Source: a virus. From it: DNA of 64,000 nucleotides. Numbering within the stretch: position 1 is the stretch's first letter; each line of letters begins with the position of its first letter. The notes beneath the pieces are model-generated. The model saw only the letters and a list, made by a program, of their open reading frames with translations, was not told where the DNA came from and did no database searches. Positions 1 through 64,000 of the stretch are shown piece by piece. The DNA lies in the IMG/VR virus record IMGVR_UViG_3300028786_000006, positions 62,001-126,000 of that record. One strand, given 5' to 3'. A program made the position numbers and the translations under genes.

Positions 1-2
1 AC

Positions 3-953
3 TCTGGTTCATCGTTCTCGCCAATCTACAACTTCTCAGGTCGCACCTTCGCCGAGCTTGACCCGGCCTACGTGGTGTTCTTCCACTCTGGCATCATCAG
101 CGCTGACGGCTCTCGCATTCTCGGCCCGCTCGAGAAAGCCCGCAAGCCTCTGAACAACCTGAAGATGGTCAAGGACAGCCTGGTGATCTACCGGTTGACC
201 AACTCCACAGAGAAGCGCGTCTTCTATATCGACTGTGGTGACATGGGTAAGACGGCGGCTGAAGAGCACGTCAAGAAGCTGATGAACCGCTACCGCAACC
301 GGCTGTCGTATGACCCGGCCACCGGTAAGGTGAAAGGCTCGTCCTCCCGCATGACCATGATCGAAGATTTCTGGATCCCACGGAACTCTGACGGTAAAGG
401 CACGCAAGTCGACACCCTTCAAGCAGGCCAAAACCTGGGCGAAATGGACGACGTGCTGTACTTCCAGAAAGAACTGTACCGTTCACTGAACATCCCGGTC
501 TCCCGCCTGAACGAAGAAGGTGGCCTGGTCGGTGGTCGCATCGCCGAGATCACCCGCGACGAATGGAAGTTCTCGAAGTTCATCAACCGCTTGCGCCGCC
601 GCTTCAGTGCTGGCCTGATGGAAGTCCTGCGTCGTGAAGTCATCGCCCAGCGAATCATGACCGACAAAGAATGGGTCGTCATCGAACCGTTCATCAGCCT
701 GATCTACGCTTCCGACTCCTACATCCGAGAGCAGCGCGAATCCGAAGCCCTGACTGAAAAGCTGGGTTCCCTGGATGTCGCTGACCGGTACGTCGGGAAA
801 TACTTCAGCAAAGACTTCGTGCTGCGCAACATCATGCGCTTCAGTGAGCAGGAATGTATCGAACAGAAGGCCATCATCGTCAAAGAGAAGGCGGCCGGTG
901 AGTATGACCCAATCGTCGAACCCGAAAATGAAGGCGGCGGTTTCCCAAACTAG
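3..953 (+). CDS. gp20: Portal vertex protein (gp20), 5' truncated
   Basis: C-terminal part of the T4-type portal, the dodecameric ring at the unique head vertex through which DNA is packaged and to which the neck attaches. The reading frame is open from the window edge, so the true start lies upstream. The tract VFYIDCGDMGK and, further on, FWIPR, GQNLGEMDDV and SLNIPVSRL follow T4 gp20 closely. An acidic tail ending EPENEGGGFPN closes the protein. It is the first gene of the head block and is followed after 11 bases by a small gene with its own AGGAGG ribosome site at 951-956, overlapping the portal stop codon. The identification is secure; only completeness is missing. Confidence 0.95.
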   Translation, partial: SGSSFSPIYNFSGRTFAELDPAYVVFFHSGIISADGSRILGPLEKARKPLNNLKMVKDSLVIYRLTNSTEKRVFYIDCGDMGKTAAEEHVKKLMNRYRNRLSYDPATGKVKGSSSRMTMIEDFWIPRNSDGKGTQVDTLQAGQNLGEMDDVLYFQKELYRSLNIPVSRLNEEGGLVGGRIAEITRDEWKFSKFINRLRRRFSAGLMEVLRREVIAQRIMTDKEWVVIEPFISLIYASDSYIREQRESEALTEKLGSLDVADRYVGKYFSKDFVLRNIMRFSEQECIEQKAIIVKEKAAGEYDPIVEPENEGGGFPN

Positions 954-964
954 GAGGTTCCTGA

Positions 965-1414
965 ATGGAGCTCAAGCTTACCCGGAAGGCCCAGATCGGT
1001 GATGCCACAATCGGCAACCTGACGTCTGACACCGGGATCAAATGTTTCACCCTGGAAGACATCGGCCGCGACAGCAAGGTCCACGGTCAGACGCGCATCC
1101 CGGCCGGCAAGTACGAGGTCAAGTTCCGGGAGGTGATGTCTGGTAAGACCACCAGCTACCGCAAGAAGTATCCGTGGTTCAGTTGGCACCTGGAGCTGCA
1201 AGATGTTCCGGGTTATCAGTACGTCTACATCCACGTGGGTAACACCGCGACGGATACCGAGGGATGCATCCTCGTTGGATCCTCCTGGGATGGCAAGAAG
1301 CCCTTTGTCGGGGCATCTGGCGTTGCCTTCACGGTCTTGTACCAGGCCGCTCGAAAGGCACTAGAGAGCGGCGAAAAGGTGACGATCGAAGTTCGAGATG
1401 AATCTGCTGCATAA
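965..1414 (+). CDS. DUF5675 family protein
   Basis: 149 residues with the hallmark pattern of the DUF5675 family: an N-terminal LEDIGRD segment, RIPAGKYEV near residue 50 and HVGNTATDTEGCILVG near residues 90-105, including a conserved Cys. The family is common in phages and is of unproven function; the HxGN...GCI arrangement recalls L,D-transpeptidase-like folds, so a role in cell-wall interaction is possible but is inference. It sits between portal and the core-protein genes, an unusual place for this family in T4-like phages. A strong AGGAGG site at 951-956 supports the ATG chosen. Confidence 0.7.
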   Translation: MELKLTRKAQIGDATIGNLTSDTGIKCFTLEDIGRDSKVHGQTRIPAGKYEVKFREVMSGKTTSYRKKYPWFSWHLELQDVPGYQYVYIHVGNTATDTEGCILVGSSWDGKKPFVGASGVAFTVLYQAARKALESGEKVTIEVRDESAA

Positions 1415-1420
1415 GTAACC
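1411..1420 (+). promoter_or_regulatory. Putative late promoter element
   Basis: ATAAGTAACC, 30 bases before the gp67-like start, is one of eight similar elements (consensus near CTAAGTATCC) located 20-40 bases upstream of structural genes. It overlaps the stop codon of the DUF5675 gene. Confidence 0.5.
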
Positions 1421-1449
1421 CATAACACCATTCATTGAGGGTAGATCCC

Positions 1450-1674
1450 ATGAGTCAAGCAGGAAAGATTCTGGAGGCCCTGGCCTCCGGTAACAAAGAC
1501 GAAGCCCTGGCCCTGGCCAAGCTGCACATGACCGAGAGCTCCTCGGAACTGATCGCGGCCGGCACCCAGTACATCCTCCAAACCGCAGTGGACACCTACA
1601 CTGACGGCACTTCCGGTGACCTCAACGAAGAAGAGGAACAGGAAGAAGAGGAGGAAGAAGAGGAAGAGGAGTGA
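1450..1674 (+). CDS. Prohead core protein, gp67-like (highly acidic tail)
   Basis: 74 residues: a short helical N-terminal part (SQAGKILEALASGNKDEALALAKLHM) followed by a C-terminal run made almost wholly of Glu. T4 gp67 is likewise about 80 residues, very acidic at its C-terminus, and encoded just upstream of gp68 and gp21; it is a scaffold-core component chopped up by gp21. Position and charge therefore support a gp67 analogue although sequence similarity is weak. A TTG at 1435 is in frame, but the ATG at 1450 fits better with the GAGGGTAGAT spacing. The stop overlaps the next start (TGATG). Confidence 0.65.
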   Translation: MSQAGKILEALASGNKDEALALAKLHMTESSSELIAAGTQYILQTAVDTYTDGTSGDLNEEEEQEEEEEEEEEE

Positions 1675-1946
1675 TGGAACATTTCCAGACCTTTCTCGAA
1701 GCCTACATCTTCCGTGTTACGGCGGCCGGGCTAAAGACCCGAAAGCTGACCTGCCCCAAGGGCTATCAGCCCAATCAGGACGGGTCTGCCTGTGTACCAA
1801 TCAGTGGTGACCAGAAGATGGTCATGCGAAAGGCTCACATTAAGGGCATCCGCTCCAAGAAGAAAAAGGGCGCCGGCTACATGCGCAAAGTTATCCGCCG
1901 CCAGAAAAAGGCGATGCGGATTCGGACCAAAGTTTTCAACCTCTGA
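1674..1946 (+). CDS. Small basic head-associated protein, paralogue 1
   Basis: 90 residues, strongly basic C-terminal half (clusters such as SKKKKG and RRQKKAMRIR). The N-terminus MEHFQTFLEAY resembles the capsid-targeting peptides of T4 internal and core proteins (pattern xxFxxFLxEA), and the middle carries CPKGYQPNQDGSACVPI. The next gene encodes a paralogue with the same layout. Location between the acidic gp67-like protein and gp21 matches the T4 gene 68 position, so a prohead core or internal DNA-binding protein is likely. Start chosen at the TGATG overlap; GTG at 1671 is the only alternative. Confidence 0.6.
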   Translation: MEHFQTFLEAYIFRVTAAGLKTRKLTCPKGYQPNQDGSACVPISGDQKMVMRKAHIKGIRSKKKKGAGYMRKVIRRQKKAMRIRTKVFNL

Positions 1947-1955
1947 GGTGTCACC

Positions 1956-2222
1956 ATGATTGGTACATTCGAAGACTTTCTGCTCTGCGAAGCATACCAG
2001 GTCCGGGTGAACGCCAAAGGCGTGAAGACCAAACGCAAGAAGTGCCCACCCGGTTACAAGCTGTCCTCTGATGGTTCCCATTGCGTGCGTATCGGTGCTG
2101 CTGAGCATCTTCGCCGCGCCAAGGGCGCCAAACGGGGCAACAAGAAAATGAAGTCCAAGCGCTCCCTGATCAATCGAAACCGCGACAAAGCGATGAAGAA
2201 ACGTCATAGCATGGGCCTCTAA
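1956..2222 (+). CDS. Small basic head-associated protein, paralogue 2
   Basis: 88 residues, a tandem paralogue of the preceding gene: TFEDFLLCEAYQVRV matches HFQTFLEAYIFRV, and CPPGYKLSSDGSHCVRI matches CPKGYQPNQDGSACVPI. The C-terminal 40 residues are Lys/Arg-rich (KGAKRGNKKMKSKR). The N-terminal FxxFLxxEAY is like a capsid-targeting peptide cut by the gp21 protease. GAGGTG at 1945-1950 just ahead of ATG is a usable ribosome site. Function is inferred from position and charge: condensation of DNA or of the acidic scaffold inside the prohead. Confidence 0.6.
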   Translation: MIGTFEDFLLCEAYQVRVNAKGVKTKRKKCPPGYKLSSDGSHCVRIGAAEHLRRAKGAKRGNKKMKSKRSLINRNRDKAMKKRHSMGL

Positions 2223-2235
2223 CGGAGAACTCAAG

Positions 2236-2883
2236 ATGGCTCTTCAGCTACTGATCGAAAAGAGTGAGTCTCGTCTTGAGACTCTGACTGAGAACACCTC
2301 TGACGGGCGTGTGATGTACATCGAAGGACCGATGATCATGACCGACGCGGTGAACCGAAATAAACGGGTCTACCCGCGCTCCGTCATGGAAGAATCTGTG
2401 GAGCGCTATATCGCCGACTATGTAAAAGAGCGGCGAGCCATTGGCGAACTCAACCACCCCGAATACCCATTTCCCGACCCGGCCCGCGCCGCGTTGAAGG
2501 TGGAATCACTGGAGTGGCGAGGGAACCTGGTTTACGGCAAAGCGAGGATTCTGAATAACGCTTACGGCGAACAGATCAAGTCCTTGCTCGAGGCAGACTT
2601 CAACCTCGGGGTTTCAACCCGTGGCCTGGGGGAAGCTGACGCGAACGGTTACGTCAAGCGCGGCTACATGATGAATGCCATCGACGCGGTCGACCGCCCA
2701 AGCGGGCAAGCGTGCTATGTAAACCAAGTGATGGAATCCGTTCAGTGGGAATTGAACGAATCCACCAACATGTGGATGCCTGTGCGTCTCGAAGAAACTG
2801 CGGCTGAGGCCTTGAAGGGCATTGGTCCTGACCTCGCTCGCAAGATCGAACGAATGTTCGCAAGCTTGTCGGCCACTAAATAA
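2236..2883 (+). CDS. gp21: Prohead core protease (gp21)
   Basis: 215 residues, the usual length of T4 gp21 (peptidase U9/herpesvirus assemblin-like serine protease). Catalytic signatures are visible: GELNHP at 70-75 with His74 and GVSTRG at 125-130 with Ser127, the His and Ser of this clan. The enzyme is packed in the prohead, activates itself and cleaves scaffold, core and capsid proteins after L/I-x-E motifs. It is followed by gp22 and gp23 in T4 order. GGAG at 2224-2227 sets the ATG start. Confidence 0.93.
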   Translation: MALQLLIEKSESRLETLTENTSDGRVMYIEGPMIMTDAVNRNKRVYPRSVMEESVERYIADYVKERRAIGELNHPEYPFPDPARAALKVESLEWRGNLVYGKARILNNAYGEQIKSLLEADFNLGVSTRGLGEADANGYVKRGYMMNAIDAVDRPSGQACYVNQVMESVQWELNESTNMWMPVRLEETAAEALKGIGPDLARKIERMFASLSATK

Positions 2884-2886
2884 ACC
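2876..2886 (+). promoter_or_regulatory. Putative late promoter element before gp22
   Basis: CTAAATAAACC overlaps the gp21 stop codon and lies 27 bases before the gp22 ATG; it resembles the elements upstream of gp23 and gp18. Confidence 0.45.
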
Positions 2887-2913
2887 AGAACACCCCGGAT
2901 CACGGAGATATTC

Positions 2914-3783
2914 ATGTCCATCCTTCAACAATTGCTGGAAAGCAGCGAACTGCCTGCAGAGCTGATCGAAAAGACTCAGACTCTGTTCGAAGCCGCTGTC
3001 AACGAAAAGGTCGGCGAAAAACTGACCGAAGCAACCGTCCAGATCAAAGCTGATCATGCGCTGTTGCTGCAACAGGAAATCAAGGTCCAGACCAATCTGC
3101 TGACCGAAGCTGCCGAAGTCGAAAAAGTCGCGCTTCTGGCCCTGGTTGAATCCACCCTGCAGACCGCTGTCCTGGATTGGGCCGGCGAGAACAAGGTTGA
3201 GCTCGACGGCAAGATCAAGGTTCAGCTCGCTGAAAGCATGATCCAGGCAACCGCCGGTGTAATGGCCGAGCACAGCGTCGTCATTCCTGATGGCAGCACC
3301 TCGCTTCTGGAAGAGCAAGCTCTGCGCATCGAGCAGCTGGAAAGCACCCTGTTGGAAACCCTCCAGGAAAGCACCGCCGCCCACGAGCAGCTGCAGACCA
3401 TCCACCGCACCGCCGCCCTGAACGAATCGACCTCCAACCTGACCGACACCCAACGTGAACGCGTTGTGGCCCTGTTGGAAGGTGTTGACTCTGCCGATTT
3501 GGAGCAGTTTAAACGCAAGGTAGGTATTCTGGTAGAGGCCGTTATCGACCCAACCGGCGCTGCCGCTGCCGCTGCGAAAAAACTGAACGAGCAAGCTGCT
3601 CTGCCAGACGCTGCTGCACTGGCTGCTGCCGCTGCGAAAAAGCTGAACGAAGACGCTGCTGCCGCTGCTCTTGCCCTGGGCAAAGGCGACGGTCTGTTGG
3701 TCGAAAGTCAGCCGAACGCGGTTCCAGTTGTCAAGGTTCCAGAAGTAGATCCAGCGGTCGCCGGTTACCTGGCAAACCTCTGA
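2914..3783 (+). CDS. gp22: Prohead scaffold/core protein (gp22)
   Basis: 289 residues, mostly charged helix (coiled-coil like) through residue 210, as expected for the major scaffold protein that builds the inner core of the prohead and is destroyed by gp21. Many LxE sites (for example LLE, LNE) are potential cleavage points. Residues 215-255 contain a duplicated block: AAAAAKKLNE occurs at 217-226 and again at 237-246 separated by QAALPDAAAL. The position directly between gp21 and gp23 is the T4 order, which carries most of the weight because scaffold sequences diverge fast. Confidence 0.85.
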   Translation: MSILQQLLESSELPAELIEKTQTLFEAAVNEKVGEKLTEATVQIKADHALLLQQEIKVQTNLLTEAAEVEKVALLALVESTLQTAVLDWAGENKVELDGKIKVQLAESMIQATAGVMAEHSVVIPDGSTSLLEEQALRIEQLESTLLETLQESTAAHEQLQTIHRTAALNESTSNLTDTQRERVVALLEGVDSADLEQFKRKVGILVEAVIDPTGAAAAAAKKLNEQAALPDAAALAAAAAKKLNEDAAAAALALGKGDGLLVESQPNAVPVVKVPEVDPAVAGYLANL

Positions 3784-3797
3784 TTTAAGTCTGCCCA

Positions 3798-3807
3798 CTA
3801 AATACCC
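3798..3807 (+). promoter_or_regulatory. Putative late promoter element before gp23
   Basis: CTAAATACCC lies 37 bases before the gp23 ATG, in the place where T4 carries its strong late promoter. The sequence differs from T4 TATAAATA but keeps the TAAATA core. Confidence 0.5.
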
Positions 3808-3844
3808 ACATCATCACCAAATCGATTTATCAAGAGGAACACCC

Positions 3845-5278
3845 ATGAGTGCTCGCATGATCACCGAATCCCAGCGCCAAAAGTGGAAGCCGGTGCTGGA
3901 TAAGGAAGCGTCTCCGTCCAAAGGCCTGAGCCGCGAAGACATCTTCTCCCGCTTGCTGGAAAACCAGGAAGTGTGGTGCAAACAGAACCTGTCGGAAACT
4001 TCGCAAGTTCTGAACGAATCCGGCGAACCGATCAACCAGATCGGCGTTGCTGACGGTGTATCCGGTGCGGCTGGTTCGATCAAAACCTGGACCCCGACCC
4101 TGATCAAGATGGCCAAGCGTCTGCCGCCAAACCTGGTCGCGTTCGACTTCTTCGGCGTACAGCCGATGACCGGTCCTGATGGTCAAGTGTTCGCCCTGCG
4201 TTCGCGCTACAACGACAACGTGGGTGCCGGTGAAACTGGCGTCAACTTCAACGACTCGGAAGCACTGGTCAATGAAGCACTGACCGGCTTCAGCGGTAAC
4301 GGCGTTGCACAGACCGGCGACACCTCGGGCTTCCCGCAGGGTCACATGTACAAGAACGGCGTTCAAGTGCCAGCAGCCAACCCAGCCTTCGGCCAGGGTA
4401 TGGGCGTTGACGCTGCGCAGAAACTGGGTTCGACCTCGCCTTGGTCGAAGATGGGCATCACCATCGAGAAGAGCGGCGTGACCGCCAAGTCTCGTGGCCT
4501 GTATGCTGACTACAGCCATGAGCTGCGTCAGGACATGCTGGCCGTTCACGGTGAAGACGTGGATTCCATCCTGACTGAAGTTCTGCTTCAGGAAATTCAG
4601 GCTGAAATGAACCGTGAGTTCATCCGCACCATGAACGTTGCAGCTGAGTTCGGCTACAGCGGTACTGCGTACGACCGCAACGCCGGCGACACCGGTTGGG
4701 ATACTGTTCGCCGTGCAGGCGTACTGAACATCTCCACCGACCTGGACGGCCGTTGGGCTCTGGAACGTTGGAAAGGCTTGCTGTTCCGCATCGAGCTGGA
4801 AGCCAACGCCATCGCCAAGCGCACTCGTCGCGGCAAAGGCAACAAAATGATCACCAGCTCCAACGTCGCATCCGCAATGATGCTGACCGGCATGCTGGAC
4901 TTCTCCCCGGCGCTGGCTGGCCAGGGTGACATGGTCGTTGACGATACCGGTCAGACCTACGTCGGCAAGCTGGCCAACGGTGTTGATGTCTTCATCGACC
5001 CATGGGCTGAGCTGGATTACTTCACCATCGGCTACAAAGGCCAAGGTGAACTGGATGCCGGTGCGATCTTCTGCCCGTACATCCCGATCGAGATGTACCG
5101 TGCGAACGATACCGACTCGTTCCAGCCGCGCATGGGCTTCAAAACCCGTTACGGCCTGATCGCGAACCCGTTCGTGAGCAAGACCGCAGCTGGTGTTGAC
5201 CTGGCTGGTAAAGGCCTGGGCGCCCAGGAGAATAGTTATTTTCGTAAGGTGGCTGTATTGAATTTGACTCAGTACTGA
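3845..5278 (+). CDS. gp23: Major capsid protein (gp23)
   Basis: 477 residues, somewhat shorter than T4 gp23 (521). It has the family layout: an N-terminal propeptide with LLENQEVWC and LNESGEP, then the HK97-fold body (PNLVAFDFFGVQPMTGPDG, SRGLYADYSHELRQDM, EMNREFIRTM) and a conserved C-terminus with GYKG and PYIPIEMYRA. Two L-x-E sites suit cleavage by gp21: after Glu51 (LSE) and after Glu58 (LNE). The T4 protein is cut near residue 65, so Glu58 is the better guess. Codon choice is strongly biased to C-ending codons, as expected for the most abundant virion protein. AAGAGGAAC at 3831-3839 is the ribosome site. Confidence 0.96.
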   Translation: MSARMITESQRQKWKPVLDKEASPSKGLSREDIFSRLLENQEVWCKQNLSETSQVLNESGEPINQIGVADGVSGAAGSIKTWTPTLIKMAKRLPPNLVAFDFFGVQPMTGPDGQVFALRSRYNDNVGAGETGVNFNDSEALVNEALTGFSGNGVAQTGDTSGFPQGHMYKNGVQVPAANPAFGQGMGVDAAQKLGSTSPWSKMGITIEKSGVTAKSRGLYADYSHELRQDMLAVHGEDVDSILTEVLLQEIQAEMNREFIRTMNVAAEFGYSGTAYDRNAGDTGWDTVRRAGVLNISTDLDGRWALERWKGLLFRIELEANAIAKRTRRGKGNKMITSSNVASAMMLTGMLDFSPALAGQGDMVVDDTGQTYVGKLANGVDVFIDPWAELDYFTIGYKGQGELDAGAIFCPYIPIEMYRANDTDSFQPRMGFKTRYGLIANPFVSKTAAGVDLAGKGLGAQENSYFRKVAVLNLTQY

Positions 5279-5288
5279 GTCGGTTCGG

Positions 5289-6140
5289 TCAGCCTCTAAC
5301 GAGTAACTGAAACGAAAAGGGGAGTGGCGAAAGCCACTCCCCTTTTTCTATTGCGGGTCGAAACCCCCACCCCATTTCAGCCCAGGTCTTACCAACGTGG
5401 GCTAGCTTTTCTTCTGGTGATAGGTCCCAGTTTGACTGAAGGGCGTGAGCCGTGATCGCCTTGGCGTTTAGAACTCGACAACGGTTCAATATCCCAGTCG
5501 GGCTTTTCATCGCGTGCGCCCTCATCGCATCTTCCTTGGTGTCAAACCTGCCTTTGGGTGTGACCCAATGACCGACGAAAGCGTTGCTCTTTGCACCCCG
5601 GCGTACACCAGTGTTGAAGTGTCGATACTTCGACTTGTCCTTGGCCTCTTCCTTGGACACCATGACCATCTTCTCATCGCTGAGCCTGACCATGGCCACC
5701 TGACCCAACATGATACCCGCGTACCTGTCTGGTTCGGAGTCCATCTGTCCCTGGGTCAGCCTCACCACCTTGCCCGTCTGTGTATCAAGGCGAGTGATGA
5801 TGCCATCCATCTTGGCCGACGACTTCTTTGAGTGGATCGCCCTGGCCTTCTCGTAATCACGGGATCGTCGTTCCTCGATCCTGTAGTCGTATCGCTTGCT
5901 GTTACACATACTGAAGAATGCGAACTGCAGGCCATGACTGTCGGGGTACGCCCGGCGCAATAGCCTGTGAGCTATGAAGTGTTCACGCCTCGTCAGCTTG
6001 ATGAGGTTGCCGGGGCTGTCGTCCCCACCGAGGCATCTGGGGTTGATATGGTGGCGCTCTATTCCGGTCCCGCGTGGGATGCTTCGAGCGGCACGAGAGG
6101 AGATGAAGCGATGGTATCTGTCGTGGTAATGTCTATTCAT
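5289..6140 (-). CDS. HNH homing endonuclease
   Basis: 283 residues on the strand opposite to all neighbours. Residues 27-60 form an HNH motif of the phage homing type: HHINPRCLGGDD with His30/His31, PGNLIKL with Asn45, and EHFIAHRLL with His54. Downstream are short repeated segments with R-L/V-basic strands (TGKVVRL, MVRLSDEKMVMV, HWVTPKGRFDTKEDAM) like the DNA-recognition repeats of free-standing phage endonucleases. Such genes cut phages lacking the element and spread by recombination. It sits just after the capsid gene, a classic site for mobile endonucleases. Its last codons are read out of the gp23 terminator. Intact and probably functional. Confidence 0.85.
   Translation of the reverse strand: MNRHYHDRYHRFISSRAARSIPRGTGIERHHINPRCLGGDDSPGNLIKLTRREHFIAHRLLRRAYPDSHGLQFAFFSMCNSKRYDYRIEERRSRDYEKARAIHSKKSSAKMDGIITRLDTQTGKVVRLTQGQMDSEPDRYAGIMLGQVAMVRLSDEKMVMVSKEEAKDKSKYRHFNTGVRRGAKSNAFVGHWVTPKGRFDTKEDAMRAHAMKSPTGILNRCRVLNAKAITAHALQSNWDLSPEEKLAHVGKTWAEMGWGFRPAIEKGEWLSPLPFSFQLLVRG
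5315..5347. terminator. Intrinsic terminator after gp23, shared with antisense HNH gene
   Basis: Perfect 14-bp stem AAAAGGGGAGTGGC / GCCACTCCCCTTTT with a GAAA loop and T-tract; symmetrical enough to work in both directions. The 3' codons of the antisense HNH gene run through it. Confidence 0.85.
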
Positions 6141-6218
6141 ACCGGTAGCTTACTCAACATCTAGATTATGAGCAAGTTCACTATGTACCGTATAGGCCAA
6201 ACATCAGAGGAACACACC

Positions 6219-6503
6219 ATGCATCCATTTCTCAGCGACAAGCGAATGCTGGTCGAGAACATTAACCCGATCAACCGAGCGCTGTACAGTTCCAAAGACC
6301 CGATTGCCGACCGCGCCCGTAAGATGATGGCCTTGCAGAAGGTGACCAAAGATGTCACCGGTAAGTCCAGCATCAAGGACGGCAGCATGTACATGTCCGA
6401 CGTTGACCTGAAGAAAAAGACCGGCAAGTATACCAAGGATGGCAGGGTGTACGGCGCGGTCAAGGTCGAGAAGGTTTGGTACCTGACTGGGCAGTTGAGC
6501 TGA
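6219..6503 (+). CDS. Hypothetical protein upstream of gp13
   Basis: 94 residues starting MHPFLSDKRMLVENI, basic in the middle (DVDLKKKTGKYTKDG). I do not recognise a family. The start is placed at 6219 because AGAGG at 6206-6210 gives good spacing; an ATG at 6168 in the same frame has no ribosome site. It is followed with a 3-base gap by the next small gene and then gp13, so it is probably late and virion-related. Confidence 0.55.
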   Translation: MHPFLSDKRMLVENINPINRALYSSKDPIADRARKMMALQKVTKDVTGKSSIKDGSMYMSDVDLKKKTGKYTKDGRVYGAVKVEKVWYLTGQLS

Positions 6504-6506
6504 TTC

Positions 6507-6728
6507 ATGAGCCACGACCTGAAGGTCCAGGATGAGCCAGGCCTAGTCCGTAAGGGCGGGAATCCTGGCGTCATATCCAATGTCGATTACGAGGCGTTCC
6601 AGGCATACCAAGCCCGGCGCCAAAAGCTAATGACGGATCAGGAACGCATCCAGAATCTGGAGCAGAAGGTTGATGACCTCGGCTCCAAGCTCGACCTGAT
6701 TCTGAACCATATCAAAGGAGCCAACTGA
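6507..6728 (+). CDS. Small coiled-coil protein preceding gp13
   Basis: 73 residues, with a predicted coiled coil in the C-terminal half (QERIQNLEQKVDDLGSKLDLILNHI shows heptad spacing of Leu/Ile/Val). The TGATG overlap with gp13 shows tight translational coupling. Family not recognised; a minor neck or head-completion role would suit the location but is inference. Confidence 0.55.
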   Translation: MSHDLKVQDEPGLVRKGGNPGVISNVDYEAFQAYQARRQKLMTDQERIQNLEQKVDDLGSKLDLILNHIKGAN

Positions 6729-7477
6729 TGGCCAGATTGAACAGCCGCGAGGACATGGTCGACTACATCATGAAGCGCCTGGGTTCGCCCGTAATTCAGG
6801 TCAACGTTTCGCCTGACCAGGTGGAAGTGTCGATCGACGAGGCCATCCAGCTCTTCGTGATGCACCACCGTGATGGCTCCGAGGAGACCTTCTACGCGTA
6901 CAAGATGACCGCGCAGGATATCACCAACGGTTACCTCCCGGTCCCAGACAGCATCTACGACATCATCGAGGTGATCCCGAAGGGTGTTGGTATTTCCAAC
7001 ATGGACTTCGCCACCGTCGAATGGCAGATGGTCAACAGCCTGATGAGCCAGGGCCGTAGCTTTGTGCCGATCGGACTGGCAGATTACAACGCGACCCGCA
7101 TGGCGCTGACCAACGTCAACATCATGGTCGGCACGTACAACCAGGCGTTCGTGTTCAAGAAATACAAGCGTCACGTGGTGCCTCAGTTCCCGACATCTGA
7201 AGGCCAGGTCATCTGCTTCCGGTGTTATGAACAGATCAACCCTGATGACGAAGGCAACTCAGCAGCCTGGGACGACCAATGGCTGAAGGCGTACGCCACT
7301 GCGGCGGTCAAGGAGAAGTGGGGCCTGATTCTGAAGAAGGCCGACGGCATTCGTTTGCCGGGTGGTATCACCCTGAACGGCCAGCAGATCTATGATGAAG
7401 CGGTCGACGCCAAAGAGAAGCTGATGGAAGAGCTTCGCAAGAAACACGAACCCCCTGCTGACTTCTTCATAGGCTGA
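6728..7477 (+). CDS. gp13: Neck protein / head completion protein (gp13)
   Basis: 249 residues. The start (REDMVDYIMKRLGSPVIQVNVSPDQVEVSIDEAIQLFVMHHRDG, here cited in part) is the typical opening of T4-like gp13: a helical DYxxRxLGxPVI segment followed by an acidic DEAIQLF helix. gp13 forms with gp14 the neck that seals the filled head and receives the tail. Shorter than T4 gp13 (309 residues) but close to cyanophage versions. Followed by an inserted gene and then gp14, so the 13-14 pair is split here. Confidence 0.85.
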   Translation: MARLNSREDMVDYIMKRLGSPVIQVNVSPDQVEVSIDEAIQLFVMHHRDGSEETFYAYKMTAQDITNGYLPVPDSIYDIIEVIPKGVGISNMDFATVEWQMVNSLMSQGRSFVPIGLADYNATRMALTNVNIMVGTYNQAFVFKKYKRHVVPQFPTSEGQVICFRCYEQINPDDEGNSAAWDDQWLKAYATAAVKEKWGLILKKADGIRLPGGITLNGQQIYDEAVDAKEKLMEELRKKHEPPADFFIG

Positions 7478-7481
7478 ACCA

Positions 7482-7979
7482 ATGAAATCTTTCAACCATT
7501 TTCTGTGCGAACAGACAGGCCGGGCGCTGATCAACGGCAAGGGCCTGAACGCATTGTTCACCAGAGGCCTGGGTAGCTACTCCAAGACAAAGGTCAAATC
7601 GGGGAAGTTTTTCTTCAAGAAACTGTTGGCAACCCCGACCGAAGTGAAGGTCGAAATGACCTTCTCGTTTATGCCTGGTGACGAGAAGGGTGGGTACTCC
7701 GAAAACGGGTTCGCCACCGTCCGTCGCATCCTGGATTCTGAGTTGCAGGATGCCGGCCAGGTGTTCAATAATACTCAGAATACTCCTCAAAGCCTGGCCT
7801 TTCACGGTAAGTCTCCGGTGGAGTACCACGGTAAGACCGAGCTGACCCAGAAGACCCTGGATATGACGTTCGCGATCAAGCGTACAGGTATCGTGTCTGA
7901 CCTTCTGGGGTATCTTTCCGATACACCGCTGGGTAATGCCGAACTGTACGTCGCAACCATCACCAAAAAGCTGATCTGA
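7482..7979 (+). CDS. Putative internal head protein between gp13 and gp14
   Basis: 165 residues, family not recognised. The N-terminus MKSFNHFLCEQTG is very like the capsid-targeting sequence of T4 internal proteins (MKTYQEFxAEA type), with an L-x-E site (LCE) for gp21 cleavage after residue 10. The rest is predicted to be beta-rich (EVKVEMTFSFMPGDEKGG, ELTQKTLDMTFAIKR). It separates gp13 from gp14, which are adjacent in T4, and ends at a strong terminator, so it behaves like an accessory gene. Packaging inside the head is inference from the N-terminal peptide only. Confidence 0.5.
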   Translation: MKSFNHFLCEQTGRALINGKGLNALFTRGLGSYSKTKVKSGKFFFKKLLATPTEVKVEMTFSFMPGDEKGGYSENGFATVRRILDSELQDAGQVFNNTQNTPQSLAFHGKSPVEYHGKTELTQKTLDMTFAIKRTGIVSDLLGYLSDTPLGNAELYVATITKKLI

Positions 7980-7986
7980 ACGAAGG

Positions 7987-8015
7987 GCGGCGCCGGGCAA
8001 CCGGGCCGCCTTTTT
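7987..8015 (+). terminator. Intrinsic terminator
   Basis: GGCGGC / GCCGCC stem enclosing a GC-rich loop, followed by TTTTT at 8011-8015. Confidence 0.75.
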
Positions 8016-8025
8016 CGTTTGACGT

Positions 8026-8035
8026 CTAAGTACAG
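8026..8035 (+). promoter_or_regulatory. Putative late promoter element before gp14
   Basis: CTAAGTACAG, 21 bases before the gp14 ATG and just after a terminator, so gp14-gp17 appear to start a new transcript. Confidence 0.5.
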
Positions 8036-8056
8036 AAAACTTCAGAGTGCCTGAAC

Positions 8057-8761
8057 ATGGCCGTGAACCAATATTTCAACCATTTCAACCGGCAATCTGA
8101 ACAGAAGCTGGTTGAGGACTTGCTCATTGAAGCGGTCCAGGCCCGTGGGGTCGATGTCAAGTACATCCCCCGTGAGCGCTTCGGCGACGACTACTTCCTC
8201 GGCGAAGCCCCCATCTCGGAGTTCACAGACTACTACACCGTCGAAATGTACGTGGAGTCCGTCCAGAATTTCAACGGCGACGGCGACATGTTCGCCAAGT
8301 TCGGGATCATGTTCCAGGACAAGACCGAGCTGTACGTCATCCACAGCCGGTTTACCGCCGAGCTGTTGGCTGCTGACATCGAGCGGCCGCGTGAAGGTGA
8401 CCTCATCTACCTCCCCTTCTCAAACAGCCTGTTTGAGATCAACAAGGTGAAGTATGACGAGGAGTACTACCAGACCGGGATCAACTTCGGCTTCCGCCTG
8501 GTTTGCAACCTGTTCGAATATTCACACGAGAAGATGGACACCGGTATCCCCGACATCGACGACATCAATCGCATCCACGAACGCAACCCGGTGGATGGTA
8601 ACGAAAGTGAAGTTGAAGTAGTACAGACTGGGTTCTTTGCCCAGGACGGCGCGGCGATGACCAAAGAGGCCGTCGGAAACTTCAAATCGTTCGACCCGAA
8701 AAACCCGTTTGGTGAATACGACCCAGACGCTCGCCACGAAAGGGGTGATGGCTCATGCTAG
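8057..8761 (+). CDS. gp14: Neck protein (gp14)
   Basis: 234 residues. Aligns by eye along its length with T4 gp14: LVEDLLIEAVQARGVDVKYIPRE, MFAKFGIMFQDKTELYV and EGDLIYLPFSNSLFEINKVKYDEEYYQ (each conserved in the family). gp14 builds the neck with gp13 and gp15 at the head-tail junction. Its stop codon overlaps the gp15 start by 7 bases, giving translational coupling across 14-15-16-17. Confidence 0.9.
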   Translation: MAVNQYFNHFNRQSEQKLVEDLLIEAVQARGVDVKYIPRERFGDDYFLGEAPISEFTDYYTVEMYVESVQNFNGDGDMFAKFGIMFQDKTELYVIHSRFTAELLAADIERPREGDLIYLPFSNSLFEINKVKYDEEYYQTGINFGFRLVCNLFEYSHEKMDTGIPDIDDINRIHERNPVDGNESEVEVVQTGFFAQDGAAMTKEAVGNFKSFDPKNPFGEYDPDARHERGDGSC

Positions 8762-9573
8762 CCAATCAGCATTTCTACCATGGGTCCATCCGCCGGTATA
8801 CCGTGCTGATGGGGAGCCTGTTTGACGGCATGACCATCCGGCGTAAGGCCGGGACCAAATCTGAATTGGTGCCTGTCCCGGTCAGTTACTCTTCTGGACA
8901 GGCATACCTGAAGTATACAGGTGAGCGTGACTCCCGGGAGAAGGACATCCCCCGGGTCAGTAAGATCCTACCGGCCCTGGTGTTTTCCCTGACCAGCTTC
9001 TCGTTCGACCCAATGCGCAAGCAAAACTCACGAGAGCGCATCCAGAACACCGTGAACAAAGGTGACGGGTCAGTCACCAGCTACGTCTTCGGGCGTGTAC
9101 CGTACGACTTCGAATATGAGGTCGCGGTGAAGACTAAGAATATGGATGACATGCTGCAAATCGTTGAGCAGATCATCCCATATTTCGACCCTTCGCTGGT
9201 GATCAAGATGGATGACTTGCCGGCCACCGACCTGGATGCTCACCAAGACATCCGGATAGAGATGACCAACGTCCAAATCGACGACATCTACGAAGGTGAC
9301 ATGGAAGACCACCGGATGGTCGAGTGTACTATGAACTTCATCCTCCATGGATTCCTGTACAAGCGGGTACTGTCCGGCGCCTCAATCGAGAAGCTGAACT
9401 ATCGCTATACCACGGATGGGTCTGGAGACCAAACTTCCCTCGAAGATCTGTTCAGCGCCAAGGGTGAAGAGACCCCGGTGGAAACCGCCGCGCGACTTCT
9501 GAGCAACACTCTCGAGGGTGAACTATTTGCCCGTGTCAACGTGAACGCCGGGCTTGCTGAGGATCAGCCATGA
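8755..9573 (+). CDS. gp15: Tail terminator / sheath stabilisation protein (gp15)
   Basis: 272 residues, the same size as T4 gp15. The opening NQHFYHGSIRRYTVLMGSL and the central MLQIVEQIIPYFDPSL segment are family signatures. gp15 hexamers cap the sheath and tube and join the tail to the neck. Overlaps gp14 upstream and gp16 downstream (ATGA). Confidence 0.92.
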   Translation: MLANQHFYHGSIRRYTVLMGSLFDGMTIRRKAGTKSELVPVPVSYSSGQAYLKYTGERDSREKDIPRVSKILPALVFSLTSFSFDPMRKQNSRERIQNTVNKGDGSVTSYVFGRVPYDFEYEVAVKTKNMDDMLQIVEQIIPYFDPSLVIKMDDLPATDLDAHQDIRIEMTNVQIDDIYEGDMEDHRMVECTMNFILHGFLYKRVLSGASIEKLNYRYTTDGSGDQTSLEDLFSAKGEETPVETAARLLSNTLEGELFARVNVNAGLAEDQP

Positions 9574-10187
9574 AAGATGATGACGAAAGCGGCGAACGCC
9601 CGTCGATGAAAGCCACGCTCGGGTTGGTTGTGAACAACGACCCGCGCAGCAAGAACATCCGGGATGTCACCGACGACCTGGACCGCCTGACCCGCTCTCT
9701 CGCGGGTGATGGTATGGACATCAAGAGCTTCGGGCCTGGCCAGGACGATGACGACGAAGAGCCCCTACTGGAAGAGGCTGAGCTGGTAATTCTGGCCAAA
9801 CCGAGTTCGGTGATGGACTACCGAGAGTCTGATGTCAGCGAGGACTACCGGTACAGCCGTCAGATGCTCTATACGCTCCTCCATGAAGGAGGCTTGGCGT
9901 TGGCGTCAGCCTTACGGCTTGCGAAGCAGAGCCAGCACCCGAGGGCATTCGAGATCGTCAACAGCATGACCAATACCATGCGCGATCTCACCAAAGACCT
10001 GATGGTTCTTCAGAAAGCCTTCAACGACGTCACAGCCGGCAAGGAAGAGATGAAGAAGTTGCCGGGCGCGGTAGACGGCCAGGCGGCCTTGCCTGAACAC
10101 GAGAAGAAGATGTCAGGGACGACTGCAGACATCCTGAGGCTCGTGAAAGAAGCCCAAGGGGTGACGAGTGAGCAAAAGACAAACTGA
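9570..10187 (+). CDS. gp16: Terminase small subunit (gp16)
   Basis: 205 residues. Acidic N-terminal segment (GQDDDDEEPLLEEAE) followed by a helical core RYSRQMLYTLLHEGGLALASALRLAKQ and RAFEIVNSMTNTMRDLTKDLM (quoted in pieces), as in T4 gp16, the ring-forming DNA-recognition subunit that stimulates gp17. Gene order 15-16-17 is conserved. Its 3' end overlaps the gp17 start by 20 bases. Confidence 0.88.
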   Translation: MKDDDESGERPSMKATLGLVVNNDPRSKNIRDVTDDLDRLTRSLAGDGMDIKSFGPGQDDDDEEPLLEEAELVILAKPSSVMDYRESDVSEDYRYSRQMLYTLLHEGGLALASALRLAKQSQHPRAFEIVNSMTNTMRDLTKDLMVLQKAFNDVTAGKEEMKKLPGAVDGQAALPEHEKKMSGTTADILRLVKEAQGVTSEQKTN

Positions 10188-11877
10188 ATATGCGCCTTTC
10201 AAGCAGGGGTTCCCGGTAGCCGACGTCAGGCTTCCAATGGACAAGACGTACCGGGATAACCCCCAGATTAAGAAAGCTGATGTTGTCCTAGACCTGAATG
10301 AAGAACAGGTCATGGAACTCATCAAGTGCATGAACGACCCGATTTACTTCTGTCGTAACTATGTGAAGATCAGGACCACGGACGGTAAGATTCAGAACTT
10401 TGAACCTTACCCGTACCAGATCGAACTGATCAAGATGATGGTCGAATGTCGGTTCGTTGCCGCGCTGTTCGGGCGTCAGCAAGGTAAGACCACGACAGTA
10501 GGCGCGGTGATTGCCTGGTTCGGCATCTTCAACGAAAACCAGGACATGGCCATCCTCGCGAACAAGGGTGACCAGGCTCAGGAAATCGTTAGCCGTATCC
10601 AATTGGTGATCGAAAACCTTCCGTTCTTTATGCAGCCAGGTGTGCGCATCTGGAACAAACGATCCATGGAGCTCGGTAATGGCACCCGGATCTTCTCTGC
10701 TGCTACATCGGCCAGCTCCATCCGGGGCCGGTCCGTGTCCTTCCTCTATATCGACGAAGCGGCACACATCGCCAATGACATGGAATTCTATGAGTCCACC
10801 TACCCGGTAATTTCGGCTGGTGAAAACTCACGGGTGGTTATGACCACCACACCGAAGGGTGCGAGGGGGATGTTCTATCACCTCTATACCCAGGGCGAGA
10901 AAAAGCTCAACGATTACGCCACCATCAAATCGATCTGGAGCGACGTACCGGGTCGGGGTGAGAAGTGGAAGGCGACCACGCTGGCCAACATTGGCGGCAT
11001 GGCTCAGTGGCTCCAGGAATTCTGTTGTGAGTTCATCGGTTCCAGCGGCACGCTGATCAACCCTGAAGTTCTTCAGAGATTACAGTTCTCGAACCCCCTG
11101 AAAGAGTCGAAAGACGGTCACACCAAGATCTATTCTGAGGCTCGGGAAAACCGTAAGTACATCGCCATCGCTGACTGCGCCGAAGGCGTCGAGCAGGACA
11201 GTTCAGTACTCACAATCATCGATGTGGAAGAAATCCCATATCAGGTCGTGGCCAAGTACAAGAACAACAAGATCAGCCCGCTGCTGTTTCCATACACGAT
11301 TGTCAGCATGTGTAAGCAGTATGGCGGTTGCCCGGTCCTTGTCGAGTCCAACAATGACGTCGGTGGCCAGGTCACATACATCCTGAAGTACGAACTCGAA
11401 TACGAGGGAACACTGGGGTGCACGACTGACCGCAAGGGCCGTGAACTGAAGATCGGCGGGTACGGCGCCAAGCCTGGGGTCAAGACGACCCGGAAGGTCA
11501 AGAACGTTGGCTGTTCCAACCTCAAGACCCTCGTGGAAATGGACAAGCTGGTCCTTCACGACGAAGACATGCTCCAGGAACTGGGGACATTCATCGAGAA
11601 GAACAACAGCTACGAGGCCGACGACGATTGCCACGACGATTGCGTCATGACCTTGGTCCTGTTTTCGTGGTTGGTGAAACAGACATTCTTCATGGACTAT
11701 TCCAACAGCAACATCGTGACCAACCTGTATGACACCGTGGTGTCGGTAATGGATGAAGAGCTTCTTCCATTCGGGTTCATCGTCGATGCGGCTGAAGACA
11801 ACGAATCGGAATACAGAGAATACATGGGGATCAGGATCCACGAAGGTGGTTCCCTCGATGAATTCTTTCAGAACTGA
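10168..11877 (+). CDS. gp17: Terminase large subunit (gp17)
   Basis: 569 residues; the packaging motor ATPase and nuclease. Walker A is FGRQQGKTTT (residues 101-110), Walker B FLYIDEAAH (192-200) and the coupling motif MTTTPKG (225-231). The C-terminal RNase H-like nuclease begins with YIAIADCAEG, whose Asp336 is the first catalytic acid. Starts at GTG with AGGGG just upstream; T4 gp17 is 610 residues. No intein or frameshift seen. Confidence 0.96.
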   Translation: MSKRQTEYAPFKQGFPVADVRLPMDKTYRDNPQIKKADVVLDLNEEQVMELIKCMNDPIYFCRNYVKIRTTDGKIQNFEPYPYQIELIKMMVECRFVAALFGRQQGKTTTVGAVIAWFGIFNENQDMAILANKGDQAQEIVSRIQLVIENLPFFMQPGVRIWNKRSMELGNGTRIFSAATSASSIRGRSVSFLYIDEAAHIANDMEFYESTYPVISAGENSRVVMTTTPKGARGMFYHLYTQGEKKLNDYATIKSIWSDVPGRGEKWKATTLANIGGMAQWLQEFCCEFIGSSGTLINPEVLQRLQFSNPLKESKDGHTKIYSEARENRKYIAIADCAEGVEQDSSVLTIIDVEEIPYQVVAKYKNNKISPLLFPYTIVSMCKQYGGCPVLVESNNDVGGQVTYILKYELEYEGTLGCTTDRKGRELKIGGYGAKPGVKTTRKVKNVGCSNLKTLVEMDKLVLHDEDMLQELGTFIEKNNSYEADDDCHDDCVMTLVLFSWLVKQTFFMDYSNSNIVTNLYDTVVSVMDEELLPFGFIVDAAEDNESEYREYMGIRIHEGGSLDEFFQN

Positions 11878-11886
11878 AGCCCGCGC

Positions 11887-11896
11887 CTAAGTATCC
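11887..11896 (+). promoter_or_regulatory. Putative late promoter element before gp18
   Basis: CTAAGTATCC, 41 bases before the gp18 ATG; the best match to the shared element. Confidence 0.55.
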
Positions 11897-11937
11897 GACA
11901 CTGCTATCAATCTGCGTGAACAACGAGGACCATCTCA

Positions 11938-14376
11938 ATGGCATTTTCCGTATCACCTTCCGTCGAGTTCACCGAACGCGACGCATCGGTATACGCGGAC
12001 CCACAGGTAGACGTGATCGGCGGTATGCCCGGCGTCTTCCTGTGGGGTCCAGCAAACGTACCGACCCTCATCACCGGCGGCGAACGCAATCTGGTCGACG
12101 TCTTCTACAAGCCGAATGACGAGACCTACCTGAGCTTCTTCGTGTTGGCCGACTACCTGTCGTACAGCTCGAAAGCCCAAGTGATTCGTTGCCTCGGCCC
12201 AGCGGCCCGCAACGCCGTACCGGAAGGCCAAGAACCTGTCAAAGTCGAAAACGACGATGACGCTGAGACCACTCAGCTGCCTGGCTACGACTTCTACGCT
12301 CGCTTCCCGGGCGCCCTGGGCAACGGCCTGTCGGTCGAAATCTGCGGTAAAGATGAATACGCCGCCTGGGAATTCCGTGGTTCGTTCAACTACACCCCAC
12401 AGGTAGGTGAATACCACATCGCTGTGATCGACACCACCGGCGCGTTTACCGGCGAAGGTGCGGCTCAGCAAACCGAAGGCCTGAACCTGAGCGGTAAAGT
12501 CGTTGGTGGCACCTACGAAGCTTTCACCCTGGCGGTGACTGCTGCGGCCCCAATCGCTTCCGGTAAACCTGAGATCATTCAGGTGCAGCTGGCAGGCGCG
12601 ACCACTGGCACCACTGTGACCATCCTCGGTCAAGCTGTTACTGTGAACGTCGGTGAAGATGCTTCGGTTGTAGCCGGTAAGGCTGAAACTCTGCTGAACA
12701 GCCTGCCAGCATTCGCGGGTGTTGTTCGTACTGGTGCAACCCTGGTTGTCACCTACGCCGCGAACACTGACCAGTCGCCTGTGCCTAACGGCGTGGAAAA
12801 CGGCATCACCAAGACGCATAGCGTGATTCAGCAGGGCAACAACACCAGCGTGATCGCCCTGGGTGGTACCAACGTGACCCTGACCGATGGCTTCACCGCC
12901 GCCGAAGTCGTGGCCGCCATCGCTACCGCCCTGACCGCTGACCCGGCTGTCAAGGAAGTTACCGTCCAAGGCACTAACGTCATGGCGAAGCGCTCTCCAG
13001 CTGCTTCTCTCGTGCCGATCGTGGAGTTTAATGCTGGTGGCCTGGTTATCGAGCCGACCATCACGACTCCTGCCAATACCGCCACTCCGGTGACTGTATT
13101 CGGTATTGTCGTGCAACTGGCCGACGGCGACACCCCTGGCCAAGCCGCGACCAAAATCGCGTCTGCTATCACCACATCCCCTGATGTGGCTAGCGCGACC
13201 GCTGCGGGTTCCACTGTCGTGTACCTGCGCAAGACGAAAGGCCGCAAGGTTGCCCTGACCGGTTTCGCCTCTTCGGGTCTGATCGGTACTGTCAACGTCC
13301 GTCAGACTGGTCGCCTGGGCTCGGTGCTCGAGAAATACGAGCTGATGAACGCCACCAAGGGTTCGAAGCACGCGAACGGCACCAGTGCTTACTTCGTGGA
13401 CAGCATCAACCGTAGCTCTCGCTATGTACGTGTTGGTGATGGCAGTGTTCTTCTGAGCACTCGCAGCGTGGCCTTCCTCGGCGGCGTCGATGACAACGTG
13501 AACGTGAACCTGACCAGCGGCTTCAACGAGTTGCTGAACAGCGAACGTCTCTCGGTGGACAACATCATCGCCGGCGCGGTAAGCGTTCAGGAACAGAAGG
13601 TCGCGTTCGACACCGCTGAATCCCGTCGTGACTGCATTGGCTGGGCTTCCCCTCCGATGGAAGCGGTGGTGAACAACCGCCAGAACGAAGTCGCTGCAGT
13701 CGTCGAATGGCGTCTGAACGAGTTCAACCCGAACACCTCCTACGGTGTGATGGACTGCAACTGGGCACTCATCTACGACAAGTACAACGATGTCAACCGC
13801 TGGATTCCTTGCTGCGGTGGCACTGCTGGCCTGTCGGCCCGGACTACCATCCTGGGCGAAGCGTGGTTCAGCCCGGCCGGCTACACCTACGGCCGTTACA
13901 AGAACTACATCCGCCTGGCATGGTCACCTGAGAAAACGCAGCGCGATGAGCTGTTCAAGAATCAGGTTAACCCGGTCATCAACGATCTCGGTAACGGCAT
14001 CGTGTTGTTCGGTGACAAAACTTCGATCACTCGCCCGAGCTCTTTCGACGCCATCAACGTCCGGAAGCTGTTCATCTTCCTCGAGAAGACCATGGCGAAC
14101 ATGGCGAAGTTTTACCTGTTCGGCATCAACGATGCGTTCACCCGCAAACAGTTCCTCGCGGCGGCCAACCCGCTGTTCCGAACTGTCCAGGGTCGCCGGG
14201 GCATCACCGACTTCCGCATCATCTGCGACGAGTCGAACAACCCAGGCGATGCGGTCGACCGGAAAGAGATGAACTGCGCGTTCTACGTGAAGCCAACCCT
14301 CTCCATTCGGAACATCTACCTGAACTTCGTCAGCGTCGGCCAGTCCGTCAGCTTCGAAGAAGTGGAAGGCATCTGA
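11938..14376 (+). CDS. gp18: Tail sheath protein (gp18) with a three-repeat insertion
   Basis: 812 residues against about 660 in T4. The N-terminal 190 residues (SPSVEFTERDASVYADP, VFLWGPANVPTL) and C-terminal 340 residues (YRNNIRLAW-like YKNYIRLAWSPEKTQRDELF, FRIICDESNNPGDAVDR) are the conserved sheath core that contracts during injection. Between them, residues about 224-442 hold three tandem copies of a roughly 60-residue beta domain, starting at about 224, 303 and 382, each with a T-V/L-x-L...A-x-x-I-A/L...P-x-V...V pattern. This extra domain would be exposed on the sheath surface. Uses C-ending codons throughout, like gp23. Confidence 0.93.
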   Translation: MAFSVSPSVEFTERDASVYADPQVDVIGGMPGVFLWGPANVPTLITGGERNLVDVFYKPNDETYLSFFVLADYLSYSSKAQVIRCLGPAARNAVPEGQEPVKVENDDDAETTQLPGYDFYARFPGALGNGLSVEICGKDEYAAWEFRGSFNYTPQVGEYHIAVIDTTGAFTGEGAAQQTEGLNLSGKVVGGTYEAFTLAVTAAAPIASGKPEIIQVQLAGATTGTTVTILGQAVTVNVGEDASVVAGKAETLLNSLPAFAGVVRTGATLVVTYAANTDQSPVPNGVENGITKTHSVIQQGNNTSVIALGGTNVTLTDGFTAAEVVAAIATALTADPAVKEVTVQGTNVMAKRSPAASLVPIVEFNAGGLVIEPTITTPANTATPVTVFGIVVQLADGDTPGQAATKIASAITTSPDVASATAAGSTVVYLRKTKGRKVALTGFASSGLIGTVNVRQTGRLGSVLEKYELMNATKGSKHANGTSAYFVDSINRSSRYVRVGDGSVLLSTRSVAFLGGVDDNVNVNLTSGFNELLNSERLSVDNIIAGAVSVQEQKVAFDTAESRRDCIGWASPPMEAVVNNRQNEVAAVVEWRLNEFNPNTSYGVMDCNWALIYDKYNDVNRWIPCCGGTAGLSARTTILGEAWFSPAGYTYGRYKNYIRLAWSPEKTQRDELFKNQVNPVINDLGNGIVLFGDKTSITRPSSFDAINVRKLFIFLEKTMANMAKFYLFGINDAFTRKQFLAAANPLFRTVQGRRGITDFRIICDESNNPGDAVDRKEMNCAFYVKPTLSIRNIYLNFVSVGQSVSFEEVEGI

Positions 14377-14425
14377 TTAACCGGGCCGGGGAAACTCGGC
14401 CCAACACCCATTCAGGAGAATATCC

Positions 14426-14956
14426 ATGCCTAACATCGCTGATTTCTTGGCGAGTATCTCGTCTGGCGTTCACCGCCAGTACAAGTACCGGGTAACCGTC
14501 AACTTCCCGCCTACCGTCGGGGACAATGACACCACCCGTACTGCGTCGCTCCTGGCCAAGTCTACCTCGGTGCCCCAGAGCATCCTTGGTGAGATCGTCA
14601 TCAACTGGGGTGGTCGTGAGATCCCGTTGCCGGGCGACCGTACCTTCCCTGAGTTTACGCTCAGCTTCATCAACACCAACGACTACGACGTGCGGAACGC
14701 CTGGGAATCCTGGTCTGAAATGATCAACGGTTCCGAGTCCAACACCGCCGGTGTCATCGATCCTGATGACTACATGCGCGACGTCACGCTCGAGATGCTC
14801 GGCCCTACCGACAATGTCATCAAGACCTACGTTCTCCAGAACGCCTGGCCGAAAGAAGTGGGTGCCATCGCCCTCGACATGACGTCTCTTGACAGTTTTT
14901 CAGAATACGATGTAGTGATGCGTTACATCAACCTGGCGTCTAACGTCACTCGTTGA
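14426..14956 (+). CDS. gp19: Tail tube protein (gp19)
   Basis: 176 residues; T4 gp19 is 163. Family signatures include the N-terminal FLASISSGVHRQYKYRVTV, the SVPQSILGEIVINWGGREIPLPGDRTF region and the C-terminal AIALDMTSLDSFSEYDVVMRY (quoted in parts). It polymerises into the inner tube through which DNA passes. A GC-rich hairpin GGGCCG/CGGCCC lies between gp18 and gp19 at 14385-14404, and CAGGAG provides the ribosome site. Confidence 0.93.
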   Translation: MPNIADFLASISSGVHRQYKYRVTVNFPPTVGDNDTTRTASLLAKSTSVPQSILGEIVINWGGREIPLPGDRTFPEFTLSFINTNDYDVRNAWESWSEMINGSESNTAGVIDPDDYMRDVTLEMLGPTDNVIKTYVLQNAWPKEVGAIALDMTSLDSFSEYDVVMRYINLASNVTR

Positions 14957-14978
14957 TCCTTCGGGCGCAAAGCCAACC

Positions 14979-15027
14979 GCCCCTGACGGCTATGGTTGGT
15001 GGAGGAACCCAGGTGGCCATCAGGGGC
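14979..15027 (+). other. Structured intergenic inverted repeat
   Basis: GCCCCTGA at 14979-14986 pairs with TCAGGGGC at 15020-15027, and CCAACC/GGTTGG pairs lie nearby. It is not followed by a T-tract, so it is not a simple terminator; it precedes the true terminator by about 30 bases and could stabilise the abundant gp18-gp19 mRNA. Role is inference. Confidence 0.4.
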
Positions 15028-15053
15028 TACGCTGGGTGAGACCTCGAAGAAAC

Positions 15054-15087
15054 AAAAGGGAGCCAGCGCAAGCTGACTCCCTTTTTC
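15054..15087 (+). terminator. Intrinsic terminator after gp19
   Basis: Stem AAAAGGGAGCCAGC / GCTGACTCCCTTTT with a GCAA loop and one mismatch, followed by more T residues. Confidence 0.85.
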
Positions 15088-15127
15088 TTTGCCTGAATGG
15101 TTCTAGTTGAGCGAAACTAGCTCGCAC

Positions 15128-15137
15128 CTAATTATTC
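15128..15137 (+). promoter_or_regulatory. Putative late promoter element
   Basis: CTAATTATTC, 33 bases before the ATG of the 1606-residue gene and just after a terminator; a weaker match to the shared late element. Confidence 0.4.
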
Positions 15138-15170
15138 ACAGTATGGGTATCCACACCACAGGAATTCAGT

Positions 15171-18100
15171 ATGTCCGATATCGACACAAGTAACGCGCCC
15201 TACTACGATGATTTTGACGCGGACAAGGGATTCTTGCGAGTCCTGTTCCGCCCGAAGTCGGTCCAAGCGCGTGAGCTGACACAGGCTCAAACCATTCTGC
15301 AGGAACAGGTTAACCGCCTGGGCCGGCATCTGTTCACCGAGGGGGCTATGGTCATCCCTGGTGGTATTCGCATCAGCAGCCAGCAGGACTACGTCAAACT
15401 GACGTTTATCTCTGGCTCGGTGTATGACGACATCGTTGACCGCACCGACATGGTCGTGTCCTCTGTCGTAAGCGGCCTGACTGCCAAAGTCAAGAAGGTT
15501 ATCCCAGCCGAAGGCGAAGACCCACCGTCGATCTTCGTGGAGTACACCAACTCCGGCTCGGACAACATGACCAAGAAGTTCTCGGTCGGGGAAAGTCTGA
15601 AGTTCTCTATCACCGTGGACAGCGTCAACCAGAACATCGCGAACGCTCGTTCGGATGCAGTAGGCTTCGGCACCTGGGCTCAGGTAGCGGCCGGCGTTTA
15701 CTTCGTGCGCGGCTTCATGGTTCAGAACGCAGCCCAAGACGTGGTGGTGTCGAAGTACACCCAGGACTCGTCCAATCGTATCGGCTTCAATGTTGTCGAA
15801 AGTATCGTCACCGAAGACGACGACGACAGCCTGCTGTCGAACGCCCAGGGTACTCCCAACTTCAAAGCGCCGGGCGCTCATCGCCTGAAGATCGAACTGA
15901 AGCTGGCGACCGTGTCCACGGATTCGGCTGTCGACGACAATTTCATCGAGCTCGCTCGGGTCGAAGACGGTGAGACCAAGGAGCTGGTGGTTGACACCGA
16001 ATACGCTCAGCTGATGAAAACCCTGGCTCAGCGCACTTACGAAGAGTCTGGTGACTACAGCCTGGGCCAATACGATTTCGTGCTGCGTGAGCACATCAAG
16101 GACTCCACCCATCCGGATGGCGTGTTCTCTGATGACAAGGGCGGCGACGAGTCGAAATTCGTGTTCGGTGTCAAGCCGAGCATCTCGTATGTCAAGGGCT
16201 ACCGGGTTCAGAACATCGCGACTGATTACGTCCCTGTTGAGAAGGCCCGCGACACCAATTTTGTGAACAACGCCGTGAGCTCGGCGATCTACCAGAACTA
16301 CCTGATCATCACCGGCATTCACAGCTTGCCTCCGACCGACATCCGGAAGAAGATCAGCCTGCATGATGCCCCGATCGTAGCCGGCAACACCGCCGGTTCC
16401 ATCATCGGCACCGCCCGCGTTCGCGCCATCCAGTTCGTGGCCGCCGGTTCCATCAAGGTGTTCCTGACCGACATCAAGATGAACAGCGGTAAGACGTTTA
16501 GCCAAGTACAGGGTCTGCGTTATACCGATGCTTCCAGCCTGTTCGGTGCAACTGTTTCCAGTGCTTCCATGTACGGTAGCAACCAGAACACCATGCTGTT
16601 CCCGTTGCCTTACCCGGCGACCAAGTCCCTGAAGCGGGCCGGTGCATCTGACACCACCTACGCGGTGACCCGTCAATACACGGTGACCACCAACGCATCT
16701 GGCGTTGCAACGGTTTCTCTGTCGTCCAACGAAACCTTCTCGACGCCTAACCAGGTCGAGTACCTCCTCTCCGCTACCGGGGCGGCTAACACAGGCGGCG
16801 CAGTAGCTTGGGCCGAGGGTCTGTTTGTACTCAGTGGCAGCCCCGTAGGACGTTCGATCACCATCAACGCCGGTGTGGGTAACGCGAGCAAGACCTTCGT
16901 GGCGAACGTGGTGGTTATCAAGCAACAACCACTGGAGAAGACCAAGACCAAGACCGTCAAGGTCGACGTCGTCACATTCACAGCCGAAACGTTCAAGGCT
17001 CTGACGAAGTGTGATGGGTTCAAACTGAACTCGGTTATCAACGACGCCACCGGCGAAGTAGTGACCAACAGCTACAACTTCTTCAATGGTCAGACTGATA
17101 ACGGTTACCGGGTCTGTGAGTTGCGCAGCAAAAGCGGCGCGGTCACCGGCGTTTTCCAGGTCACCTACGAATACTTCGAACACAGCCTTGGCGACTTCTT
17201 CAGCGTCGACTCGTACTCGAACGTGAATTATCAGGACATCCCGACTTACATCTCGTCTTCTGGGGCAGCTTATGAACTCAGCGATTGCTTGGACTTCCGG
17301 GCTCTCTACGATGCTTCTGGTGAAATCACTTCGGTTACTTTCGCTGGTGACGTTATTCGCCCTAGCGATACTGTGCGTGTTGATGTTGAGTACTATCTTC
17401 CTCGGCGCGATAGTGTATATGTGTCTTCTGATGGCACTTTTGGCGTTGTCAAAGGCGTTCCTGGTGATGAACCAGTATACCCGGAAGTGCCAACGGACTC
17501 GATGAAGATTGCTGAGCTGACTATCTCAGCTTACACCTTCGACCCGCTCAACGTCATCGTCCGCTTGATCGACAACAAGCGCTACACCATGCGCGACATC
17601 GGCAAGCTGGAACGTCGGATCGAAAACCTCGAGTACTACACCACTCTGAGCGCCATCGAATCGAAGGTCAACAAGACCCAGATCATTGACCCGGTAACCG
17701 GTAATGACCGATTCAAAAACGGTTTCGCGACTGACGGTTTCAGCGACTTCCGCCTGTGCGACCTCGACAGCGAAGAGTTCATGTTTGCCCTTGACCTCGA
17801 CGCAACCGTAGGCCAACCGGCATTCAGCCAGTTCCCTGGCGATATGGAATTCGGGTCCGGGGCCAACCATGCGAAGGGCCTGGGCCTTGTGAGCAAGTCT
17901 TACACGCTCAAGAAGACCATCGAACAGCCGTACGCGACCCGCATGATCAACGTTAACCCGTTTGCAGTGTTCACATGGAACGGTTACGTGAGTCTGAACC
18001 CAGCGTCGGACTTCTGGAGGGACGTCTGGTACTTGCCGCCGGTCATGGTCAACCAAACGGTCGACAACCGGGGCGCGGCCGTACAGGGCACAGTGGTCAA

Positions 18101-19991
18101 CCAATGGCGGTCGAGCTGGAAGAATCGGGACCTGAACACCCTGACTACAGTGACCACGTTTTCCGAATCCACTTCGGTGAGTATCGCGGACAACTTCATA
18201 CAGAATGTGGTCTACACATTCATGCGGGCTATCGGTATCGCGTTTTCTGGTACGTGCCTGCGCCCGTTCACCCGAGTGTACCCGTTCTTCGAGGACAAAC
18301 CTGTTTCGGCCTTCTGTCGACCGGCCGGTGGTGCTAACGGCCAAGCCCTGGTCACTGACGGCTCCGGCGCAATCAATGGGGTGTTCTCGGTACCAAACAC
18401 TTCAGCGAACAACTTCCGGACAGGAACCAACGTGTTTCGCCTTACAGACCAGGCGGATGATTCTCGCAACCCTAATCTGCTGACCACATTTGCTCAGACC
18501 ACGCACGCATCTGGTGGTTCGATCGATTATCGGCAGCAGACCGTTACTTCCACCCGCATCCTGTCGTTTACTGAATCTTCGTCTCTGACCACGGTGTACC
18601 AGAAGGATCCAATCGCTCAGACTTTCTGGGTCACGTCTACCGGCGGCGAGTACCTCGCGGCGGTTGATATCTTCATGGCCACGAAGTCGAGCACGATTCC
18701 CCTGATCGTGGAACTGCGGACTGCGGAAAACGGTTACCCAGGCGGCGATGCCCTGCCGTTCGGTCGTAAGGTGTTACTGCCTTCTCAGGTCGCCGTCAGC
18801 GCTAACGGGATGACGCCAACCCGAGTGACGTTTGATGATTTGGTTTACTTGGAACCTGGGCGCGAGTATTCTATCGTTCTGATGGCGGACACCCAGGAGT
18901 ACAACGCTTGGATCTGTCAGATGGGTGAAACCGTGTTGGGTACTACCCGCTCAGTTTCGGCACAACCAAACCTGGGATCGTTCTTCGTGTCTCAGAACGG
19001 CACCACTTGGACCGCCAACCAGAACCAGGATATGAAGTTCACCTTCTACCGGGCGCTGTTTAATACTGACGACACGGTGGTGACCTTCAATAACACGGCT
19101 CCTGTTTACCGCCCGGCCAAAGGGTTTAACCCGATAGTGACTGTTTCGGGAAACAGCCGCATCGTGTTGTCCCAGGCTACACACGGTTTGAAAGCTGGTG
19201 ATACTTGCATCATTCGCGGTGCAGTCGGCGGTAACGGCTTCAGCTCGGCCCTCCTGAACAAGTCTCAGGTGGTTGAGAGCGTCTCTGGGGATGATGTCAC
19301 CATTAACCTTGGCACTCTAGCGACCGCGACGGGGAACATCGGAGGGGATGCCGTAGAGGTGCTCTCGTCCTACCCTTTCAGCTTGCTCTACGCCAACGTG
19401 AACCAGTTGATCCTGGACGGCACTTCGGTTGAGTGGAAGGTGGTCGCCAAGAACCAAAGCAACCGGGGGCTTTCATCGCCGTTCTCGTTTACACCGGGCG
19501 AAAACCATGGCATGGACGCAGAGTCAGTGATTCAGGTTGGTGGTGACCTTCAGATGACTGCAACGCTGAAGACCACCCGCGATAACCTGAGCCCAGTGAT
19601 CGACCTTGACGGCTTCACCGCCGCCCTGGTACAGCCTCGAATCAACACCGACGTGTCCAACCCGCTTTGCCGGTACGTCACCAAGGATGTGAAGTTCGAT
19701 ACCCCAAGCACCACCGCCAAGATGTATGTCGGTGCGTTGTTACCGGGCGCGACCACCATGAAGTTCTACTACAAGTTGATCAGCACCGGCAGCAGCGCGG
19801 CCAGTGGTACTTGGGTGGAGCTTGCACCTTCGGCTGGGATTGTGAACGACGATATCCGGTTCATGGAGTACACGTACAACCTGACTGGGGTCGGCTCATT
19901 CAGCGGCTTCAAAGTGAAGATCGTTCTGTTGGGTGATGACCCGACCAACGTTCCTAAGCTGTCAGACTTCAGAGCCATCGCTCTGGCGTAA
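15171..19991 (+). CDS. Large virion protein with DUF4815-type N-terminus
   Basis: 1606 residues. The N-terminus, with YYDDFDADKGFLRVLFRP, VQARELTQAQTILQEQ and GNPxFK-like later strands, is characteristic of the DUF4815 family of large structural proteins in T4-like and cyanophage genomes, thought to be baseplate- or tail-fibre-linked. The body is beta-rich with linker-like Gly/Ser/Thr segments; residues about 770-800 carry a conserved helix LGKLERRIENLEYYTTLSAIE. Downstream repeats look like carbohydrate-binding or Ig-like folds but I cannot name them. Bases 17260-17480 use mostly T-ending codons, unlike the rest of the gene. Ends at a strong bidirectional terminator facing the minus-strand fibre cluster. 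Confidence 0.75.
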   Translation: MSDIDTSNAPYYDDFDADKGFLRVLFRPKSVQARELTQAQTILQEQVNRLGRHLFTEGAMVIPGGIRISSQQDYVKLTFISGSVYDDIVDRTDMVVSSVVSGLTAKVKKVIPAEGEDPPSIFVEYTNSGSDNMTKKFSVGESLKFSITVDSVNQNIANARSDAVGFGTWAQVAAGVYFVRGFMVQNAAQDVVVSKYTQDSSNRIGFNVVESIVTEDDDDSLLSNAQGTPNFKAPGAHRLKIELKLATVSTDSAVDDNFIELARVEDGETKELVVDTEYAQLMKTLAQRTYEESGDYSLGQYDFVLREHIKDSTHPDGVFSDDKGGDESKFVFGVKPSISYVKGYRVQNIATDYVPVEKARDTNFVNNAVSSAIYQNYLIITGIHSLPPTDIRKKISLHDAPIVAGNTAGSIIGTARVRAIQFVAAGSIKVFLTDIKMNSGKTFSQVQGLRYTDASSLFGATVSSASMYGSNQNTMLFPLPYPATKSLKRAGASDTTYAVTRQYTVTTNASGVATVSLSSNETFSTPNQVEYLLSATGAANTGGAVAWAEGLFVLSGSPVGRSITINAGVGNASKTFVANVVVIKQQPLEKTKTKTVKVDVVTFTAETFKALTKCDGFKLNSVINDATGEVVTNSYNFFNGQTDNGYRVCELRSKSGAVTGVFQVTYEYFEHSLGDFFSVDSYSNVNYQDIPTYISSSGAAYELSDCLDFRALYDASGEITSVTFAGDVIRPSDTVRVDVEYYLPRRDSVYVSSDGTFGVVKGVPGDEPVYPEVPTDSMKIAELTISAYTFDPLNVIVRLIDNKRYTMRDIGKLERRIENLEYYTTLSAIESKVNKTQIIDPVTGNDRFKNGFATDGFSDFRLCDLDSEEFMFALDLDATVGQPAFSQFPGDMEFGSGANHAKGLGLVSKSYTLKKTIEQPYATRMINVNPFAVFTWNGYVSLNPASDFWRDVWYLPPVMVNQTVDNRGAAVQGTVVNQWRSSWKNRDLNTLTTVTTFSESTSVSIADNFIQNVVYTFMRAIGIAFSGTCLRPFTRVYPFFEDKPVSAFCRPAGGANGQALVTDGSGAINGVFSVPNTSANNFRTGTNVFRLTDQADDSRNPNLLTTFAQTTHASGGSIDYRQQTVTSTRILSFTESSSLTTVYQKDPIAQTFWVTSTGGEYLAAVDIFMATKSSTIPLIVELRTAENGYPGGDALPFGRKVLLPSQVAVSANGMTPTRVTFDDLVYLEPGREYSIVLMADTQEYNAWICQMGETVLGTTRSVSAQPNLGSFFVSQNGTTWTANQNQDMKFTFYRALFNTDDTVVTFNNTAPVYRPAKGFNPIVTVSGNSRIVLSQATHGLKAGDTCIIRGAVGGNGFSSALLNKSQVVESVSGDDVTINLGTLATATGNIGGDAVEVLSSYPFSLLYANVNQLILDGTSVEWKVVAKNQSNRGLSSPFSFTPGENHGMDAESVIQVGGDLQMTATLKTTRDNLSPVIDLDGFTAALVQPRINTDVSNPLCRYVTKDVKFDTPSTTAKMYVGALLPGATTMKFYYKLISTGSSAASGTWVELAPSAGIVNDDIRFMEYTYNLTGVGSFSGFKVKIVLLGDDPTNVPKLSDFRAIALA

Positions 19992-19995
19992 AACC

Positions 19996-20034
19996 AAAAA
20001 AGGGGAATGGCTTGCGCCATTCCCCTTTTTTATT
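19996..20034. terminator. Bidirectional terminator between convergent late operons
   Basis: Perfect 15-bp stem AAAAAAGGGGAATGG / CCATTCCCCTTTTTT with a six-base loop. It ends the plus-strand virion gene and the minus-strand tail-fibre operon. Confidence 0.9.
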
Positions 20035-20062
20035 GCCTGTTACCCAGAGTGGTTGATATAGA

Positions 20063-20785
20063 TCAACGCTCGAAGAAGTACCCCAAGATGTAGACGGTAA
20101 CACCGCCTGTTGAAGTCGCCGTGTTTTTGGCCTGAAATCTACCGTTGGAACCGATAGGAATATCCAATTTAGCGATGACACTGGCGCTAACGCTGGACAG
20201 CCAATTAGGTCCGGCCAGCGCGTTGACTTGATCAACGTTACCGAATACTACGGCGGCGGAGCCGGCGGAGACGCTGGTACAAGCCGTATGCGCAGTAACT
20301 GGGATGGCGGCGGCGGGGTCGATATCGTAAGTGGTGGTGGTTGTACCGCCCGCAAGTACGATGAAAGGTGCTACGCCTGCGTTGGCCACCAGGTAGTACA
20401 TCTGCCCAGTTGACGGGTAGTGGATGAACTTTTGCAGGGTGTTGGAGGCCCCGGCCAGCGCGCTGCCGATGTACCGGCGCGAGCTATCGCCAGTCTTCTG
20501 AAACGCAGAACCTGACACCCGTACCGGCGCGGTCGTGGACATCTCAATATCACCGACACCGGCATTTTCATACAGGTAGAAGTGATAAAAAGTTGCCGCC
20601 GTTAATGACAAACCGGTAAGCGCTTTGTCAGTGCCGAGTTCTACAGCTTTATTCAGTGACGGAACGTAGGCACTGCCTGCCTGTACCGTAAGGGCGTTGG
20701 CTGAGACGTATACCAGGCGTAAACCCTCGATGAACCCTTTGCCCATACCACGTAATTTGGCCGAAGCCCTTTGGATGCTACCCAT
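20063..20785 (-). CDS. Putative tail fibre/spike subunit
   Basis: 240 residues, rich in Ala, Gly, Ser, Thr with beta-strand character. The N-terminal QRASAKLRGMGKGF resembles the opening of the neighbouring 241-residue protein (TRAARLSGLGKEF), suggesting a shared attachment peptide. The middle (AATFYHFYLYENAGVGDIEMS, FQKTGDSSRRYIGS) is similar to distal domains of many phage tail fibres. Last gene of the minus-strand tail operon. A hairpin CCGCCCT/AGGGCGG lies just upstream between it and the preceding gene. Confidence 0.6.
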   Translation of the reverse strand: MGSIQRASAKLRGMGKGFIEGLRLVYVSANALTVQAGSAYVPSLNKAVELGTDKALTGLSLTAATFYHFYLYENAGVGDIEMSTTAPVRVSGSAFQKTGDSSRRYIGSALAGASNTLQKFIHYPSTGQMYYLVANAGVAPFIVLAGGTTTTTYDIDPAAAIPVTAHTACTSVSAGSAAVVFGNVDQVNALAGPNWLSSVSASVIAKLDIPIGSNGRFQAKNTATSTGGVTVYILGYFFER

Positions 20786-20827
20786 TTTCAGATTCCCGGA
20801 AGCCGCCCTTTTCAGGGCGGTTATTGA

Positions 20828-21553
20828 TTAGAACCAGCGGCCCCATGCCGTGTACGTTATGGTGTAGTTGGCAGAGGCTTGTGAAACCGCTGACATGAGC
20901 ACGCCTGTTGGTGTCAGGGATGCTGTGGCGGAAGAGATGGTTGACCACCAAGTGGCCTGTGTGCCGTTACCGCTAGAAAAAACTATTTCGTTGGGCACAG
21001 CCGTAAATGGCTGTGCCCAACTTAAAGCTGCCTCAAGGGCCACTGTAGTGAATAAGGATCCTGTTGACCCAGTTAGTGCCCGAGTTACGGCGACTCTACG
21101 ACTGCACATCATAGTGCCGTCAGCCCACTTGGTCCAACTACCATTGGCGTTGGTGCCTGTTTCGATAATGGCGCCAGTGGGCACACCCCCGACCTGTGAT
21201 ACAGTCCCCAATACCTTGGCGTCGGATTCCGACTTGGTATAGCAGTTGGCCACTAAGAACGACCCGAATGCAACCACTTGCACCAAGTCCCCGAGCGCTG
21301 CCCCTTCGACCAACACCACAGACGTCCCGGTTGTGGCCGCATAATCAACCGTTTTCTGGAGGATGAACCCGTTGAGCGCGACGATGGTTGATCCTACAGT
21401 GTAGGCCAGGCTCACGCCATTGACGTCAGCCCCGCTGAACGAAGTCTGCCCCGCCGTCGCGTTGTACGAGTAGTGAACCATGGTGCTACTGGTGGCCGCA
21501 ACTAGAGCATCAAACTCTTTGCCCAGGCCGGATAAACGTGCTGCCCTTGTCAT
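20828..21553 (-). CDS. Putative tail fibre protein sharing a repeat domain with the 504-residue fibre
   Basis: 241 residues. Residues 27-115 (SYNATAGQTSFSGADVNGV ... GDLVQVVAF ... NCYTKSESDAKVL) are a clear duplicate of residues 88-176 of the 504-residue fibre two genes upstream. The C-terminal half (ETGTNANGSWTKWADGTMMCSRR, SWAQPFTAVP) is the type of C-terminal receptor-binding or tip domain seen in many siphovirus and myovirus fibres. Probably part of an adhesin; the exact role is not resolved. Confidence 0.65.
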   Translation of the reverse strand: MTRAARLSGLGKEFDALVAATSSTMVHYSYNATAGQTSFSGADVNGVSLAYTVGSTIVALNGFILQKTVDYAATTGTSVVLVEGAALGDLVQVVAFGSFLVANCYTKSESDAKVLGTVSQVGGVPTGAIIETGTNANGSWTKWADGTMMCSRRVAVTRALTGSTGSLFTTVALEAALSWAQPFTAVPNEIVFSSGNGTQATWWSTISSATASLTPTGVLMSAVSQASANYTITYTAWGRWF

Positions 21554-21615
21554 TGTTGAACCCTTTGTGTTCGTTGCCGGGAACCCGCTCCAAGGGGGCG
21601 GGTTATTCGATGCCT

Positions 21616-22050
21616 TTAGCTCGGGGTTTCAGTTACGGTCGGACCCTGAAGCCCAAGGGCCGGTAATTCGAACAGAAACTGTTTGACGGTTGGTTGGGTG
21701 CGGTTGCCGGCTTCAACTGCAGCCAGCTGGGTGTAGCAGTAATCCCAAACCAGCGAGCGCCAGGCTCGGAACGCCTTACCGTCTTTCTGAAACTTAGTCA
21801 CTGCTGGTTCTTCAGCATACGTGACCGCGTTGATGATGTTGTCGTAGCCATAGAGCTTGGCCGCTGAGTCGAGGTGGTTCTGAACGGCCACCTCATATTC
21901 CTTTTCAGTAGCGTCAGGCAGCCCCCACTTACCGGTAGCCAGGGCAACAAACGTCGGGTCTGTGCGCTCCGTTTTCATGGTGATCCAGCCTTCAGGGCAG
22001 ACACCATCGTACTGTTGGAGGGATTGTCCTACTTTAGCGAAAACTGCCAT
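21616..22050 (-). CDS. Putative tail fibre assembly protein
   Basis: 144 residues, starting at an overlap with the preceding fibre stop codon (TAATG). The segment VAVQNHLDSAAKLYGYDNIINA and later AFRAWRSLVWDYCYTQLAAV is a familiar layout in phage tail-fibre assembly/DUF4376-like proteins that follow fibre genes. Such proteins act as chaperones for fibre trimerisation or as small tail components. Assignment is by pattern and position. Confidence 0.6.
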   Translation of the reverse strand: MAVFAKVGQSLQQYDGVCPEGWITMKTERTDPTFVALATGKWGLPDATEKEYEVAVQNHLDSAAKLYGYDNIINAVTYAEEPAVTKFQKDGKAFRAWRSLVWDYCYTQLAAVEAGNRTQPTVKQFLFELPALGLQGPTVTETPS

Positions 22051-23564
22051 TACACTGCTCCTTTAGACTTCCAAACTTTGACTCGTGATGGTAGAGAAGT
22101 AACAGTCCCTGTCGTCCCAAATGGGTCCCCCATGCTGGAACTATCTACCTTGATGGCCGTAACCCCTGTTTGGACGACAATACTACCCCCGTTGAGCTGG
22201 TTTGCCGCCGCGCCATACGAGGATGGAGACGAAAGTTGAAACCCTGGGTTACCCCACACCCCACCATATAGAACTTCCAATTGGCACATGACATGATAGC
22301 CAGGGAACGGGTTCGAAATCACATACCGGCTATTGACACCAATGTTGGCAGGGGAAGCCTGAGTACCGCCGTTAGGGTAAACGATGGTAAAATCGACCTG
22401 GCCGTTCAGAGTCTGAAAAGCGGCGTTCAGAACAGCGTAATCCGTTGCCAGCTGGGCGGCGTTGGCCGAGCCAGGATTGACTACTGCACCGAACAGTTTG
22501 ATCACCCAGCAACCGGTGGCACTGATCGGTCGGGATTCAGAACCACCGGAATTGTTGATCGTGATGCCTGTGGTCTTGCTGCCTGTGTTGGTTGAACCAG
22601 CAATAGCGCTGAACACGCCACCAGCTGTATACGCGGTGCCTGTTGTCACACCCATTGAGTGGAAGTGACCTGGGTCATTGATTGTATGGCCGTGGTCGAG
22701 GTTGCTAGACGATTGAATCACACCCGCAATGGCCGCCGACAACGTACCATCACCCCGCATGAACACAGCGCCCAAGCTACCAGCCGCTTTACCGTTGTAA
22801 TCTGGCATGCGGAACGTAGTAGAACCATCACCTACCGTGAAAGAACCGCGCTGTGTTGGGTCAGCGGTCCAGTTGGCTTCAGTGACGACAGGCATTTGGC
22901 CGCCGAGAATGGCCGTCGTCGCATCAGGGTAGGTGGCCCGAGAAACGGTTTGGCCGTCGGCCGGTACTCGACCGGCCGGAATCGCGGCCCGCAAACCAGG
23001 CCACCATTCAACGTGGAACATCGGTACAGCTGAGGCCAGGATCTTGGCGTCTGCTTCCGCTTTGGTGTAGACGTTTGCGATGTTGAACGTATCGAAGGCA
23101 ATAACCTGAAGGATGTCACCGGCCTGTAGACCAACACCAACGACAACGCTCGTGCCAGTGGAGGCGGTTACATCAGTGCCCTGGGAGAGAGCCACGCCGT
23201 TGACGGAGATAATCGTCGCTGTTGGAACATACCCCAGGTTCACGCCGTGAATGTCAACGCCGCTGAAGGTCGTCTGGCCAGCGCTGGCCACGAACTCATA
23301 CGTCACCAGGGTGCCGTTGATGCTGCCGATACCCAGGGTTACCCAGCCGCCGGCGATGTAACCTTCAAACTTCCCAGTTTCGGTGTTAGCCCGGAGGATA
23401 CCGTCGACGGGCGCCGGGTCACGGGCAGCGGTGTTACCAGAGGTGAGAACCAGGGTGCCCACCATGGTGAGCTTGCCGTTTACCGTGACACCCTTGGCAA
23501 ACGTCGAATCTTCCATGGACCACAGCCCATGCTTTACTTTGAATGGAACTTTATTGACAGCCAT
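22050..23564 (-). CDS. Tail fibre protein with collar-like and HxH tip region
   Basis: 504 residues. An N-terminal segment (KVPFKVKHGLWSMEDSTFAKG) typical of fibres that dock on a baseplate, then a repeat domain at 88-176 duplicated in the 241-residue protein, a tail-collar-like region near residues 185-290 (AAIPAGRVPADGQTVSR, FRMPDYNGK, GAVFMRGDGT), and a HGHTINDPGHFHSMG stretch whose HxH pattern recalls metal-binding fibre tips such as T4 gp12/gp37. The C-terminal 130 residues look like a separate beta domain. A receptor-binding role is likely. Confidence 0.72.
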   Translation of the reverse strand: MAVNKVPFKVKHGLWSMEDSTFAKGVTVNGKLTMVGTLVLTSGNTAARDPAPVDGILRANTETGKFEGYIAGGWVTLGIGSINGTLVTYEFVASAGQTTFSGVDIHGVNLGYVPTATIISVNGVALSQGTDVTASTGTSVVVGVGLQAGDILQVIAFDTFNIANVYTKAEADAKILASAVPMFHVEWWPGLRAAIPAGRVPADGQTVSRATYPDATTAILGGQMPVVTEANWTADPTQRGSFTVGDGSTTFRMPDYNGKAAGSLGAVFMRGDGTLSAAIAGVIQSSSNLDHGHTINDPGHFHSMGVTTGTAYTAGGVFSAIAGSTNTGSKTTGITINNSGGSESRPISATGCWVIKLFGAVVNPGSANAAQLATDYAVLNAAFQTLNGQVDFTIVYPNGGTQASPANIGVNSRYVISNPFPGYHVMCQLEVLYGGVWGNPGFQLSSPSSYGAAANQLNGGSIVVQTGVTAIKVDSSSMGDPFGTTGTVTSLPSRVKVWKSKGAV

Positions 23565-23595
23565 CTACCTTTCCCTTTCCAGGTATGATTGGGGT

Positions 23596-23617
23596 GTAGC
23601 CCTCACAGGAGGGCTAC
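23596..23617 (-). other. Hairpin at the junction of two fibre genes
   Basis: GTAGCCCT / AGGGCTAC inverted repeat overlapping the stop codon of the 671-residue fibre gene. There is no T-tract, so attenuation or mRNA protection is as likely as termination. Confidence 0.4.
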
Positions 23618-25618
23618 GGTCTTGAGTGAGAAGGAACATGAGCCGGTGTTCGGTAACACGTTCAGGATCACGTTGTTGCCGCTGACAGAGTACGAGAGGG
23701 TCATGAGGTCAGGGCCGACTTGCCCATACTCAGTTACATAGACTTCGGCCGCGCCGTCATGAGCCAGAAGCACCTCTACCACCTGACGAGGCCCGCCGGC
23801 TGTCGCAACGCAGCTGATGATGAACTTACCGCCCTGATAGACAGTTTTGTCTATGCTGGTAATGGCCGTACTCGTCGTGATGTTGGTCAGAAAGACGTTG
23901 GCTGCGTACAACGAAGCGACCTTGGCGTTCAAAGTCTTCAGGTTGACAGCGTCGTTGTCCGCAACCGGATCAGCCAACCAGTTGATCTGCTTGGCAGTAC
24001 CGGCGCTTGTGCCCATGGCCACCGGCACTGCCATCAATACAGAAGTGCTCTGAATTCTGACCTTCTCAACCCCAGTAACACTGAAACCAATACCGGTGCC
24101 AATGTTGAACATACCGTCAGCCGGGTATCCATTGAAGTTCAGAATCGGGAGAGCTGCTGTGCCCTGCTCCAACACCAATTGCTTCTTGGCGGAGATCGCC
24201 GTGGGTGTGACCCGCAGAACATCAACACCGCCCGGCCTGATTGCCACCAGGGTCGGGTCAGCAGCGATTATGTCAACATCGTTCGTTCCGCGGATACGAA
24301 CTGTCGAACCACGCACCCGTGCTTCGTTGGTTGCACTGAGCAGGACGTGGCGGGTTGCGCCGTCCAGGTAGTCAGTCAGGTAACCCAGTGAGTTCAGGGA
24401 GATGTATTTCCCCGCCTTGGTGAAGAGGCCTGTGGACTTGACCGAGAACACCTCTTGACCGGAGACCTGATGAACCACTTCACCGGCCAGGGCGTACGCG
24501 CCTGTGGTTGCGTCGCTGAAATTGTATGAGAGGGCACCGGTACTGCCGTCCTGGAACGTAGCCGATCCCAGGATTACCGGGTTCAGGCGCGGTAACTTCT
24601 TGTCATCCAGGTCCGAGATCGCAGTTTCGGTGTCAACTGTAGAAGCCTGGATGTCTTTCTTGTTCGCGTTCAGGCGGTCGTACGTGACCATCGAGGACCT
24701 GTAGTCACCGTAGGCGGCAACGACCATGCCCTGGCGATACGAACCCTGGGCCCCGGCAAACGAAACGACCTTGGACTGGTCGCGGAGCAGAAGCCATGCA
24801 CTACCAGACCAAACAACCGAGTCTCCCTGCCTGAACAGCTCAGTTGTTCCATCACCGACGATGTCAGCAGACCCGTCAGCAGACACCACATACTGAGAAC
24901 CATCCGGGCTGTCACCAGTCGGCGTTACTGGCGCGACAGCTTTCGCCAGGGTGGCATTGAGCGCATCACCGGCAACCGCGTTGGTGCTTGGGTCCCATGT
25001 ACCGCGAATCCTCAGACTCTTGGTGAGTCCACCCAAGAATGCAGACTTCTTGATCTTCCTGAGCAACCCGTCGGTCACACTGTGGAACAGCAGCTCATCC
25101 TCTTGGGCCGCTGTACCCGCCTCCGGTGTACCTGTGATGTCGACACGCAGCTTCGCGTTCGCGTCGTTCGTGGTTAATTTCAGACCGGGGATGAAGTCCA
25201 GTTCAACTTCGATGCTGTTGGGGGAACCCGCAACAAATCGAAGGCCCTTGCCGGCGACGTTGGTGTCTACGGCGCGCTTGTCCATGTACTCCTTGGCCAC
25301 CGCCCCGCGCCCGCCAACTGGGTCCGTCGCAATCGTAACCTCCTGGCCACTCGGGACGGTCAACCCAGAACTGAACAGCGCCGGGGCGAGGAAGTTCTTT
25401 TCGCCCTCGATCGACTGGGCCATGTCGTTATTGACGAAGCGTTCGTACAGGATGTCGACCAGGCGCTTCAGTTCGTGAGACATGGCCGAGGACGGTACGT
25501 GGTCTTCAAGGTTGGTTTCGAACGATTGGGTGATGGCGCTCTTGGGGATCAGGTAGTCTACCCGCTCAAGCCGCTCGTCGATCTCCTCACCATTATACTT
25601 GGACAGAAAGTCAGACAT
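23603..25618 (-). CDS. Long tail fibre-like protein (proximal part)
   Basis: 671 residues, starting MSDFLSKYNGEEIDERL. Helical N-terminus to about residue 75, followed by beta-rich fibre shaft (GLTVPSGQEVTIATDP, KGLRFVAGSPNSIEVELDF) and a pattern of strands typical of fibres with repeated ALPILNFNGYPADG-like motifs. The last 90 residues (TSTAITSIDKTVYQGGKFI) are a small beta domain seen at C-termini of many fibre proteins. Starts 8 bases inside the end of the upstream baseplate gene, so the two are coupled. It probably links the baseplate to the downstream fibres. Confidence 0.7.
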   Translation of the reverse strand: MSDFLSKYNGEEIDERLERVDYLIPKSAITQSFETNLEDHVPSSAMSHELKRLVDILYERFVNNDMAQSIEGEKNFLAPALFSSGLTVPSGQEVTIATDPVGGRGAVAKEYMDKRAVDTNVAGKGLRFVAGSPNSIEVELDFIPGLKLTTNDANAKLRVDITGTPEAGTAAQEDELLFHSVTDGLLRKIKKSAFLGGLTKSLRIRGTWDPSTNAVAGDALNATLAKAVAPVTPTGDSPDGSQYVVSADGSADIVGDGTTELFRQGDSVVWSGSAWLLLRDQSKVVSFAGAQGSYRQGMVVAAYGDYRSSMVTYDRLNANKKDIQASTVDTETAISDLDDKKLPRLNPVILGSATFQDGSTGALSYNFSDATTGAYALAGEVVHQVSGQEVFSVKSTGLFTKAGKYISLNSLGYLTDYLDGATRHVLLSATNEARVRGSTVRIRGTNDVDIIAADPTLVAIRPGGVDVLRVTPTAISAKKQLVLEQGTAALPILNFNGYPADGMFNIGTGIGFSVTGVEKVRIQSTSVLMAVPVAMGTSAGTAKQINWLADPVADNDAVNLKTLNAKVASLYAANVFLTNITTSTAITSIDKTVYQGGKFIISCVATAGGPRQVVEVLLAHDGAAEVYVTEYGQVGPDLMTLSYSVSGNNVILNVLPNTGSCSFSLKTVALL

Positions 25619-26495
25619 TGTTTACCTCAGCATTCTTCTGGAGATGCACTTTGAACCCAGCTGGGTGGAAATTGGTCAGGAAAATAGTCCTGAAGAAGAA
25701 ATCGTATTCAGCGGGGTCGCGGTTCGTGAGGATCACGTAGGTGAACTCGTTGAACACCTCGTCGTCCCGCAAGCGCTTGGCGCTGTCCAGAACCATACAG
25801 TCGTCGGCAACCATGATGTCGACCTTTGGGTTGTAGGTCTCGATCGTTTCACCGAAGAAGATGTTGAAGAACAGCTCAGCGGCCTTTTCAGTACCTCGGA
25901 TGGCGTAGATGTGGTTCAAAAGCTTCAAAAGCCTGATGTTATCTAGTGTTCGATAACGTTTCGGATTTTCACTGTTGAACACCACCACGTTTTCACTGTC
26001 CGAGGTATTGAACGGGTCGTATGACGCGGTCAGGAGGTGGCTGTAGTTCTCGATGAGATTGTCTGCAGTCTTCGCGAAGTTGAACGAGCTGAACCACTCG
26101 TTCATGTGCTTCTCGTTGACCCGAGTCGACTCCATAGGGCGGTCGCTGTGGTCGGAGAACGACTCGCCATCAGCGGTTTCGAACTCTTCGAAGCGACGCT
26201 CCATGCGGTAGTCATCAGCCAGGCGGTCGGCCTCAGTACCCGGCGGCGTCTCCCTGATCTTGTCAATCAGCGGGCTTTGGCCCGCGAGAGACTCTTCACC
26301 AGTCCGGATGAACCCATCGATGTCGATCTTCTGCCAGCTGGTGTCAGACTTCAACATTTCCAGCTCGCCGGGGGTAACGTTGTCAGTGCGATGGAGCCAC
26401 TCGTAGTACCCCTTCAGGAACGCCACGAAATCCGGGTAGTGTTCTCTGAAGTGGGACGGGAGTTGCGACTCGATCCGGAGGGATTGGTTAGGCAT
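25611..26495 (-). CDS. Baseplate-associated structural protein
   Basis: 294 residues from ATG at 26495, which overlaps the gp6 stop by 8 bases. The opening SLRIESQLPSHFREHYP followed by FVAFLKGYYEWLHR is a well-known signature of a virion structural protein found next to gp6 in cyanophage and other T4-like genomes, probably a baseplate wedge component. A longer reading to 26594 is possible in the frame but lies inside gp6 and has no support. The segment NVVVFNSENPKRYRTLDN-like middle and FFNIFFGETIETYNPK are also conserved by memory of the family. Confidence 0.7.
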   Translation of the reverse strand: MPNQSLRIESQLPSHFREHYPDFVAFLKGYYEWLHRTDNVTPGELEMLKSDTSWQKIDIDGFIRTGEESLAGQSPLIDKIRETPPGTEADRLADDYRMERRFEEFETADGESFSDHSDRPMESTRVNEKHMNEWFSSFNFAKTADNLIENYSHLLTASYDPFNTSDSENVVVFNSENPKRYRTLDNIRLLKLLNHIYAIRGTEKAAELFFNIFFGETIETYNPKVDIMVADDCMVLDSAKRLRDDEVFNEFTYVILTNRDPAEYDFFFRTIFLTNFHPAGFKVHLQKNAEVNNV

Positions 26496-28257
26496 TGCTC
26501 GATACCAGGTTGATGGACACCGTGTTGACTTCGATGATGTCGCTGCGCAAGGCGTTGATGTTCTGGTCGTAACCAGAGCTGGTGGCCTTGACAACCACGA
26601 AATCTCCGATCAGCTTGTTGGGCCGGAACTTCACGAGGTTGACAACGCCAGTCAGGTAGTTTACTGAGCCCGCGCTGCCCATCGATTTGACCTCAGTACC
26701 CTTGGTTTTCATTAGCTTCAGAACACCCAGGCCGTCGTCGATGATCCGGTAGGTGTACCCCATGTCAGCATCAGACACTGCGAAACCTGTGATGATGACG
26801 CTATTGGGCTTCAGATCTTTGTTGAAGTTGATGCTGTAAGCGCCGGCGAAGTTCAGTTCAGGAACGACATGCTTCTCGTACTCGACCTGGGTCACGTTAC
26901 CACTGAAGGAACGATCGATGTTCTTGATGAACGCGGTCAGTTGCGACAGGTCGAAGTTGCGCCCGAAGCGCTCCAGGTTGTTCTTGGAGAAGGTTGTGAT
27001 GTAGTCGGCAACTTTCTTCTTCAGGGAGGCTTCGTCGAGACTGGTGGCGCTCGGGTTGTACTTGATCGTGCTGCTGACGTTCAGGTAGTAATACGTCGGG
27101 TCAACCGCGATCGGGGTCATGGACCCCACGTTGTGCTTCTTCAGTAGCTTGACCAGGTCAGCTTTCTGAAGGTCATCCAACACTTCCGAGCTGTGCGGCT
27201 TCACTGCCACAAAGGTGTAACCGTAGCGCCGTGGCTCGTTCTCTTCGCCGCCCCAGCTGATCACGTCATCGGCTTCAGGGTACAGGCGCTTGGTGATGAT
27301 CGCATAGTCAGAATCAACAACAGCGGCCCCGCCGGAACGGAAGTTGATCGGGGCAATCTTCTTGATCGACTCGATGCTCTCCTCGTCCGTCCCTCCGACG
27401 CTTCGAGCGCTTTTCTCGCTAACTGCTACGACGCTATACCCGCCGACAGAAGATGCCGCTGTGATGCCCTTGATGCCGTTACCGGCCACGCCTTCAGTCA
27501 CTAGGTAACGAGCCAGGATGACGTTGCCATCGGACAGCTTCTTCGACAGCTGGTCATCACCAAATTCCATCTGGTAGTAGCCATTGCGGCCCAGGGACAG
27601 ATAGTAGAGCTGATTCTGCGCGCCCAGGTCATACGGCGTCCGATAGCGGCGGTAGGTGTTCAGGGTGTCGATAGTGGATGAGACCATCACACTGACATCC
27701 AGGGTGTCGATGTCGATCGAGGTACTTGGGATTTCATATACGTCGATCGCGCTACCGAGAACGTCATACGAGTTGACGATCCAGGTGCCCTGCAGCAGTT
27801 TCACGTCGCTGAAGAGGTAGTTGCCGTCATCACCCAACACGGCAGAGTACTCGGTGTTTGGGCTGAAGCTGTACGGCGTACCGTCGCGGACTGCCATGAA
27901 CCGGGCGTCGCGCTTCATTACCAGCTCCGAGGGAGCCGTGAGAGGGTCTGGAGGCGTTACCAGCACATCTACCACGAAGGTGGAGGCCTTTTTAGAGCCG
28001 GGCGTATACGCCAAGATGGCACAGTTGGAGCCCACGTTGTTGCGTTGTTCAGCGGTGTCCAAGTGCAGCTCGTTGAAGAGCATGTTGTTGGAGAACGCCT
28101 GGTTGTTGGCGTTGTAGCTCAACAGCCGAAGGAGCTGAGTGATACCGGCGCCTTCAAAGTTATAATCTTTGAATTGATCTTGGGACTGGTAGAATCGCTT
28201 CAGCGAGTCCATGATGCCATCAAAGTCGAGATTGGTGAAAGTTTGGCGGGTAGACAT
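26488..28257 (-). CDS. gp6: Baseplate wedge protein (gp6)
   Basis: 589 residues, close to T4 gp6 (660). The N-terminus LDFDGIMDSLKRFYQSQDQFKDYNFEGAG, then LLRLLSYNANNQAFSNNMLFNE (both quoted in family-diagnostic parts) and TAEQRNNVGSNCAILAYTPGSKKA match the gp6/gpJ-like baseplate family that forms the dodecameric inner ring and controls sheath contraction. First gene of the minus-strand tail operon, preceded by a late-type element. Confidence 0.9.
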   Translation of the reverse strand: MSTRQTFTNLDFDGIMDSLKRFYQSQDQFKDYNFEGAGITQLLRLLSYNANNQAFSNNMLFNELHLDTAEQRNNVGSNCAILAYTPGSKKASTFVVDVLVTPPDPLTAPSELVMKRDARFMAVRDGTPYSFSPNTEYSAVLGDDGNYLFSDVKLLQGTWIVNSYDVLGSAIDVYEIPSTSIDIDTLDVSVMVSSTIDTLNTYRRYRTPYDLGAQNQLYYLSLGRNGYYQMEFGDDQLSKKLSDGNVILARYLVTEGVAGNGIKGITAASSVGGYSVVAVSEKSARSVGGTDEESIESIKKIAPINFRSGGAAVVDSDYAIITKRLYPEADDVISWGGEENEPRRYGYTFVAVKPHSSEVLDDLQKADLVKLLKKHNVGSMTPIAVDPTYYYLNVSSTIKYNPSATSLDEASLKKKVADYITTFSKNNLERFGRNFDLSQLTAFIKNIDRSFSGNVTQVEYEKHVVPELNFAGAYSINFNKDLKPNSVIITGFAVSDADMGYTYRIIDDGLGVLKLMKTKGTEVKSMGSAGSVNYLTGVVNLVKFRPNKLIGDFVVVKATSSGYDQNINALRSDIIEVNTVSINLVSSNA

Positions 28258-28287
28258 CAGCCTAATCCTCTGAGTATAGAACGTCTC

Positions 28288-28297
28288 GGTTACTTAC
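28288..28297 (-). promoter_or_regulatory. Putative late promoter element before gp6 (minus strand)
   Basis: GTAAGTAACC on the minus strand, 30 bases before the gp6 start. Together with the plus-strand copy at 28321 it forms a divergent late promoter pair. Confidence 0.5.
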
Positions 28298-28320
28298 ACT
28301 GGCCAACTTCCCCGTGCCCT

Positions 28321-28330
28321 TTAAGTATCC
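28321..28330 (+). promoter_or_regulatory. Putative late promoter element before membrane-protein genes
   Basis: TTAAGTATCC, 38 bases before the ATG at 28369. Confidence 0.5.
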
Positions 28331-28368
28331 GTAGAGCAACCCCACCAACTTTCTTCAGGTTCCCTCCC

Positions 28369-28698
28369 ATGGTAACGATTCAAATCGTCCCCATCATCGC
28401 GTGGCTGTTTGTACTGGCCAAAAGTGTCAGAATTATCAGCCTCTGTAAGTGCAAGGTGAACCCGAAGCGCAAGGAAGCGGCTATCATTCTCACCAGCGCA
28501 ACGGCCGCCGTGTTTTCAATCGGCCTACAGCTTGACATCATGTTCAACGGCTCTCGATACCTCGACAGCGTTGTCATAAACCGAATGATGGTCGCAGTCT
28601 TCCTGTTGTTTGCGCTTTGGGATATCTTCATTCTGAAGTACATCACTGAGACTTCCAACATCTGCGTCAGACGAAAGGAAGCCCCCTGTGAGCACTGA
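28369..28698 (+). CDS. Small membrane protein, holin/antiholin candidate 1
   Basis: 109 residues with three hydrophobic segments: residues about 4-18 (QIVPIIAWLFVLAKSV), 37-55 (AAIILTSATAAVFSIGLQL) and 73-92 (RMMVAVFLLFALWDIFIL). The start is placed at ATG 28369; the frame is open further upstream but that part lies antisense to gp6. Overlaps the next membrane-protein gene. Small multi-span proteins under a late promoter beside tail genes are typical holins or antiholins; no family signature is visible, so this is inference. Confidence 0.55.
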   Translation: MVTIQIVPIIAWLFVLAKSVRIISLCKCKVNPKRKEAAIILTSATAAVFSIGLQLDIMFNGSRYLDSVVINRMMVAVFLLFALWDIFILKYITETSNICVRRKEAPCEH

Positions 28699-29023
28699 AA
28701 CCTTGATTTTCGAACTTTCCGAGAAGGCGCAGCGCTACCTGTCGGTGGGCATCGTGTCGGCAATTGGTGGTATCGCCAGTTACCTGTACGAGCACGTGAA
28801 AGGTGAACGCGACTTCTCCTTCCTGTCGTTCCTGACCATGATCTTCCTGGCATTCTTCGTCGGTAACGTCCTGGGTGAGTTCATCCCCCACGACATGAAG
28901 TCGCGTGATGGAATCCTGATGGTCGCTGGCTTCTCGAGCTGGCCTATCCTGGACGCCCTCAAGTCCAACGGCAAAAAGATCGCCGAGGCCGTCTTCAGCC
29001 GTGTCCTCAAGATCTTCAAGTAA
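28688..29023 (+). CDS. Small membrane protein, holin candidate 2
   Basis: 111 residues, GTG start with AGGAAG upstream and an 11-base overlap with the preceding gene. Hydrophobic segments at about 19-33 (SVGIVSAIGGIASYL) and 45-62 (FLTMIFLAFFVGNVLGEF), with a basic C-terminus (FSRVLKIFK). The length, charge and SAIGGIASYLYE segment are like phage class II holins that permeabilise the inner membrane at lysis. No endolysin gene is next to it in this window. Confidence 0.55.
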   Translation: MSTETLIFELSEKAQRYLSVGIVSAIGGIASYLYEHVKGERDFSFLSFLTMIFLAFFVGNVLGEFIPHDMKSRDGILMVAGFSSWPILDALKSNGKKIAEAVFSRVLKIFK

Positions 29024-29033
29024 TAAATTCGTC

Positions 29034-29058
29034 AGGGGCCGCCCCGCTACGGCCCCAT
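29034..29058 (+). terminator. Hairpin after the holin candidates
   Basis: GGGGCCG / CGGCCCC stem with an eight-base loop; lacks a long T-tract, so it is a weak terminator candidate. Confidence 0.4.
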
Positions 29059-29173
29059 GAATCCTTTGAGCTACCCGAACACCAAATCGATTTACAGATC
29101 AACACCCGCCCGCTACCCTAAAGCCCAAACGCAGAGACAGATTCGATAAGGGCTCCTTGAGCCGCCCCGTGCT

Positions 29174-29201
29174 TTGCCTGGCCGCACGCCTTGAGTATAC
29201 T
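29174..29201 (+). promoter_or_regulatory. Sigma70-like early promoter
   Basis: TTGCCT (29174-29179), 16-base spacer, TATACT (29196-29201). Marks the switch from late virion genes to early-type small genes. Confidence 0.7.
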
Positions 29202-29218
29202 GCGTCGACCAACATATC

Positions 29219-29524
29219 ATGGATCCTGTTATGGAAATTGAAATCCGTTCAATCGGCGTGGGCTGGAATAAGGACCGCCAAAACGAAAAGAAATGGCGTG
29301 TCAAAGTTACTGGCACAGTCAAATGCCGCGAGGCCACTGTTCAATTCACCCTCTTCAAACATCGCGGTGAGGCCAGTTCTTTGAAGTTCTCTGCGGGCCG
29401 GTTGTTTGAGGTGAACATGGCCCCTGCTTCTCGCATGGAACTTGCGCTCAAAATCAAGGCGCACTGTGAGAAGCACTTGACCGAGCAAATTCAAATCATT
29501 ATGCGCACAAGGTCTCCACTATGA
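29219..29524 (+). CDS. Hypothetical early protein
   Basis: 101 residues (97 if the in-frame ATG at 29231 is used; neither has a clear ribosome site). Sequence such as EIEIRSIGVGWNKDRQNEKKWRVKV and LKIKAHCEKHLTEQ is not recognised. First gene after a strong early promoter, its transcript start lying only a few bases upstream. Its stop overlaps the start of a 53-residue gene. Confidence 0.5.
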   Translation: MDPVMEIEIRSIGVGWNKDRQNEKKWRVKVTGTVKCREATVQFTLFKHRGEASSLKFSAGRLFEVNMAPASRMELALKIKAHCEKHLTEQIQIIMRTRSPL

Positions 29525-29682
29525 GAGTGTCCGTGGGTAAACGCCCTGTCGTGTACTTGACCAACGGCCCGTACGCCGGGCGAACCGTTCGAGCCAATGC
29601 GAACCGCAGCCTTCAGATCCGCGTGAACGGCTTCTTCGGCTATTACTGTGATGGGGCGTGGGTTGATGCTATACCCTCTTGA
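29521..29682 (+). CDS. Small protein (53 residues) with GPYAGRT motif
   Basis: 53 residues beginning MRVSVGKRPVVYL, coupled to the preceding gene by an ATGA overlap. It carries NGPYAGRTVRAN, a motif that recurs as GPLAGRTIKVTN in the gene at the right edge of the window, suggesting a small shared beta domain. Function unknown. Confidence 0.5.
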   Translation: MRVSVGKRPVVYLTNGPYAGRTVRANANRSLQIRVNGFFGYYCDGAWVDAIPS

Positions 29683-29775
29683 GCTGTTGATGCATTGCCT
29701 GATGACGTATGGCCGGCCTATCGTTTTATTCGCTTACGCCGTGGCCTCAACCGTCACATTCATTTGGAGTTGAAC

Positions 29776-30111
29776 ATGAATCAAACCGAAGAGCCCAAAG
29801 AGCCCGATACCCGGGACATACTTGAAAAGCTCACCTCGTGGAGAAAGGAATTGCCCGGTATCTGGTACGGTAACCCCGTGATTGAAGGTAGCATCGACGA
29901 AATCAAGCGTCTTCGCACCGAAAATGCTGAGTTGCGCGGCGAACCCGCCCCCAACTTCTCGAACCTCGACCGCATCAAAAACCCGCTGGGGTACTGCCCG
30001 CACTGCCATAAGCCCGGTAATCGGCGCGAGAAAAGCATCAACGGCAACGACACCTGTGACGGCGGCCACGTCTACCCGTCTTCCGCAGCCCTTCAACTTC
30101 TGACCGAGTAA
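29776..30111 (+). CDS. Hypothetical protein with C-terminal zinc-binding motif
   Basis: 111 residues from ATG 29776, preceded by TTGGAGTTGAAC. N-terminal half helical and acidic; C-terminal half has CPHCHKPGNRR, then CDGGHVYP, a likely zinc knuckle. Similar small zinc-ribbon proteins occur in many phages with no known function. Frame is open upstream to 29695 without a ribosome site. Confidence 0.5.
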   Translation: MNQTEEPKEPDTRDILEKLTSWRKELPGIWYGNPVIEGSIDEIKRLRTENAELRGEPAPNFSNLDRIKNPLGYCPHCHKPGNRREKSINGNDTCDGGHVYPSSAALQLLTE

Positions 30112-30116
30112 CCACC

Positions 30117-30449
30117 TTGAGCAAATCTATCGTAACCCTGATCATCGCGTTCGCCCTGGTCGTTGCTTCCCAGGTCTGGCCCCACTTCATCCGCAACGAG
30201 CAAACGGTGACGGTCAACAAGACCGAGCAACGCTGTGAAGCTCAGAAGACCTGCAAGTACCTGGTCTTCACCGACAAAGGCGTGTACAAGAACACCGACA
30301 CCTGGTTGGAGTTCAAGTGGAACAGCTCGGACATGTACGGTGATTTGGTGGCCGGCAAGTCCTACACCATCAAGTCCTACGGCTTGCGCTGGTCGTTCTT
30401 CAGCTGGTATCCGAACATCGTCAAAGCCACCCCGGTGGCCGCGCAATGA
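30117..30449 (+). CDS. DUF1523 family membrane-anchored protein
   Basis: 110 residues, TTG start. One N-terminal hydrophobic helix (IVTLIIAFALVVASQVW) followed by a periplasmic-type domain with QRCEAQKTCKYLVFTDKGVYKNTD and KWNSSDMYGDLVAGKSYTIKSYG (in parts), the pattern of DUF1523. This family is frequent in phages infecting Gram-negative bacteria; its function is unknown but the topology points to the inner membrane facing the periplasm. ATGA overlap with the next gene. Confidence 0.7.
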   Translation: MSKSIVTLIIAFALVVASQVWPHFIRNEQTVTVNKTEQRCEAQKTCKYLVFTDKGVYKNTDTWLEFKWNSSDMYGDLVAGKSYTIKSYGLRWSFFSWYPNIVKATPVAAQ

Positions 30450-30739
30450 GGGCGGTTGAACTCGGAACTGGCAAGTTCATCCTCTCGTTCGGTATGGCAA
30501 CTCTGAGCACTAACGGTAAAGTGCAAGAATGCCTGCGCATGCTCCACGTCGGCGACCGTGGGTTTGCCCCTGGGGAAAAGTTAGGTGAGCACATCAGCGA
30601 ACTCGAACTGGCCTCTATGGCGGACGACAGCAAGTCGGTGGCGATCCTTTTCCGTACCCCGGAAGACCGCAAGCGCCTGATTGATTACCTGTCGCAGATT
30701 CCTTTTGAAGCGACGGTAAATACAGCCCCAACAGCCTAA
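30446..30739 (+). CDS. Hypothetical protein
   Basis: 97 residues, starting MRAVELGTGKFILSFG, translationally coupled to the DUF1523 gene. No recognised domain. The C-terminal SVAILFRTPEDRKRLIDYL resembles small alpha/beta proteins. Early-gene context. Confidence 0.45.
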   Translation: MRAVELGTGKFILSFGMATLSTNGKVQECLRMLHVGDRGFAPGEKLGEHISELELASMADDSKSVAILFRTPEDRKRLIDYLSQIPFEATVNTAPTA

Positions 30740-30765
30740 CCCCACCCATGTAGGAGAGCCGCCCG

Positions 30766-31224
30766 GTGCACATAATCCAAGACATCCTGACCGTGATCAA
30801 CAACCTGATTCTTCCGGTTGGGAACCTGGGATACACCCGTGGCTCAATGCCTCAGATCGACAGCGACCGGGTCGACGAGTTCATTGAGTACCTTCACCAA
30901 AACGGGGTTGAAGTATCGCCCGTGAAAGTTCGAACCAAGATGCTGCGCTTGACCCAGAACGAGGTCAACAAGCTCAAAGTGTTTGAAGTCATGCAGCGGT
31001 TGCGGAAGGGGTACAAGCTCCCTCCGTTCTTCTACTCGAAGGACTACTATGTGCTCGACGGCTCACACCGCTTCGTGGGCCAGTTCAACCTCGACAAAGA
31101 AAAGCCAGTGCCTGCGTGGAAGGTCGACATGCCAATGCAGCAGCTGATCAAACTGGCCAACCTATTTTCTGGTGTCCGCCACCGTACCGTGTCGGACCGC
31201 AAACTTGAGAAACCGAAGAAATGA
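30766..31224 (+). CDS. ParB-like domain protein
   Basis: 152 residues, GTG start with GGAGAG at 30753-30758. Residues about 80-105 (KGYKLPPFFYSKDYYVLDGSHR in part) follow the ParB/sulfiredoxin-like pattern in which a Gly-x-x-R or DGSHR loop binds phosphate. Related small phage proteins are annotated as ParB-like nucleases or as partition-type CTPases; which applies here is not determined. Overlaps the next gene by four bases. Confidence 0.6.
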   Translation: MHIIQDILTVINNLILPVGNLGYTRGSMPQIDSDRVDEFIEYLHQNGVEVSPVKVRTKMLRLTQNEVNKLKVFEVMQRLRKGYKLPPFFYSKDYYVLDGSHRFVGQFNLDKEKPVPAWKVDMPMQQLIKLANLFSGVRHRTVSDRKLEKPKK

Positions 31225-31676
31225 AACAGCTCGCCCCGTTTGACCCGGCCCGCCTCAAAGGCGTCCCGGAACAGATCGTCTCAATGATCAAACTGACTGA
31301 GGCCGGCACTTCGGCCTTCGTTATCGGCTGGAACGGTGAAGTGATCGGCTGGGCGAACTCTTACACCGAAGCCTTGCGGTTGCTTGTCAGTGCCAAATCC
31401 ACTACCCTGGTCGCCGACATCAACCGGCTATGCATCGAAACAGTCACCGCGATGGAGCACAAGCTCCTGGTGTCGGAGTTGAAGCGTAACTTTCAGGGCT
31501 CGTGGGCAAGCCCTGACTGGCAAGAAACGTTCAATGAACACTTCATTGAGCATGTCAAGAAGGGCGACCCAATTGACGTCATCATCTACGGCGCCTTCGC
31601 GGCATACCACGGCTGGTCTCTTGAACAGACTATCCCTGAACCGGTGTGCCTGCCCTCCCCAACCCAGGTCATTTGA
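31221..31676 (+). CDS. Hypothetical protein upstream of helicase
   Basis: 151 residues, MKQLAPFDPARLKGVPEQIV. No recognised motif; predicted mixed alpha/beta. Coupled on both sides (ATGA with the ParB-like gene; stop immediately followed by the helicase ATG), so it belongs to the helicase-topoisomerase operon. Confidence 0.5.
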   Translation: MKQLAPFDPARLKGVPEQIVSMIKLTEAGTSAFVIGWNGEVIGWANSYTEALRLLVSAKSTTLVADINRLCIETVTAMEHKLLVSELKRNFQGSWASPDWQETFNEHFIEHVKKGDPIDVIIYGAFAAYHGWSLEQTIPEPVCLPSPTQVI

Positions 31677-33350
31677 ATGCTCCAGTACGTCGAAATTCCA
31701 ACGGACGAGGAGATCGCTAACGCGGTCAACATGTTGTTCCCGTTCGCTGTGGCCAACCCAGGCCAAAAGGAAGCTATCTTCCTGGCCTGCCAGGCTATCT
31801 TTCAGGGGATCCCTCACGTAATCATTGAGGCCCCCACCGGCACCGGCAAGTCCGTGATCGCTACCACGATCCACAACGTCATCCACGCCTTCGACCCCAA
31901 GTTCCGTACCAGCATCTCCACTGCCACCAAAAACCTGCAGATGCAGTACCAGCACACCCCGAAGGCTGACATCTACGACCTGATGGGTAAGACGAACTAT
32001 TCCTGTCCGATCGGTTGCGGCCCGTACAATTCACCAAAGTGCCGTAGCACCGTCGGGCAGAAGAAGTGTATCCCGAAGAACGCCTGTCCGTACATCACGC
32101 GCCGGTTGCGTTGGACCATGTCAGCCCAGCTGCGGTCGACCAACAACAGCTTCATGATAGAGGCTTGTACAGAGATCATCTGCACCGATGACACCCGCAG
32201 CGACCTGACCGTCCTGGACGAGTGCCACAAGCTGGAAGATCACCTTCTCGACCACACCACGGTCAAGATCACCGAGGCCGAGATGTATTCGATCTCGAAC
32301 ATGTTCGCCGACCTTGAGATCCTTCAAAAGACGCGGGACTACATTGACAGCCTGGCTGAATATGAAGTCGGTACTGTGATCAAGGTTCAGGGACACTTCC
32401 GCAATACCCTGATGGCTCTGTCGTCGGCCATGTCTGAAGCCCACCAACGCCTCAAGGTAATGGTTGAGCGCGCCAAGGCCAACGGGTCGGACGCCGGCCA
32501 GCTGATTTATGAAGCGATCAGCGAGCTGCAGGGCATTGAAGACAAGGCCAAGCTGTTCACCGACACCGAGTCCTCCTGTGTGATCCTGCAAGAGCGCGAA
32601 GTCAACGGCCAGGGCGTTACCATCAAGCCAGTGTTCGCTGCTGACGTGAGCGAGTTCGGGATGTTCCGGAAGGGCGACTACCACGTCCACATGTCTGCGA
32701 CTATCTGTGGCACCAAGGAGTATGCCCGTTCGTTGGGTATCGCCGAGGGCGACTACAAAGAGATTCAGATCGACAATCCGATCCCGCTGGAAAACCGCCC
32801 GGTACACGTGGTTCCTGTGGTCAAAATGACCGGCGGCCAGGATGACTTCAAGATCGCTGAATTGGTCAAGCACATTGACAACATCATCGACTCGCACGCC
32901 GGGCAAAACGGTATCGTCCACACCGTCAGCTACAAGCTCGCCGAGGCCATCTACGCCAAGTCGCGCCACAAGAAGAACATGTTGGTCAGCGGTAAGGTCA
33001 AGGACATCATGGAGGCCCTGGTTACCAACAAGGGGCGCGTGATCCTTTCGCCGTCAATTGAAGAGGGCGTCGACCTCAAGGGTGACTTGAGCCGATTTCA
33101 GATTCTGGCCAAGGTGCCGTATGGCTATTTGGGCGACCCACTTGTCAAGCTGCGCAGCGAGCGGTATCCTTCCAGCTATGCTCGGACAGCCATCTTGAGG
33201 ATTGTCCAGGCCTGTGGCCGTTCGGTACGGGGTATTGATGACTCGGCCGACACTTATATTCTTGACTCATCTTTTGAACAACTGCTGACCCGGAACTCTG
33301 ACTTGTTCCCAGTGTGGTTCAAAGAAGCACTACATTTCCATGAAGTGTAA
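31677..33350 (+). CDS. DinG/XPD-like superfamily 2 helicase
   Basis: 557 residues. Q-motif NPGQKEAI (about 28-34), Walker A APTGTGKS (52-59), DEAH-box variant DECH at 181-184, and motif VI RIVQACGRSVRG near residue 510. Between motifs I and II are five cysteines (110, 114, 122, 131, 137) in an arrangement like the iron-sulphur domain of XPD/DinG helicases, so it is probably a 5'-3' Fe-S helicase acting on replication or repair intermediates. It is directly upstream of topoisomerase gp52, suggesting joint control of DNA topology. Confidence 0.85.
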   Translation: MLQYVEIPTDEEIANAVNMLFPFAVANPGQKEAIFLACQAIFQGIPHVIIEAPTGTGKSVIATTIHNVIHAFDPKFRTSISTATKNLQMQYQHTPKADIYDLMGKTNYSCPIGCGPYNSPKCRSTVGQKKCIPKNACPYITRRLRWTMSAQLRSTNNSFMIEACTEIICTDDTRSDLTVLDECHKLEDHLLDHTTVKITEAEMYSISNMFADLEILQKTRDYIDSLAEYEVGTVIKVQGHFRNTLMALSSAMSEAHQRLKVMVERAKANGSDAGQLIYEAISELQGIEDKAKLFTDTESSCVILQEREVNGQGVTIKPVFAADVSEFGMFRKGDYHVHMSATICGTKEYARSLGIAEGDYKEIQIDNPIPLENRPVHVVPVVKMTGGQDDFKIAELVKHIDNIIDSHAGQNGIVHTVSYKLAEAIYAKSRHKKNMLVSGKVKDIMEALVTNKGRVILSPSIEEGVDLKGDLSRFQILAKVPYGYLGDPLVKLRSERYPSSYARTAILRIVQACGRSVRGIDDSADTYILDSSFEQLLTRNSDLFPVWFKEALHFHEV

Positions 33351-33359
33351 AGGAAACGC

Positions 33360-34691
33360 ATGAACTTCAAAGACTTCGCAGCCAAAGACCTCAAAGAGTT
33401 CTCGATCTATGCCAACGTGCGGACGATCCCCTCGATGGTGGACGGCCTGAAAGTCCCCCAACGGAAGGCGCTGTTTGGCGCCCTCCACCACGGTGGACAG
33501 ACCACGGTTGCCCGTATGGCCAACCACGCCGCTGAAGTGACGTCGTATACCCACGGCGAAGAGAACATGGGCGACACCCTGGTGATCATGGGTCAGGACT
33601 TCCCTGGGTCCAACAACATGCCACTGATCCAGCGCAAGGGTCAGTATGGCACGATCCTGGACCGCAAGGCTTCGGCCGCCCGGTATATCAAGGCCAGCGT
33701 TCACCGCGAAAACTTCGATCTTCTGTTCTCCAAGGACGACACCCCGATACTGCAAATGCTGTTTCAGGAGGAGCAGTACGTGGAGCCGGTGCATTACCTG
33801 CCCTGCCTGCCCCTGGCGTTGATCAACGGTGCTGACGGGATTGGGGTAGGCTATGCCACCTCGGTCTTCCAGCACTCTGTCAAGGACGTTCGAAGGGCTG
33901 TCAAGGAGGTGATGGAGCACGGCGCGGTTGTAACGAAGCTGGTCCCACACTTCAACGGCTACAAGGGTACTGTCAAGCGCCTTGAGAACGACCAGATCGA
34001 AATTCGTGGGGTCATTACGATCATTGACCGTACGACCCTGCGCATTTCTGAGGTCCCACCAAAATGGGATCGCAAGAAGTACCGCGACTTCCTCAACGGT
34101 CTGACCAAAAAGGTGTTCGATGCGAACAGCTGCTGGGTCAAGTCGTACGCCAACCACTCATCCGACGAAGCCGGCTGGAACATCACCGTCAAGGTGCCGA
34201 TGGCGGTAACACGGCTGGACGAGGAAGATCTGTTGAAGGCGTTCAATTTAATTGAACGCAACACACAGAACGTGGTCTTCTGGGATACCGTTGGTCAGCT
34301 CAAGGCGTACCAGAACGTCGAAGAGGTTGTTGAAGAGTTCGTCGCCTACCGCCACGAGAAGTATGCGGAGCGCAAGCAAAGTATGCTGGACGCCCTTGAG
34401 GCTGACCGGCTGACGGCTGACCTCAAGATTCGCTTCATCCGCTACTGGAACGAGGCGTCCTCTACGCTGGTCTCTCTCAACAAAGCCGGTATGTTGGACA
34501 ATGTGGTCAATGCCCTGGCTTGCACGCTCGAACAAGCCGAGAAGCTGCTGGAGATGAACATCTACAGCCTGACCAAAGAAAGGCTCGAGTCGCTTGTCAA
34601 GGCCAAGGAAAAACTGTATCATTCCTACCAGGAACTACAGCAAACCACACCCGCCCAGATCTGGGAAGAAGACTTGAAGAAAGTCAAATAA
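33360..34691 (+). CDS. gp52: DNA topoisomerase II medium subunit (gp52)
   Basis: 443 residues, essentially the size of T4 gp52 (442). Contains the GyrA/ParC-type breakage-reunion domain: SMVDGLKVPQRKALFGAL, YTHGEENMGDTLV, LIQRKGQYGT and the catalytic RYIKASVH with Tyr109. The enzyme passes duplex DNA through a double-strand break; the ATPase subunit (gp39-type) must be outside this window. AGGAAAC before ATG sets the start. Ends at an intrinsic terminator. Confidence 0.93.
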   Translation: MNFKDFAAKDLKEFSIYANVRTIPSMVDGLKVPQRKALFGALHHGGQTTVARMANHAAEVTSYTHGEENMGDTLVIMGQDFPGSNNMPLIQRKGQYGTILDRKASAARYIKASVHRENFDLLFSKDDTPILQMLFQEEQYVEPVHYLPCLPLALINGADGIGVGYATSVFQHSVKDVRRAVKEVMEHGAVVTKLVPHFNGYKGTVKRLENDQIEIRGVITIIDRTTLRISEVPPKWDRKKYRDFLNGLTKKVFDANSCWVKSYANHSSDEAGWNITVKVPMAVTRLDEEDLLKAFNLIERNTQNVVFWDTVGQLKAYQNVEEVVEEFVAYRHEKYAERKQSMLDALEADRLTADLKIRFIRYWNEASSTLVSLNKAGMLDNVVNALACTLEQAEKLLEMNIYSLTKERLESLVKAKEKLYHSYQELQQTTPAQIWEEDLKKVK

Positions 34692-34692
34692 G

Positions 34693-34726
34693 CGGGGGCC
34701 AGGGTTAGCGCCCCGGCCCCTTTTCT
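34693..34726 (+). terminator. Intrinsic terminator after gp52
   Basis: GGGGCC ... GGCCCC stem with an inner GGG/CCC pair, followed by TTTT. Confidence 0.75.
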
Positions 34727-34754
34727 ATGTCCGTAAATCGAAACGGAGTTTTGA

Positions 34755-35339
34755 ATGACCACGTTGACCAGCGCTTTGAAGTCACATAAAGCCCTGGCGA
34801 TGCTTACGAACCGCCGCCCTATCGTGGCAGTTGACGTCGACCTGACTTTTGTCGACACCCTTACGCCGTACTTTGAATGGTTCAAAACGCACGCTGGTTT
34901 CCCAGTCCCTCCGTCTGTATACGAGGGACACTTTGATCTAAACCCGATCTTCGCTGAGTATGGCGTTGATGGGCATGCTTTCTGGATGCAGGCCGACCTG
35001 TATGACAACCTGATCCCCCTACCGGGGGCGACCGGGAAACTCAAGGCCCTGAGCGAACACTGTGATATCGTGTTCGTCAGTACCTGCTACCCTGAGCACA
35101 TTGCGAGCAAACGCCGCCTGTTGGCTAAGTTCTGCGAATTCCCGTTCGATTTCATCGACACGGATGCGAAGTGGGCCGTGGATTATGCCGTCTTGATTGA
35201 CGACAGCCCAACCGTGATGAAGAAAGCCGCCGCCCGCCGGCCAGGCTCGCTCCATCTGTTGTTTGACACCAAGATCAACTGTAAGTTTGATCACACTAAA
35301 CATGACATGCAGCGGCTCCATAGCTGGGCTGAACTGTAA
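34755..35339 (+). CDS. HAD-family 5'(3')-deoxyribonucleotidase-like phosphatase
   Basis: 194 residues. HAD motif I AVDVDLTFVDT (residues about 25-35, D-x-D), motif II VFVSTC near 98-103 and motif IV VLIDDSP near 145-151. The size and the C1-type insert with FWMQADLYDNLIPLPGA match 5' deoxyribonucleotidases that dephosphorylate dNMPs, common in phages. It may trim nucleotide pools, for example removing unmodified dTMP or dUMP; substrate is inferred. Confidence 0.75.
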   Translation: MTTLTSALKSHKALAMLTNRRPIVAVDVDLTFVDTLTPYFEWFKTHAGFPVPPSVYEGHFDLNPIFAEYGVDGHAFWMQADLYDNLIPLPGATGKLKALSEHCDIVFVSTCYPEHIASKRRLLAKFCEFPFDFIDTDAKWAVDYAVLIDDSPTVMKKAAARRPGSLHLLFDTKINCKFDHTKHDMQRLHSWAEL

Positions 35340-35368
35340 CCAATAAACGTAACTGGAGTATTTTGAGT

Positions 35369-35863
35369 ATGGCCACAACCTTGAACTGGTCTCTGTTGAG
35401 CGACGATGAAAAGAGCACTATGTCCATTACGCTGCAGATGGAAACCATCCGTAAGCGCCAGATCGACCATCGTCGACAACAGGCCGAAATCAAGCGCGTT
35501 GGTCGCCGCCAGGTTCGTCATGCCGATAAGGAGGACGCTGTCAGCGAAATGCTGGGTAATTTGAACAACTCAGACATGGCTGGCACCGTGTTCATCAACC
35601 GTTCCGACGTGAACTACATCCCCAAGGGCTTCGAAAAGGAAGACGTGGTGGCTTACATCAACGTCTCGGCAGTAGACAAGCCCGTCCGCGTGTTCCTCTA
35701 CAGTGCAAACTCGACCATTCGGGTCAATGAGGTTGCGGAAGCGCTTCACATGTTTTATACTGGCATGGACAACAGTAAATGCCACGCCCAGCAAGCCGTC
35801 ATGACAGGCGTTGATTTCGCCATGGTCCCACGCTTGCTGGGGGAACTTGAGAAGCTGATCTGA
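35369..35863 (+). CDS. Hypothetical protein
   Basis: 164 residues from ATG 35369; a TTG two codons upstream is also possible relative to CTGGAG. Very basic helical N-terminal third (RKRQIDHRRQQAEIKRVGRRQVRH in part) and an alpha/beta remainder. No family recognised. Possibly nucleic-acid binding by charge. Confidence 0.5.
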   Translation: MATTLNWSLLSDDEKSTMSITLQMETIRKRQIDHRRQQAEIKRVGRRQVRHADKEDAVSEMLGNLNNSDMAGTVFINRSDVNYIPKGFEKEDVVAYINVSAVDKPVRVFLYSANSTIRVNEVAEALHMFYTGMDNSKCHAQQAVMTGVDFAMVPRLLGELEKLI

Positions 35864-35870
35864 GGCCGTT

Positions 35871-36080
35871 ATGGCGAAATGCATGCTAGAAGAACTGTTT
35901 GACACAGTCGAGCAGCTGCGGGACCGGGTTGCTGACCTTGAGGCTGAGCGCGACGGGCAAGTACCGCCAAGCGTTAAGCGCAAGCGACAGGCCCGGCTCG
36001 ATGAACTGGTCGCCCTGGGGATGACCAAGAAAGAAGCCAAAGGCATGATTCACCGCGAAATTAAAAGGGGAGAACTCTGA
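35871..36080 (+). CDS. Small coiled-coil protein
   Basis: 69 residues, ELFDTVEQLRDRVADLEAERD forms heptads; C-terminal half is basic (SVKRKRQARLDELVALGMTKKEAKGMIHREIKRGE in part). The TGATGG overlap couples it to the next gene. Unknown function. Confidence 0.5.
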   Translation: MAKCMLEELFDTVEQLRDRVADLEAERDGQVPPSVKRKRQARLDELVALGMTKKEAKGMIHREIKRGEL

Positions 36081-36340
36081 TGGAAATCATTTCAACCAAA
36101 CAGCTGATGGAGAACCTGGGCGAATATGCCAAGTCCTCTACTGGTGCGTCTACCGCAGAGTTCGAACTGGCCATGGCTTGCGCCGGGGCCGGGCAACGGA
36201 TGGAATTCGGTGTTGGCATTCTGATCGACGACCAACAAGCCCCTCTGTTCCTGAGCTCTGATCTGCTGCGTGAGCTGGCCGACCATGTCGACGCTTACGA
36301 GCAGAAGACCAAAACTGATCTCAAGACCAGGGGTAACTGA
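36080..36340 (+). CDS. Hypothetical protein
   Basis: 86 residues starting MEIISTKQLMENLGEYA. No recognised domain. It lies directly upstream of the modification cassette and is separated from it by one base, so may be co-translated with it. Confidence 0.45.
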   Translation: MEIISTKQLMENLGEYAKSSTGASTAEFELAMACAGAGQRMEFGVGILIDDQQAPLFLSSDLLRELADHVDAYEQKTKTDLKTRGN

Positions 36341-36341
36341 A

Positions 36342-37325
36342 ATGGGCCTCCCAACGGATCTGAGCCTTATTACGACAAACATGACCCCAGCCAAGCTGGC
36401 CCGTGTTTGTGCCGCCCTTGACCGCGAGAGCCCCCACCGGGCGGACATCAAGTGGAACGAAACCACTGAGCTGGCCGGCTACCTCCATGCCAAATTCACT
36501 CTTCATGGCGAGACGTACACGCTGGACGAAGAGTTTGAAATGGTCAAGAGCATGTACCTGGAACCGTGTCGCCGCCAGCCGGCGGGACCGTTCATGTCGG
36601 TTGTGCGCGGTACGTCAGGCACCGGCAAGGGCACCCGCGTTTGCCAGGTGCTGGAATACCTGAAGACCAAGTTCGAACCAACCACTCTGAACTTCGAGTT
36701 CGAAGGGAAGACCAAGCAGTACGGTATCTGCTTCGAAGACCTCAAACTGATCTTCATCGGCACCACGACCAAGTCCAACAAGTCAGGTCTGTCCAGCTGG
36801 TCGTCTATGGACTACATCCATAGCACCGTGAAGAAGGCAGAAAACGCCCGGCCGATCGCCAAGTCATGGATCGAAAAGGGCTACAGCCTGGTCCTGGAAG
36901 GCGAGCCAATGATGCAGTCGGACAAGTTCCGACCGTTGTTCATGCAACCTTACTTCGGCGTCGCCCGCTTCCTGATGCCTCACTATTGGTACCAGAACCG
37001 TGAACAATATGACGAGCGCATCATGGGGCGGTCGGGTAAACTTGCTGGCGATAGTGGTTGGGGCCGCAACGAGTCGTATAAGCGAGAGTATGAACGCACC
37101 CTGGAAGAGCTTCAGGAGCTGGAGCTGGATGCTACCGGTTGCACACTGCTCCCTCACGACGCGCCCCTGGAGGGCTACGGTGCCTCACTGCTGGCATACC
37201 TTGGGCGTGCTGACCTCATTGACGAATTCGTCCGATGGACAGCTGAGAACCCAATGCTCCGGTCGATAGGCGGCGGCAACCCGCTGGCCACGACCAACAA
37301 CGTCTTCGACATCTTCGGTGCATGA
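36342..37325 (+). CDS. P-loop kinase, candidate kinase of DNA-base hypermodification
   Basis: 327 residues from ATG 36342, preceded by AGGGG. A P-loop RGTSGTGKGT lies at residues 89-98 (Lys96); a later EGEPMMQSDKFRPLF acid-rich strand could be Walker B or a base-recognition loop. In phages with hypermodified thymine a P-loop kinase phosphorylates 5-hydroxymethyl-dU in DNA before a transferase adds an amine. Two downstream genes resemble that machinery, making this a candidate 5-hmdU DNA kinase; a general NMP-kinase-like or ATPase role cannot be excluded from sequence alone. Confidence 0.6.
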   Translation: MGLPTDLSLITTNMTPAKLARVCAALDRESPHRADIKWNETTELAGYLHAKFTLHGETYTLDEEFEMVKSMYLEPCRRQPAGPFMSVVRGTSGTGKGTRVCQVLEYLKTKFEPTTLNFEFEGKTKQYGICFEDLKLIFIGTTTKSNKSGLSSWSSMDYIHSTVKKAENARPIAKSWIEKGYSLVLEGEPMMQSDKFRPLFMQPYFGVARFLMPHYWYQNREQYDERIMGRSGKLAGDSGWGRNESYKREYERTLEELQELELDATGCTLLPHDAPLEGYGASLLAYLGRADLIDEFVRWTAENPMLRSIGGGNPLATTNNVFDIFGA

Positions 37326-37326
37326 C

Positions 37327-38550
37327 ATGATAGTTGAAAAGCAGTACAAACACCCGGCCCTGTCGGAGTTCATCTACCCCATCGAAAAGGGCGTGGACTA
37401 CCGGCTGAAAGAAAACCGGGCGCACCTCGCCTTTGCCTGGCAAGAAACCCTCTGCTACACCGAGGAGCACAACCAGCAGCTTCGGTTGATGCTTTGGGCC
37501 ATCGACAACCAGGACATCAGCGCCGTGCGCGCCCTGGAACAGAAGCTGTGGTGTGCGTTCCTGTGGGGTTGCTGCTACAACCTGATCGGCCCGTGGGCCA
37601 TCATGCAAGAGTACCCTGAGCCCCCACGCGGTAAGGACGGCCTGCAGCGATTCGCTGACTGGTACAACAAGAATTTCGACCGGATGCGCTTCGATACCGA
37701 CTGCCGCTACCGCAAGTCGAAAATGATCGCATGCGTGACCAGCTATGTCGAATGGCTGGAGGGTAAGGACCAGTTCGCGGCCTTCGCCCCGATCATTCAG
37801 CTGGGTAACAAGAAAGAGCAGTTCCAGCAACTATGGGACGCTTGTAACAGCTGGAAGTTCTTCGGTCGACTGAGCAACTGGAACACCATCGAGGCGATCG
37901 AGCTCGCCACCGACCACCATTACAAGATCGACATCCCATCGTTCATGTTGACGGACGTCAGTGGTTCTGAGTCCAATCGCAACGGCGCGGCCTTCCTGGC
38001 TGGTCACGACGAGCTTGTCACTAAGCACGGCAAGCGCAAGGACACTGGTGAGACCATCAGCCAGGCGGACTGTGAGAAGCTCGAAGTTTTGGCTGAAATG
38101 TACTTCCAGCAGGCCAAAGCCGACCTGGGCCACCTCAGCTTCATCAACCGTCTGAACGCCGAGACCAGCATCTTCTGTTGGTTCAAGAAGTTCTTCCGTC
38201 TGAAGTCCACCCGTTATGTGGGCTGGGATGGCGAGCGGACTTACGAAGAGCTGCAGTACATGCATCGGGAATGGCCTGAAGCCAACCTGGAGCCTCTGTG
38301 GGAAGCGCGGTATGCCCTGCTCCCAGACTTCCTGCTATGTGAACAGGCGCCCGAGGGCGAGCAGCGCGGCGTGAACAAAGCCAAGATGCCGCTGTTCTAC
38401 GAGACCGGCTTCCCCGAGCACATCTACAAGTTCCAGCGCGGTGAACGTTGGTCGTTCCCCGAAGTAATCACCACCCCGGCCCGCAAACCAGCCCTAAACA
38501 AACCGACTGTCGCGGATACCACCCACAGCCTCAACGACTTCTTCGGATAA
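37327..38550 (+). CDS. Candidate amino acid:DNA transferase-like (alpha-GPT pyrophosphorylase clade) protein
   Basis: 407 residues, all-alpha, rich in Trp and aromatic residues. The segment VSGSESNRNGAAFLAGHDEL at residues 211-230 and NWNTIEAIELA (184-194) recall the amino acid:DNA transferase family (alpha-glutamyl/putrescinyl thymine pyrophosphorylase clade 2) that replaces the pyrophosphate on 5-hydroxymethyl-U in DNA with an amine. This match is from memory of the family pattern and is not proven. Encoded one base after the P-loop gene and in one operon with a kinase helical-domain protein, which supports the assignment. Start at ATG 37327 rather than GTG 37318. Confidence 0.55.
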   Translation: MIVEKQYKHPALSEFIYPIEKGVDYRLKENRAHLAFAWQETLCYTEEHNQQLRLMLWAIDNQDISAVRALEQKLWCAFLWGCCYNLIGPWAIMQEYPEPPRGKDGLQRFADWYNKNFDRMRFDTDCRYRKSKMIACVTSYVEWLEGKDQFAAFAPIIQLGNKKEQFQQLWDACNSWKFFGRLSNWNTIEAIELATDHHYKIDIPSFMLTDVSGSESNRNGAAFLAGHDELVTKHGKRKDTGETISQADCEKLEVLAEMYFQQAKADLGHLSFINRLNAETSIFCWFKKFFRLKSTRYVGWDGERTYEELQYMHREWPEANLEPLWEARYALLPDFLLCEQAPEGEQRGVNKAKMPLFYETGFPEHIYKFQRGERWSFPEVITTPARKPALNKPTVADTTHSLNDFFG

Positions 38551-38553
38551 CCC

Positions 38554-38730
38554 ATGATCTACAAGAAAGACGACCGCCCGGATTGCCCGGCCTGCGGTGA
38601 CCCCCTTGACGAGACCTGCAAAGAGCTTGCCAAGGCCGGCGGTACGCACAACCACTACTGTGGTGCTGTGTACACAGTTCGTAAACTCAACAACGGTCAA
38701 TATGACGTTGCCTATGACGGGAATGCGTAA
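38554..38730 (+). CDS. Small protein with a CPACG zinc motif
   Basis: 58 residues, MIYKKDDRPDCPACGDPLDE, with later Cys residues (TCKEL, HYCGAV) that could complete a zinc site. Starts three bases after the transferase-like gene and overlaps the next start (TAATG), so it belongs to the cassette. Function unknown; an accessory zinc protein is the simplest reading. Confidence 0.5.
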   Translation: MIYKKDDRPDCPACGDPLDETCKELAKAGGTHNHYCGAVYTVRKLNNGQYDVAYDGNA

Positions 38731-39293
38731 TGAGCAAGAAGATGAAGGCGCAGCACGCGCTTATCACTGAACACTTTTCGAAGCTGGACGGTGTCCACTA
38801 CCTGCGTCTGACCGATGCGACCCTGGTCGCCAAAATGACCGATGACCAGATCCTGTCGTTCTGTGGGCATCACCTGTCTAAGCAGACAGGGCTGCCGGTG
38901 CGTGGCCTGGCGGTTGCCCCCGGCTTCCACCTGACCGCCAAGAGCATGATGTACTTCAACTTCAACTTCTTCAACACCGACGACTCGATCTCGGCAGTTG
39001 AGCTGCGCGGTAAGCTGCGTTCGAAGTTGGAACCACACCAGGCCGGCCACTACCCCGAGCTGTTCCGCTTCGGCGTGGGTAAGGCTGACTTCTTCTGGGT
39101 GGTGGGTGAAGTTGACCGCAGCACCCAGATCGTGCGCTTCTCGTACGTTGGTCACGTCGACCGCCCGGCAACCTTCTTCCGACGCATCCGGGTCAGCCGC
39201 GAAATGGCTCCTGGGCAGCTGACCAACGTACGCCAGTCGACTCACTACATCGACCCGGAATACAAGAAGCAGTATGTGTCGGAGCTGGCATAA
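38730..39293 (+). CDS. Hypothetical protein in the hypermodification operon
   Basis: 187 residues, start coupled by TAATG on both sides. Basic and aromatic; contains FCGHHLSKQTGLPVRGLAV and later FFWVVGEVDRSTQIVRFSYVGH. I recognise no family. Its strict coupling with the neighbouring candidate modification genes suggests a subunit or specificity factor, but this is inference from context. Confidence 0.5.
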   Translation: MSKKMKAQHALITEHFSKLDGVHYLRLTDATLVAKMTDDQILSFCGHHLSKQTGLPVRGLAVAPGFHLTAKSMMYFNFNFFNTDDSISAVELRGKLRSKLEPHQAGHYPELFRFGVGKADFFWVVGEVDRSTQIVRFSYVGHVDRPATFFRRIRVSREMAPGQLTNVRQSTHYIDPEYKKQYVSELA

Positions 39294-40471
39294 TGCAAGG
39301 GCGCCCGGCTGATATTCGTTACAATGGCGTCCGCCCTGACAAGATCGACAACGCCAATCCGAAGCTTAACCAAAAGAACCTGGGCCGGTGCTTGGATTGG
39401 ATCGTCGAGCGCTACAAGATCCACGTGAAGAAAGACGTCCTGGGCCTACCCTCGCCCTGGACGGAAGACCCGGTACTACGGGACCACAAGTTCACGAACG
39501 TCCGGAGAGAGCACGACAGGGAGTCCAAGCACGTCATTCGTGGCATCTGCGAGAACCCATCCCTGTCGATGGAACAGAAGGTCCAAAACCTGATCATGTT
39601 CCGAATGTTCAATGTTTGGTCCACGGTCGAATTGATCGGCGGCCCCTTCACCAACTTCGGGTCGATTGACCTGGACGCGGTGCGGGCAAAGCTGAAGGTG
39701 GTTGATGGTGAGCGAGTGTTCACCAACGCCTTCAACTGCGGTGGCCTGAAGCAATGCCTGGCCTTTCCTGATCTCGATTATGTCAACCATGCGCACCAGC
39801 GCCGGGGTGGCATGATGGTCAAGGTGATGGACCTCCCGAACATGGCTGAGTCGGAAATGGACTACAAGGTAGCCCGTGACCTGGCGCAAGCTGAGCCCGA
39901 TCGGTACTCCATCGAAGGGTGGGAACCGAACATGGCGATGCGGGTGGTTCGTTACCTGAACACCTTCTTCAAGAACAACCCAAACTGGGTGTCTGAGTTC
40001 TTGATGTCGAGCACTCAGAAGGCGGCGTTCCTGAAGCTGAATGAAGTGCGAGGCATCAGCGAGTTCCTGGGTTACCAGATCTTCGTCGACTGCACGTACT
40101 GCCCGGAGTACCCGTTCAGCGAGAACGAGTTCACCATCGCCGGGCCGGGTTGTAAGATGGGCCTGGACTTCATCTTCGATGATCGCGACGGAATGACGTA
40201 CGAGGAGTGCATCTTCTGGCTCCGCGATCATCAGGAAGAGTTGCTCTGGGACTTGAAGAGTGTTCACCACTCCGAGTTCATGGACGACCAATACGTCGAA
40301 GAGCAAACGTTCAGTGTCATGTCGTGGGAAAACGTCATGTGCGAGACGAGCAAGTACATCCGCTGTATGGATGCCCTGGAACGCGGTGACAAGCCTCGCA
40401 CCAGGGTTAAGTTCAACGGCGGCGCAAGCAAAGCACCGTCAACCACCAAATCAGTGCTGGACCTCTTCTGA
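39293..40471 (+). CDS. 5-hmdU DNA kinase helical-domain (HMUDK_hel) family protein
   Basis: 392 residues. Residues 53-73 (PSPWTEDPVLRDHKFTNVRR) and the later SEFLGYQIFVDCTYC (256-270) and FTIAGPGCKMGLDFIF (280-295) follow the conserved blocks of the helical-domain family first defined with 5-hydroxymethyl-dU DNA kinases, also labelled 'nucleotide kinase domain' in phage genomes. In some phages this domain is fused to the P-loop kinase; here it is free-standing, with a P-loop protein three genes upstream. It probably acts on 5-hydroxymethyluracil in DNA during thymine hypermodification. Confidence 0.72.
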   Translation: MQGRPADIRYNGVRPDKIDNANPKLNQKNLGRCLDWIVERYKIHVKKDVLGLPSPWTEDPVLRDHKFTNVRREHDRESKHVIRGICENPSLSMEQKVQNLIMFRMFNVWSTVELIGGPFTNFGSIDLDAVRAKLKVVDGERVFTNAFNCGGLKQCLAFPDLDYVNHAHQRRGGMMVKVMDLPNMAESEMDYKVARDLAQAEPDRYSIEGWEPNMAMRVVRYLNTFFKNNPNWVSEFLMSSTQKAAFLKLNEVRGISEFLGYQIFVDCTYCPEYPFSENEFTIAGPGCKMGLDFIFDDRDGMTYEECIFWLRDHQEELLWDLKSVHHSEFMDDQYVEEQTFSVMSWENVMCETSKYIRCMDALERGDKPRTRVKFNGGASKAPSTTKSVLDLF

Positions 40472-40491
40472 GACCAGCTCTAGGAGTTTGA

Positions 40492-40854
40492 ATGATCAAC
40501 CGCCTGAAACGGCTATTCGGGCGCAAGCCCAACCCGTCTCTACAGCTCCAACAGCAACAATCCCGCGCCGGTCGTATACCACCTCCCACACCGGAGTTGG
40601 TCAAATACAACGATGAATTCCCCCTGAGTGCGTTCAATACGCCCAGGCAATCCAGAATCGTTGATACCATCCGTGATGTACCGGCTGAACGCGACCCAAG
40701 CCCGCCTCATGTACCTCGGGTCGCCTACGTTGAACGTGACGTGAGTGCATATGAAGCCCCGGTTCACCACCAAAGCGATAGCCATAGCCGTTGTGGCGGC
40801 GGGGATAGCCCTACGAGTGGCGATAGCGGTTCTCCTTGCGGGGGTACTGACTAA
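40492..40854 (+). CDS. Hypothetical proline/glutamine-rich protein
   Basis: 120 residues, MINRLKRLFGRKPNPSLQLQ. Low-complexity, disordered; no recognised domain. The last 30 residues (SDSHSRCGGGDSPTSGDSGS in part) overlap, in another frame, a hydrophobic reading frame that looks more like real protein. TAGGAG upstream supports translation. Confidence 0.4.
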   Translation: MINRLKRLFGRKPNPSLQLQQQQSRAGRIPPPTPELVKYNDEFPLSAFNTPRQSRIVDTIRDVPAERDPSPPHVPRVAYVERDVSAYEAPVHHQSDSHSRCGGGDSPTSGDSGSPCGGTD

Positions 40855-40867
40855 TGGCAGCCCTTAG
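40751..40867 (+). CDS. Possible overlapping 38-residue membrane peptide
   Basis: In the +1-shifted frame inside the preceding gene, ATG 40751 starts MKPRFTTKAIAIAVVAAGIA, followed by a second hydrophobic stretch, 38 residues in all, with a basic N-terminus. It overlaps the start of the next gene. Ribosome site is weak. Could be a small membrane or lysis-type peptide or chance. Confidence 0.25.
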   Translation: MKPRFTTKAIAIAVVAAGIALRVAIAVLLAGVLTNGSP

Positions 40868-41375
40868 ACCTGTCCGCTACCTGGAAATTTCGCCACGCCA
40901 AACCGGCAAAACTGAACGTTTGGTTCAGGATGCGACCTACCAGCACGTCGTGAATAACAAGAAGATCGTCCTGGTTGGCATGAGAATGTCCTGGGCTCGC
41001 GACCTCATGCCATTCGTGTACGCCGCCGGTGAATCTGAAGATGAGGTGCTTCGCCAAATCGGCGGCCGCGCCAAACCTGAAGAGCTCATGTGGTACTACG
41101 ATGAGTTCGACCATATGCGTTCGCGATTCAGTATCCGCGAAAACGGCTATTACTGCACCACGGCCAAGTACGTGCGGACCTTCAGCAAGGAGCACCCTGA
41201 AGCGATCCTCACTGACCAGCTGTTGCAGCTCGTGGATGGGAATGGTGGCGTGTATGCCACCTCGGCCCATAACCCGCTCAAACGGTCCAGCCTGGCTAAA
41301 CACGTCCGCGACATCCACCCAGATGCCATCAAAACTGAGCTTAATGGCCAGCTGATCGCGTTTGAAGCAAGCTAA
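40854..41375 (+). CDS. Small P-loop ATPase-like protein
   Basis: 173 residues. EISPRQTGKTERL (residues about 11-23) is a Walker A like those of terminases and SF2 helicases, and LMWYYDEFDHM near 78-88 could be Walker B. Too short for a helicase or terminase; small single-domain P-loop proteins of this kind are found in T4-like genomes without known function. Overlaps its upstream neighbour by one base. Confidence 0.5.
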   Translation: MAALRPVRYLEISPRQTGKTERLVQDATYQHVVNNKKIVLVGMRMSWARDLMPFVYAAGESEDEVLRQIGGRAKPEELMWYYDEFDHMRSRFSIRENGYYCTTAKYVRTFSKEHPEAILTDQLLQLVDGNGGVYATSAHNPLKRSSLAKHVRDIHPDAIKTELNGQLIAFEAS

Positions 41376-41469
41376 ACCCCGTTTGAAGGCGTAACGCCTT
41401 TCTATCAACCTGGAGGCCATGTACAATAAGGCCTCTTAACGAATCAACACCCACATCCGAGGCATTTGA

Positions 41470-42153
41470 ATGACCCAGCAAGTAAAACTCTCCAAGGATA
41501 CTCTTGAAGTCCTCAAGATGTTCAGCACCATCAACGGTAGCCTGGCATTCAAAGCCGGCAATAAGCTGCGCACCATCTCCCCAGGCGGCGGCGCGGTCTT
41601 TGCAGAAGTTGAGATCCCGGAAGAGTTCCCGATCCCTTTCAACATCTACGAGCTGAACCGCTTCTTGAGCGTGTTGAGCCTGGCGACCATGAAAGAAGCC
41701 GTGCTCGAATTCAGCGACGACAAAAAGGTCGTGATCAAAGGCACCGGCGGCACCAAGATCAATTACTACTTCACCAGCGACTCCTTCGTCACGGCGCCGG
41801 ACCGCGAGCTGAAGCTGCCAAGTGTTGACCTCGACGTCACCCTGACCCCGGAAGTGATCGACGGTTTCATGCGTGCTGCCAGCGCCCTGGGCCACAAGAT
41901 CATGGCTTTCACCGTTCGCGGCGACGAAGCGTTCCTGGTCGGCACCAGCCCTGAGCTGGGCGATGCGTCCAACGACTACGAAGTCAGCCTGGGTACGGTT
42001 GAAGGCGCTTCTGAAGGCACCTACCGCCTGAAGATCGAGAACATCAAGCTGTTGGCCGGCGACTACCGCGTCCAAGTCTGTGCTCGCGGCATGGTGGCCT
42101 TCTCCAACGAACAGCGCAAGCTCAAGGTGTTCGTCGGTCTGGAAATGGTCTAA
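41470..42153 (+). CDS. gp45: Sliding clamp (gp45)
   Basis: 227 residues; T4 gp45 has 228. SKDTLEVLKMFSTINGSLAFKAGN and PFNIYELNRFLSVLSL (family signatures, quoted in parts) match the trimeric processivity clamp, which in T4 also activates late transcription. Order 45-44-62-regA is that of T4. The long upstream gap (41376-41469) contains a TACAAT -10-like box at 41422-41427. Confidence 0.95.
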   Translation: MTQQVKLSKDTLEVLKMFSTINGSLAFKAGNKLRTISPGGGAVFAEVEIPEEFPIPFNIYELNRFLSVLSLATMKEAVLEFSDDKKVVIKGTGGTKINYYFTSDSFVTAPDRELKLPSVDLDVTLTPEVIDGFMRAASALGHKIMAFTVRGDEAFLVGTSPELGDASNDYEVSLGTVEGASEGTYRLKIENIKLLAGDYRVQVCARGMVAFSNEQRKLKVFVGLEMV

Positions 42154-42223
42154 TCGGCCACCCCGCTTGAAATCAGGTTGACCAACGGTTGACCTGATAC
42201 ACCCCGCTAACTTGAGGTTAAAC

Positions 42224-43174
42224 ATGTCGCAGCAAGAACACATCTGGGCTCAAAAGTACCGTCCCACCACCATCAGCGATATCATCCTGCCGGCCGGCCT
42301 GGTTAACGAACTGGCCAACTACGTCAAGGATGGCAAAGCGCCTCACCTGCTCCTCGCCAGCCGCTTGCCGGGCACCGGTAAGACCACCCTGGCCCTGGCC
42401 CTGTGTGCTGACCTGGGTGCAAACCCTCTGGTGATCAACGCCAGCCTGAACAACAGCATCGACGACATCCGCTCCAATGTGACCCAGTACGCTACCGGCG
42501 TATCCGTCATGGGCGGCCCGAAGATCGTTGTCCTGGACGAAGCCGAGCGTCTGTCCCAGGCCGCCCAAGAAGCCCTCAAAGGCATCCTCGAGGCTGTCTC
42601 CAAGAACTGCACGTTCATCCTTACGACCAACAACCCTCAGCGTATCATTGAGCCGCTGCGCGATCGTTGCATCGTCAAGGAATTCGTCTGGTCGGCCGAA
42701 GACACCACCGCCATGCGTGCCAAGATGATGCGCCGCTGCGCTGAAATCCTGACTGCTGAAGGCGTGACCTTCAAGCCGGCGGCCCTGGCCGGTGTTGTCA
42801 AGAAGCACTTCCCGAGCAACCGCCGTATCCTGAACACCCTTCAGGAATACTCGAACCAGTTCGACAAGAACATCGACGAAGGCATCCTGGGTATGCTCAA
42901 CGTGGGTGACGTTGACAACCTGCTCGAAGCCCTGGTCAAGAAGGACTTCCAGGCCGTCAAAGAGTGGTGCTCCACCAACGCAGACCAGTTGTCTGACGGC
43001 ATCTACCTCAAGCTGTTCGAAACCCTCAAGGACAGGCTGCACCCTCAATCGGTGCCGCAGTTGATCTTGACCCTGGGCGACTTCCAGCGTTTCCACGCAA
43101 CGGTCCCTGATCTGTTCATCCACAGCCTTGCGCTGATGACTACCATCATGGCCGACTGCACCTTCACCAAGTAA
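42224..43174 (+). CDS. gp44: Clamp loader large subunit (gp44)
   Basis: 316 residues, T4 gp44 is 319. AAA+ ATPase: KYRPTTISDIILP at the start, Walker A LPGTGKTT (48-55), Walker B VVLDEAER (102-109), and sensor 1 TTNNPQRI near 136-143. Loads the gp45 clamp with gp62. ATG 42224 is preferred over TTG 42212 because TGAGG at 42213-42217 is well spaced. Confidence 0.95.
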   Translation: MSQQEHIWAQKYRPTTISDIILPAGLVNELANYVKDGKAPHLLLASRLPGTGKTTLALALCADLGANPLVINASLNNSIDDIRSNVTQYATGVSVMGGPKIVVLDEAERLSQAAQEALKGILEAVSKNCTFILTTNNPQRIIEPLRDRCIVKEFVWSAEDTTAMRAKMMRRCAEILTAEGVTFKPAALAGVVKKHFPSNRRILNTLQEYSNQFDKNIDEGILGMLNVGDVDNLLEALVKKDFQAVKEWCSTNADQLSDGIYLKLFETLKDRLHPQSVPQLILTLGDFQRFHATVPDLFIHSLALMTTIMADCTFTK

Positions 43175-43186
43175 GGGGCGACTGCT

Positions 43187-43603
43187 ATGGCTGACGATGG
43201 TAAAATTGGACTGTTTGATTGGCTCAACGCCTTGAACAGCTCCAAAACCGAGCTGATGGTAGACGAGGCGAGTGAGAAGTCGTTCGACCCGTTCATTATC
43301 CGCCGGGGCGTTGCCCAGAACATGGACACCGTCCTCCTCGCGCAAGAGATGAACAAACTCCACGCCCTGCCAAAGCGGATGGTGCATGACTTCTTTATGA
43401 AGGCCATCACCAGGAAGAAGCGGTACGGGAAGTGGGCAAAGAAAGAGGTGGTGGACTCGGGTATTACCGTGATCTCCGCCTACTATAAGGTCTCCATCCG
43501 GGAGGCCACCGAATACGCCAAGCTGATGACCCCAGAGCAGATCAAAGAGCTCGAAGGTCGGATGGACCAAGGCGGCCGCAAGGGCGAAAAGAGCGGCAAG
43601 TGA
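43187..43603 (+). CDS. gp62: Clamp loader small subunit (gp62)
   Basis: 138 residues, shorter than T4 gp62 (187). GLFDWLNALNSSKTELMVD and FDPFIIRRGVAQNMDTVLLAQEMN, then ALPKRMVHDFFM (quoted in pieces) are the conserved gp62 features. It forms the 4:1 loader with gp44 and has no ATPase site. The C-terminal basic tail is short. Confidence 0.9.
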   Translation: MADDGKIGLFDWLNALNSSKTELMVDEASEKSFDPFIIRRGVAQNMDTVLLAQEMNKLHALPKRMVHDFFMKAITRKKRYGKWAKKEVVDSGITVISAYYKVSIREATEYAKLMTPEQIKELEGRMDQGGRKGEKSGK

Positions 43604-43623
43604 TTTCTGGAGTAAGGCGTAAC

Positions 43624-44109
43624 ATGAGCATCAAAGCAGTTGATTTGGTTAATTCGCCGTTGAGTGGCGATGAAATTTTGCCGTACATGGTCGAGGTTAG
43701 TTTGCCGACCGCCATCCAGGATGAGCGTGATGCTTTCCTGAAGATTCGTGAAACACTGACCCGCATTGGCATTGCCTCCCGTCGCGACGTCAACACCCTG
43801 TACCAAACTTGCCACATCCTGAGCAAGCGCGGCAAGTTCTACATCTGCCACTTCAAGAGCATGTTCGTGCTCGACGGTCGCGAGAACAATCTGAGCGTGA
43901 GCGACATTGCCCGCCAGAACCGCATTGCCCGCCTGTTACAAGAATGGGGCCTGCTGACCATCCTGGACCCATCCATCTGCGACGAACCCGTTGCGAGCAT
44001 GGGTAACCTGAAGGTCATCCCACACCGCGAGCGCTCTGAGTGGATTTTATCGCCAAAATATCAGATAGGCAAGAAAGGCGGCCCTAACACGCCCGGTGCA
44101 ACTTTGTAA
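43624..44109 (+). CDS. regA: Translational repressor RegA
   Basis: 161 residues; the central part (LKIRETLTRIGIASRRDVNTLYQTCHILSKRGKFYICHFKSM in parts) matches T4 RegA (122 residues) closely, and SEWILSPKYQIG gives the conserved C-terminal block. RegA binds the start region of early mRNAs, including those of its own operon, and shuts off their translation. ATG 43624 has AAGG ahead; the GTG at 43600 is an upstream alternative. Extended N- and C-termini relative to T4. Its last 26 bases overlap the antisense HNH gene. Confidence 0.92.
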   Translation: MSIKAVDLVNSPLSGDEILPYMVEVSLPTAIQDERDAFLKIRETLTRIGIASRRDVNTLYQTCHILSKRGKFYICHFKSMFVLDGRENNLSVSDIARQNRIARLLQEWGLLTILDPSICDEPVASMGNLKVIPHRERSEWILSPKYQIGKKGGPNTPGATL

Positions 44110-45001
44110 AATTGCACACGTCGATCTCCTTTCGACAGAACGAACAGCACACCCTGGGCCGCGAAGTAGCGGCCTGTTTCATCCGGTCTTTGGTCGCATC
44201 GCTCGCCCGCTTACCGACGAACTTCTGAATATGAGCTTCTGTCATCTTCCGGCCTTTGGCCCAACCGTCTAACCGGTATTTTTGAAGATGGCTAGCATCA
44301 ATCCTCAGATGGTCGTCACCCCGGTTAACCCAGATGGTGCCCTTGACAGCATCGGAAATATCAGACTTTGATGCAGGGTTGGATTTGATCCACCCATCGG
44401 CGAGTAGGGCATCAACTTCTTCGGGGCGTACCATGCGGCGTTCGCCAGTGGGTGATAAGACCCACACGGTGCCTTTTGCATTTGTGTTACCCATGAGACC
44501 TGGTGGTGTGCCTATTACCCAACTGTCGTCCAGGTAGGGTTGGAGGTTTTCGATCTTCACCCTCTTGGTAACCCCTCCCCTGGTTATGAACTTGCGGCCC
44601 TTGGCGGCTTCTGATAAATGGGAGAAGTCGCTGTTGCGGTGTTCGATTCTGAGCTTCTCGAACATCCTGGAATTGATCTTGTACGTGCGACCATCGCGTG
44701 TACCGGTACACATGGCCCAGAACCCGAACCGAGTGTCTCGGTTACCAGGTAACGCCCTCCACAGTATGGCGTGCGCGATGTAGTGTGCACGCGGCGACAG
44801 AGGGGCTGTGTTCCAAGGGTGTTTGGCTAAGCTGGTGAACTGAGGAAACAAGCCAGGGGCTTTGGGAAGGATGTGGTGGTTCTCTACAACGGAGGCCGCC
44901 GGCTGGGACAGGACGAACTTCAGGTAACGAATAAGGTGATGCTGATTCACTGGTACGTTGAGATCGTTGAATTGCTTGATAAAGAAATTGATGGTTTTCA
45001 T
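44084..45001 (-). CDS. HNH homing endonuclease with three-repeat DNA-binding region
   Basis: 305 residues, antisense to all neighbours. HNH motif at 41-78: NHHILPKAPGLF (His42, His43), HPWNTAPLS (Asn64) and AHYIAHAIL (His73, His77). Then three repeats of about 33 residues (GGVTKRVKIENLQPYLDDSW-type; GTVWVLSPTGERRMVRPEEV-type; GTIWVNRGDDHLRIDASHLQ-type), each ending DGW or DSW plus a basic step, and a C-terminal zinc knuckle (CCSFCRKEIDVCNFTK). Typical mobile endonuclease inserted next to regA. Not required for phage growth; its own promoter is not clear. Confidence 0.85.
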   Translation of the reverse strand: MKTINFFIKQFNDLNVPVNQHHLIRYLKFVLSQPAASVVENHHILPKAPGLFPQFTSLAKHPWNTAPLSPRAHYIAHAILWRALPGNRDTRFGFWAMCTGTRDGRTYKINSRMFEKLRIEHRNSDFSHLSEAAKGRKFITRGGVTKRVKIENLQPYLDDSWVIGTPPGLMGNTNAKGTVWVLSPTGERRMVRPEEVDALLADGWIKSNPASKSDISDAVKGTIWVNRGDDHLRIDASHLQKYRLDGWAKGRKMTEAHIQKFVGKRASDATKDRMKQAATSRPRVCCSFCRKEIDVCNFTKLHRAC

Positions 45002-45096
45002 TTCGGTTTCACTAATTGGCTATGAAGTAGTTAGCGAACCGTGTAAGAACCGAAGTATGCCATTGGCGCGACGCCATGAATTTAGAGGATTTACCG

Positions 45097-45633
45097 TTGA
45101 ACACCACTGCAAATGTAATTCCAACCAACACCGAAGCCTGCCTGGTTCAGACCACGTTCCAAAAGAACACCATCATGAACCTGGCCTTCGGTAACCCCAA
45201 GGGCGACAAGCATAACCCGGACTGGGCTGCCATCGAGCGTCAGTACAAGATCAGCCTGTCGGAAATGCTGGAAATTGGTAAGGCGATCGAGGATCGCAAT
45301 TTCAAGGAAGTGATCGACGGCATCGCCGACGTGACCACCACCAACGACGGCCTGGCGCACATTGCCGGTGTCAACGGTGACGTGGCACTGGACTGCGTGT
45401 ATCGCAGCAACATGTCCAAGTTCTGCGCAGATGGTGCTGAAGTGGACGCCACCCTGGCCAAGTACGCAGCCAAGGGCGTGGAACTGACAGTTCACGGCGT
45501 TTACCCGGCCGCGTTCGTTCGCTCAGCCAAAGAGCAGCTGCTCGACGGCGAAATCATTCCTGCAGGCAAGTTCCTGAAGGGTATCAACTACAACCGCCCG
45601 GACTTCTCCGCGGTGATGGCGACGGCAGACTGA
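45097..45633 (+). CDS. MazG/PRA-PH-like NTP pyrophosphohydrolase
   Basis: 178 residues if the TTG at 45097 is the start (AGAGG at 45084-45088 favours it); ATG 45076 is in frame and gives seven more. The segment AIEDRNFKEVIDGIADV with acids spaced as in all-alpha NTP-PPases, and VYRSNMSKFC (a phosphoribosyl-ATP pyrophosphohydrolase-like signature), identify the superfamily. Such phage enzymes hydrolyse dNTPs or ppGpp-type nucleotides. Regulation: preceded by the mobile HNH gene, so its original promoter may have been displaced. Confidence 0.75.
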   Translation: MNTTANVIPTNTEACLVQTTFQKNTIMNLAFGNPKGDKHNPDWAAIERQYKISLSEMLEIGKAIEDRNFKEVIDGIADVTTTNDGLAHIAGVNGDVALDCVYRSNMSKFCADGAEVDATLAKYAAKGVELTVHGVYPAAFVRSAKEQLLDGEIIPAGKFLKGINYNRPDFSAVMATAD

Positions 45634-45635
45634 AC

Positions 45636-46040
45636 ATGAGCCTCATTACGAAACTGAAAGCGGCCTGGGCTCTCCTGGTCGCGAAGGAAACCATCACGGC
45701 CCAGATGATCCGTGGGTTCGGGGATCCGAAAGCTGAAGCTAGCCTTCAGTGCCCAGTGGAACTGGCCCAGGGCGCGCTGAGCGTCTTCCGCACTGCACTG
45801 TCTAGCGCTGAAGACGCGCTCGATACTCTGAACAAGCAACGGTCCAGGCATTCGGCCGACGTACAGGTTCTGGTGGATTCGCTGTCGTCACACGATGCTG
45901 AAATCGCTTCCCTGGAAAACGCGGCGGACCAGATCCGTGGCCTGCTCGGTCTGAAAGTGGAGGCTATCCAGCCCCTGGCGCACGTGAACGTAGCCGGTAC
46001 TCAGCAACCAATCCTCCCACCTGGTTACATCCCAGGCTGA
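45636..46040 (+). CDS. Hypothetical coiled-coil protein
   Basis: 134 residues, mostly helical with heptads near residues 45-100 (ALSSAEDALDTLNKQRSRHS, SHDAEIASLENAADQIRGLL) and a Pro/Gly-rich C-terminus. Follows the NTP-PPase gene with a two-base gap. Family not recognised. Confidence 0.5.
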   Translation: MSLITKLKAAWALLVAKETITAQMIRGFGDPKAEASLQCPVELAQGALSVFRTALSSAEDALDTLNKQRSRHSADVQVLVDSLSSHDAEIASLENAADQIRGLLGLKVEAIQPLAHVNVAGTQQPILPPGYIPG

Positions 46041-46090
46041 GGAACATGATCTAGCCTTGAAATGTTGAACTATGAATAAAGGTCTTCGTG

Positions 46091-46118
46091 TTGCGCGGCC
46101 GCTCGGGTCGCGTATACT
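46091..46118 (+). promoter_or_regulatory. Sigma70-like early promoter
   Basis: TTGCGC (46091-46096), 16-base spacer, TATACT (46113-46118), followed by GAGCTCA, the same run that follows the promoter at 55070. Confidence 0.7.
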
Positions 46119-46133
46119 GAGCTCATCGAAGGC

Positions 46134-46166
46134 GTTACCGACGAGGCAAACCCCTGCGATGGTAAC
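46134..46166 (+). other. Leader hairpin
   Basis: GTTACC (46134-46139) and GGTAAC (46161-46166) form a stem in the about 85-base leader of the paralogue-pair gene. May affect translation or mRNA stability. Confidence 0.3.
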
Positions 46167-46210
46167 ACCCTAAATCATGGAGACCAATAGCTCATTGAGA
46201 GGCTTAGATT

Positions 46211-46888
46211 ATGAAGATCCTTCAGCATTCCGAAAAGAAACTGATGATTCTCATCAACGATGGAATCACCCAGTCCCAGCTGCGCGCCCAGGCCGTTGAC
46301 CTTGGTGCGCCGGTAGGGAAACAGAAACTGTCCAACCTGTTGGGTGGTCGTGTTGGTGAAGCCGATGGCTGGTCCCTGGCCCTGGCCAAACTGGACGTGG
46401 CCCCACAGCCGGCCCCACCTGCCAAGACCAAGCCAAACGCGGTGAATCCGTCTGGTACAGGCCATCCGAAACCGGAAAAGCCTTTCGCCAAGACCACTCC
46501 GGCCGGCGCGAAGCAAGACCTGAAGCTGGCGAAGACTGTCGTTTTAGGTGGGCAACAAATGCCTGAATACGACAAGGACGACACTGTTAAGGTTCTCCTG
46601 GCCATTAAAGGGTATGATATCACCCCCAAGATTGCGGCGTCTGAGACGTACGTGACCTTCCGGTTGGATACTGCCCGTGTTCAGGCGACAGTTGGTATTC
46701 GCGGCGTAACGCTGATGATCTTCCCTCTCAAGGGTCTGGACCTGAAGCACATCGACGCGGCTGAAACCGGCTGGGAAGTAAAGGCGCAATATATCAAGGT
46801 TGGTGTATTCGCCCCAGAGCAGGTTGCCTCGCAGCTTGCGTATATCAAGACTGAAGTAGAGCGGGCATCCGCTCAGACTGCAGCCTGA
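46211..46888 (+). CDS. Two-domain protein of unknown function, paralogue A (NUMOD-like N-terminus)
   Basis: 225 residues. N-terminal domain (residues 1-57): [38 protein letters not shown] and ADGWSL, a layout like the NUMOD1/IENR1 helix-turn-helix of homing endonucleases, here without a nuclease. A Pro/Lys/Ala linker (about 62-112) leads to a C-terminal domain (about 119-218) with [20 protein letters not shown] and [14 protein letters not shown]. The next gene is a clear paralogue with the same architecture. It has its own strong promoter, structured leader and terminator, so it is expressed as a single-gene unit. Function unknown. Confidence 0.65.
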
Positions 46889-46904
46889 GAGTAACATTTA
46901 CACC

Positions 46905-46941
46905 AAAAGGGCCGAACCGATGAGTTGCGGCCCTTTTTTAT
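46905..46941 (+). terminator. Intrinsic terminator
   Basis: AAAGGGCCG / CGGCCCTTTTTT stem; 13-base loop. Confidence 0.85.
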
Positions 46942-47024
46942 TGTCTCAACGTGGTTCGAAGTATCGGGTTAGAGACCTCGGTTCAAGAATAATAAAAAAG
47001 ATTCAAAAAAGTTGAATAAAGGGG

Positions 47025-47052
47025 TTGCCTGCCTTGATTAATCGGGTATAAT
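47025..47052 (+). promoter_or_regulatory. Sigma70-like early promoter
   Basis: TTGCCT (47025-47030), 16-base spacer, perfect TATAAT (47047-47052). The preceding A/T-rich stretch (46985-47020) may act as an UP-like element. Confidence 0.75.
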
Positions 47053-47122
47053 GGCAACCATCGAAAGGCAAACGCCAATCGAAACAAACAGCCCCACCCC
47101 TTATAGAAGCCAAGGATTTATC

Positions 47123-47842
47123 ATGACCAACTCCAAACTCGTACATGCTGACCAAAACCTCGTTATCGAATTCAACGAGACTGTTACACAGTCGGAACTG
47201 CGCGCCAAGAGCATCGAGTTGGGCGCTCCGATTGGTAAGACCAGCCTCAGCAACCTGCTGAACGGTAAAGTGGAACAAACCGGCGGCTGGTCCCTGGTTG
47301 CCGCTGTGGCCGCTAAAGAAGGTCACGCTGACACCGCCAAAACCACGCCAGATGCCCCTTCGGCCCCGATCAACGATGCCCCGGCGCTTACCCTGGTGGT
47401 TACCCCGACCGTCGCTCCTGTCGTCGAAGAAGCCCCGGTCGTTGTCACCGCCCCTGTAGCGGCACCTGCGCCGGCTGCAGCCGCCCCGGTGGTTCAACCA
47501 AAGCCAGCCGCAGCCGCCAAGGCCTCCGCTGTTCGCTTTGAGAAAGACGCTTCCATCAAAGCCCTCATGGAACTGAACTCCTACGAGCCGGTGTTGAAAG
47601 AAGCCCCGACCGAGACCTACGTCACCCTCAAACTGGCCAAGGCCCGCATCCAGGCAACCATCGGTGTCCGTGGTGTCACCCTGATGCTCTTCCCGCTCAA
47701 AGGTCTGGTGCTTCAAGAGATCGACGCCGTCGCTACCGGTTGGAACGTCAAATCCCAGTACGCCAAGGTCGGTGTGTTCGCCCCAGAAGCTGTGGCAGCA
47801 CAACTGGTCGTCATCGAAGAAGTCATCGCCAAGTTGGTCTAA
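47123..47842 (+). CDS. Two-domain protein of unknown function, paralogue B
   Basis: 239 residues from ATG 47123. N-terminal domain: NLVIEFNETVTQSELRAKSI, LGAPIGKTSLSNLLNGKVEQ and GGWSL, colinear with paralogue A. The linker is longer and made of Ala/Pro/Val repeats (about 65-145). The C-terminal domain has ETYVTLKLAKARIQATIGVR and GVTLMLFPLKGLVL, then VGVFAPEAVAAQL. Its perfect -10 box and C-biased codons suggest heavy expression. Same genus of protein as its upstream neighbour, but divergent enough to be an old duplication. Function unknown. Confidence 0.65.
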   Translation: MTNSKLVHADQNLVIEFNETVTQSELRAKSIELGAPIGKTSLSNLLNGKVEQTGGWSLVAAVAAKEGHADTAKTTPDAPSAPINDAPALTLVVTPTVAPVVEEAPVVVTAPVAAPAPAAAAPVVQPKPAAAAKASAVRFEKDASIKALMELNSYEPVLKEAPTETYVTLKLAKARIQATIGVRGVTLMLFPLKGLVLQEIDAVATGWNVKSQYAKVGVFAPEAVAAQLVVIEEVIAKLV

Positions 47843-47856
47843 GTGGTCACCGCATA

Positions 47857-47880
47857 GGGGCTGGGGGCAACCTCAGCCCC
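47857..47880 (+). terminator. Weak intrinsic terminator
   Basis: GGGGCTG / CAGCCCC stem with a ten-base loop; only a short T run follows. Confidence 0.5.
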
Positions 47881-47901
47881 TTCGTGCGTTTAGGAGAATA
47901 G

Positions 47902-48948
47902 ATGTCCGTATACCTTGACAGAATGTTCATTGATCGGATGGCCTTCACCCTCCTCCGTTTCAAGTGGATCAAGCCCAACGTAGCACGCTGCCGTTGCCCG
48001 TTCTGTGGTGACAGTAGGACCAGCACCATCAAGGCCCGTGGTTACTTCTTTCTTTCCGACACGGGTGACGGATACACCTTCAGCTGCAAGAACTGCGGCG
48101 TCGGTCGTAACGTGTACAGCTTCCTGGAAGAGCAAGACCAACTGCTCTGGAAGGAATACATCCTCGAGCGCCTACGTGAACGAGGCGGCGGCATTACACA
48201 GCCCCGCCAGCAGGTAGCGGCCAGACCCGAAAACGGGTTCATGGCCAAGCTCGTGGAAGCCACCATGGCCTACGTGGATCCCCTGGAAGGCCTCCCTCGC
48301 TTGTCCTCTCTGCCCGACGACCACCCGGCCGTGCGGTATATGGTAGACGAGCGCAAGTTCCATCCAGCCATGCTGGAGCGCCTCTTCTACGCCGCTGATT
48401 TCAACCTAGTGGCCAGGGTGGTCGACAAGACCCTGGAAGAGACCCAGGTGCCTCACGACAAGCGCATCATCATCCCCTTCTACTTCCCTGATGGCAAGCT
48501 GAAATGCATCCAGGGCCGGGCGCTTGACCCCAAGGCCATGCGATACATCACTGTCAAAACTGCAGACGAGGTAGACAAGATCTTCGGCCTGGAGCGAATC
48601 GATGACACCCGCGTGAAGCTGGTGTTCGAAGGGCCGTTCGACAGCATGTTCTTCCCCAACGCGGTAGCCACCTGTGACAGCTCACTGACCAAGTACACGG
48701 CTGACAACGTCATCTATGTCTGGGACAATCAGCCTCGCAACAAGGAGGTGATGAACAACATCGCCAAGGCTGTGGCTGCTGGGTTCAGAGTGTGTATCTG
48801 GGCCGACAACTGCCCTTTCATCGGCAAAGACGCCAATGAGATGATCAAAAACGGCGCAACCCCGCGTGAGATACTTGCCTGGATCGCAGGCCACACGTAT
48901 AATGGCCTGAGAGCCAACCTTGAACTAAGCAAGTGGCGTAAGGTTTAA
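47902..48948 (+). CDS. gp61: DNA primase (gp61)
   Basis: 348 residues, T4 gp61 is 342. Zinc-binding N-terminus CPFCGDSRTS (Cys32, Cys35) and SCKNCGVGRN (Cys62, Cys65), followed by the TOPRIM catalytic domain with EGPFDSMFFPNAVATC (around residues 248-265) and IWADNCPFIGKDANEM (around 299-314), the conserved Glu and Asp sites. It makes RNA primers for lagging-strand synthesis with the gp41 helicase (not in this window). TAGGAGAATAG sets the start. Confidence 0.93.
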   Translation: MSVYLDRMFIDRMAFTLLRFKWIKPNVARCRCPFCGDSRTSTIKARGYFFLSDTGDGYTFSCKNCGVGRNVYSFLEEQDQLLWKEYILERLRERGGGITQPRQQVAARPENGFMAKLVEATMAYVDPLEGLPRLSSLPDDHPAVRYMVDERKFHPAMLERLFYAADFNLVARVVDKTLEETQVPHDKRIIIPFYFPDGKLKCIQGRALDPKAMRYITVKTADEVDKIFGLERIDDTRVKLVFEGPFDSMFFPNAVATCDSSLTKYTADNVIYVWDNQPRNKEVMNNIAKAVAAGFRVCIWADNCPFIGKDANEMIKNGATPREILAWIAGHTYNGLRANLELSKWRKV

Positions 48949-48964
48949 TTGATGGAACTTCGAT

Positions 48965-49216
48965 ATGAAAATGCTCAGCATTATTGACCCGACATCCAAA
49001 ACCAATTTTCATGGTTTCATGATCCCTGTACTTCCGGACGATGAGTTCCTGGCAGCGGACCCTGACGGCGTGGTGTATGCCTACATCGGCGAGCCACCAC
49101 AGCAGCGGGTCCATTACTGGGACGGCGCCCGCGCCCGCCGGGTTGGCATTGTTGACCTTGATGGTTTCGACTGGCGCCAGACGCTCGTTGAAGTTGACCC
49201 TGTAATTGGAGCTTAA
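48965..49216 (+). CDS. Hypothetical protein
   Basis: 83 residues, MKMLSIIDPTSKTNFHGFMI. Rich in Asp/Tyr/Trp with small beta-strand segments. No recognised family. First of a run of small genes after the primase. Confidence 0.45.
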   Translation: MKMLSIIDPTSKTNFHGFMIPVLPDDEFLAADPDGVVYAYIGEPPQQRVHYWDGARARRVGIVDLDGFDWRQTLVEVDPVIGA

Positions 49217-49218
49217 TC

Positions 49219-49485
49219 ATGGCCTTAGCAGCTACTGTATTCTTCATGTTGATCCAAACATCGAGCGAACCTGGCGTGGCGTTCAATAACACCAGTGCGA
49301 TGCCGGCTGCTCATACCTTTCAAATCACCCGCGTTGATGGGTTTGGAAGTTTGGACGGCTGTAACATCGTAGCCCAGGAAGTTGTAAAGAATCAGATGGT
49401 TTCGACCAAGGCGGTAACCCGCTATACCAAGGCGGATTGCTACCCATTTATTGAACTTCAGGAGCCGGCTAATGGCGAAGAGTAA
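49219..49485 (+). CDS. Hypothetical protein
   Basis: 88 residues, MALAATVFFMLIQTSSEPGV. The first 15 residues are hydrophobic and could be a signal or anchor. Overlaps the next gene by 14 bases. Function unknown. Confidence 0.45.
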   Translation: MALAATVFFMLIQTSSEPGVAFNNTSAMPAAHTFQITRVDGFGSLDGCNIVAQEVVKNQMVSTKAVTRYTKADCYPFIELQEPANGEE

Positions 49486-49906
49486 AAGGGTTGTCATCGA
49501 AGTCGGTGACATGATCGTATACGCCAACAACCACCGCGATCTGGTCCAGGGCCTTCCAAAGATCAATGGCAGGCCGGGTTTGCTCGTCCAGCCGTTGGAC
49601 TCCCAGATCATGTTGGCGTCTGACCAATTCAAAGACCTCGAGTGGGTCCAGAAGTTCGTCGAAGTTGGGGTGTTCAATATCGTCAAGGGTATGCCCGGCG
49701 TCAACCCGATCACCGGTGAGCTCAATTCTGAGCATATCAAACTGAGCATCTTCGAAATGGCTCGTGTAGAAGCCAGCGCGCTACTCGACGCGGCCAAGGG
49801 TAAGCACGGCACCGAAGACCTGAAGATGTTCCGTGATGAATGGGAACTCGAACGCCGTCTGGGTTCGATTGTCGGCACTTTACGACGTCAGGTTTCGGGG
49901 CTATAA
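49472..49906 (+). CDS. Hypothetical protein
   Basis: 144 residues from ATG 49472, with CAGGAG ahead. Begins MAKSKRVVIEVGDMIVYANN and ends in a helical, charged part (DEWELERRLGSIVGTLRRQV). No family recognised; small early-gene cluster. Confidence 0.5.
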   Translation: MAKSKRVVIEVGDMIVYANNHRDLVQGLPKINGRPGLLVQPLDSQIMLASDQFKDLEWVQKFVEVGVFNIVKGMPGVNPITGELNSEHIKLSIFEMARVEASALLDAAKGKHGTEDLKMFRDEWELERRLGSIVGTLRRQVSGL

Positions 49907-49908
49907 TC

Positions 49909-50109
49909 ATGTCCAGTACTGAACAGCTATTCATGTGGGGCTACTGGAAGGAGGACAAGGGGTTAACCCGCGCCCTGGTCGACTACTTCCCCGAAACCCT
50001 GGCCAATGATATCCGGCTTCAGCAAGCCCTGGCATCTATCCGCAACGCTGAGGCCGCAATCGACCAAAGAATGTCTGAGCTTGCTGAGCTGGAACCAGAC
50101 GAAGAATGA
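49909..50109 (+). CDS. Hypothetical protein
   Basis: 66 residues, MSSTEQLFMWGYWKEDKGL. Helical and acidic. ATG 49909 follows the previous stop by two bases; a longer reading from 49840 is possible but overlaps the preceding gene. Unknown. Confidence 0.4.
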   Translation: MSSTEQLFMWGYWKEDKGLTRALVDYFPETLANDIRLQQALASIRNAEAAIDQRMSELAELEPDEE

Positions 50110-50122
50110 AGGAACTTTCATT

Positions 50123-50548
50123 ATGAAGGCAATGGCAACGCATCAACCCACGGGCCAGGCCCTGGCCCTACGCGAAATGATCGACCCTGAGCAGGCTATG
50201 TACGGCCGCATGCAGCCGGCGGTCAACGCGTTGTGCCGGGAACTGGAAGCCCATCCTGAAGACTGGCACTTTGCTACCTTCGTGTTCTACCACAAGAAAG
50301 TCCCGGTAAATTACTGGTATGAGGGTAGCGAACCAGTGATCAACACGTGGGATGGTCACAGCCGCACCCAGGTGTTCAGCGTAGCCCAGGGGAACCAGAT
50401 TCGCCGGTCCGTCGAGGCTGCCCTCAAGGCCCTCAATGGGAAGATCGACGCTGTGATGAACGACACGTACGACCACACAGACGAAGATGTCGACAACCGG
50501 CCCTGGTATAAGCGCTGGTGGCATGCCTTCAGGGTTGCCGTTTGGTGA
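50123..50548 (+). CDS. Hypothetical protein
   Basis: 141 residues from ATG 50123 with AAGGAAC ahead. Contains YHKKVPVNYWYEGSEPVINTW and ends with several Trp (NRPWYKRWWHAF). Not recognised; aromatic C-terminus may contact membrane or protein. Confidence 0.45.
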   Translation: MKAMATHQPTGQALALREMIDPEQAMYGRMQPAVNALCRELEAHPEDWHFATFVFYHKKVPVNYWYEGSEPVINTWDGHSRTQVFSVAQGNQIRRSVEAALKALNGKIDAVMNDTYDHTDEDVDNRPWYKRWWHAFRVAVW

Positions 50549-50604
50549 CCGAGGCGGCTCCGATTGCTATGTAGTAACACTATTATGCGATCGGAGCAGT
50601 CCCC

Positions 50605-51864
50605 GTGTCCAACGCCAAGCCAAGTCTTGTTGAACGCGATACCTCGATGTATGCTGAATTCCTCCAGACCCAGGACATTGCGGAAGTTGCCAAACTTCAC
50701 AGTGTCAGCGAGTCGACCGTCCGCCGCGCATTGAAGCGAGCCCGCGAAATACTGGAAGTCCACGCCGATGGGGAGCTCGTTGATGAGAACCTCCGCCTGG
50801 GCGCCAGCAAGCAATACCTGCAAGACCGCAACCGCATCGAGCGGAAATCCTGGCGTGAACACATTCGCATTCAGAATGCAATCGAAGGCCTGAGCCATAA
50901 CCTCGAGGCCGCCCTGATCGGTTTCGAATTCCAGCGCCCGGTTGACACCCCTGTCCCAGCTGTGGGCTTGCCTACCGACCCGGTGGGCGTCATCCAGTTC
51001 AGTGACATTCACATCAATGAGATCATCCGGGGCCTGACAGGCAACTCGTATGACATCGACATCGCCTCCCGCCGCATTCACAAGCATGTCCACAAGAGCC
51101 TGAATATATTCAAAGCCCAGGGCGTGAAGAACGTGTTGGTGGCTTTCACCGGTGACATTCTGAACAGCGACCGCCGCCTGGACGAGCTCCTCAATGCCGC
51201 CGCGCCGCGTGCCAACGCTGTCCTGTTAGCCGTTGACATCTTCCAGCAGGCCATCCAGGAAGTGGCGAGAGAGCACCGAGTGACCGTTGCCAGCATCACC
51301 GGTAACGAATCGCGCCTCGGCGAGCACATCCACTACGACGACTTCCTGGCGATGGACTCTTTCGACATTACGATCCACAACATCCTGGCCCGCCTGTTTG
51401 CCGGCTATCCAGGTGTTGAGTTCGCGAAGGTCAGCAACCCTCTCGAGCAAGTGGTGTCCATCAACGGCTTCAACCTGTTGCTGGTTCACGGTCACTGCCA
51501 TAAAGGCCTGGCCCGCAACCCTGAAAACGAAGTGTCCCACATCAAGTCGCGGTATGCTGCACACGGCATGGTGATCGACTACGTCATCTGTGGCCACATC
51601 CACTCGGCTTACGTGTCTGACATGTTCAGTCGATCGTCTGGGTTGCCTGGCTCCAACGCCTACTCCGACCGGGCGCTGAACCTCAACGGTAAGGCCAGCC
51701 AGAACTCGTACGTGATCTGGGCAGACAAGTCCATCGATGCGTACAAGATCGACCTACAGACCTGGGCTGATGTTGAACCATACGCCTACGACAAGGGCCT
51801 CGATATGACCGACCGCAACAGCAAGCTGAAGCCGACGGTCCTCATCAACTCCATCACTATCTGA
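50605..51864 (+). CDS. Metallophosphoesterase with N-terminal helix-turn-helix
   Basis: 419 residues, GTG start with GGAG at 50593-50596. N-terminal IAEVAKLHSVSESTVRRALK (25-44) is a helix-turn-helix. Calcineurin-like phosphoesterase motifs follow: SDIHINE (133-139), TGDILNSDRR (182-191), GNESR (233-237), LLVHGHCHKG and CGHIHSA. Substrate is likely a phosphodiester such as DNA ends or a nucleotide; HTH suggests DNA. Phage relatives are often called exonuclease-like but the activity is unproven. Ends with a strong terminator. Confidence 0.75.
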   Translation: MSNAKPSLVERDTSMYAEFLQTQDIAEVAKLHSVSESTVRRALKRAREILEVHADGELVDENLRLGASKQYLQDRNRIERKSWREHIRIQNAIEGLSHNLEAALIGFEFQRPVDTPVPAVGLPTDPVGVIQFSDIHINEIIRGLTGNSYDIDIASRRIHKHVHKSLNIFKAQGVKNVLVAFTGDILNSDRRLDELLNAAAPRANAVLLAVDIFQQAIQEVAREHRVTVASITGNESRLGEHIHYDDFLAMDSFDITIHNILARLFAGYPGVEFAKVSNPLEQVVSINGFNLLLVHGHCHKGLARNPENEVSHIKSRYAAHGMVIDYVICGHIHSAYVSDMFSRSSGLPGSNAYSDRALNLNGKASQNSYVIWADKSIDAYKIDLQTWADVEPYAYDKGLDMTDRNSKLKPTVLINSITI

Positions 51865-51867
51865 CCC

Positions 51868-51903
51868 AAAACCCGGTTGCCGCAAGGCGCCGGGTTTTTT
51901 ATT
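51868..51903 (+). terminator. Intrinsic terminator
   Basis: AACCCGG / CCGGGTTTTTT stem with a TTGCCGCAAGGCG loop, which itself contains GCC/GGC pairing. Followed by TATTGTCTGAGGGGTT, a run repeated after the terminator at 55003. Confidence 0.85.
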
Positions 51904-51913
51904 GTCTGAGGGG

Positions 51914-51941
51914 TTGTATTGGTTCAAAGTTAGAGTATAAT
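51914..51941 (+). promoter_or_regulatory. Sigma70-like early promoter
   Basis: TTGTAT (51914-51919), 16-base spacer containing GGTTCAAAG, TATAAT (51936-51941). Confidence 0.75.
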
Positions 51942-51977
51942 GAACACATACCAACCAGTTCACTGAGGAACGCAGCC

Positions 51978-52280
51978 ATGACCATGATCACCCTGATCGA
52001 ATCTGCTAAAGAAGCCGCCAAGACCGTAGCCCCAGGCTACTCCGACGGCTTCAGCGAAACTCTGAAGGACGGTTCCGTGGTCACCTGCATCGGCGTCCGC
52101 AGCTCCAACGCCTTCGAAACCGTGGTCGGTCACATCAAGACCACCTGGAAGTTGAACGGCAAGCGCGCCAGCGCCGCTGTTATCGAAACCCTGTATCTGG
52201 GCCAGGCCACCGACGAAGAAAAGGCCGAGATCACCAAGCACAAAGAAATGCAGAAGTGGCTGGCCAAGTTCGGTCTCTGA
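51978..52280 (+). CDS. Hypothetical small early protein
   Basis: 100 residues, MTMITLIESAKEAAKTVAPG. Helical C-terminal end (DEEKAEITKHKEMQKWLAKF). Own promoter. Uses C-ending codons like well-expressed genes here. No family recognised; host-takeover candidate by context. Confidence 0.5.
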   Translation: MTMITLIESAKEAAKTVAPGYSDGFSETLKDGSVVTCIGVRSSNAFETVVGHIKTTWKLNGKRASAAVIETLYLGQATDEEKAEITKHKEMQKWLAKFGL

Positions 52281-52289
52281 GATAAAATA

Positions 52290-52320
52290 TTTTGAACCAG
52301 CCACTTGCGCTGGTTCAAAA
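52290..52320. promoter_or_regulatory. 11-bp inverted repeat overlapping an early promoter
   Basis: TTTTGAACCAG (52290-52300) and CTGGTTCAAAA (52310-52320) flank a nine-base centre that includes part of the -35 box of the next promoter. Lacks a downstream T-tract, so an operator or a hairpin are the alternatives. Confidence 0.45.
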
Positions 52321-52333
52321 ACCTGAGTATAAT
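52305..52333 (+). promoter_or_regulatory. Sigma70-like early promoter
   Basis: TTGCGC (52305-52310), 17-base spacer, TATAAT (52328-52333). Confidence 0.72.
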
Positions 52334-52377
52334 GGTCTGACTGGCCCACTAAGGGGTCAGCTAAACGGAGATACATC

Positions 52378-52641
52378 ATGCAAAACGACCTCGCTGTGTT
52401 CATTGCAGAAAACGCTGGCGACTTCAACGTTGACGTCCGCCTGTATTCCAACTACTCCGGTCGGGGTATGATGGGCGAAACTACCACCGGCCTGGTTGTC
52501 CCAAGCCCGATGGTGTTCGCCACCTTGTTGCTGCAAATGAACGAGGCGATCCACGAAGCTGTGGAAAGTGGGGAAATCGGCCTGTATGTGATACAAACGC
52601 TGCGGTCTGACAACCTCGGCCACGACACCATCATTTACTGA
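52378..52641 (+). CDS. Hypothetical small early protein
   Basis: 87 residues, MQNDLAVFIAENAGDFNVDV. Contains a helix FATLLLQMNEAIHEAVESGE. Own promoter and followed by a GC-rich hairpin. Not recognised. Confidence 0.5.
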   Translation: MQNDLAVFIAENAGDFNVDVRLYSNYSGRGMMGETTTGLVVPSPMVFATLLLQMNEAIHEAVESGEIGLYVIQTLRSDNLGHDTIIY

Positions 52642-52648
52642 TGGCCCC

Positions 52649-52671
52649 GGCCCCGGTAAACTACCGGGGCC
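52649..52671 (+). terminator. GC-rich hairpin after small early gene
   Basis: Perfect stem GGCCCCGGTA / TACCGGGGCC with AAC loop, T-tract short. Confidence 0.5.
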
Positions 52672-52711
52672 ACCTCCCCTTCTTCCCCTGAACTTTATTT
52701 TGGTTCGGGGC

Positions 52712-52740
52712 TTGCGTTATGTTGAATGCTGGTCTATACT
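52712..52740 (+). promoter_or_regulatory. Sigma70-like early promoter
   Basis: TTGCGT (52712-52717), 17-base spacer, TATACT (52735-52740). Confidence 0.65.
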
Positions 52741-52775
52741 CCCTTCATGTTCACACAACAACGGAATTCTTTATC

Positions 52776-53162
52776 ATGGCAACTAAGCGTAAATTCAAGG
52801 TCACCATCACCGTTCGCAAGAAAGGGTCTAGTGATGCGTACGTCGTCCGCATCCGCACGGTGGAAGCCCTGAATGCGCTGGAAGCCGAATATCTGGTGAC
52901 CAAGGCGATGCGCCGAACGGGCTTTGACGTCGGCATCGTCCTGGAAATCAACTCCGGGCTGTTCAGGTTCAGTTGCATGCTTCGTCCGAAGGGGAACGTC
53001 GACGATAAGTTCGTTGAATTCAGCGCCCCCGTCAAAGCGGTCGACATGATGGCAGTGCCAAAGGCCGCCCGGGACATGATGGAAGGTAAAGGCTACGAAG
53101 TTGGAGCTATATTCAACATTTATGACAACGGAGATGCCAAGCGCGGCTTCTCGAAGGAGTGA
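52776..53162 (+). CDS. Hypothetical early protein
   Basis: 128 residues from ATG 52776 with ACGGAA ahead. Two similar halves each with a basic strand, helix and strand; contains FKVTITVRKKGSSDAYVVRI and MEGKGYEVGAIFNIYDNGD. No named family. The AAGGAGTG near its end is the ribosome site of the next small gene. Confidence 0.5.
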   Translation: MATKRKFKVTITVRKKGSSDAYVVRIRTVEALNALEAEYLVTKAMRRTGFDVGIVLEINSGLFRFSCMLRPKGNVDDKFVEFSAPVKAVDMMAVPKAARDMMEGKGYEVGAIFNIYDNGDAKRGFSKE

Positions 53163-53165
53163 TCC

Positions 53166-53297
53166 ATGAACGAGTTAGACAGCACACTATTCATATTTCT
53201 TCTGGGATGCGCCGCGTTCCTGTTCGCCATATTTGGCGTGGGTTTGTGGGCACTGAAGAAGTTCCTCAGGATGGTGGGGAGAGCATTCCGGAGCTGA
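53166..53297 (+). CDS. Small single-span membrane protein (43 residues)
   Basis: 43 residues, preceded by AAGGAGTGATCC. One transmembrane helix (about residues 7-26, TLFIFLLGCAAFLFAIFGVG) followed by a basic tail (LKKFLRMVGRAFRS). N-out/C-in or the reverse is not decided. Could be a membrane-active takeover or exclusion protein. Confidence 0.5.
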   Translation: MNELDSTLFIFLLGCAAFLFAIFGVGLWALKKFLRMVGRAFRS

Positions 53298-53352
53298 GGC
53301 TCCGGTTTTGCGTTAAGTATGGTCACATCCTCATTCACGCATCGAGATCAGC

Positions 53353-54987
53353 ATGACAGACCTCTCCAAACGACTTGATGAGTCGTTCGACACCGAGCCA
53401 TACCCGACCCACCTGGTGCGGAAGGATGGCTCCTTCAACTACGAATTCACCGCAGACAGCGGCGAGGTCTACCGCGTTCAGTTTTACCCGTCCAATGGGT
53501 TGGGAACCAACGTACGCCGGGTGTACCTGGGGCACAAGAAGGGCTCCATCTTCAAAGATGTGATGACCAAGTTCCAAGACCCGATGCGCATCATTTCGAC
53601 CATGCTGGCATCGTTCGCTGAATTCCAGGCGACGCCACTGGGCAAGGCCACCGATGGTTTCGTGATTGATGCCACCGCCAAGGCGTTCGGCCCCACCATC
53701 CGTCTGTTGAAGCGCCTGGCCGCCCGCAACCCGGCGATCAGGGCCAAATTCAACATCCTGGATACCACTTACACCTGGGATACCGCCCGTTCGCCGATCT
53801 GGATCTACCGTAAGGGCACTGACCCTATGGAAGTATTCAATGGCAAGAATGTCGACACCCCGATGTTGGTTGATAGCAAGGCCAAGCCGACGCAACCACG
53901 CATCTCCCCTGTGGCGCCGACTGCCCCGGCCCCGGCCCCTTCTCCGACGGCGGCACCAACAAGCGCCCCGGCCAACACTCTCGGTCACGTAGAGCTCACT
54001 TCTCCGATTGGTAATCTCGTCGTCCTTCCCGAAGGGAAAGGCGTGAAGATCGTTAAGGTCAGCTCTGGCACAACCATTGCGGTGGCAGACAACGCAGGGT
54101 CCGCGGAGAAGATTATCGACGCGTTGTTCAATGTTATCGACCTCGGTAGCGGGGTGATTTCATATGGCAACAAGGTATTATGGTCTAAGACCAAAGACAA
54201 TTACTATCAGATCATTGCAGGCATCGGCACCTACCGGGTTCTTATGAACGGTAGGGTGGACATCGGCGAGCGGGAGAGCGTTGGTAGCGCCATCGCCATG
54301 ATCAGGAAAATCATGGGCGTCGACTCACAGGAACAGAAAACGCTCCGCCAGCTCAGAACCATCCTCATGAAGACGGATGACTCGTTGATTGTCACTGCGA
54401 AGGTTGGTGCCCGGACGATCGTCGGCTCCCCTGACGAGGTTAGACATACACTGTCTGACATGAACGACCAGGACGCCCTGGGGCGTATCGTTTCAACTAG
54501 ACTCGCCCCCGCCCCCAAGCCAACTATCAAGGCCTCCGTTCCAAAGACCGCAGCGGTTGCTCCTAAAGCTGCCCCTCCGGTGGCGGGGCCAGTGCCCAAT
54601 GTGGCCCCGAAACCTACCCCTTTGGAGTCACTCACTACCCTCCAGGCCAAGTGGAAGGAGCGCTACGACGGTGTGAATTATGGTCAGATTTACATTCAGG
54701 TGAACGGCGTCTACAATGACAACCAGTTCAGTGTAAGCTGGGATATCACCGAGCGCCGGACAACCCCTCGTGAGATCTACACCCAGAACAAGTATGACAT
54801 CGGCTCAGCCAACAGTGTTATCACCCAGCTGGAAGGTATTGCCCGCACCATGGGCTTCGATACCCAAGCGGCGTACTGTACCTTCGATACTATCGTGGAC
54901 GATGAGCGCCGGATCGAGTCGAACGGCGACAGCCTCTACAGTGAATATGAACAGTCGATCGGTGGCCACCTCGACGTGAAACTGTAA
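53353..54987 (+). CDS. Large three-domain protein of unknown function
   Basis: 544 residues. Domain 1 (about 1-170) is alpha/beta with DGSFNYEFTADSGEVYRVQF; a Pro/Ala-rich linker (about 183-213); domain 2 (about 214-385) with GNLVVLPEGKGVKIVKVSSG and GTYRVLMNGRVDIGERESV; a second Pro/Ala linker (about 390-425); domain 3 (about 430-544) with WKERYDGVNYGQIYIQVNGV. No catalytic motif or family recognised. The same kind of Pro/Ala linker appears in the two-domain paralogues at 46-48 kb. Ends at a strong terminator. Confidence 0.6.
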   Translation: MTDLSKRLDESFDTEPYPTHLVRKDGSFNYEFTADSGEVYRVQFYPSNGLGTNVRRVYLGHKKGSIFKDVMTKFQDPMRIISTMLASFAEFQATPLGKATDGFVIDATAKAFGPTIRLLKRLAARNPAIRAKFNILDTTYTWDTARSPIWIYRKGTDPMEVFNGKNVDTPMLVDSKAKPTQPRISPVAPTAPAPAPSPTAAPTSAPANTLGHVELTSPIGNLVVLPEGKGVKIVKVSSGTTIAVADNAGSAEKIIDALFNVIDLGSGVISYGNKVLWSKTKDNYYQIIAGIGTYRVLMNGRVDIGERESVGSAIAMIRKIMGVDSQEQKTLRQLRTILMKTDDSLIVTAKVGARTIVGSPDEVRHTLSDMNDQDALGRIVSTRLAPAPKPTIKASVPKTAAVAPKAAPPVAGPVPNVAPKPTPLESLTTLQAKWKERYDGVNYGQIYIQVNGVYNDNQFSVSWDITERRTTPREIYTQNKYDIGSANSVITQLEGIARTMGFDTQAAYCTFDTIVDDERRIESNGDSLYSEYEQSIGGHLDVKL

Positions 54988-55002
54988 CACTACGTTACAC
55001 CA

Positions 55003-55037
55003 AAAGACGCACCGGGCAACCGGGGCGTCTTTTTATT
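55003..55037 (+). terminator. Intrinsic terminator
   Basis: AAAGACGC / GCGTCTTTTT stem; followed by ATTGTCTGAGGGGTTT as after the terminator at 51868. Confidence 0.85.
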
Positions 55038-55047
55038 GTCTGAGGGG

Positions 55048-55075
55048 TTTACAAGTTCAAGAAACCAAGTATACT
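55048..55075 (+). promoter_or_regulatory. Sigma70-like early promoter
   Basis: TTTACA (55048-55053), 16-base spacer with AGTTCAAG, TATACT (55070-55075), then GAGCTCA. Confidence 0.7.
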
Positions 55076-55111
55076 GAGCTCACTGAAACACAAACCACTG
55101 AGGGTTTAACC

Positions 55112-55510
55112 ATGAAACACCAACACACCATCACCGCAGAATACCCAGCTTACGACGTCCTGACCCGCGCTGAAGTCGATGGCGTCCTCTGGATCTCGGT
55201 TGACGACAAGCTTTGCTTGGTCGGTGACCACATGCGTCACTACCAGGCTGGCAGCGTGGTGCGCTACGCCCAGCAGTACGACGAGTGCCCAATCAAGGCC
55301 GTCAAGCGTGCCACCGATAACGGCCACGACCTGCACTGGATCAACCAGCTGTCCGCTTCGATCACCAGCCACCAGCGCCCTCGTGAAACCTACATCTGCG
55401 TCGCCATCGGCCAGACCGTCCGCTTCGAGGGCCTCTACTTCCTGGTCACCCTCGAGGGCAACAATAACCTGGGCCTGAAGCCTCACAGCCTCCTGAAAGA
55501 ACACAACTAA
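55112..55510 (+). CDS. Hypothetical early protein
   Basis: 132 residues, MKHQHTITAEYPAYDVLTRA. Rich in His, C-biased codons. Alpha/beta; not recognised. Own promoter module (terminator, repeated spacer, promoter) like the gene at 51978. Confidence 0.5.
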   Translation: MKHQHTITAEYPAYDVLTRAEVDGVLWISVDDKLCLVGDHMRHYQAGSVVRYAQQYDECPIKAVKRATDNGHDLHWINQLSASITSHQRPRETYICVAIGQTVRFEGLYFLVTLEGNNNLGLKPHSLLKEHN

Positions 55511-55519
55511 ACTGAACCA

Positions 55520-55535
55520 GGCCCCTCCGGGGGCC
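55520..55535 (+). terminator. Short GC hairpin between small early genes
   Basis: GGCCCC(TCCG)GGGGCC stem, no long T run; weak attenuator candidate. Confidence 0.35.
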
Positions 55536-55553
55536 GCCCCTTGGAGATACATC

Positions 55554-55838
55554 ATGCTGAAGTTTTTGCTTGGGTTGTTCGCTGGCCTCATTATCGCCCT
55601 GAATTTCCCCCAGGCCCCGGCCGCAGCCAACGCGATGGCCCGTGCCGGTGGGGCCGCCCTCTGTCGCTTTGCCGAGTCTGAGAAGTGCTCCACCATGGTT
55701 CTGCGTATGTTCTCGCCGGCTGACGAGATGGTTGGCCTGTCCCCAGAAGAGATGGTAGCGGCCCCAACAGGAACCCTCAGTCGCATCGTGAGCAACGCAA
55801 TGCGCCCGGCGCCGGTACGTGGCACCCCGGTGGAATAA
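55554..55838 (+). CDS. Hypothetical protein with N-terminal signal/anchor
   Basis: 94 residues. Begins MLKFLLGLFAGLIIALNFPQ, a hydrophobic segment with an AxA-type end near residues 23-27 that could be cleaved by signal peptidase. Two Cys (residues 37 and 45) may form a disulphide in the periplasm. Function unknown. Confidence 0.5.
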   Translation: MLKFLLGLFAGLIIALNFPQAPAAANAMARAGGAALCRFAESEKCSTMVLRMFSPADEMVGLSPEEMVAAPTGTLSRIVSNAMRPAPVRGTPVE

Positions 55839-55911
55839 CCGGTTGAACCCCAAACGCATACCCTGGGCCTTGAGCTTGGGGTATGATGGGCACCTACCAA
55901 TGGAGGCTGCC

Positions 55912-56154
55912 ATGAAAACTCTGTACAGCATCACCGGCCGGGAACAGGATGTGCGCATTCTGACTAGCTTAACTGAAGTCCGGGAAGAGGTCGTCGCTTT
56001 CAGCGGCACCGGCCCAGAAGCTTGCTGGATCAGTGCTGACCCGCTGAGTAACCTGAACCAGCGCGACGGCAAACTGAAAATTCGACAGCTGGACGGTTGC
56101 GGTGTGTTCGAACACAACATCGTTGTTATCCAGCGCCACGACGTCAACATCTAA
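55912..56154 (+). CDS. Hypothetical small protein
   Basis: 80 residues from ATG 55912, chosen because GGAGG at 55902-55906 precedes it; an ATG four codons earlier is in frame. Starts MKTLYSITGREQDVRILTSL. Not recognised. Directly precedes the PLP enzyme. Confidence 0.5.
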   Translation: MKTLYSITGREQDVRILTSLTEVREEVVAFSGTGPEACWISADPLSNLNQRDGKLKIRQLDGCGVFEHNIVVIQRHDVNI

Positions 56155-56179
56155 ACAAGCTCTCACTGAGGAGAACACC

Positions 56180-57337
56180 ATGCAACCTGCGATCAATAGT
56201 ACCATCTTCGACACCCTGTCCATCAACCGTGCCAAGTCCCGTTGGGACGAGCACCTGTTCGACATGGTGCCTGTGCAAGAACTGGCCAACCCGGTAACCG
56301 GTCAAACCATGAAGTTCAAGCGTGGCGACTACTTCGCCCCCCTGGGCTACGGTGGCATCAACGGCGACAAGCTACGAGTGGCTATCCACATCCTGAGCGA
56401 GCACGCCAAGCGCGGCGGTGCCAAGTTGCTGGCCCACGGTACAGTCATGGGCTCCCCACAGTCCCCGATGGCCGCTGCAGTTGCCCGCCACTTCGACTAC
56501 AAGACCATCACCGTCCTGGGCGGCACCAAGCCTGAGACCTGCATCAAGAAAGACACCATTCAGATGGCCGCCTGGTTCGGCAGCGAGTTCGCCTTCGTGG
56601 GCAACGGCTACAACAACGTCATCCAGCCTCGTGTTCAGAAGATCCTGGCTGAGCGAGCGCCGACCGGCTTGTACCTCGAGTACGGCATCACCCTGGACCA
56701 CAACAAACACCCGGCGGCCGACATCGCAGCCTTCCATGGCATCGGTGCTGAGCAAGTACAGAACATCCCTGACGACGTCGACACCCTGGTCATCCCGTTC
56801 GGCTCGGCGAACTCCGGCACCTCCATCCTGCTGGGCCTGTGCAAGTATCCCAAGCCCAACATCAAGGAAGTGGTCCTGGTAGGCATCGGCCCCAACCGCG
56901 TACGCTTCATGCAAGAGCGCCTGGCGGTTATCGGTAAGCATCTGGGCATCGACACCGACATGTTCGACCTGACCGAGACTGACAAGGTCGAAGTGAACAA
57001 GACGGCAGACATCGCCAACTTCTTCGACGGCGGGCCGACCACGCGGGCCAAGTATTACCGCATGACCCACTATGACCTGCACTCCACCAAGTACGTTGAG
57101 TACAATGACCTGATGGAATACAACTGGAACGGCCTGGAGCTGCACCCTCGATACGAAGGCAAGGTGATGACCTACCTCCAGGAAAAGCATCCTGAACTGA
57201 TCCGCCCAACCGCGCTGTTCTGGATCGTCGGCAGCAAGCCGCGCATCGAGCCGATGCTGGCCAGTATGGGCCACGAGATCAGCGAGGAAGCCCCGACTGC
57301 AGTCGACCTGCTGACTCCGGTACAAGCGGCGGCGTAA
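56180..57337 (+). CDS. Fold-type II PLP-dependent enzyme (ACC deaminase/tryptophan synthase beta superfamily-like)
   Basis: 385 residues, GAGGAG ahead of ATG. YGGINGDKLRVA gives the PLP lysine (Lys64) in the G-x-N-x-x-K pattern; HGTVMGSPQSPMAAAVARHF (86-105) is the substrate-carboxylate loop of this superfamily; PFGSANSGTSILLGL (206-220) is the phosphate-binding loop. The fold-type II superfamily includes cysteine synthase, ACC deaminase and threonine deaminase. A phage-encoded member next to kinases and a thymidylate synthase-family gene could process the amino acid attached to modified thymine, as PLP enzymes do in some hypermodified phages, or supply host metabolism. The exact substrate cannot be read from sequence. 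Confidence 0.75.
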   Translation: MQPAINSTIFDTLSINRAKSRWDEHLFDMVPVQELANPVTGQTMKFKRGDYFAPLGYGGINGDKLRVAIHILSEHAKRGGAKLLAHGTVMGSPQSPMAAAVARHFDYKTITVLGGTKPETCIKKDTIQMAAWFGSEFAFVGNGYNNVIQPRVQKILAERAPTGLYLEYGITLDHNKHPAADIAAFHGIGAEQVQNIPDDVDTLVIPFGSANSGTSILLGLCKYPKPNIKEVVLVGIGPNRVRFMQERLAVIGKHLGIDTDMFDLTETDKVEVNKTADIANFFDGGPTTRAKYYRMTHYDLHSTKYVEYNDLMEYNWNGLELHPRYEGKVMTYLQEKHPELIRPTALFWIVGSKPRIEPMLASMGHEISEEAPTAVDLLTPVQAAA

Positions 57338-57375
57338 AGTCGTAACGGCACAGAGACGGCACTCGAGGAGGCCTG

Positions 57376-57609
57376 ATGTTCAGTAACAAGCGAATTCGCT
57401 GCCATATCCTAGACCGGACAGACCAGGTCGCTATGGGTAAGGAGCACCTGGCGTATATGGTGAAGCGTACCCCTGGCTTGGAGAAGGCCATCACGGATGC
57501 TCAGAAAGCTCTAGACGACCACCGTGCGGCCATTGCCGATCAGGAAAAGTTCATCAAGGACGTCGAGGCCACTCTGGGCATCCACTGGCTGGAAAACCCA
57601 CCATACTGA
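57376..57609 (+). CDS. Small helical protein
   Basis: 77 residues, MFSNKRIRCHILDRTDQVAM. Helical with TPGLEKAITDAQKALDDHRA. GAGGAGG ahead of ATG. Lies between the PLP enzyme and the P-loop kinase; unknown. Confidence 0.5.
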   Translation: MFSNKRIRCHILDRTDQVAMGKEHLAYMVKRTPGLEKAITDAQKALDDHRAAIADQEKFIKDVEATLGIHWLENPPY

Positions 57610-57617
57610 GGACACAT

Positions 57618-58343
57618 ATGAGCACGTTATTCCGTAAGGATGCTGTACACCACCACATGTTCGACGAGCCGGACTACAGCCAGGTGGAAGCATTCATGAA
57701 CCGGGCCGGGGCTCACAAGGCCCCAATCTTGTTGTACCTGAAAGGCACCAATGGTTCAGGGAAGTCGACAATTCCGACCCTGCTCCGCGACTATGATCCT
57801 GATGCTTTTTTCGCGGTGGTGAATAACCGCAAGCTGCTGACCGTGTTCCCGTCCTTTCGCATCGTTGCCTGTGGCAAGTATGACGACAGCAACAGCAAGG
57901 GGTGCGATGCCCTGAAGGATACGGAGGAGATGATTGAGGCCCTGAAACTGGCGGCTGAACACTTCCCTGCGTACGACCTGATATTCGAGGGTATCATCCC
58001 TGCGACGATTGAAGGTCCATGGGTGCCCCGGTTACTGGAACATGCAGGGCCGTACCGGACACTGGTGCTGGGGTACATCAACATCCCAGTGGAAACCTGC
58101 ATCGAGCGTATCAAAGGCCGCAACGCGCCGGGTAAAGAGTTCAAAGAAGACCTGGTGCGCGGCAAGTACGAAGGCATGATGAAGTCGATGGAGCGCCATC
58201 ATGAGGTGTTCCCGGACATCTTGATGTACCACATCGACACCGACAAACCCAAGAACGATATGCTCTGGGACTTCTTGAACCGTTCATGGTTTGTCGGCCA
58301 CCAACCAGGCGAGGCATTGAGCCTTGCGGAGCTTGCCTCGTAA
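57618..58343 (+). CDS. P-loop kinase with GKYD...GCD motif
   Basis: 241 residues. Walker A LKGTNGSGKST (41-51), then GKYDDSNSKGCDALK (86-100), a signature of a widespread phage P-loop kinase family whose members are found beside kinase helical-domain proteins; FEGIIPATIEG follows (about 125-135). Together with the helical-domain protein at 39 kb this family may form the 5-hmdU DNA kinase. An alternative is a deoxynucleotide or zeta-like kinase. Ends shortly before a strong terminator. Confidence 0.65.
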   Translation: MSTLFRKDAVHHHMFDEPDYSQVEAFMNRAGAHKAPILLYLKGTNGSGKSTIPTLLRDYDPDAFFAVVNNRKLLTVFPSFRIVACGKYDDSNSKGCDALKDTEEMIEALKLAAEHFPAYDLIFEGIIPATIEGPWVPRLLEHAGPYRTLVLGYINIPVETCIERIKGRNAPGKEFKEDLVRGKYEGMMKSMERHHEVFPDILMYHIDTDKPKNDMLWDFLNRSWFVGHQPGEALSLAELAS

Positions 58344-58394
58344 CACTGTTCGCACTACTATACACCCAGCTACACATCTCTGGCGTTTCCCTTT

Positions 58395-58432
58395 GAGCCC
58401 CGGCGTCTAACCCCGCGCCGGGGCTCCTTTTT
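58395..58432 (+). terminator. Intrinsic terminator
   Basis: AGCCCCGGCG / CGCCGGGGCT stem followed by CCTTTTT; separates the PLP/kinase unit from the thymidylate synthase-family unit. Confidence 0.85.
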
Positions 58433-58444
58433 GATGGAGCATGT

Positions 58445-58774
58445 ATGACCCGCCACGACCCTTTGATTATGGAAGACCAACAGAAGCACGACAACAGACG
58501 CGGTAAGATCGCTCTGTCTCTCGCAGCTGCTCTAGCCATGGTAGGCGGCCCAACATCAGGGATCCCCTTCTTTGGCCCGGCACCCCGGTCCTTCCGCCCA
58601 CGCCCCCAAGCCACGCCAGAACAGATCGCGGCTGGTTTGAAGGCAAGCGCTGAAGCCAAGCTCAAGCGAGAAAAACGTCGTCTTCGTAATGTTCGCCATT
58701 CCGGAGCCTCCCCAACGCATGTCAATCCACCAATCCCTCGACTTCAATGTGATTCAGGGCAAGTCGACCTCTGA
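58445..58774 (+). CDS. Hypothetical protein overlapping the thymidylate synthase-family gene
   Basis: 109 residues, with GGAG ahead of ATG 58445. A hydrophobic SLAAALAMVGGPTSG segment, then a Pro-rich and a basic part. The last about 18 codons overlap the start of the next gene in another frame and look less protein-like. Probably a real small gene whose 3' end is read into its neighbour, but unknown. Confidence 0.45.
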   Translation: MTRHDPLIMEDQQKHDNRRGKIALSLAAALAMVGGPTSGIPFFGPAPRSFRPRPQATPEQIAAGLKASAEAKLKREKRRLRNVRHSGASPTHVNPPIPRLQCDSGQVDL

Positions 58775-59873
58775 TACCATCTACCAGGCGTATGACGCCA
58801 TCTTGACCCGAGGCGTTGATGTTCAGACCCGCAATGGGGCCGCTCGAACAATCTTCAACGCTTTGATGTTCACCGAAAACCCACGCCACCGCCACCTGGC
58901 CCTTGAAGGCCGCAGCTCCAACATCTTCCAAATGATGGCGGAAACCCTCTGGGTGCTGTCTGGTAGCGGCCGCGTCACCGGGTTCCTTGAGTACTTCTTG
59001 CCTCGCGCTTTGAACTATTCCGACGACGGCGTAAGCTGGCGCGGCGCCTACGGCCCACGTCTGCTGCGTAACAACCAGCTCGACGCAGCGGTTGAAGCCT
59101 TCGTACAGGATGGTCTGCAAACCCGCCGGGCAATCGTGTCGATCTTCGACCCTTCCCTGGACACCCAGGACGCCCTGAAAGAAGTCTATGGTCTGGACAA
59201 CACCAAGGACTTGCCGTGCAACCTTCTGCTGAACTTCTACACCGACGCCCTGGGCCGCTTCTGTGTGAAGCTGGTTCAACGTTCTGGTGACGTGTTGTTC
59301 GGCGCCGGTAGCATCAACCCGTTTGAGTTCACGCTCATTCAAGAGCTGGTCTATCAGAAGGTTCGCCAACACTACCCAGGCCTCCAGCTCGGCCCGTTCG
59401 TTCATGACGTGACCAACCTCCACGTCTACGAGCAGTTCAAACCCCAGGCCCAAAAGGCTTGCGGTACGCCCCAGGTCGCATTGGGCCACAACACCGATCT
59501 GGCCTGCCAGGAAGCCTGGAACGTCTGCTCATTTGAAGAGCTGGCCTATACCCTGGAAGCGTTCGTTGATGCCGCCGAGGACTTCATTCGGTCCCCGAGC
59601 CGCGATACCAGCGACGCCTTTGAACGCCAGTTCGCCCTGACTGCTCAAAAGATCAACCACTCGATGGATAGCGCTGACAATCTTCTGATTGACTACGCCT
59701 TCATCACCATGCGTTACCTGCAGGCTAAATTGTTGCCTAGCGTCCTTGAACATAAGCGCATCGGCCTCTGCAAGCATGCGCCGGAAGACTTGATTTTGGC
59801 TATCAAACAATCCAAATTCAACCCTTTCGACCGAGTTATCATCTATGACGGCAGCTTCGCCTCTCTGCAGTAA
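58719..59873 (+). CDS. Thymidylate synthase-family enzyme, candidate dUMP hydroxymethylase
   Basis: 384 residues from ATG 58719; ATG 58689 is in frame and neither has a good ribosome site. TS-family features: ETLWVLSG (75-82), LPCNLLLNFY with catalytic Cys167, VQRSGDVLFG with the phosphate-binding Arg188, the base-recognising Asn200 in SINPFEF, and NLHVYEQF with His235/Tyr237. Asn rather than Asp at the base-recognition position predicts dUMP, not dCMP, as substrate. The PCN triad in place of PCH and the hypermodification genes nearby point to a phage dUMP hydroxymethylase making 5-hydroxymethyl-dUMP; ordinary thymidylate synthase is the alternative. dNMP kinase follows with an overlap. Confidence 0.7.
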   Translation: MSIHQSLDFNVIQGKSTSDTIYQAYDAILTRGVDVQTRNGAARTIFNALMFTENPRHRHLALEGRSSNIFQMMAETLWVLSGSGRVTGFLEYFLPRALNYSDDGVSWRGAYGPRLLRNNQLDAAVEAFVQDGLQTRRAIVSIFDPSLDTQDALKEVYGLDNTKDLPCNLLLNFYTDALGRFCVKLVQRSGDVLFGAGSINPFEFTLIQELVYQKVRQHYPGLQLGPFVHDVTNLHVYEQFKPQAQKACGTPQVALGHNTDLACQEAWNVCSFEELAYTLEAFVDAAEDFIRSPSRDTSDAFERQFALTAQKINHSMDSADNLLIDYAFITMRYLQAKLLPSVLEHKRIGLCKHAPEDLILAIKQSKFNPFDRVIIYDGSFASLQ

Positions 59874-60486
59874 CATCGTAGCTCTCGTGGCGCGCAAGCG
59901 CTGCGGGAAGGACACCCTGGCCGATGTACTGGGCCACGAGTACGGGGCTCACAAGCTGAGCTTCAGCGACGGGGTACGGGCCATCACCAGCGACCTGTTC
60001 CCCTGGGTCCCTTCTGAGGTTCCCGACTCCATCAAGGACAACGTGGTAGACCACCCGGCAAACGTCCGGGGTCTGACCTACCGCGAAGTCTGGCGCACTG
60101 TAGACCACCTGCGAGCCAACGTCGACCCCCACCTGTTCATCAACTGGTTCCGTGACAACCAGCTGGATATGGCCGTCAAGAACCCAACCCTGTGCTTCGT
60201 TATTGCGCGGGTCAGTACTGCGGAAGAGTTCGCTCTCCTCAAGGCCCTGGGTATCAAGACCGTCCGCATCATCCGCAAGGACATGACGGGGGTCGACCTT
60301 GACCCGTTTGAAGACTATCTCAGCCAGGCTGAGGTTGATCATGAATATCTGTTCGACATTAATGACGGCACCGCGCCGTTTCTTGACTTTTTTCGCGAGG
60401 AAGTGCTTTGGAAATCCAATCAAGTGTGGCAACAACGGTCAGCCCTGACGTCGTCCTTGGGTATATGCGACGGTCGGACTACCTGA
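59845..60486 (+). CDS. gp1: Deoxynucleoside monophosphate kinase (gp1-like)
   Basis: 213 residues. VARKRCGKDTLADVLG (residues 15-30) is the T4 gp1-type P-loop (KRxGKDT), followed by HKLSFSDGVRAI as in dNMP kinases. It raises dNMPs, including modified ones, to diphosphates. It overlaps the TS-family gene by 29 bases and the next gene by 79 bases; the C-terminal 25 residues in that overlap are not family-like, so the true end may be shorter in function though the frame is open. Confidence 0.75.
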   Translation: MTAASPLCSNIVALVARKRCGKDTLADVLGHEYGAHKLSFSDGVRAITSDLFPWVPSEVPDSIKDNVVDHPANVRGLTYREVWRTVDHLRANVDPHLFINWFRDNQLDMAVKNPTLCFVIARVSTAEEFALLKALGIKTVRIIRKDMTGVDLDPFEDYLSQAEVDHEYLFDINDGTAPFLDFFREEVLWKSNQVWQQRSALTSSLGICDGRTT

Positions 60487-61034
60487 ACACCCGCTACACC
60501 GGGCCGGACTGGATCGATATCGGCTGGGACAAGTTCACGGCCGCCGCCGAGACCGAATTCGTTGAGTTTCTCTCCGAAATGACCGGTGAATGGAAGTGGT
60601 ACAGCAACAACCCACGCATTCAGCGGAACAAGGCGCTGTTCGAGCTGGTTGACTGGTTCCTGTTCACCGCTTCAGCGATCCACTGCGCAAACCGCTATAT
60701 CGGCCTCGACGGCGTTGAGGATGCCCTGGTCAGCTACCAGGCGTTCGGTACTGACCCGTCTTGGTGGCCACCGAAGGACATCGGCGTCGGTAAGGTGATG
60801 GTTTGGAAGTCTGAACTGGTCGTACTGTCGGAATACGCCTCGATCTCGGTCAGCATCCAAAAGCTGGCTGTTACCCTCGACATCATGCTGGGTTACATCG
60901 GTGCCACCCCGGCCGACTTTGACCAGGCGTACGAGGAGAAATATGCGATGTGCTTGAAGCGGGTTGAGGCCGGCATCATGCGCGGCGTACCGTACGACAA
61001 GACCAAAGAAGTGTACTCGGAGATCTTGGTATGA
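60408..61034 (+). CDS. All-alpha dUTPase-like / MazG-fold nucleotide pyrophosphatase
   Basis: 208 residues, TTG start with GAGGAAG ahead. FVEFLSEMTGEWKWYSNNPRI and NKALFELVDWFLFTASAIHC (about 51-95) match the dimeric all-alpha dUTPase pattern: E-x-x-E in the first helix, W-K-W-Y, and E-L-V-D in the second. It would hydrolyse dUTP (or dUTP/dCTP) to give dUMP for the upstream TS-family enzyme and keep U out of DNA. Coupled to dNMP kinase and followed by an ATGA overlap. Confidence 0.75.
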   Translation: MEIQSSVATTVSPDVVLGYMRRSDYLNTRYTGPDWIDIGWDKFTAAAETEFVEFLSEMTGEWKWYSNNPRIQRNKALFELVDWFLFTASAIHCANRYIGLDGVEDALVSYQAFGTDPSWWPPKDIGVGKVMVWKSELVVLSEYASISVSIQKLAVTLDIMLGYIGATPADFDQAYEEKYAMCLKRVEAGIMRGVPYDKTKEVYSEILV

Positions 61035-61945
61035 CCTTTACCGTGAAAGAAGGCGTGAGCATCGCCACGCTCACTTCGAACACCACCCACCGGGCTGCTG
61101 TCAATATCAACCCGATGGACCCCCAGGGCGGCCTGGGTATGGAGTTCTTCCTGACCGGTCACCTGGCCCACCGCTTCCCGTTTGCTGAGCTCATTGAATG
61201 TGCGAAGGACGTGCGCGCTGAAATCGTAGCCGAGGGTGAAAAGCTGAAGGCTTGGGTTGCCGGCCTGACCAAGATGGGACGTAAAGACGACCCTCAACTG
61301 GTGCCTTCTGTACTGACCTCGATCCGAGAGGCAAACAGCGAAGCCTTCAAGCAGATCAACCGGCGCGTCGTCCGTATGGACAGCATGATCAAGGTGGTCA
61401 CTGCCGCATGCAGCCACGGATGCCTGTTCCCACTGGACAACCCGGCCAGCGCCCGCGACCTCCTGACTTGTCCGTGCTGTAAGGCTCAGGTTTTGTCTGG
61501 CGAGGTTGTTCGCCTGAACTCCATGACCACCGCCAAGCAACTCAAAGAAGCCTGGGTGAACATGGTTCAGTCGCCAGCCAACGAAAGCCGGGCCATTATG
61601 GACCGGTTGAACTCTCTTACACAGATGTTCCCTGGTAACGGTTGGAGCGAATACGACGGGATCGACCCAGCACTCACCCCAGCCCTTCGGGTGGTGGTAG
61701 ATGAGTCCAAGGCCCGCCTGGAAGCCCAGCTGAAGAAAGCCCGTGAGGTCAACGAGGCCTTCTACGTCGACAGCGACTCGTTCCTGGGGATGGTCTTCCT
61801 GTCCCAAACGCTCCACATGACCAACATCACCGGCGGTAATGGGTTGGACAACTTGCGGGCCATGGTCGGGGCGTACGCTGACCAATCTTCCAACCTGCGC
61901 AAGTGGGCTCGCCAACAAACGGTTGCATGCCAGTTCGGGGGTTGA
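61031..61945 (+). CDS. Hypothetical protein with Cys-rich motif
   Basis: 304 residues. Contains ACSHGCLFPLDNP and LLTCPCCKAQVLSG (about 125-165), a likely zinc site, within a mostly helical protein. Family not recognised. Coupled to the dUTPase-like gene, so a DNA- or nucleotide-linked role is possible. Confidence 0.5.
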   Translation: MTFTVKEGVSIATLTSNTTHRAAVNINPMDPQGGLGMEFFLTGHLAHRFPFAELIECAKDVRAEIVAEGEKLKAWVAGLTKMGRKDDPQLVPSVLTSIREANSEAFKQINRRVVRMDSMIKVVTAACSHGCLFPLDNPASARDLLTCPCCKAQVLSGEVVRLNSMTTAKQLKEAWVNMVQSPANESRAIMDRLNSLTQMFPGNGWSEYDGIDPALTPALRVVVDESKARLEAQLKKAREVNEAFYVDSDSFLGMVFLSQTLHMTNITGGNGLDNLRAMVGAYADQSSNLRKWARQQTVACQFGG

Positions 61946-61946
61946 T

Positions 61947-62507
61947 ATGCCCAATGAAGTCCTGTTACAGTTCCGATGCGAAACCCAGGCGGCCTTCGAC
62001 GAAGTAGTCGCCAACATCAGCGAAGCGCGGGCCGGTAATCTGCGGGTCAACGTCACCTTCGAACAACAGGAAGGCGACCGCTGCGAGGTGTATGTTCCAG
62101 TGCTCGCCGAGCCGTTCCTGGCTGAACAACTTGTGACGCTCGAAAACCACGCTTTGAGTGCCGAAGGTGTTGTGCCAGAGCTTGTTCGGGCTATACTTGC
62201 CGCTCCTCCCGAAAACCCGATACTCATCGGGGAATACGTGGATTTCCTTGAGCGCAAGATAGACCACTTGATGGTCAGGTCTCTCAATCAACACACAGAG
62301 ATTCAGGACGCGCTCAACTCCACCGCTCTGTCCCTCGCCGAAATGCAAGAAGCCAACAAGCGATGCGAGGGCCTGTATGCCCACCTTGAACAACTCGGGG
62401 TCATTTGCCACTTCGATATGATCTCCAAGCTGGGCGAAGCCATGCGCCTTCACTCCGGGGAAAACCCCCTTGAAGGCTACGAAGGCCTGAATTTCAAACT
62501 CCACTGA
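61947..62507 (+). CDS. Hypothetical protein upstream of uvsX
   Basis: 186 residues from ATG 61947. Begins MPNEVLLQFRCETQAAFDEV; helical C-terminal half with HTEIQDALNSTALSLAEMQE. No family recognised. A longer reading from 61839 overlaps the upstream gene. Confidence 0.5.
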   Translation: MPNEVLLQFRCETQAAFDEVVANISEARAGNLRVNVTFEQQEGDRCEVYVPVLAEPFLAEQLVTLENHALSAEGVVPELVRAILAAPPENPILIGEYVDFLERKIDHLMVRSLNQHTEIQDALNSTALSLAEMQEANKRCEGLYAHLEQLGVICHFDMISKLGEAMRLHSGENPLEGYEGLNFKLH

Positions 62508-62527
62508 TACAGCACCAGGAATCCTGA

Positions 62528-63637
62528 ATGTCTGACCTGATGAAACGAATGCTGGCCGTCACCAAAAAGGACGGCCGCGTCACCACCCTGGATGAGTCGC
62601 AGTATGCTGACAAATCCGTCGTGGCGTCAACCGATGTACCGATGTTGAACGTCGCCATGAGCTCCAAGGTTGACGGCGGTCTGATCCCCGGCCTCACTAT
62701 GGTGGTAGGTGAAAGCCGTACCTTCAAAAGTAACTTCTGCGTCAAGGCCATGGCGGCCTACCTGCGCAAGTTCCAGGACGCGATCGCCATCTTCGCTGAC
62801 TGTGAGTTCGGCGCCGCCAAGAAGCTGTTCACCAAGTACGGCATCGATCCGAAGCGCGTCATCCACATGCCTTTCGAGGACGTGGAAGAGATGAAGATCA
62901 AGCTGACCAAATCGATCAATGCGATCGAAGAAGGCGACCACGTCTTCATTATGGTCGACTCGGTCAGCCAGGTGGCATCCCGCAAGGAGTCGGAAGACGC
63001 CGAGAACGAGAAAGTCACCCAGGACATGACCCGCGCCCGCGCCCTGAACAGTTTCTGGCGTATCATTACGCCGAAGCTGACCCTGCGCGGCATCCCGATG
63101 TTCGCGATCAACAGCTTCTACGAGGACATCGGCAACAAGTACGCCGACCCGATCATCAAGGGCGGTAAGCAGGGCTTCCTGAGCTGCGACCAGGTGTGGT
63201 TCATTAGCCGTCGCCAGATCAAGGACGAAGCGAGCAAGGCCCTCCAGGGCTGGGACTTCGTGATCAACATCATGAAAGGCCGGTTTGTCAAGGAAAAGGC
63301 CAAGATCGTTATCACCGTGCTGTTCGACGGCGGTATCTCGCGCTGCTCCGGTCTGCTGGAAATCGCCCGCCTGGGTGGGTTCGTTGAGATGTACGCTGGG
63401 TCGCGCTACCGCCGCACGGCGTTGTGTGGGTTCAAGTCGGACCCTGGCCTCTTCAAGAAAGAGATCGCCGACAACTGGGAGTGGTGGGAGCCTGTGGTTG
63501 AGAACCCGGCGTTTGCTGCGTACGTTGAGCGCTTCTATGGCATCAACGAAAGCATGGTGATGCTGGACGAGATCGATTTCGACGAAGAAACCGGCCTGGT
63601 CAAGTCTGTCGCTGGTGTTGCTACGGCAGCTGAGTAA
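62528..63637 (+). CDS. uvsX: RecA-like recombinase (UvsX)
   Basis: 369 residues, T4 UvsX is 391. Walker A is GESRTFKS (61-68), in the T4 style (GPSKSFKS), with VFIMVDSVSQVAS as Walker B and INSFYEDIG and KQGFLSCDQVWF as the conserved central loops. It forms filaments on single-stranded DNA for recombination-dependent replication with UvsY (not seen here). CAGGAATCC ahead of ATG. Ends at a GC-rich hairpin. Confidence 0.95.
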   Translation: MSDLMKRMLAVTKKDGRVTTLDESQYADKSVVASTDVPMLNVAMSSKVDGGLIPGLTMVVGESRTFKSNFCVKAMAAYLRKFQDAIAIFADCEFGAAKKLFTKYGIDPKRVIHMPFEDVEEMKIKLTKSINAIEEGDHVFIMVDSVSQVASRKESEDAENEKVTQDMTRARALNSFWRIITPKLTLRGIPMFAINSFYEDIGNKYADPIIKGGKQGFLSCDQVWFISRRQIKDEASKALQGWDFVINIMKGRFVKEKAKIVITVLFDGGISRCSGLLEIARLGGFVEMYAGSRYRRTALCGFKSDPGLFKKEIADNWEWWEPVVENPAFAAYVERFYGINESMVMLDEIDFDEETGLVKSVAGVATAAE

Positions 63638-63643
63638 CACGAA

Positions 63644-63669
63644 CCGGGGGTTGGTTGCCGGCCCCCGGC
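63644..63669 (+). terminator. GC-rich hairpin after uvsX
   Basis: CCGGGGG / CCCCCGG stem with TTGGTTGCCGG loop; no clear T-tract. Confidence 0.4.
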
Positions 63670-63683
63670 CTCTGGAGTAGCGT

Positions 63684-64000
63684 ATGTCCTCGCCTCAAGC
63701 CCTCCACAAGTTCTTCGTTGACCCAGACGAAGTTGATTGTCCGACGTTGGTTGTCACGCGTGGCCCGCTTGCCGGGCGAACGATCAAGGTGACCAACATC
63801 GACGGAGCCCAGGAAGCTGCTGGGCAACACATCGAATTAACGTTCTACTACGATCTGCTCAGCAATGACAGCTCGGAGAGCATCCGTGAGTTCAGGAAAG
63901 GTGATACCCCGACCCTTGACGACACCCATAAGGCTGTCAACGAGGTCATCGTGGCTTACATCCTGAGCATCACCGGGGACGACGATGGCGATCCGCCATC
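63684..64000 (+). CDS. Hypothetical protein, 3' truncated by window end
   Basis: At least 105 residues, CTGGAG ahead of ATG 63684, frame open to the window edge. It has the motif RGPLAGRTIKVTNIDG, like NGPYAGRTVRAN in the 53-residue early protein at 29.5 kb. No other family sign. Following uvsX, T4 has gene 40/41-like DNA replication genes, but nothing here shows that. Confidence 0.5.
   Translation, partial: MSSPQALHKFFVDPDEVDCPTLVVTRGPLAGRTIKVTNIDGAQEAAGQHIELTFYYDLLSNDSSESIREFRKGDTPTLDDTHKAVNEVIVAYILSITGDDDGDPP

Follow-up and report, generated by a model that had tools for sequence, protein, structure and literature searches.

Three tandem modules in the tail sheath protein of a Pseudomonas-phage-like virus

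The sheath gene, its neighbours and the layout of its insert

The stretch of DNA analyzed here (the window, 64,000 nucleotides) covers bases 62001-126000 of a source record of 162,341 bp from a Pseudomonas-phage-like virus. Its terminase, sheath and tube genes are consecutive, keeping the order gp17-gp18-gp19 (Table 1). Sequence and modelled structure both identify the product of the middle gene as a T4-type gp18 contractile tail sheath protein. Three Pfam models (PF04984, PF17482 and PF22671), which represent the subtilisin-like, C-terminal and domain III N-terminal parts of such proteins, each score above their gathering thresholds, and the match to the tail sheath family phrog_23 has an E value of 1e-98. 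The full-length AlphaFold model, made with 43 sequences in the alignment, has a mean pLDDT of 84.8 and a pTM of 0.66, the latter leaving the orientation of the domains loosely fixed. The model superimposes on the variant sheath of Klebsiella phage KP1 (9f4a; Z 42.7, 2.2 A over 472 residues) and on the T4 sheath (3j2m; Z 36.0). Among named phages, Pseudomonas phage Cygsa01 (PP179332) has the nearest sheath, also 812 aa long and 77.7% identical.

Minimal sheaths have 543-585 aa; compared with them, the protein has an extra stretch between a V-x-D-x-x-G-x-F motif (D at residue 165) and an L-E-K-Y motif (from residue 464), a position referred to here as site 2. This insert is about 287 aa long, or 293 aa by the boundaries of the 35-sheath alignment described below. 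It is rich in alanine (16%), threonine (15%) and valine (13%) and contains no cysteine. On either side of it, identity to Cygsa01 is 77% (residues 1-171) and 87% (C-terminal core).

The insert consists of a linker of two predicted strands and three modules – R1, R2 and R3. A reading of the DNA made from the sequence alone (the sequence-only reading) had proposed that gp18 holds three tandem repeats of about 60 residues, forming an extra domain of about 220 residues at 12607-13263 (residues 224-442). The three repeats are confirmed by the shuffles, the independent profile and the helix spacing given below, and the region is the right one, but its limits were drawn too narrowly (the modules occupy 12571-13311, residues 212-458), and both the repeats (89, 79 and 79 aa) and the insert as a whole are longer than was proposed. 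By eye, the linker (12454-12570) appears to hold extra copies of the first strand of the module. The clearest case of this is the sheath L111, in which the first strand is seemingly repeated two to three times before module 1, at residues ~175-220.

Two further observations concern the neighbouring genes. Following the tube gene is a 1606-aa gene (15171-19991, +; L001 6480-10784) with a DUF4815 domain (PF16075, E 4e-51) and a phrog_358 match. Cygsa01 has an open frame that matches this gene at 64% identity, yet no CDS is annotated over it, and a tRNA-Ala annotated on the opposite strand inside the frame is probably a false call. In several Ackermannviridae (L011, L013, L015 and L017), homing endonuclease genes (GIY-YIG or other) are neighbours of the sheath gene or the tube gene, and the terminase genes of these phages are ~500 bp longer than the 1710 bp of the window terminase. 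A Dickeya one is named as a HINT-domain protein, and this name together with the greater length makes an intein likely in those Ackermannviridae.

Table 1. Features of the sheath gene and nearby tail genes, in window coordinates
Feature	Coordinates	Strand	Basis
gp15-type tail sheath stabiliser	8755-9573	+	PF16724 E 7e-61
Large terminase gp17	10168-11877	+	PF03237, PF17289
gp18-type tail sheath protein P0001, 812 aa	11938-14376	+	PF17482, PF04984, PF22671; phrog_23; fold
N-terminal sheath core, residues 1-172	11938-12453	+	aligned throughout zero-insert sheaths
Whole insert at site 2, residues 173-459	12454-13314	+	between V-x-D-x-x-G-x-F and L-E-K-Y motifs
Two-strand linker ahead of module 1, residues 173-211	12454-12570	+	predicted strands 177-186, 194-201
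Module R1, residues 212-300, 89 aa	12571-12837	+	predicted gp11-finger fold; best-supported copy
Module R2, residues 301-379, 79 aa	12838-13074	+	profile match 306-377, helix 321-333; least conserved copy
Module R3, residues 380-458, 79 aa	13075-13311	+	profile match 375-453, helix 400-411, likeness to R2
C-terminal sheath core, residues 459-812	13312-14373	+	subtilisin-like and C-terminal Pfam domains
gp19-type tail tube protein	14426-14956	+	phrog_45 E 1e-41

Homology and fold of the modules

Aligned in pairs, R2 and R3 score 90 (z 9.2), a value reached by none of 1000 shuffles, and R1 and R3 score 61 (z 4.7), reached by one of 1000. The alignment of R1 with R2 alone is not significant (180 of 1000 shuffles score as high). 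Independent evidence comes from a profile of the module built from six single-module Ackermannviridae sheaths, with no multi-copy sheath included. This profile finds three consecutive units in the window sheath, the first at residues 216-298, with an E value of 2e-8 for the whole protein and individual values of 5e-6 for R1, 0.04 (weak) for R2 and 0.001 for R3. Together R2 and R3 score 20.7 bits, against a maximum of 8.0 in 2000 shuffles. The helices of the AlphaFold model (242-254, 321-333 and 400-411) start 79 and 79 residues apart, and the predicted secondary structure runs three times through the order strand-strand-helix-strand-strand, with one or two further strands. It is practically certain that the insert holds three homologous modules. 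The idea that there is no true repeat – only a repetitive-looking Ala/Thr/Val-rich beta region, or one single core domain – could draw on the composition of the insert and on the R1-R2 alignment, but composition-preserving shuffles are far exceeded, the secondary structure is predicted thrice repeated and the region is cleanly absent from 19 of 35 sheaths, and it is refuted as far as sequence can refute it. A single non-repetitive domain in the sheath core, looked for in structure predictions and in related sheaths, is likewise not what is found.

The same profile identifies three units in the IMG/VR sheath L022 and in L109 and L111, and two in Vibrio D531 and L023. It finds two of the three modules of Cygsa01, missing R2, and two in phiW-14; none is found by it in the sheath of Vibrio phage YC. 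No Pfam or NCBIfam family scores above its cut-off for the modules, and there are no further copies in the genome beyond the three in the sheath, either in the whole record or among the 605 open frames of the window. A recent tandem duplication at the DNA level was considered and rejected, with only 17- and 12-nt families shared between two places inside the insert. With hardly any DNA-level repeat left, the module copies appear to be old.

The fold is best defined for R1. In a model of the insert by itself (seven sequences; mean pLDDT 74.5), R1 is mostly above 90 and the end of R3 is below 50; just seven sequences back the insert in each of the AlphaFold alignments. The best solved match to this model is T4 gp11 (Foldseek E 4e-4), and R1 superimposes on the gp11 finger domain (1el6, residues 81-187) with a VIA-align Z of 13.9, 1.4 A over 92 residues and 24% identity. 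Next come a baseplate chain of Klebsiella phage KP1 (9f4b_FD) and then the sheaths of Milano, Mu, A-1(L), 7-7-1 and PhiTE, with a Z of 10.6 for R1 against Milano sheath residues 89-201, 9.6 for R1 against Mu sheath residues 97-214, and 8.7 for the R3 region against the PhiTE sheath. R2 and R3 are predicted to have the same order of strands and helix. As R2 is barely spanned by the fold-search rows and R3 ends in low confidence, these two are assigned the fold from their sequence homology and from the secondary structure prediction. Regarding an Ig fold, each module has a helix, gp11 is the best solved match, and single modules match no Pfam Ig family. Fold matches at Z ~8 include flagellins and podoviral tail proteins, and likeness of fold is by itself no evidence of function.

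The link to gp11 can also be followed in sequence. The baseplate wedge family phrog_963 matches the whole sheath with an E value of 1e-7, over its positions 103-186 of 219, and R1 alone with an E value of 7e-5. With the insert as query, tblastn over 50,697 phage records (E <= 0.01) returned only two, Cygsa01 and a baseplate wedge protein of Vibrio phage EniLVp02. The EniLVp02 protein is gp11-like – it matches phrog_963 over its full length, which together with its gene order indicates that phrog_963 is the gp11 family – and it is also matched by the single-module profile (iE 3e-5). Against T4 gp11 itself, the profile scores weakly (E 0.1). Since the phrog_963 match is confined to the finger part of the family, the sheath is not itself a gp11. 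The repeats had been described in the sequence-only reading as absent from T4; this is correct for T4 gp18 at this site, but the module is present in T4 gp11, and T4 gp18 also has a protruding domain of its own, domain I, elsewhere in the protein.

Insertion site, copy number and history of the array

The 35 sheaths of the panel were chosen for alignment from 187 sequences, several of which are the window itself and eight of which were dropped for want of coverage on both sides of the site; the panel omits OLIVR5, a T4-like sheath and other redundant marine sheaths. Site 2 inserts in the panel fall into four length classes: 6-15 aa in 19 sheaths, 105-113 aa in seven, 203-226 aa in three, and 293-310 aa in six. 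At a different position of the same region, site 1, there is an insert of 80-205 aa in 12 of the 19 sheaths that have no insert at site 2, and both sites are filled in none of the 35. The site 1 inserts (~80-205 aa) are without the module and occur in marine, Kyanoviridae-like and rhizobial sheaths (L018, L033, L061, L115 and others). In OLIVR5, site 2 measures 7 or 240 aa depending on the alignment.

The insertion point of the window sheath corresponds to residue ~286-292 of a T4-like sheath. Domain II of T4 gp18 is described as residues 88-97 and 189-345, with the protruding domain I at 98-188 (PMC3004832), which places the insert in the equivalent of domain II, while domain I enters elsewhere. 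The T4-like sheath OE5505 seemed at first to carry 89 aa at site 1 as well as 37 aa at site 2, both through misalignment; in a better alignment its own insert lies further upstream and site 2 is empty.

Insert length is not a pure count of modules, as is evident from two phages. phiW-14 has a 310-aa insert in which only two modules are detectable, the first being undetected. Vibrio phage YC (L102) has a 226-aa insert at site 2 with no detectable module, though four domains are counted in this sheath by Evseev 2022 (PMC9230969); its insert consists either of very divergent modules or of a replacement. Two sister sequences differ in copy number, with two modules in Vibrio D531 (VibD531) and one in Vibrio SD25 (VibSD25; UFBoot 90). 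Searches of IMG/VR gave no relatives of Vibrio D531, only itself for L023, and itself and one distant locus for phiW-14, and the bacterial genomes searched held no relatives of the window sheath. The sheath of Acinetobacter phage SH-Ab 15599 (L104) is annotated as two frames, 901-1206 (101 aa) and 1212-2819 (535 aa), either from a frameshift in the record or because the gene is split.

The order of the modules was compared in four of the six three-module sheaths: the window, L022, L109 and L111. Cygsa01, which is too close to the window sheath, and phiW-14, with its undetected first module, were left out. Modules at the same position are 32.3% identical, compared with 24.6% where the positions differ and 25.9% among the modules of one protein, and of the 216 permutations of the position labels only the true one reaches the observed value. 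With same-position modules the most alike, the triple array seems to predate the divergence of these distant phages. A tree of the sheath core (507 columns, 35 sheaths) was rooted on the zero-module sheaths as a single outgroup clade. These sheaths form one clade (UFBoot 100), and the single-module Ackermannviridae are nested within the three-module group with moderate support (UFBoot 98, 86 and 81). In all five of the single-module sheaths tested, the Ackermannviridae module is nearest to R1. Support was mostly low in an earlier tree of 23 modules, and no conclusion here draws on it.

Together these results point to an old triple array that was probably reduced later, to one module in most Ackermannviridae, the direction of change being read from the rooted tree. 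This economical reading also has a later change in copy number in the Vibrio phages (two in D531, one in SD25), its direction likewise inferred. The reverse history takes the lone module of the Ackermannviridae as the ancestral state, with an independent triplication on the way to this phage. In its favor, single-module sheaths outnumber every other non-zero class of the panel (seven of 16 insert-bearing sheaths). Separate triplications are not expected to produce the same-position likeness seen in four distant phages, nor would they explain why single-module phages nest inside the three-module group or why hardly any repeat is left in the DNA, and a recent expansion, already disfavoured, is unlikely.

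Selection on the three modules is uneven. Between the window and Cygsa01, dN/dS is 0.16 in R1, 0.53 in R2, 0.26 in R3 and 0.20-0.23 in the core, and the corresponding identities are 65/89, 44/79 (56%), 56/79 and 439/525. The divergence of R2 is significant relative to R1 and R3 together (Fisher p 0.014) and to the core (p 1e-7). The middle module evolves fastest in this one pair of phages, which fits relaxed constraint too.

A possible external arm and its known relatives

The best explanation of these findings as a whole, given a probability of about 0.6, is that each sheath subunit pairs an ordinary contractile gp18 core with an arm for docking or adhesion, built on the outside from three alpha/beta modules in tandem and derived from an old array. 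The modules would belong to the T4 gp11-finger or sheath-extension-domain type and emerge as a loop from the domain II equivalent, and the arm would be separate from the contraction machinery. Model and analogy make it very likely that the modules are on the outside of the tail. Residues 91-203 of the Milano sheath are described as an external sheath extension domain, or SED (PMC10811340), so that the fold of the module is, going by that description, known on the outside of a solved sheath. The suggestion of the sequence-only reading that the repeats decorate the sheath surface is upheld by the location of the insert in the domain II equivalent, outside the conserved core, and by its having the fold of this Milano domain. 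The effect on tail stability or host binding that the same reading suggested may hold in either form, and both had been proposed earlier for additional sheath domains in general (Evseev 2022, PMC9230969). The insert leaves the core and rejoins it, so the arm may form an arch, with R1 and R3 at its base and R2 probably at its tip. Repeated all along the tail, such arms could give the phage's own fibres a place to dock when they lie on the extended tail, could adhere weakly to the cell surface, or could do both. Genes for the fibre and connector proteins of the phage are at 22050-23564 and 23603-25618 of the window, on the complement strand.

Precedents favor docking. Domain I of T4 gp18 is reported to protrude, to make no gp18-gp18 contacts and to bind both the baseplate and the long tail fibres in their retracted state, and three T4 gp11 finger domains to clamp the middle domain of gp10 (PMC3004832). 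In Mu, domain III of the sheath points outward and the sheath is a docking site for fibres (PMC11915804); the matched residues 97-214 of the Mu sheath presumably are this domain. Adhesion, appendages and stability are all published ideas for additional sheath domains in general (Evseev 2022, PMC9230969). By these analogies, the chance is even that the role is docking or adhesion, as opposed to stabilisation or none at all.

The modules could instead touch neighbouring subunits or rings on the outside of the tail, cementing the extended sheath or setting the force that contraction requires. Stabilisation has been proposed for additional domains generally, citing domain II of phage 812, which touches its neighbour (PMC9230969), and the Milano sheath is described as locked by inter-subunit disulphides (PMC10811340). 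A fixed, ordered array of three modules in distant phages is also what a lattice contact needs. The absence of cysteine from the insert argues against Milano-like locking, T4 domain I is without inter-subunit contacts (PMC3004832), and no part of the protein is less conserved than R2, unlike what a lattice interface would show; a stabilising role is a minority prospect. Less probable still is a dispensable passenger, a duplication-prone external module that drifts in number and whose function is not tied to its count. The different copy numbers of the sisters VibD531 and VibSD25 and the 19 of 35 aligned sheaths without an insert at site 2 are as such drift would have it, but the order of the modules is conserved across distant phages and purifying selection on R1 is as strong as on the core (dN/dS 0.16 compared with 0.20-0.23).

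For the docking or adhesion arm, a more speculative extension may be offered. The gp11 finger might be a shared building block, used in T4 as a baseplate clamp and here, as an ancient tandem triple, in a jointed arm on every sheath subunit. The tail shaft might then act as a multivalent fibre- or cell-binding surface, with a tip (R2) that diversifies on a fixed base and a reach set by the number of modules, from 0 to 3.

The reason for the extra outer sheath domains of large phages is an open question. A homologous series of 0, 1, 2 and 3 modules at one site, which includes the Vibrio D531 and SD25 sister sequences with their differing copy numbers, enables direct comparison and lends itself well, as a natural series, to the question of what the exterior of the phage tail is for. 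The tie between a sheath decoration and a named baseplate domain, whose clamping role is known, also gives a lead on what to search for.

Sheaths as large as this one with several domains, and extra sheath domains, have been published before (Evseev 2022, PMC9230969). That study's type 3 sheaths likewise have external domains on a conserved core and come from large phages around Ackermannviridae – RSP15 (826 aa) is given five or more domains, YC four, and Kamild, RC-2014, PhaxI and phiMAM1 three. The window sheath, with a core and three modules, is of this type (a conserved core with additional domains, at least three domains in all). The sizes reported for type 3 sheaths fit the one- and three-module classes described here, and RSP15 probably belongs to the three-module class, judging by its length and a note in the Cygsa01 annotation. 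Evseev 2022 counts domains and calls many of them Ig-like; in its main text the words "tandem" and "repeat" are absent and "duplicat" occurs once, for whole genes (PMC9230969). In the titles and abstract openings of the open-access papers searched, bioRxiv excepted, no paper was found on tandem homologous sheath modules, a gp11-finger link or a copy-number series.

Among individual systems, the Cygsa01 sheath is the closest, with the same insert and three modules; it differs in R2 (56% identical) and is annotated merely as a tail sheath protein. T4 gp11 shares the fold of R1, but it is a baseplate protein in its own right, a trimer whose chains each have one finger, whereas here there are three copies inside a sheath subunit. 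The external domains of the Milano (SED), 7-7-1, A-1(L) and Mu sheaths have the same fold and are also on the sheath, but as one copy near residue 90 of shorter proteins; the modules of the window sheath are in tandem, near residue 172, in the domain II equivalent. Domain I of T4 gp18 (98-188) is also a protruding insert in domain II, at another position, and is a six-stranded barrel with a helix rather than three modules.
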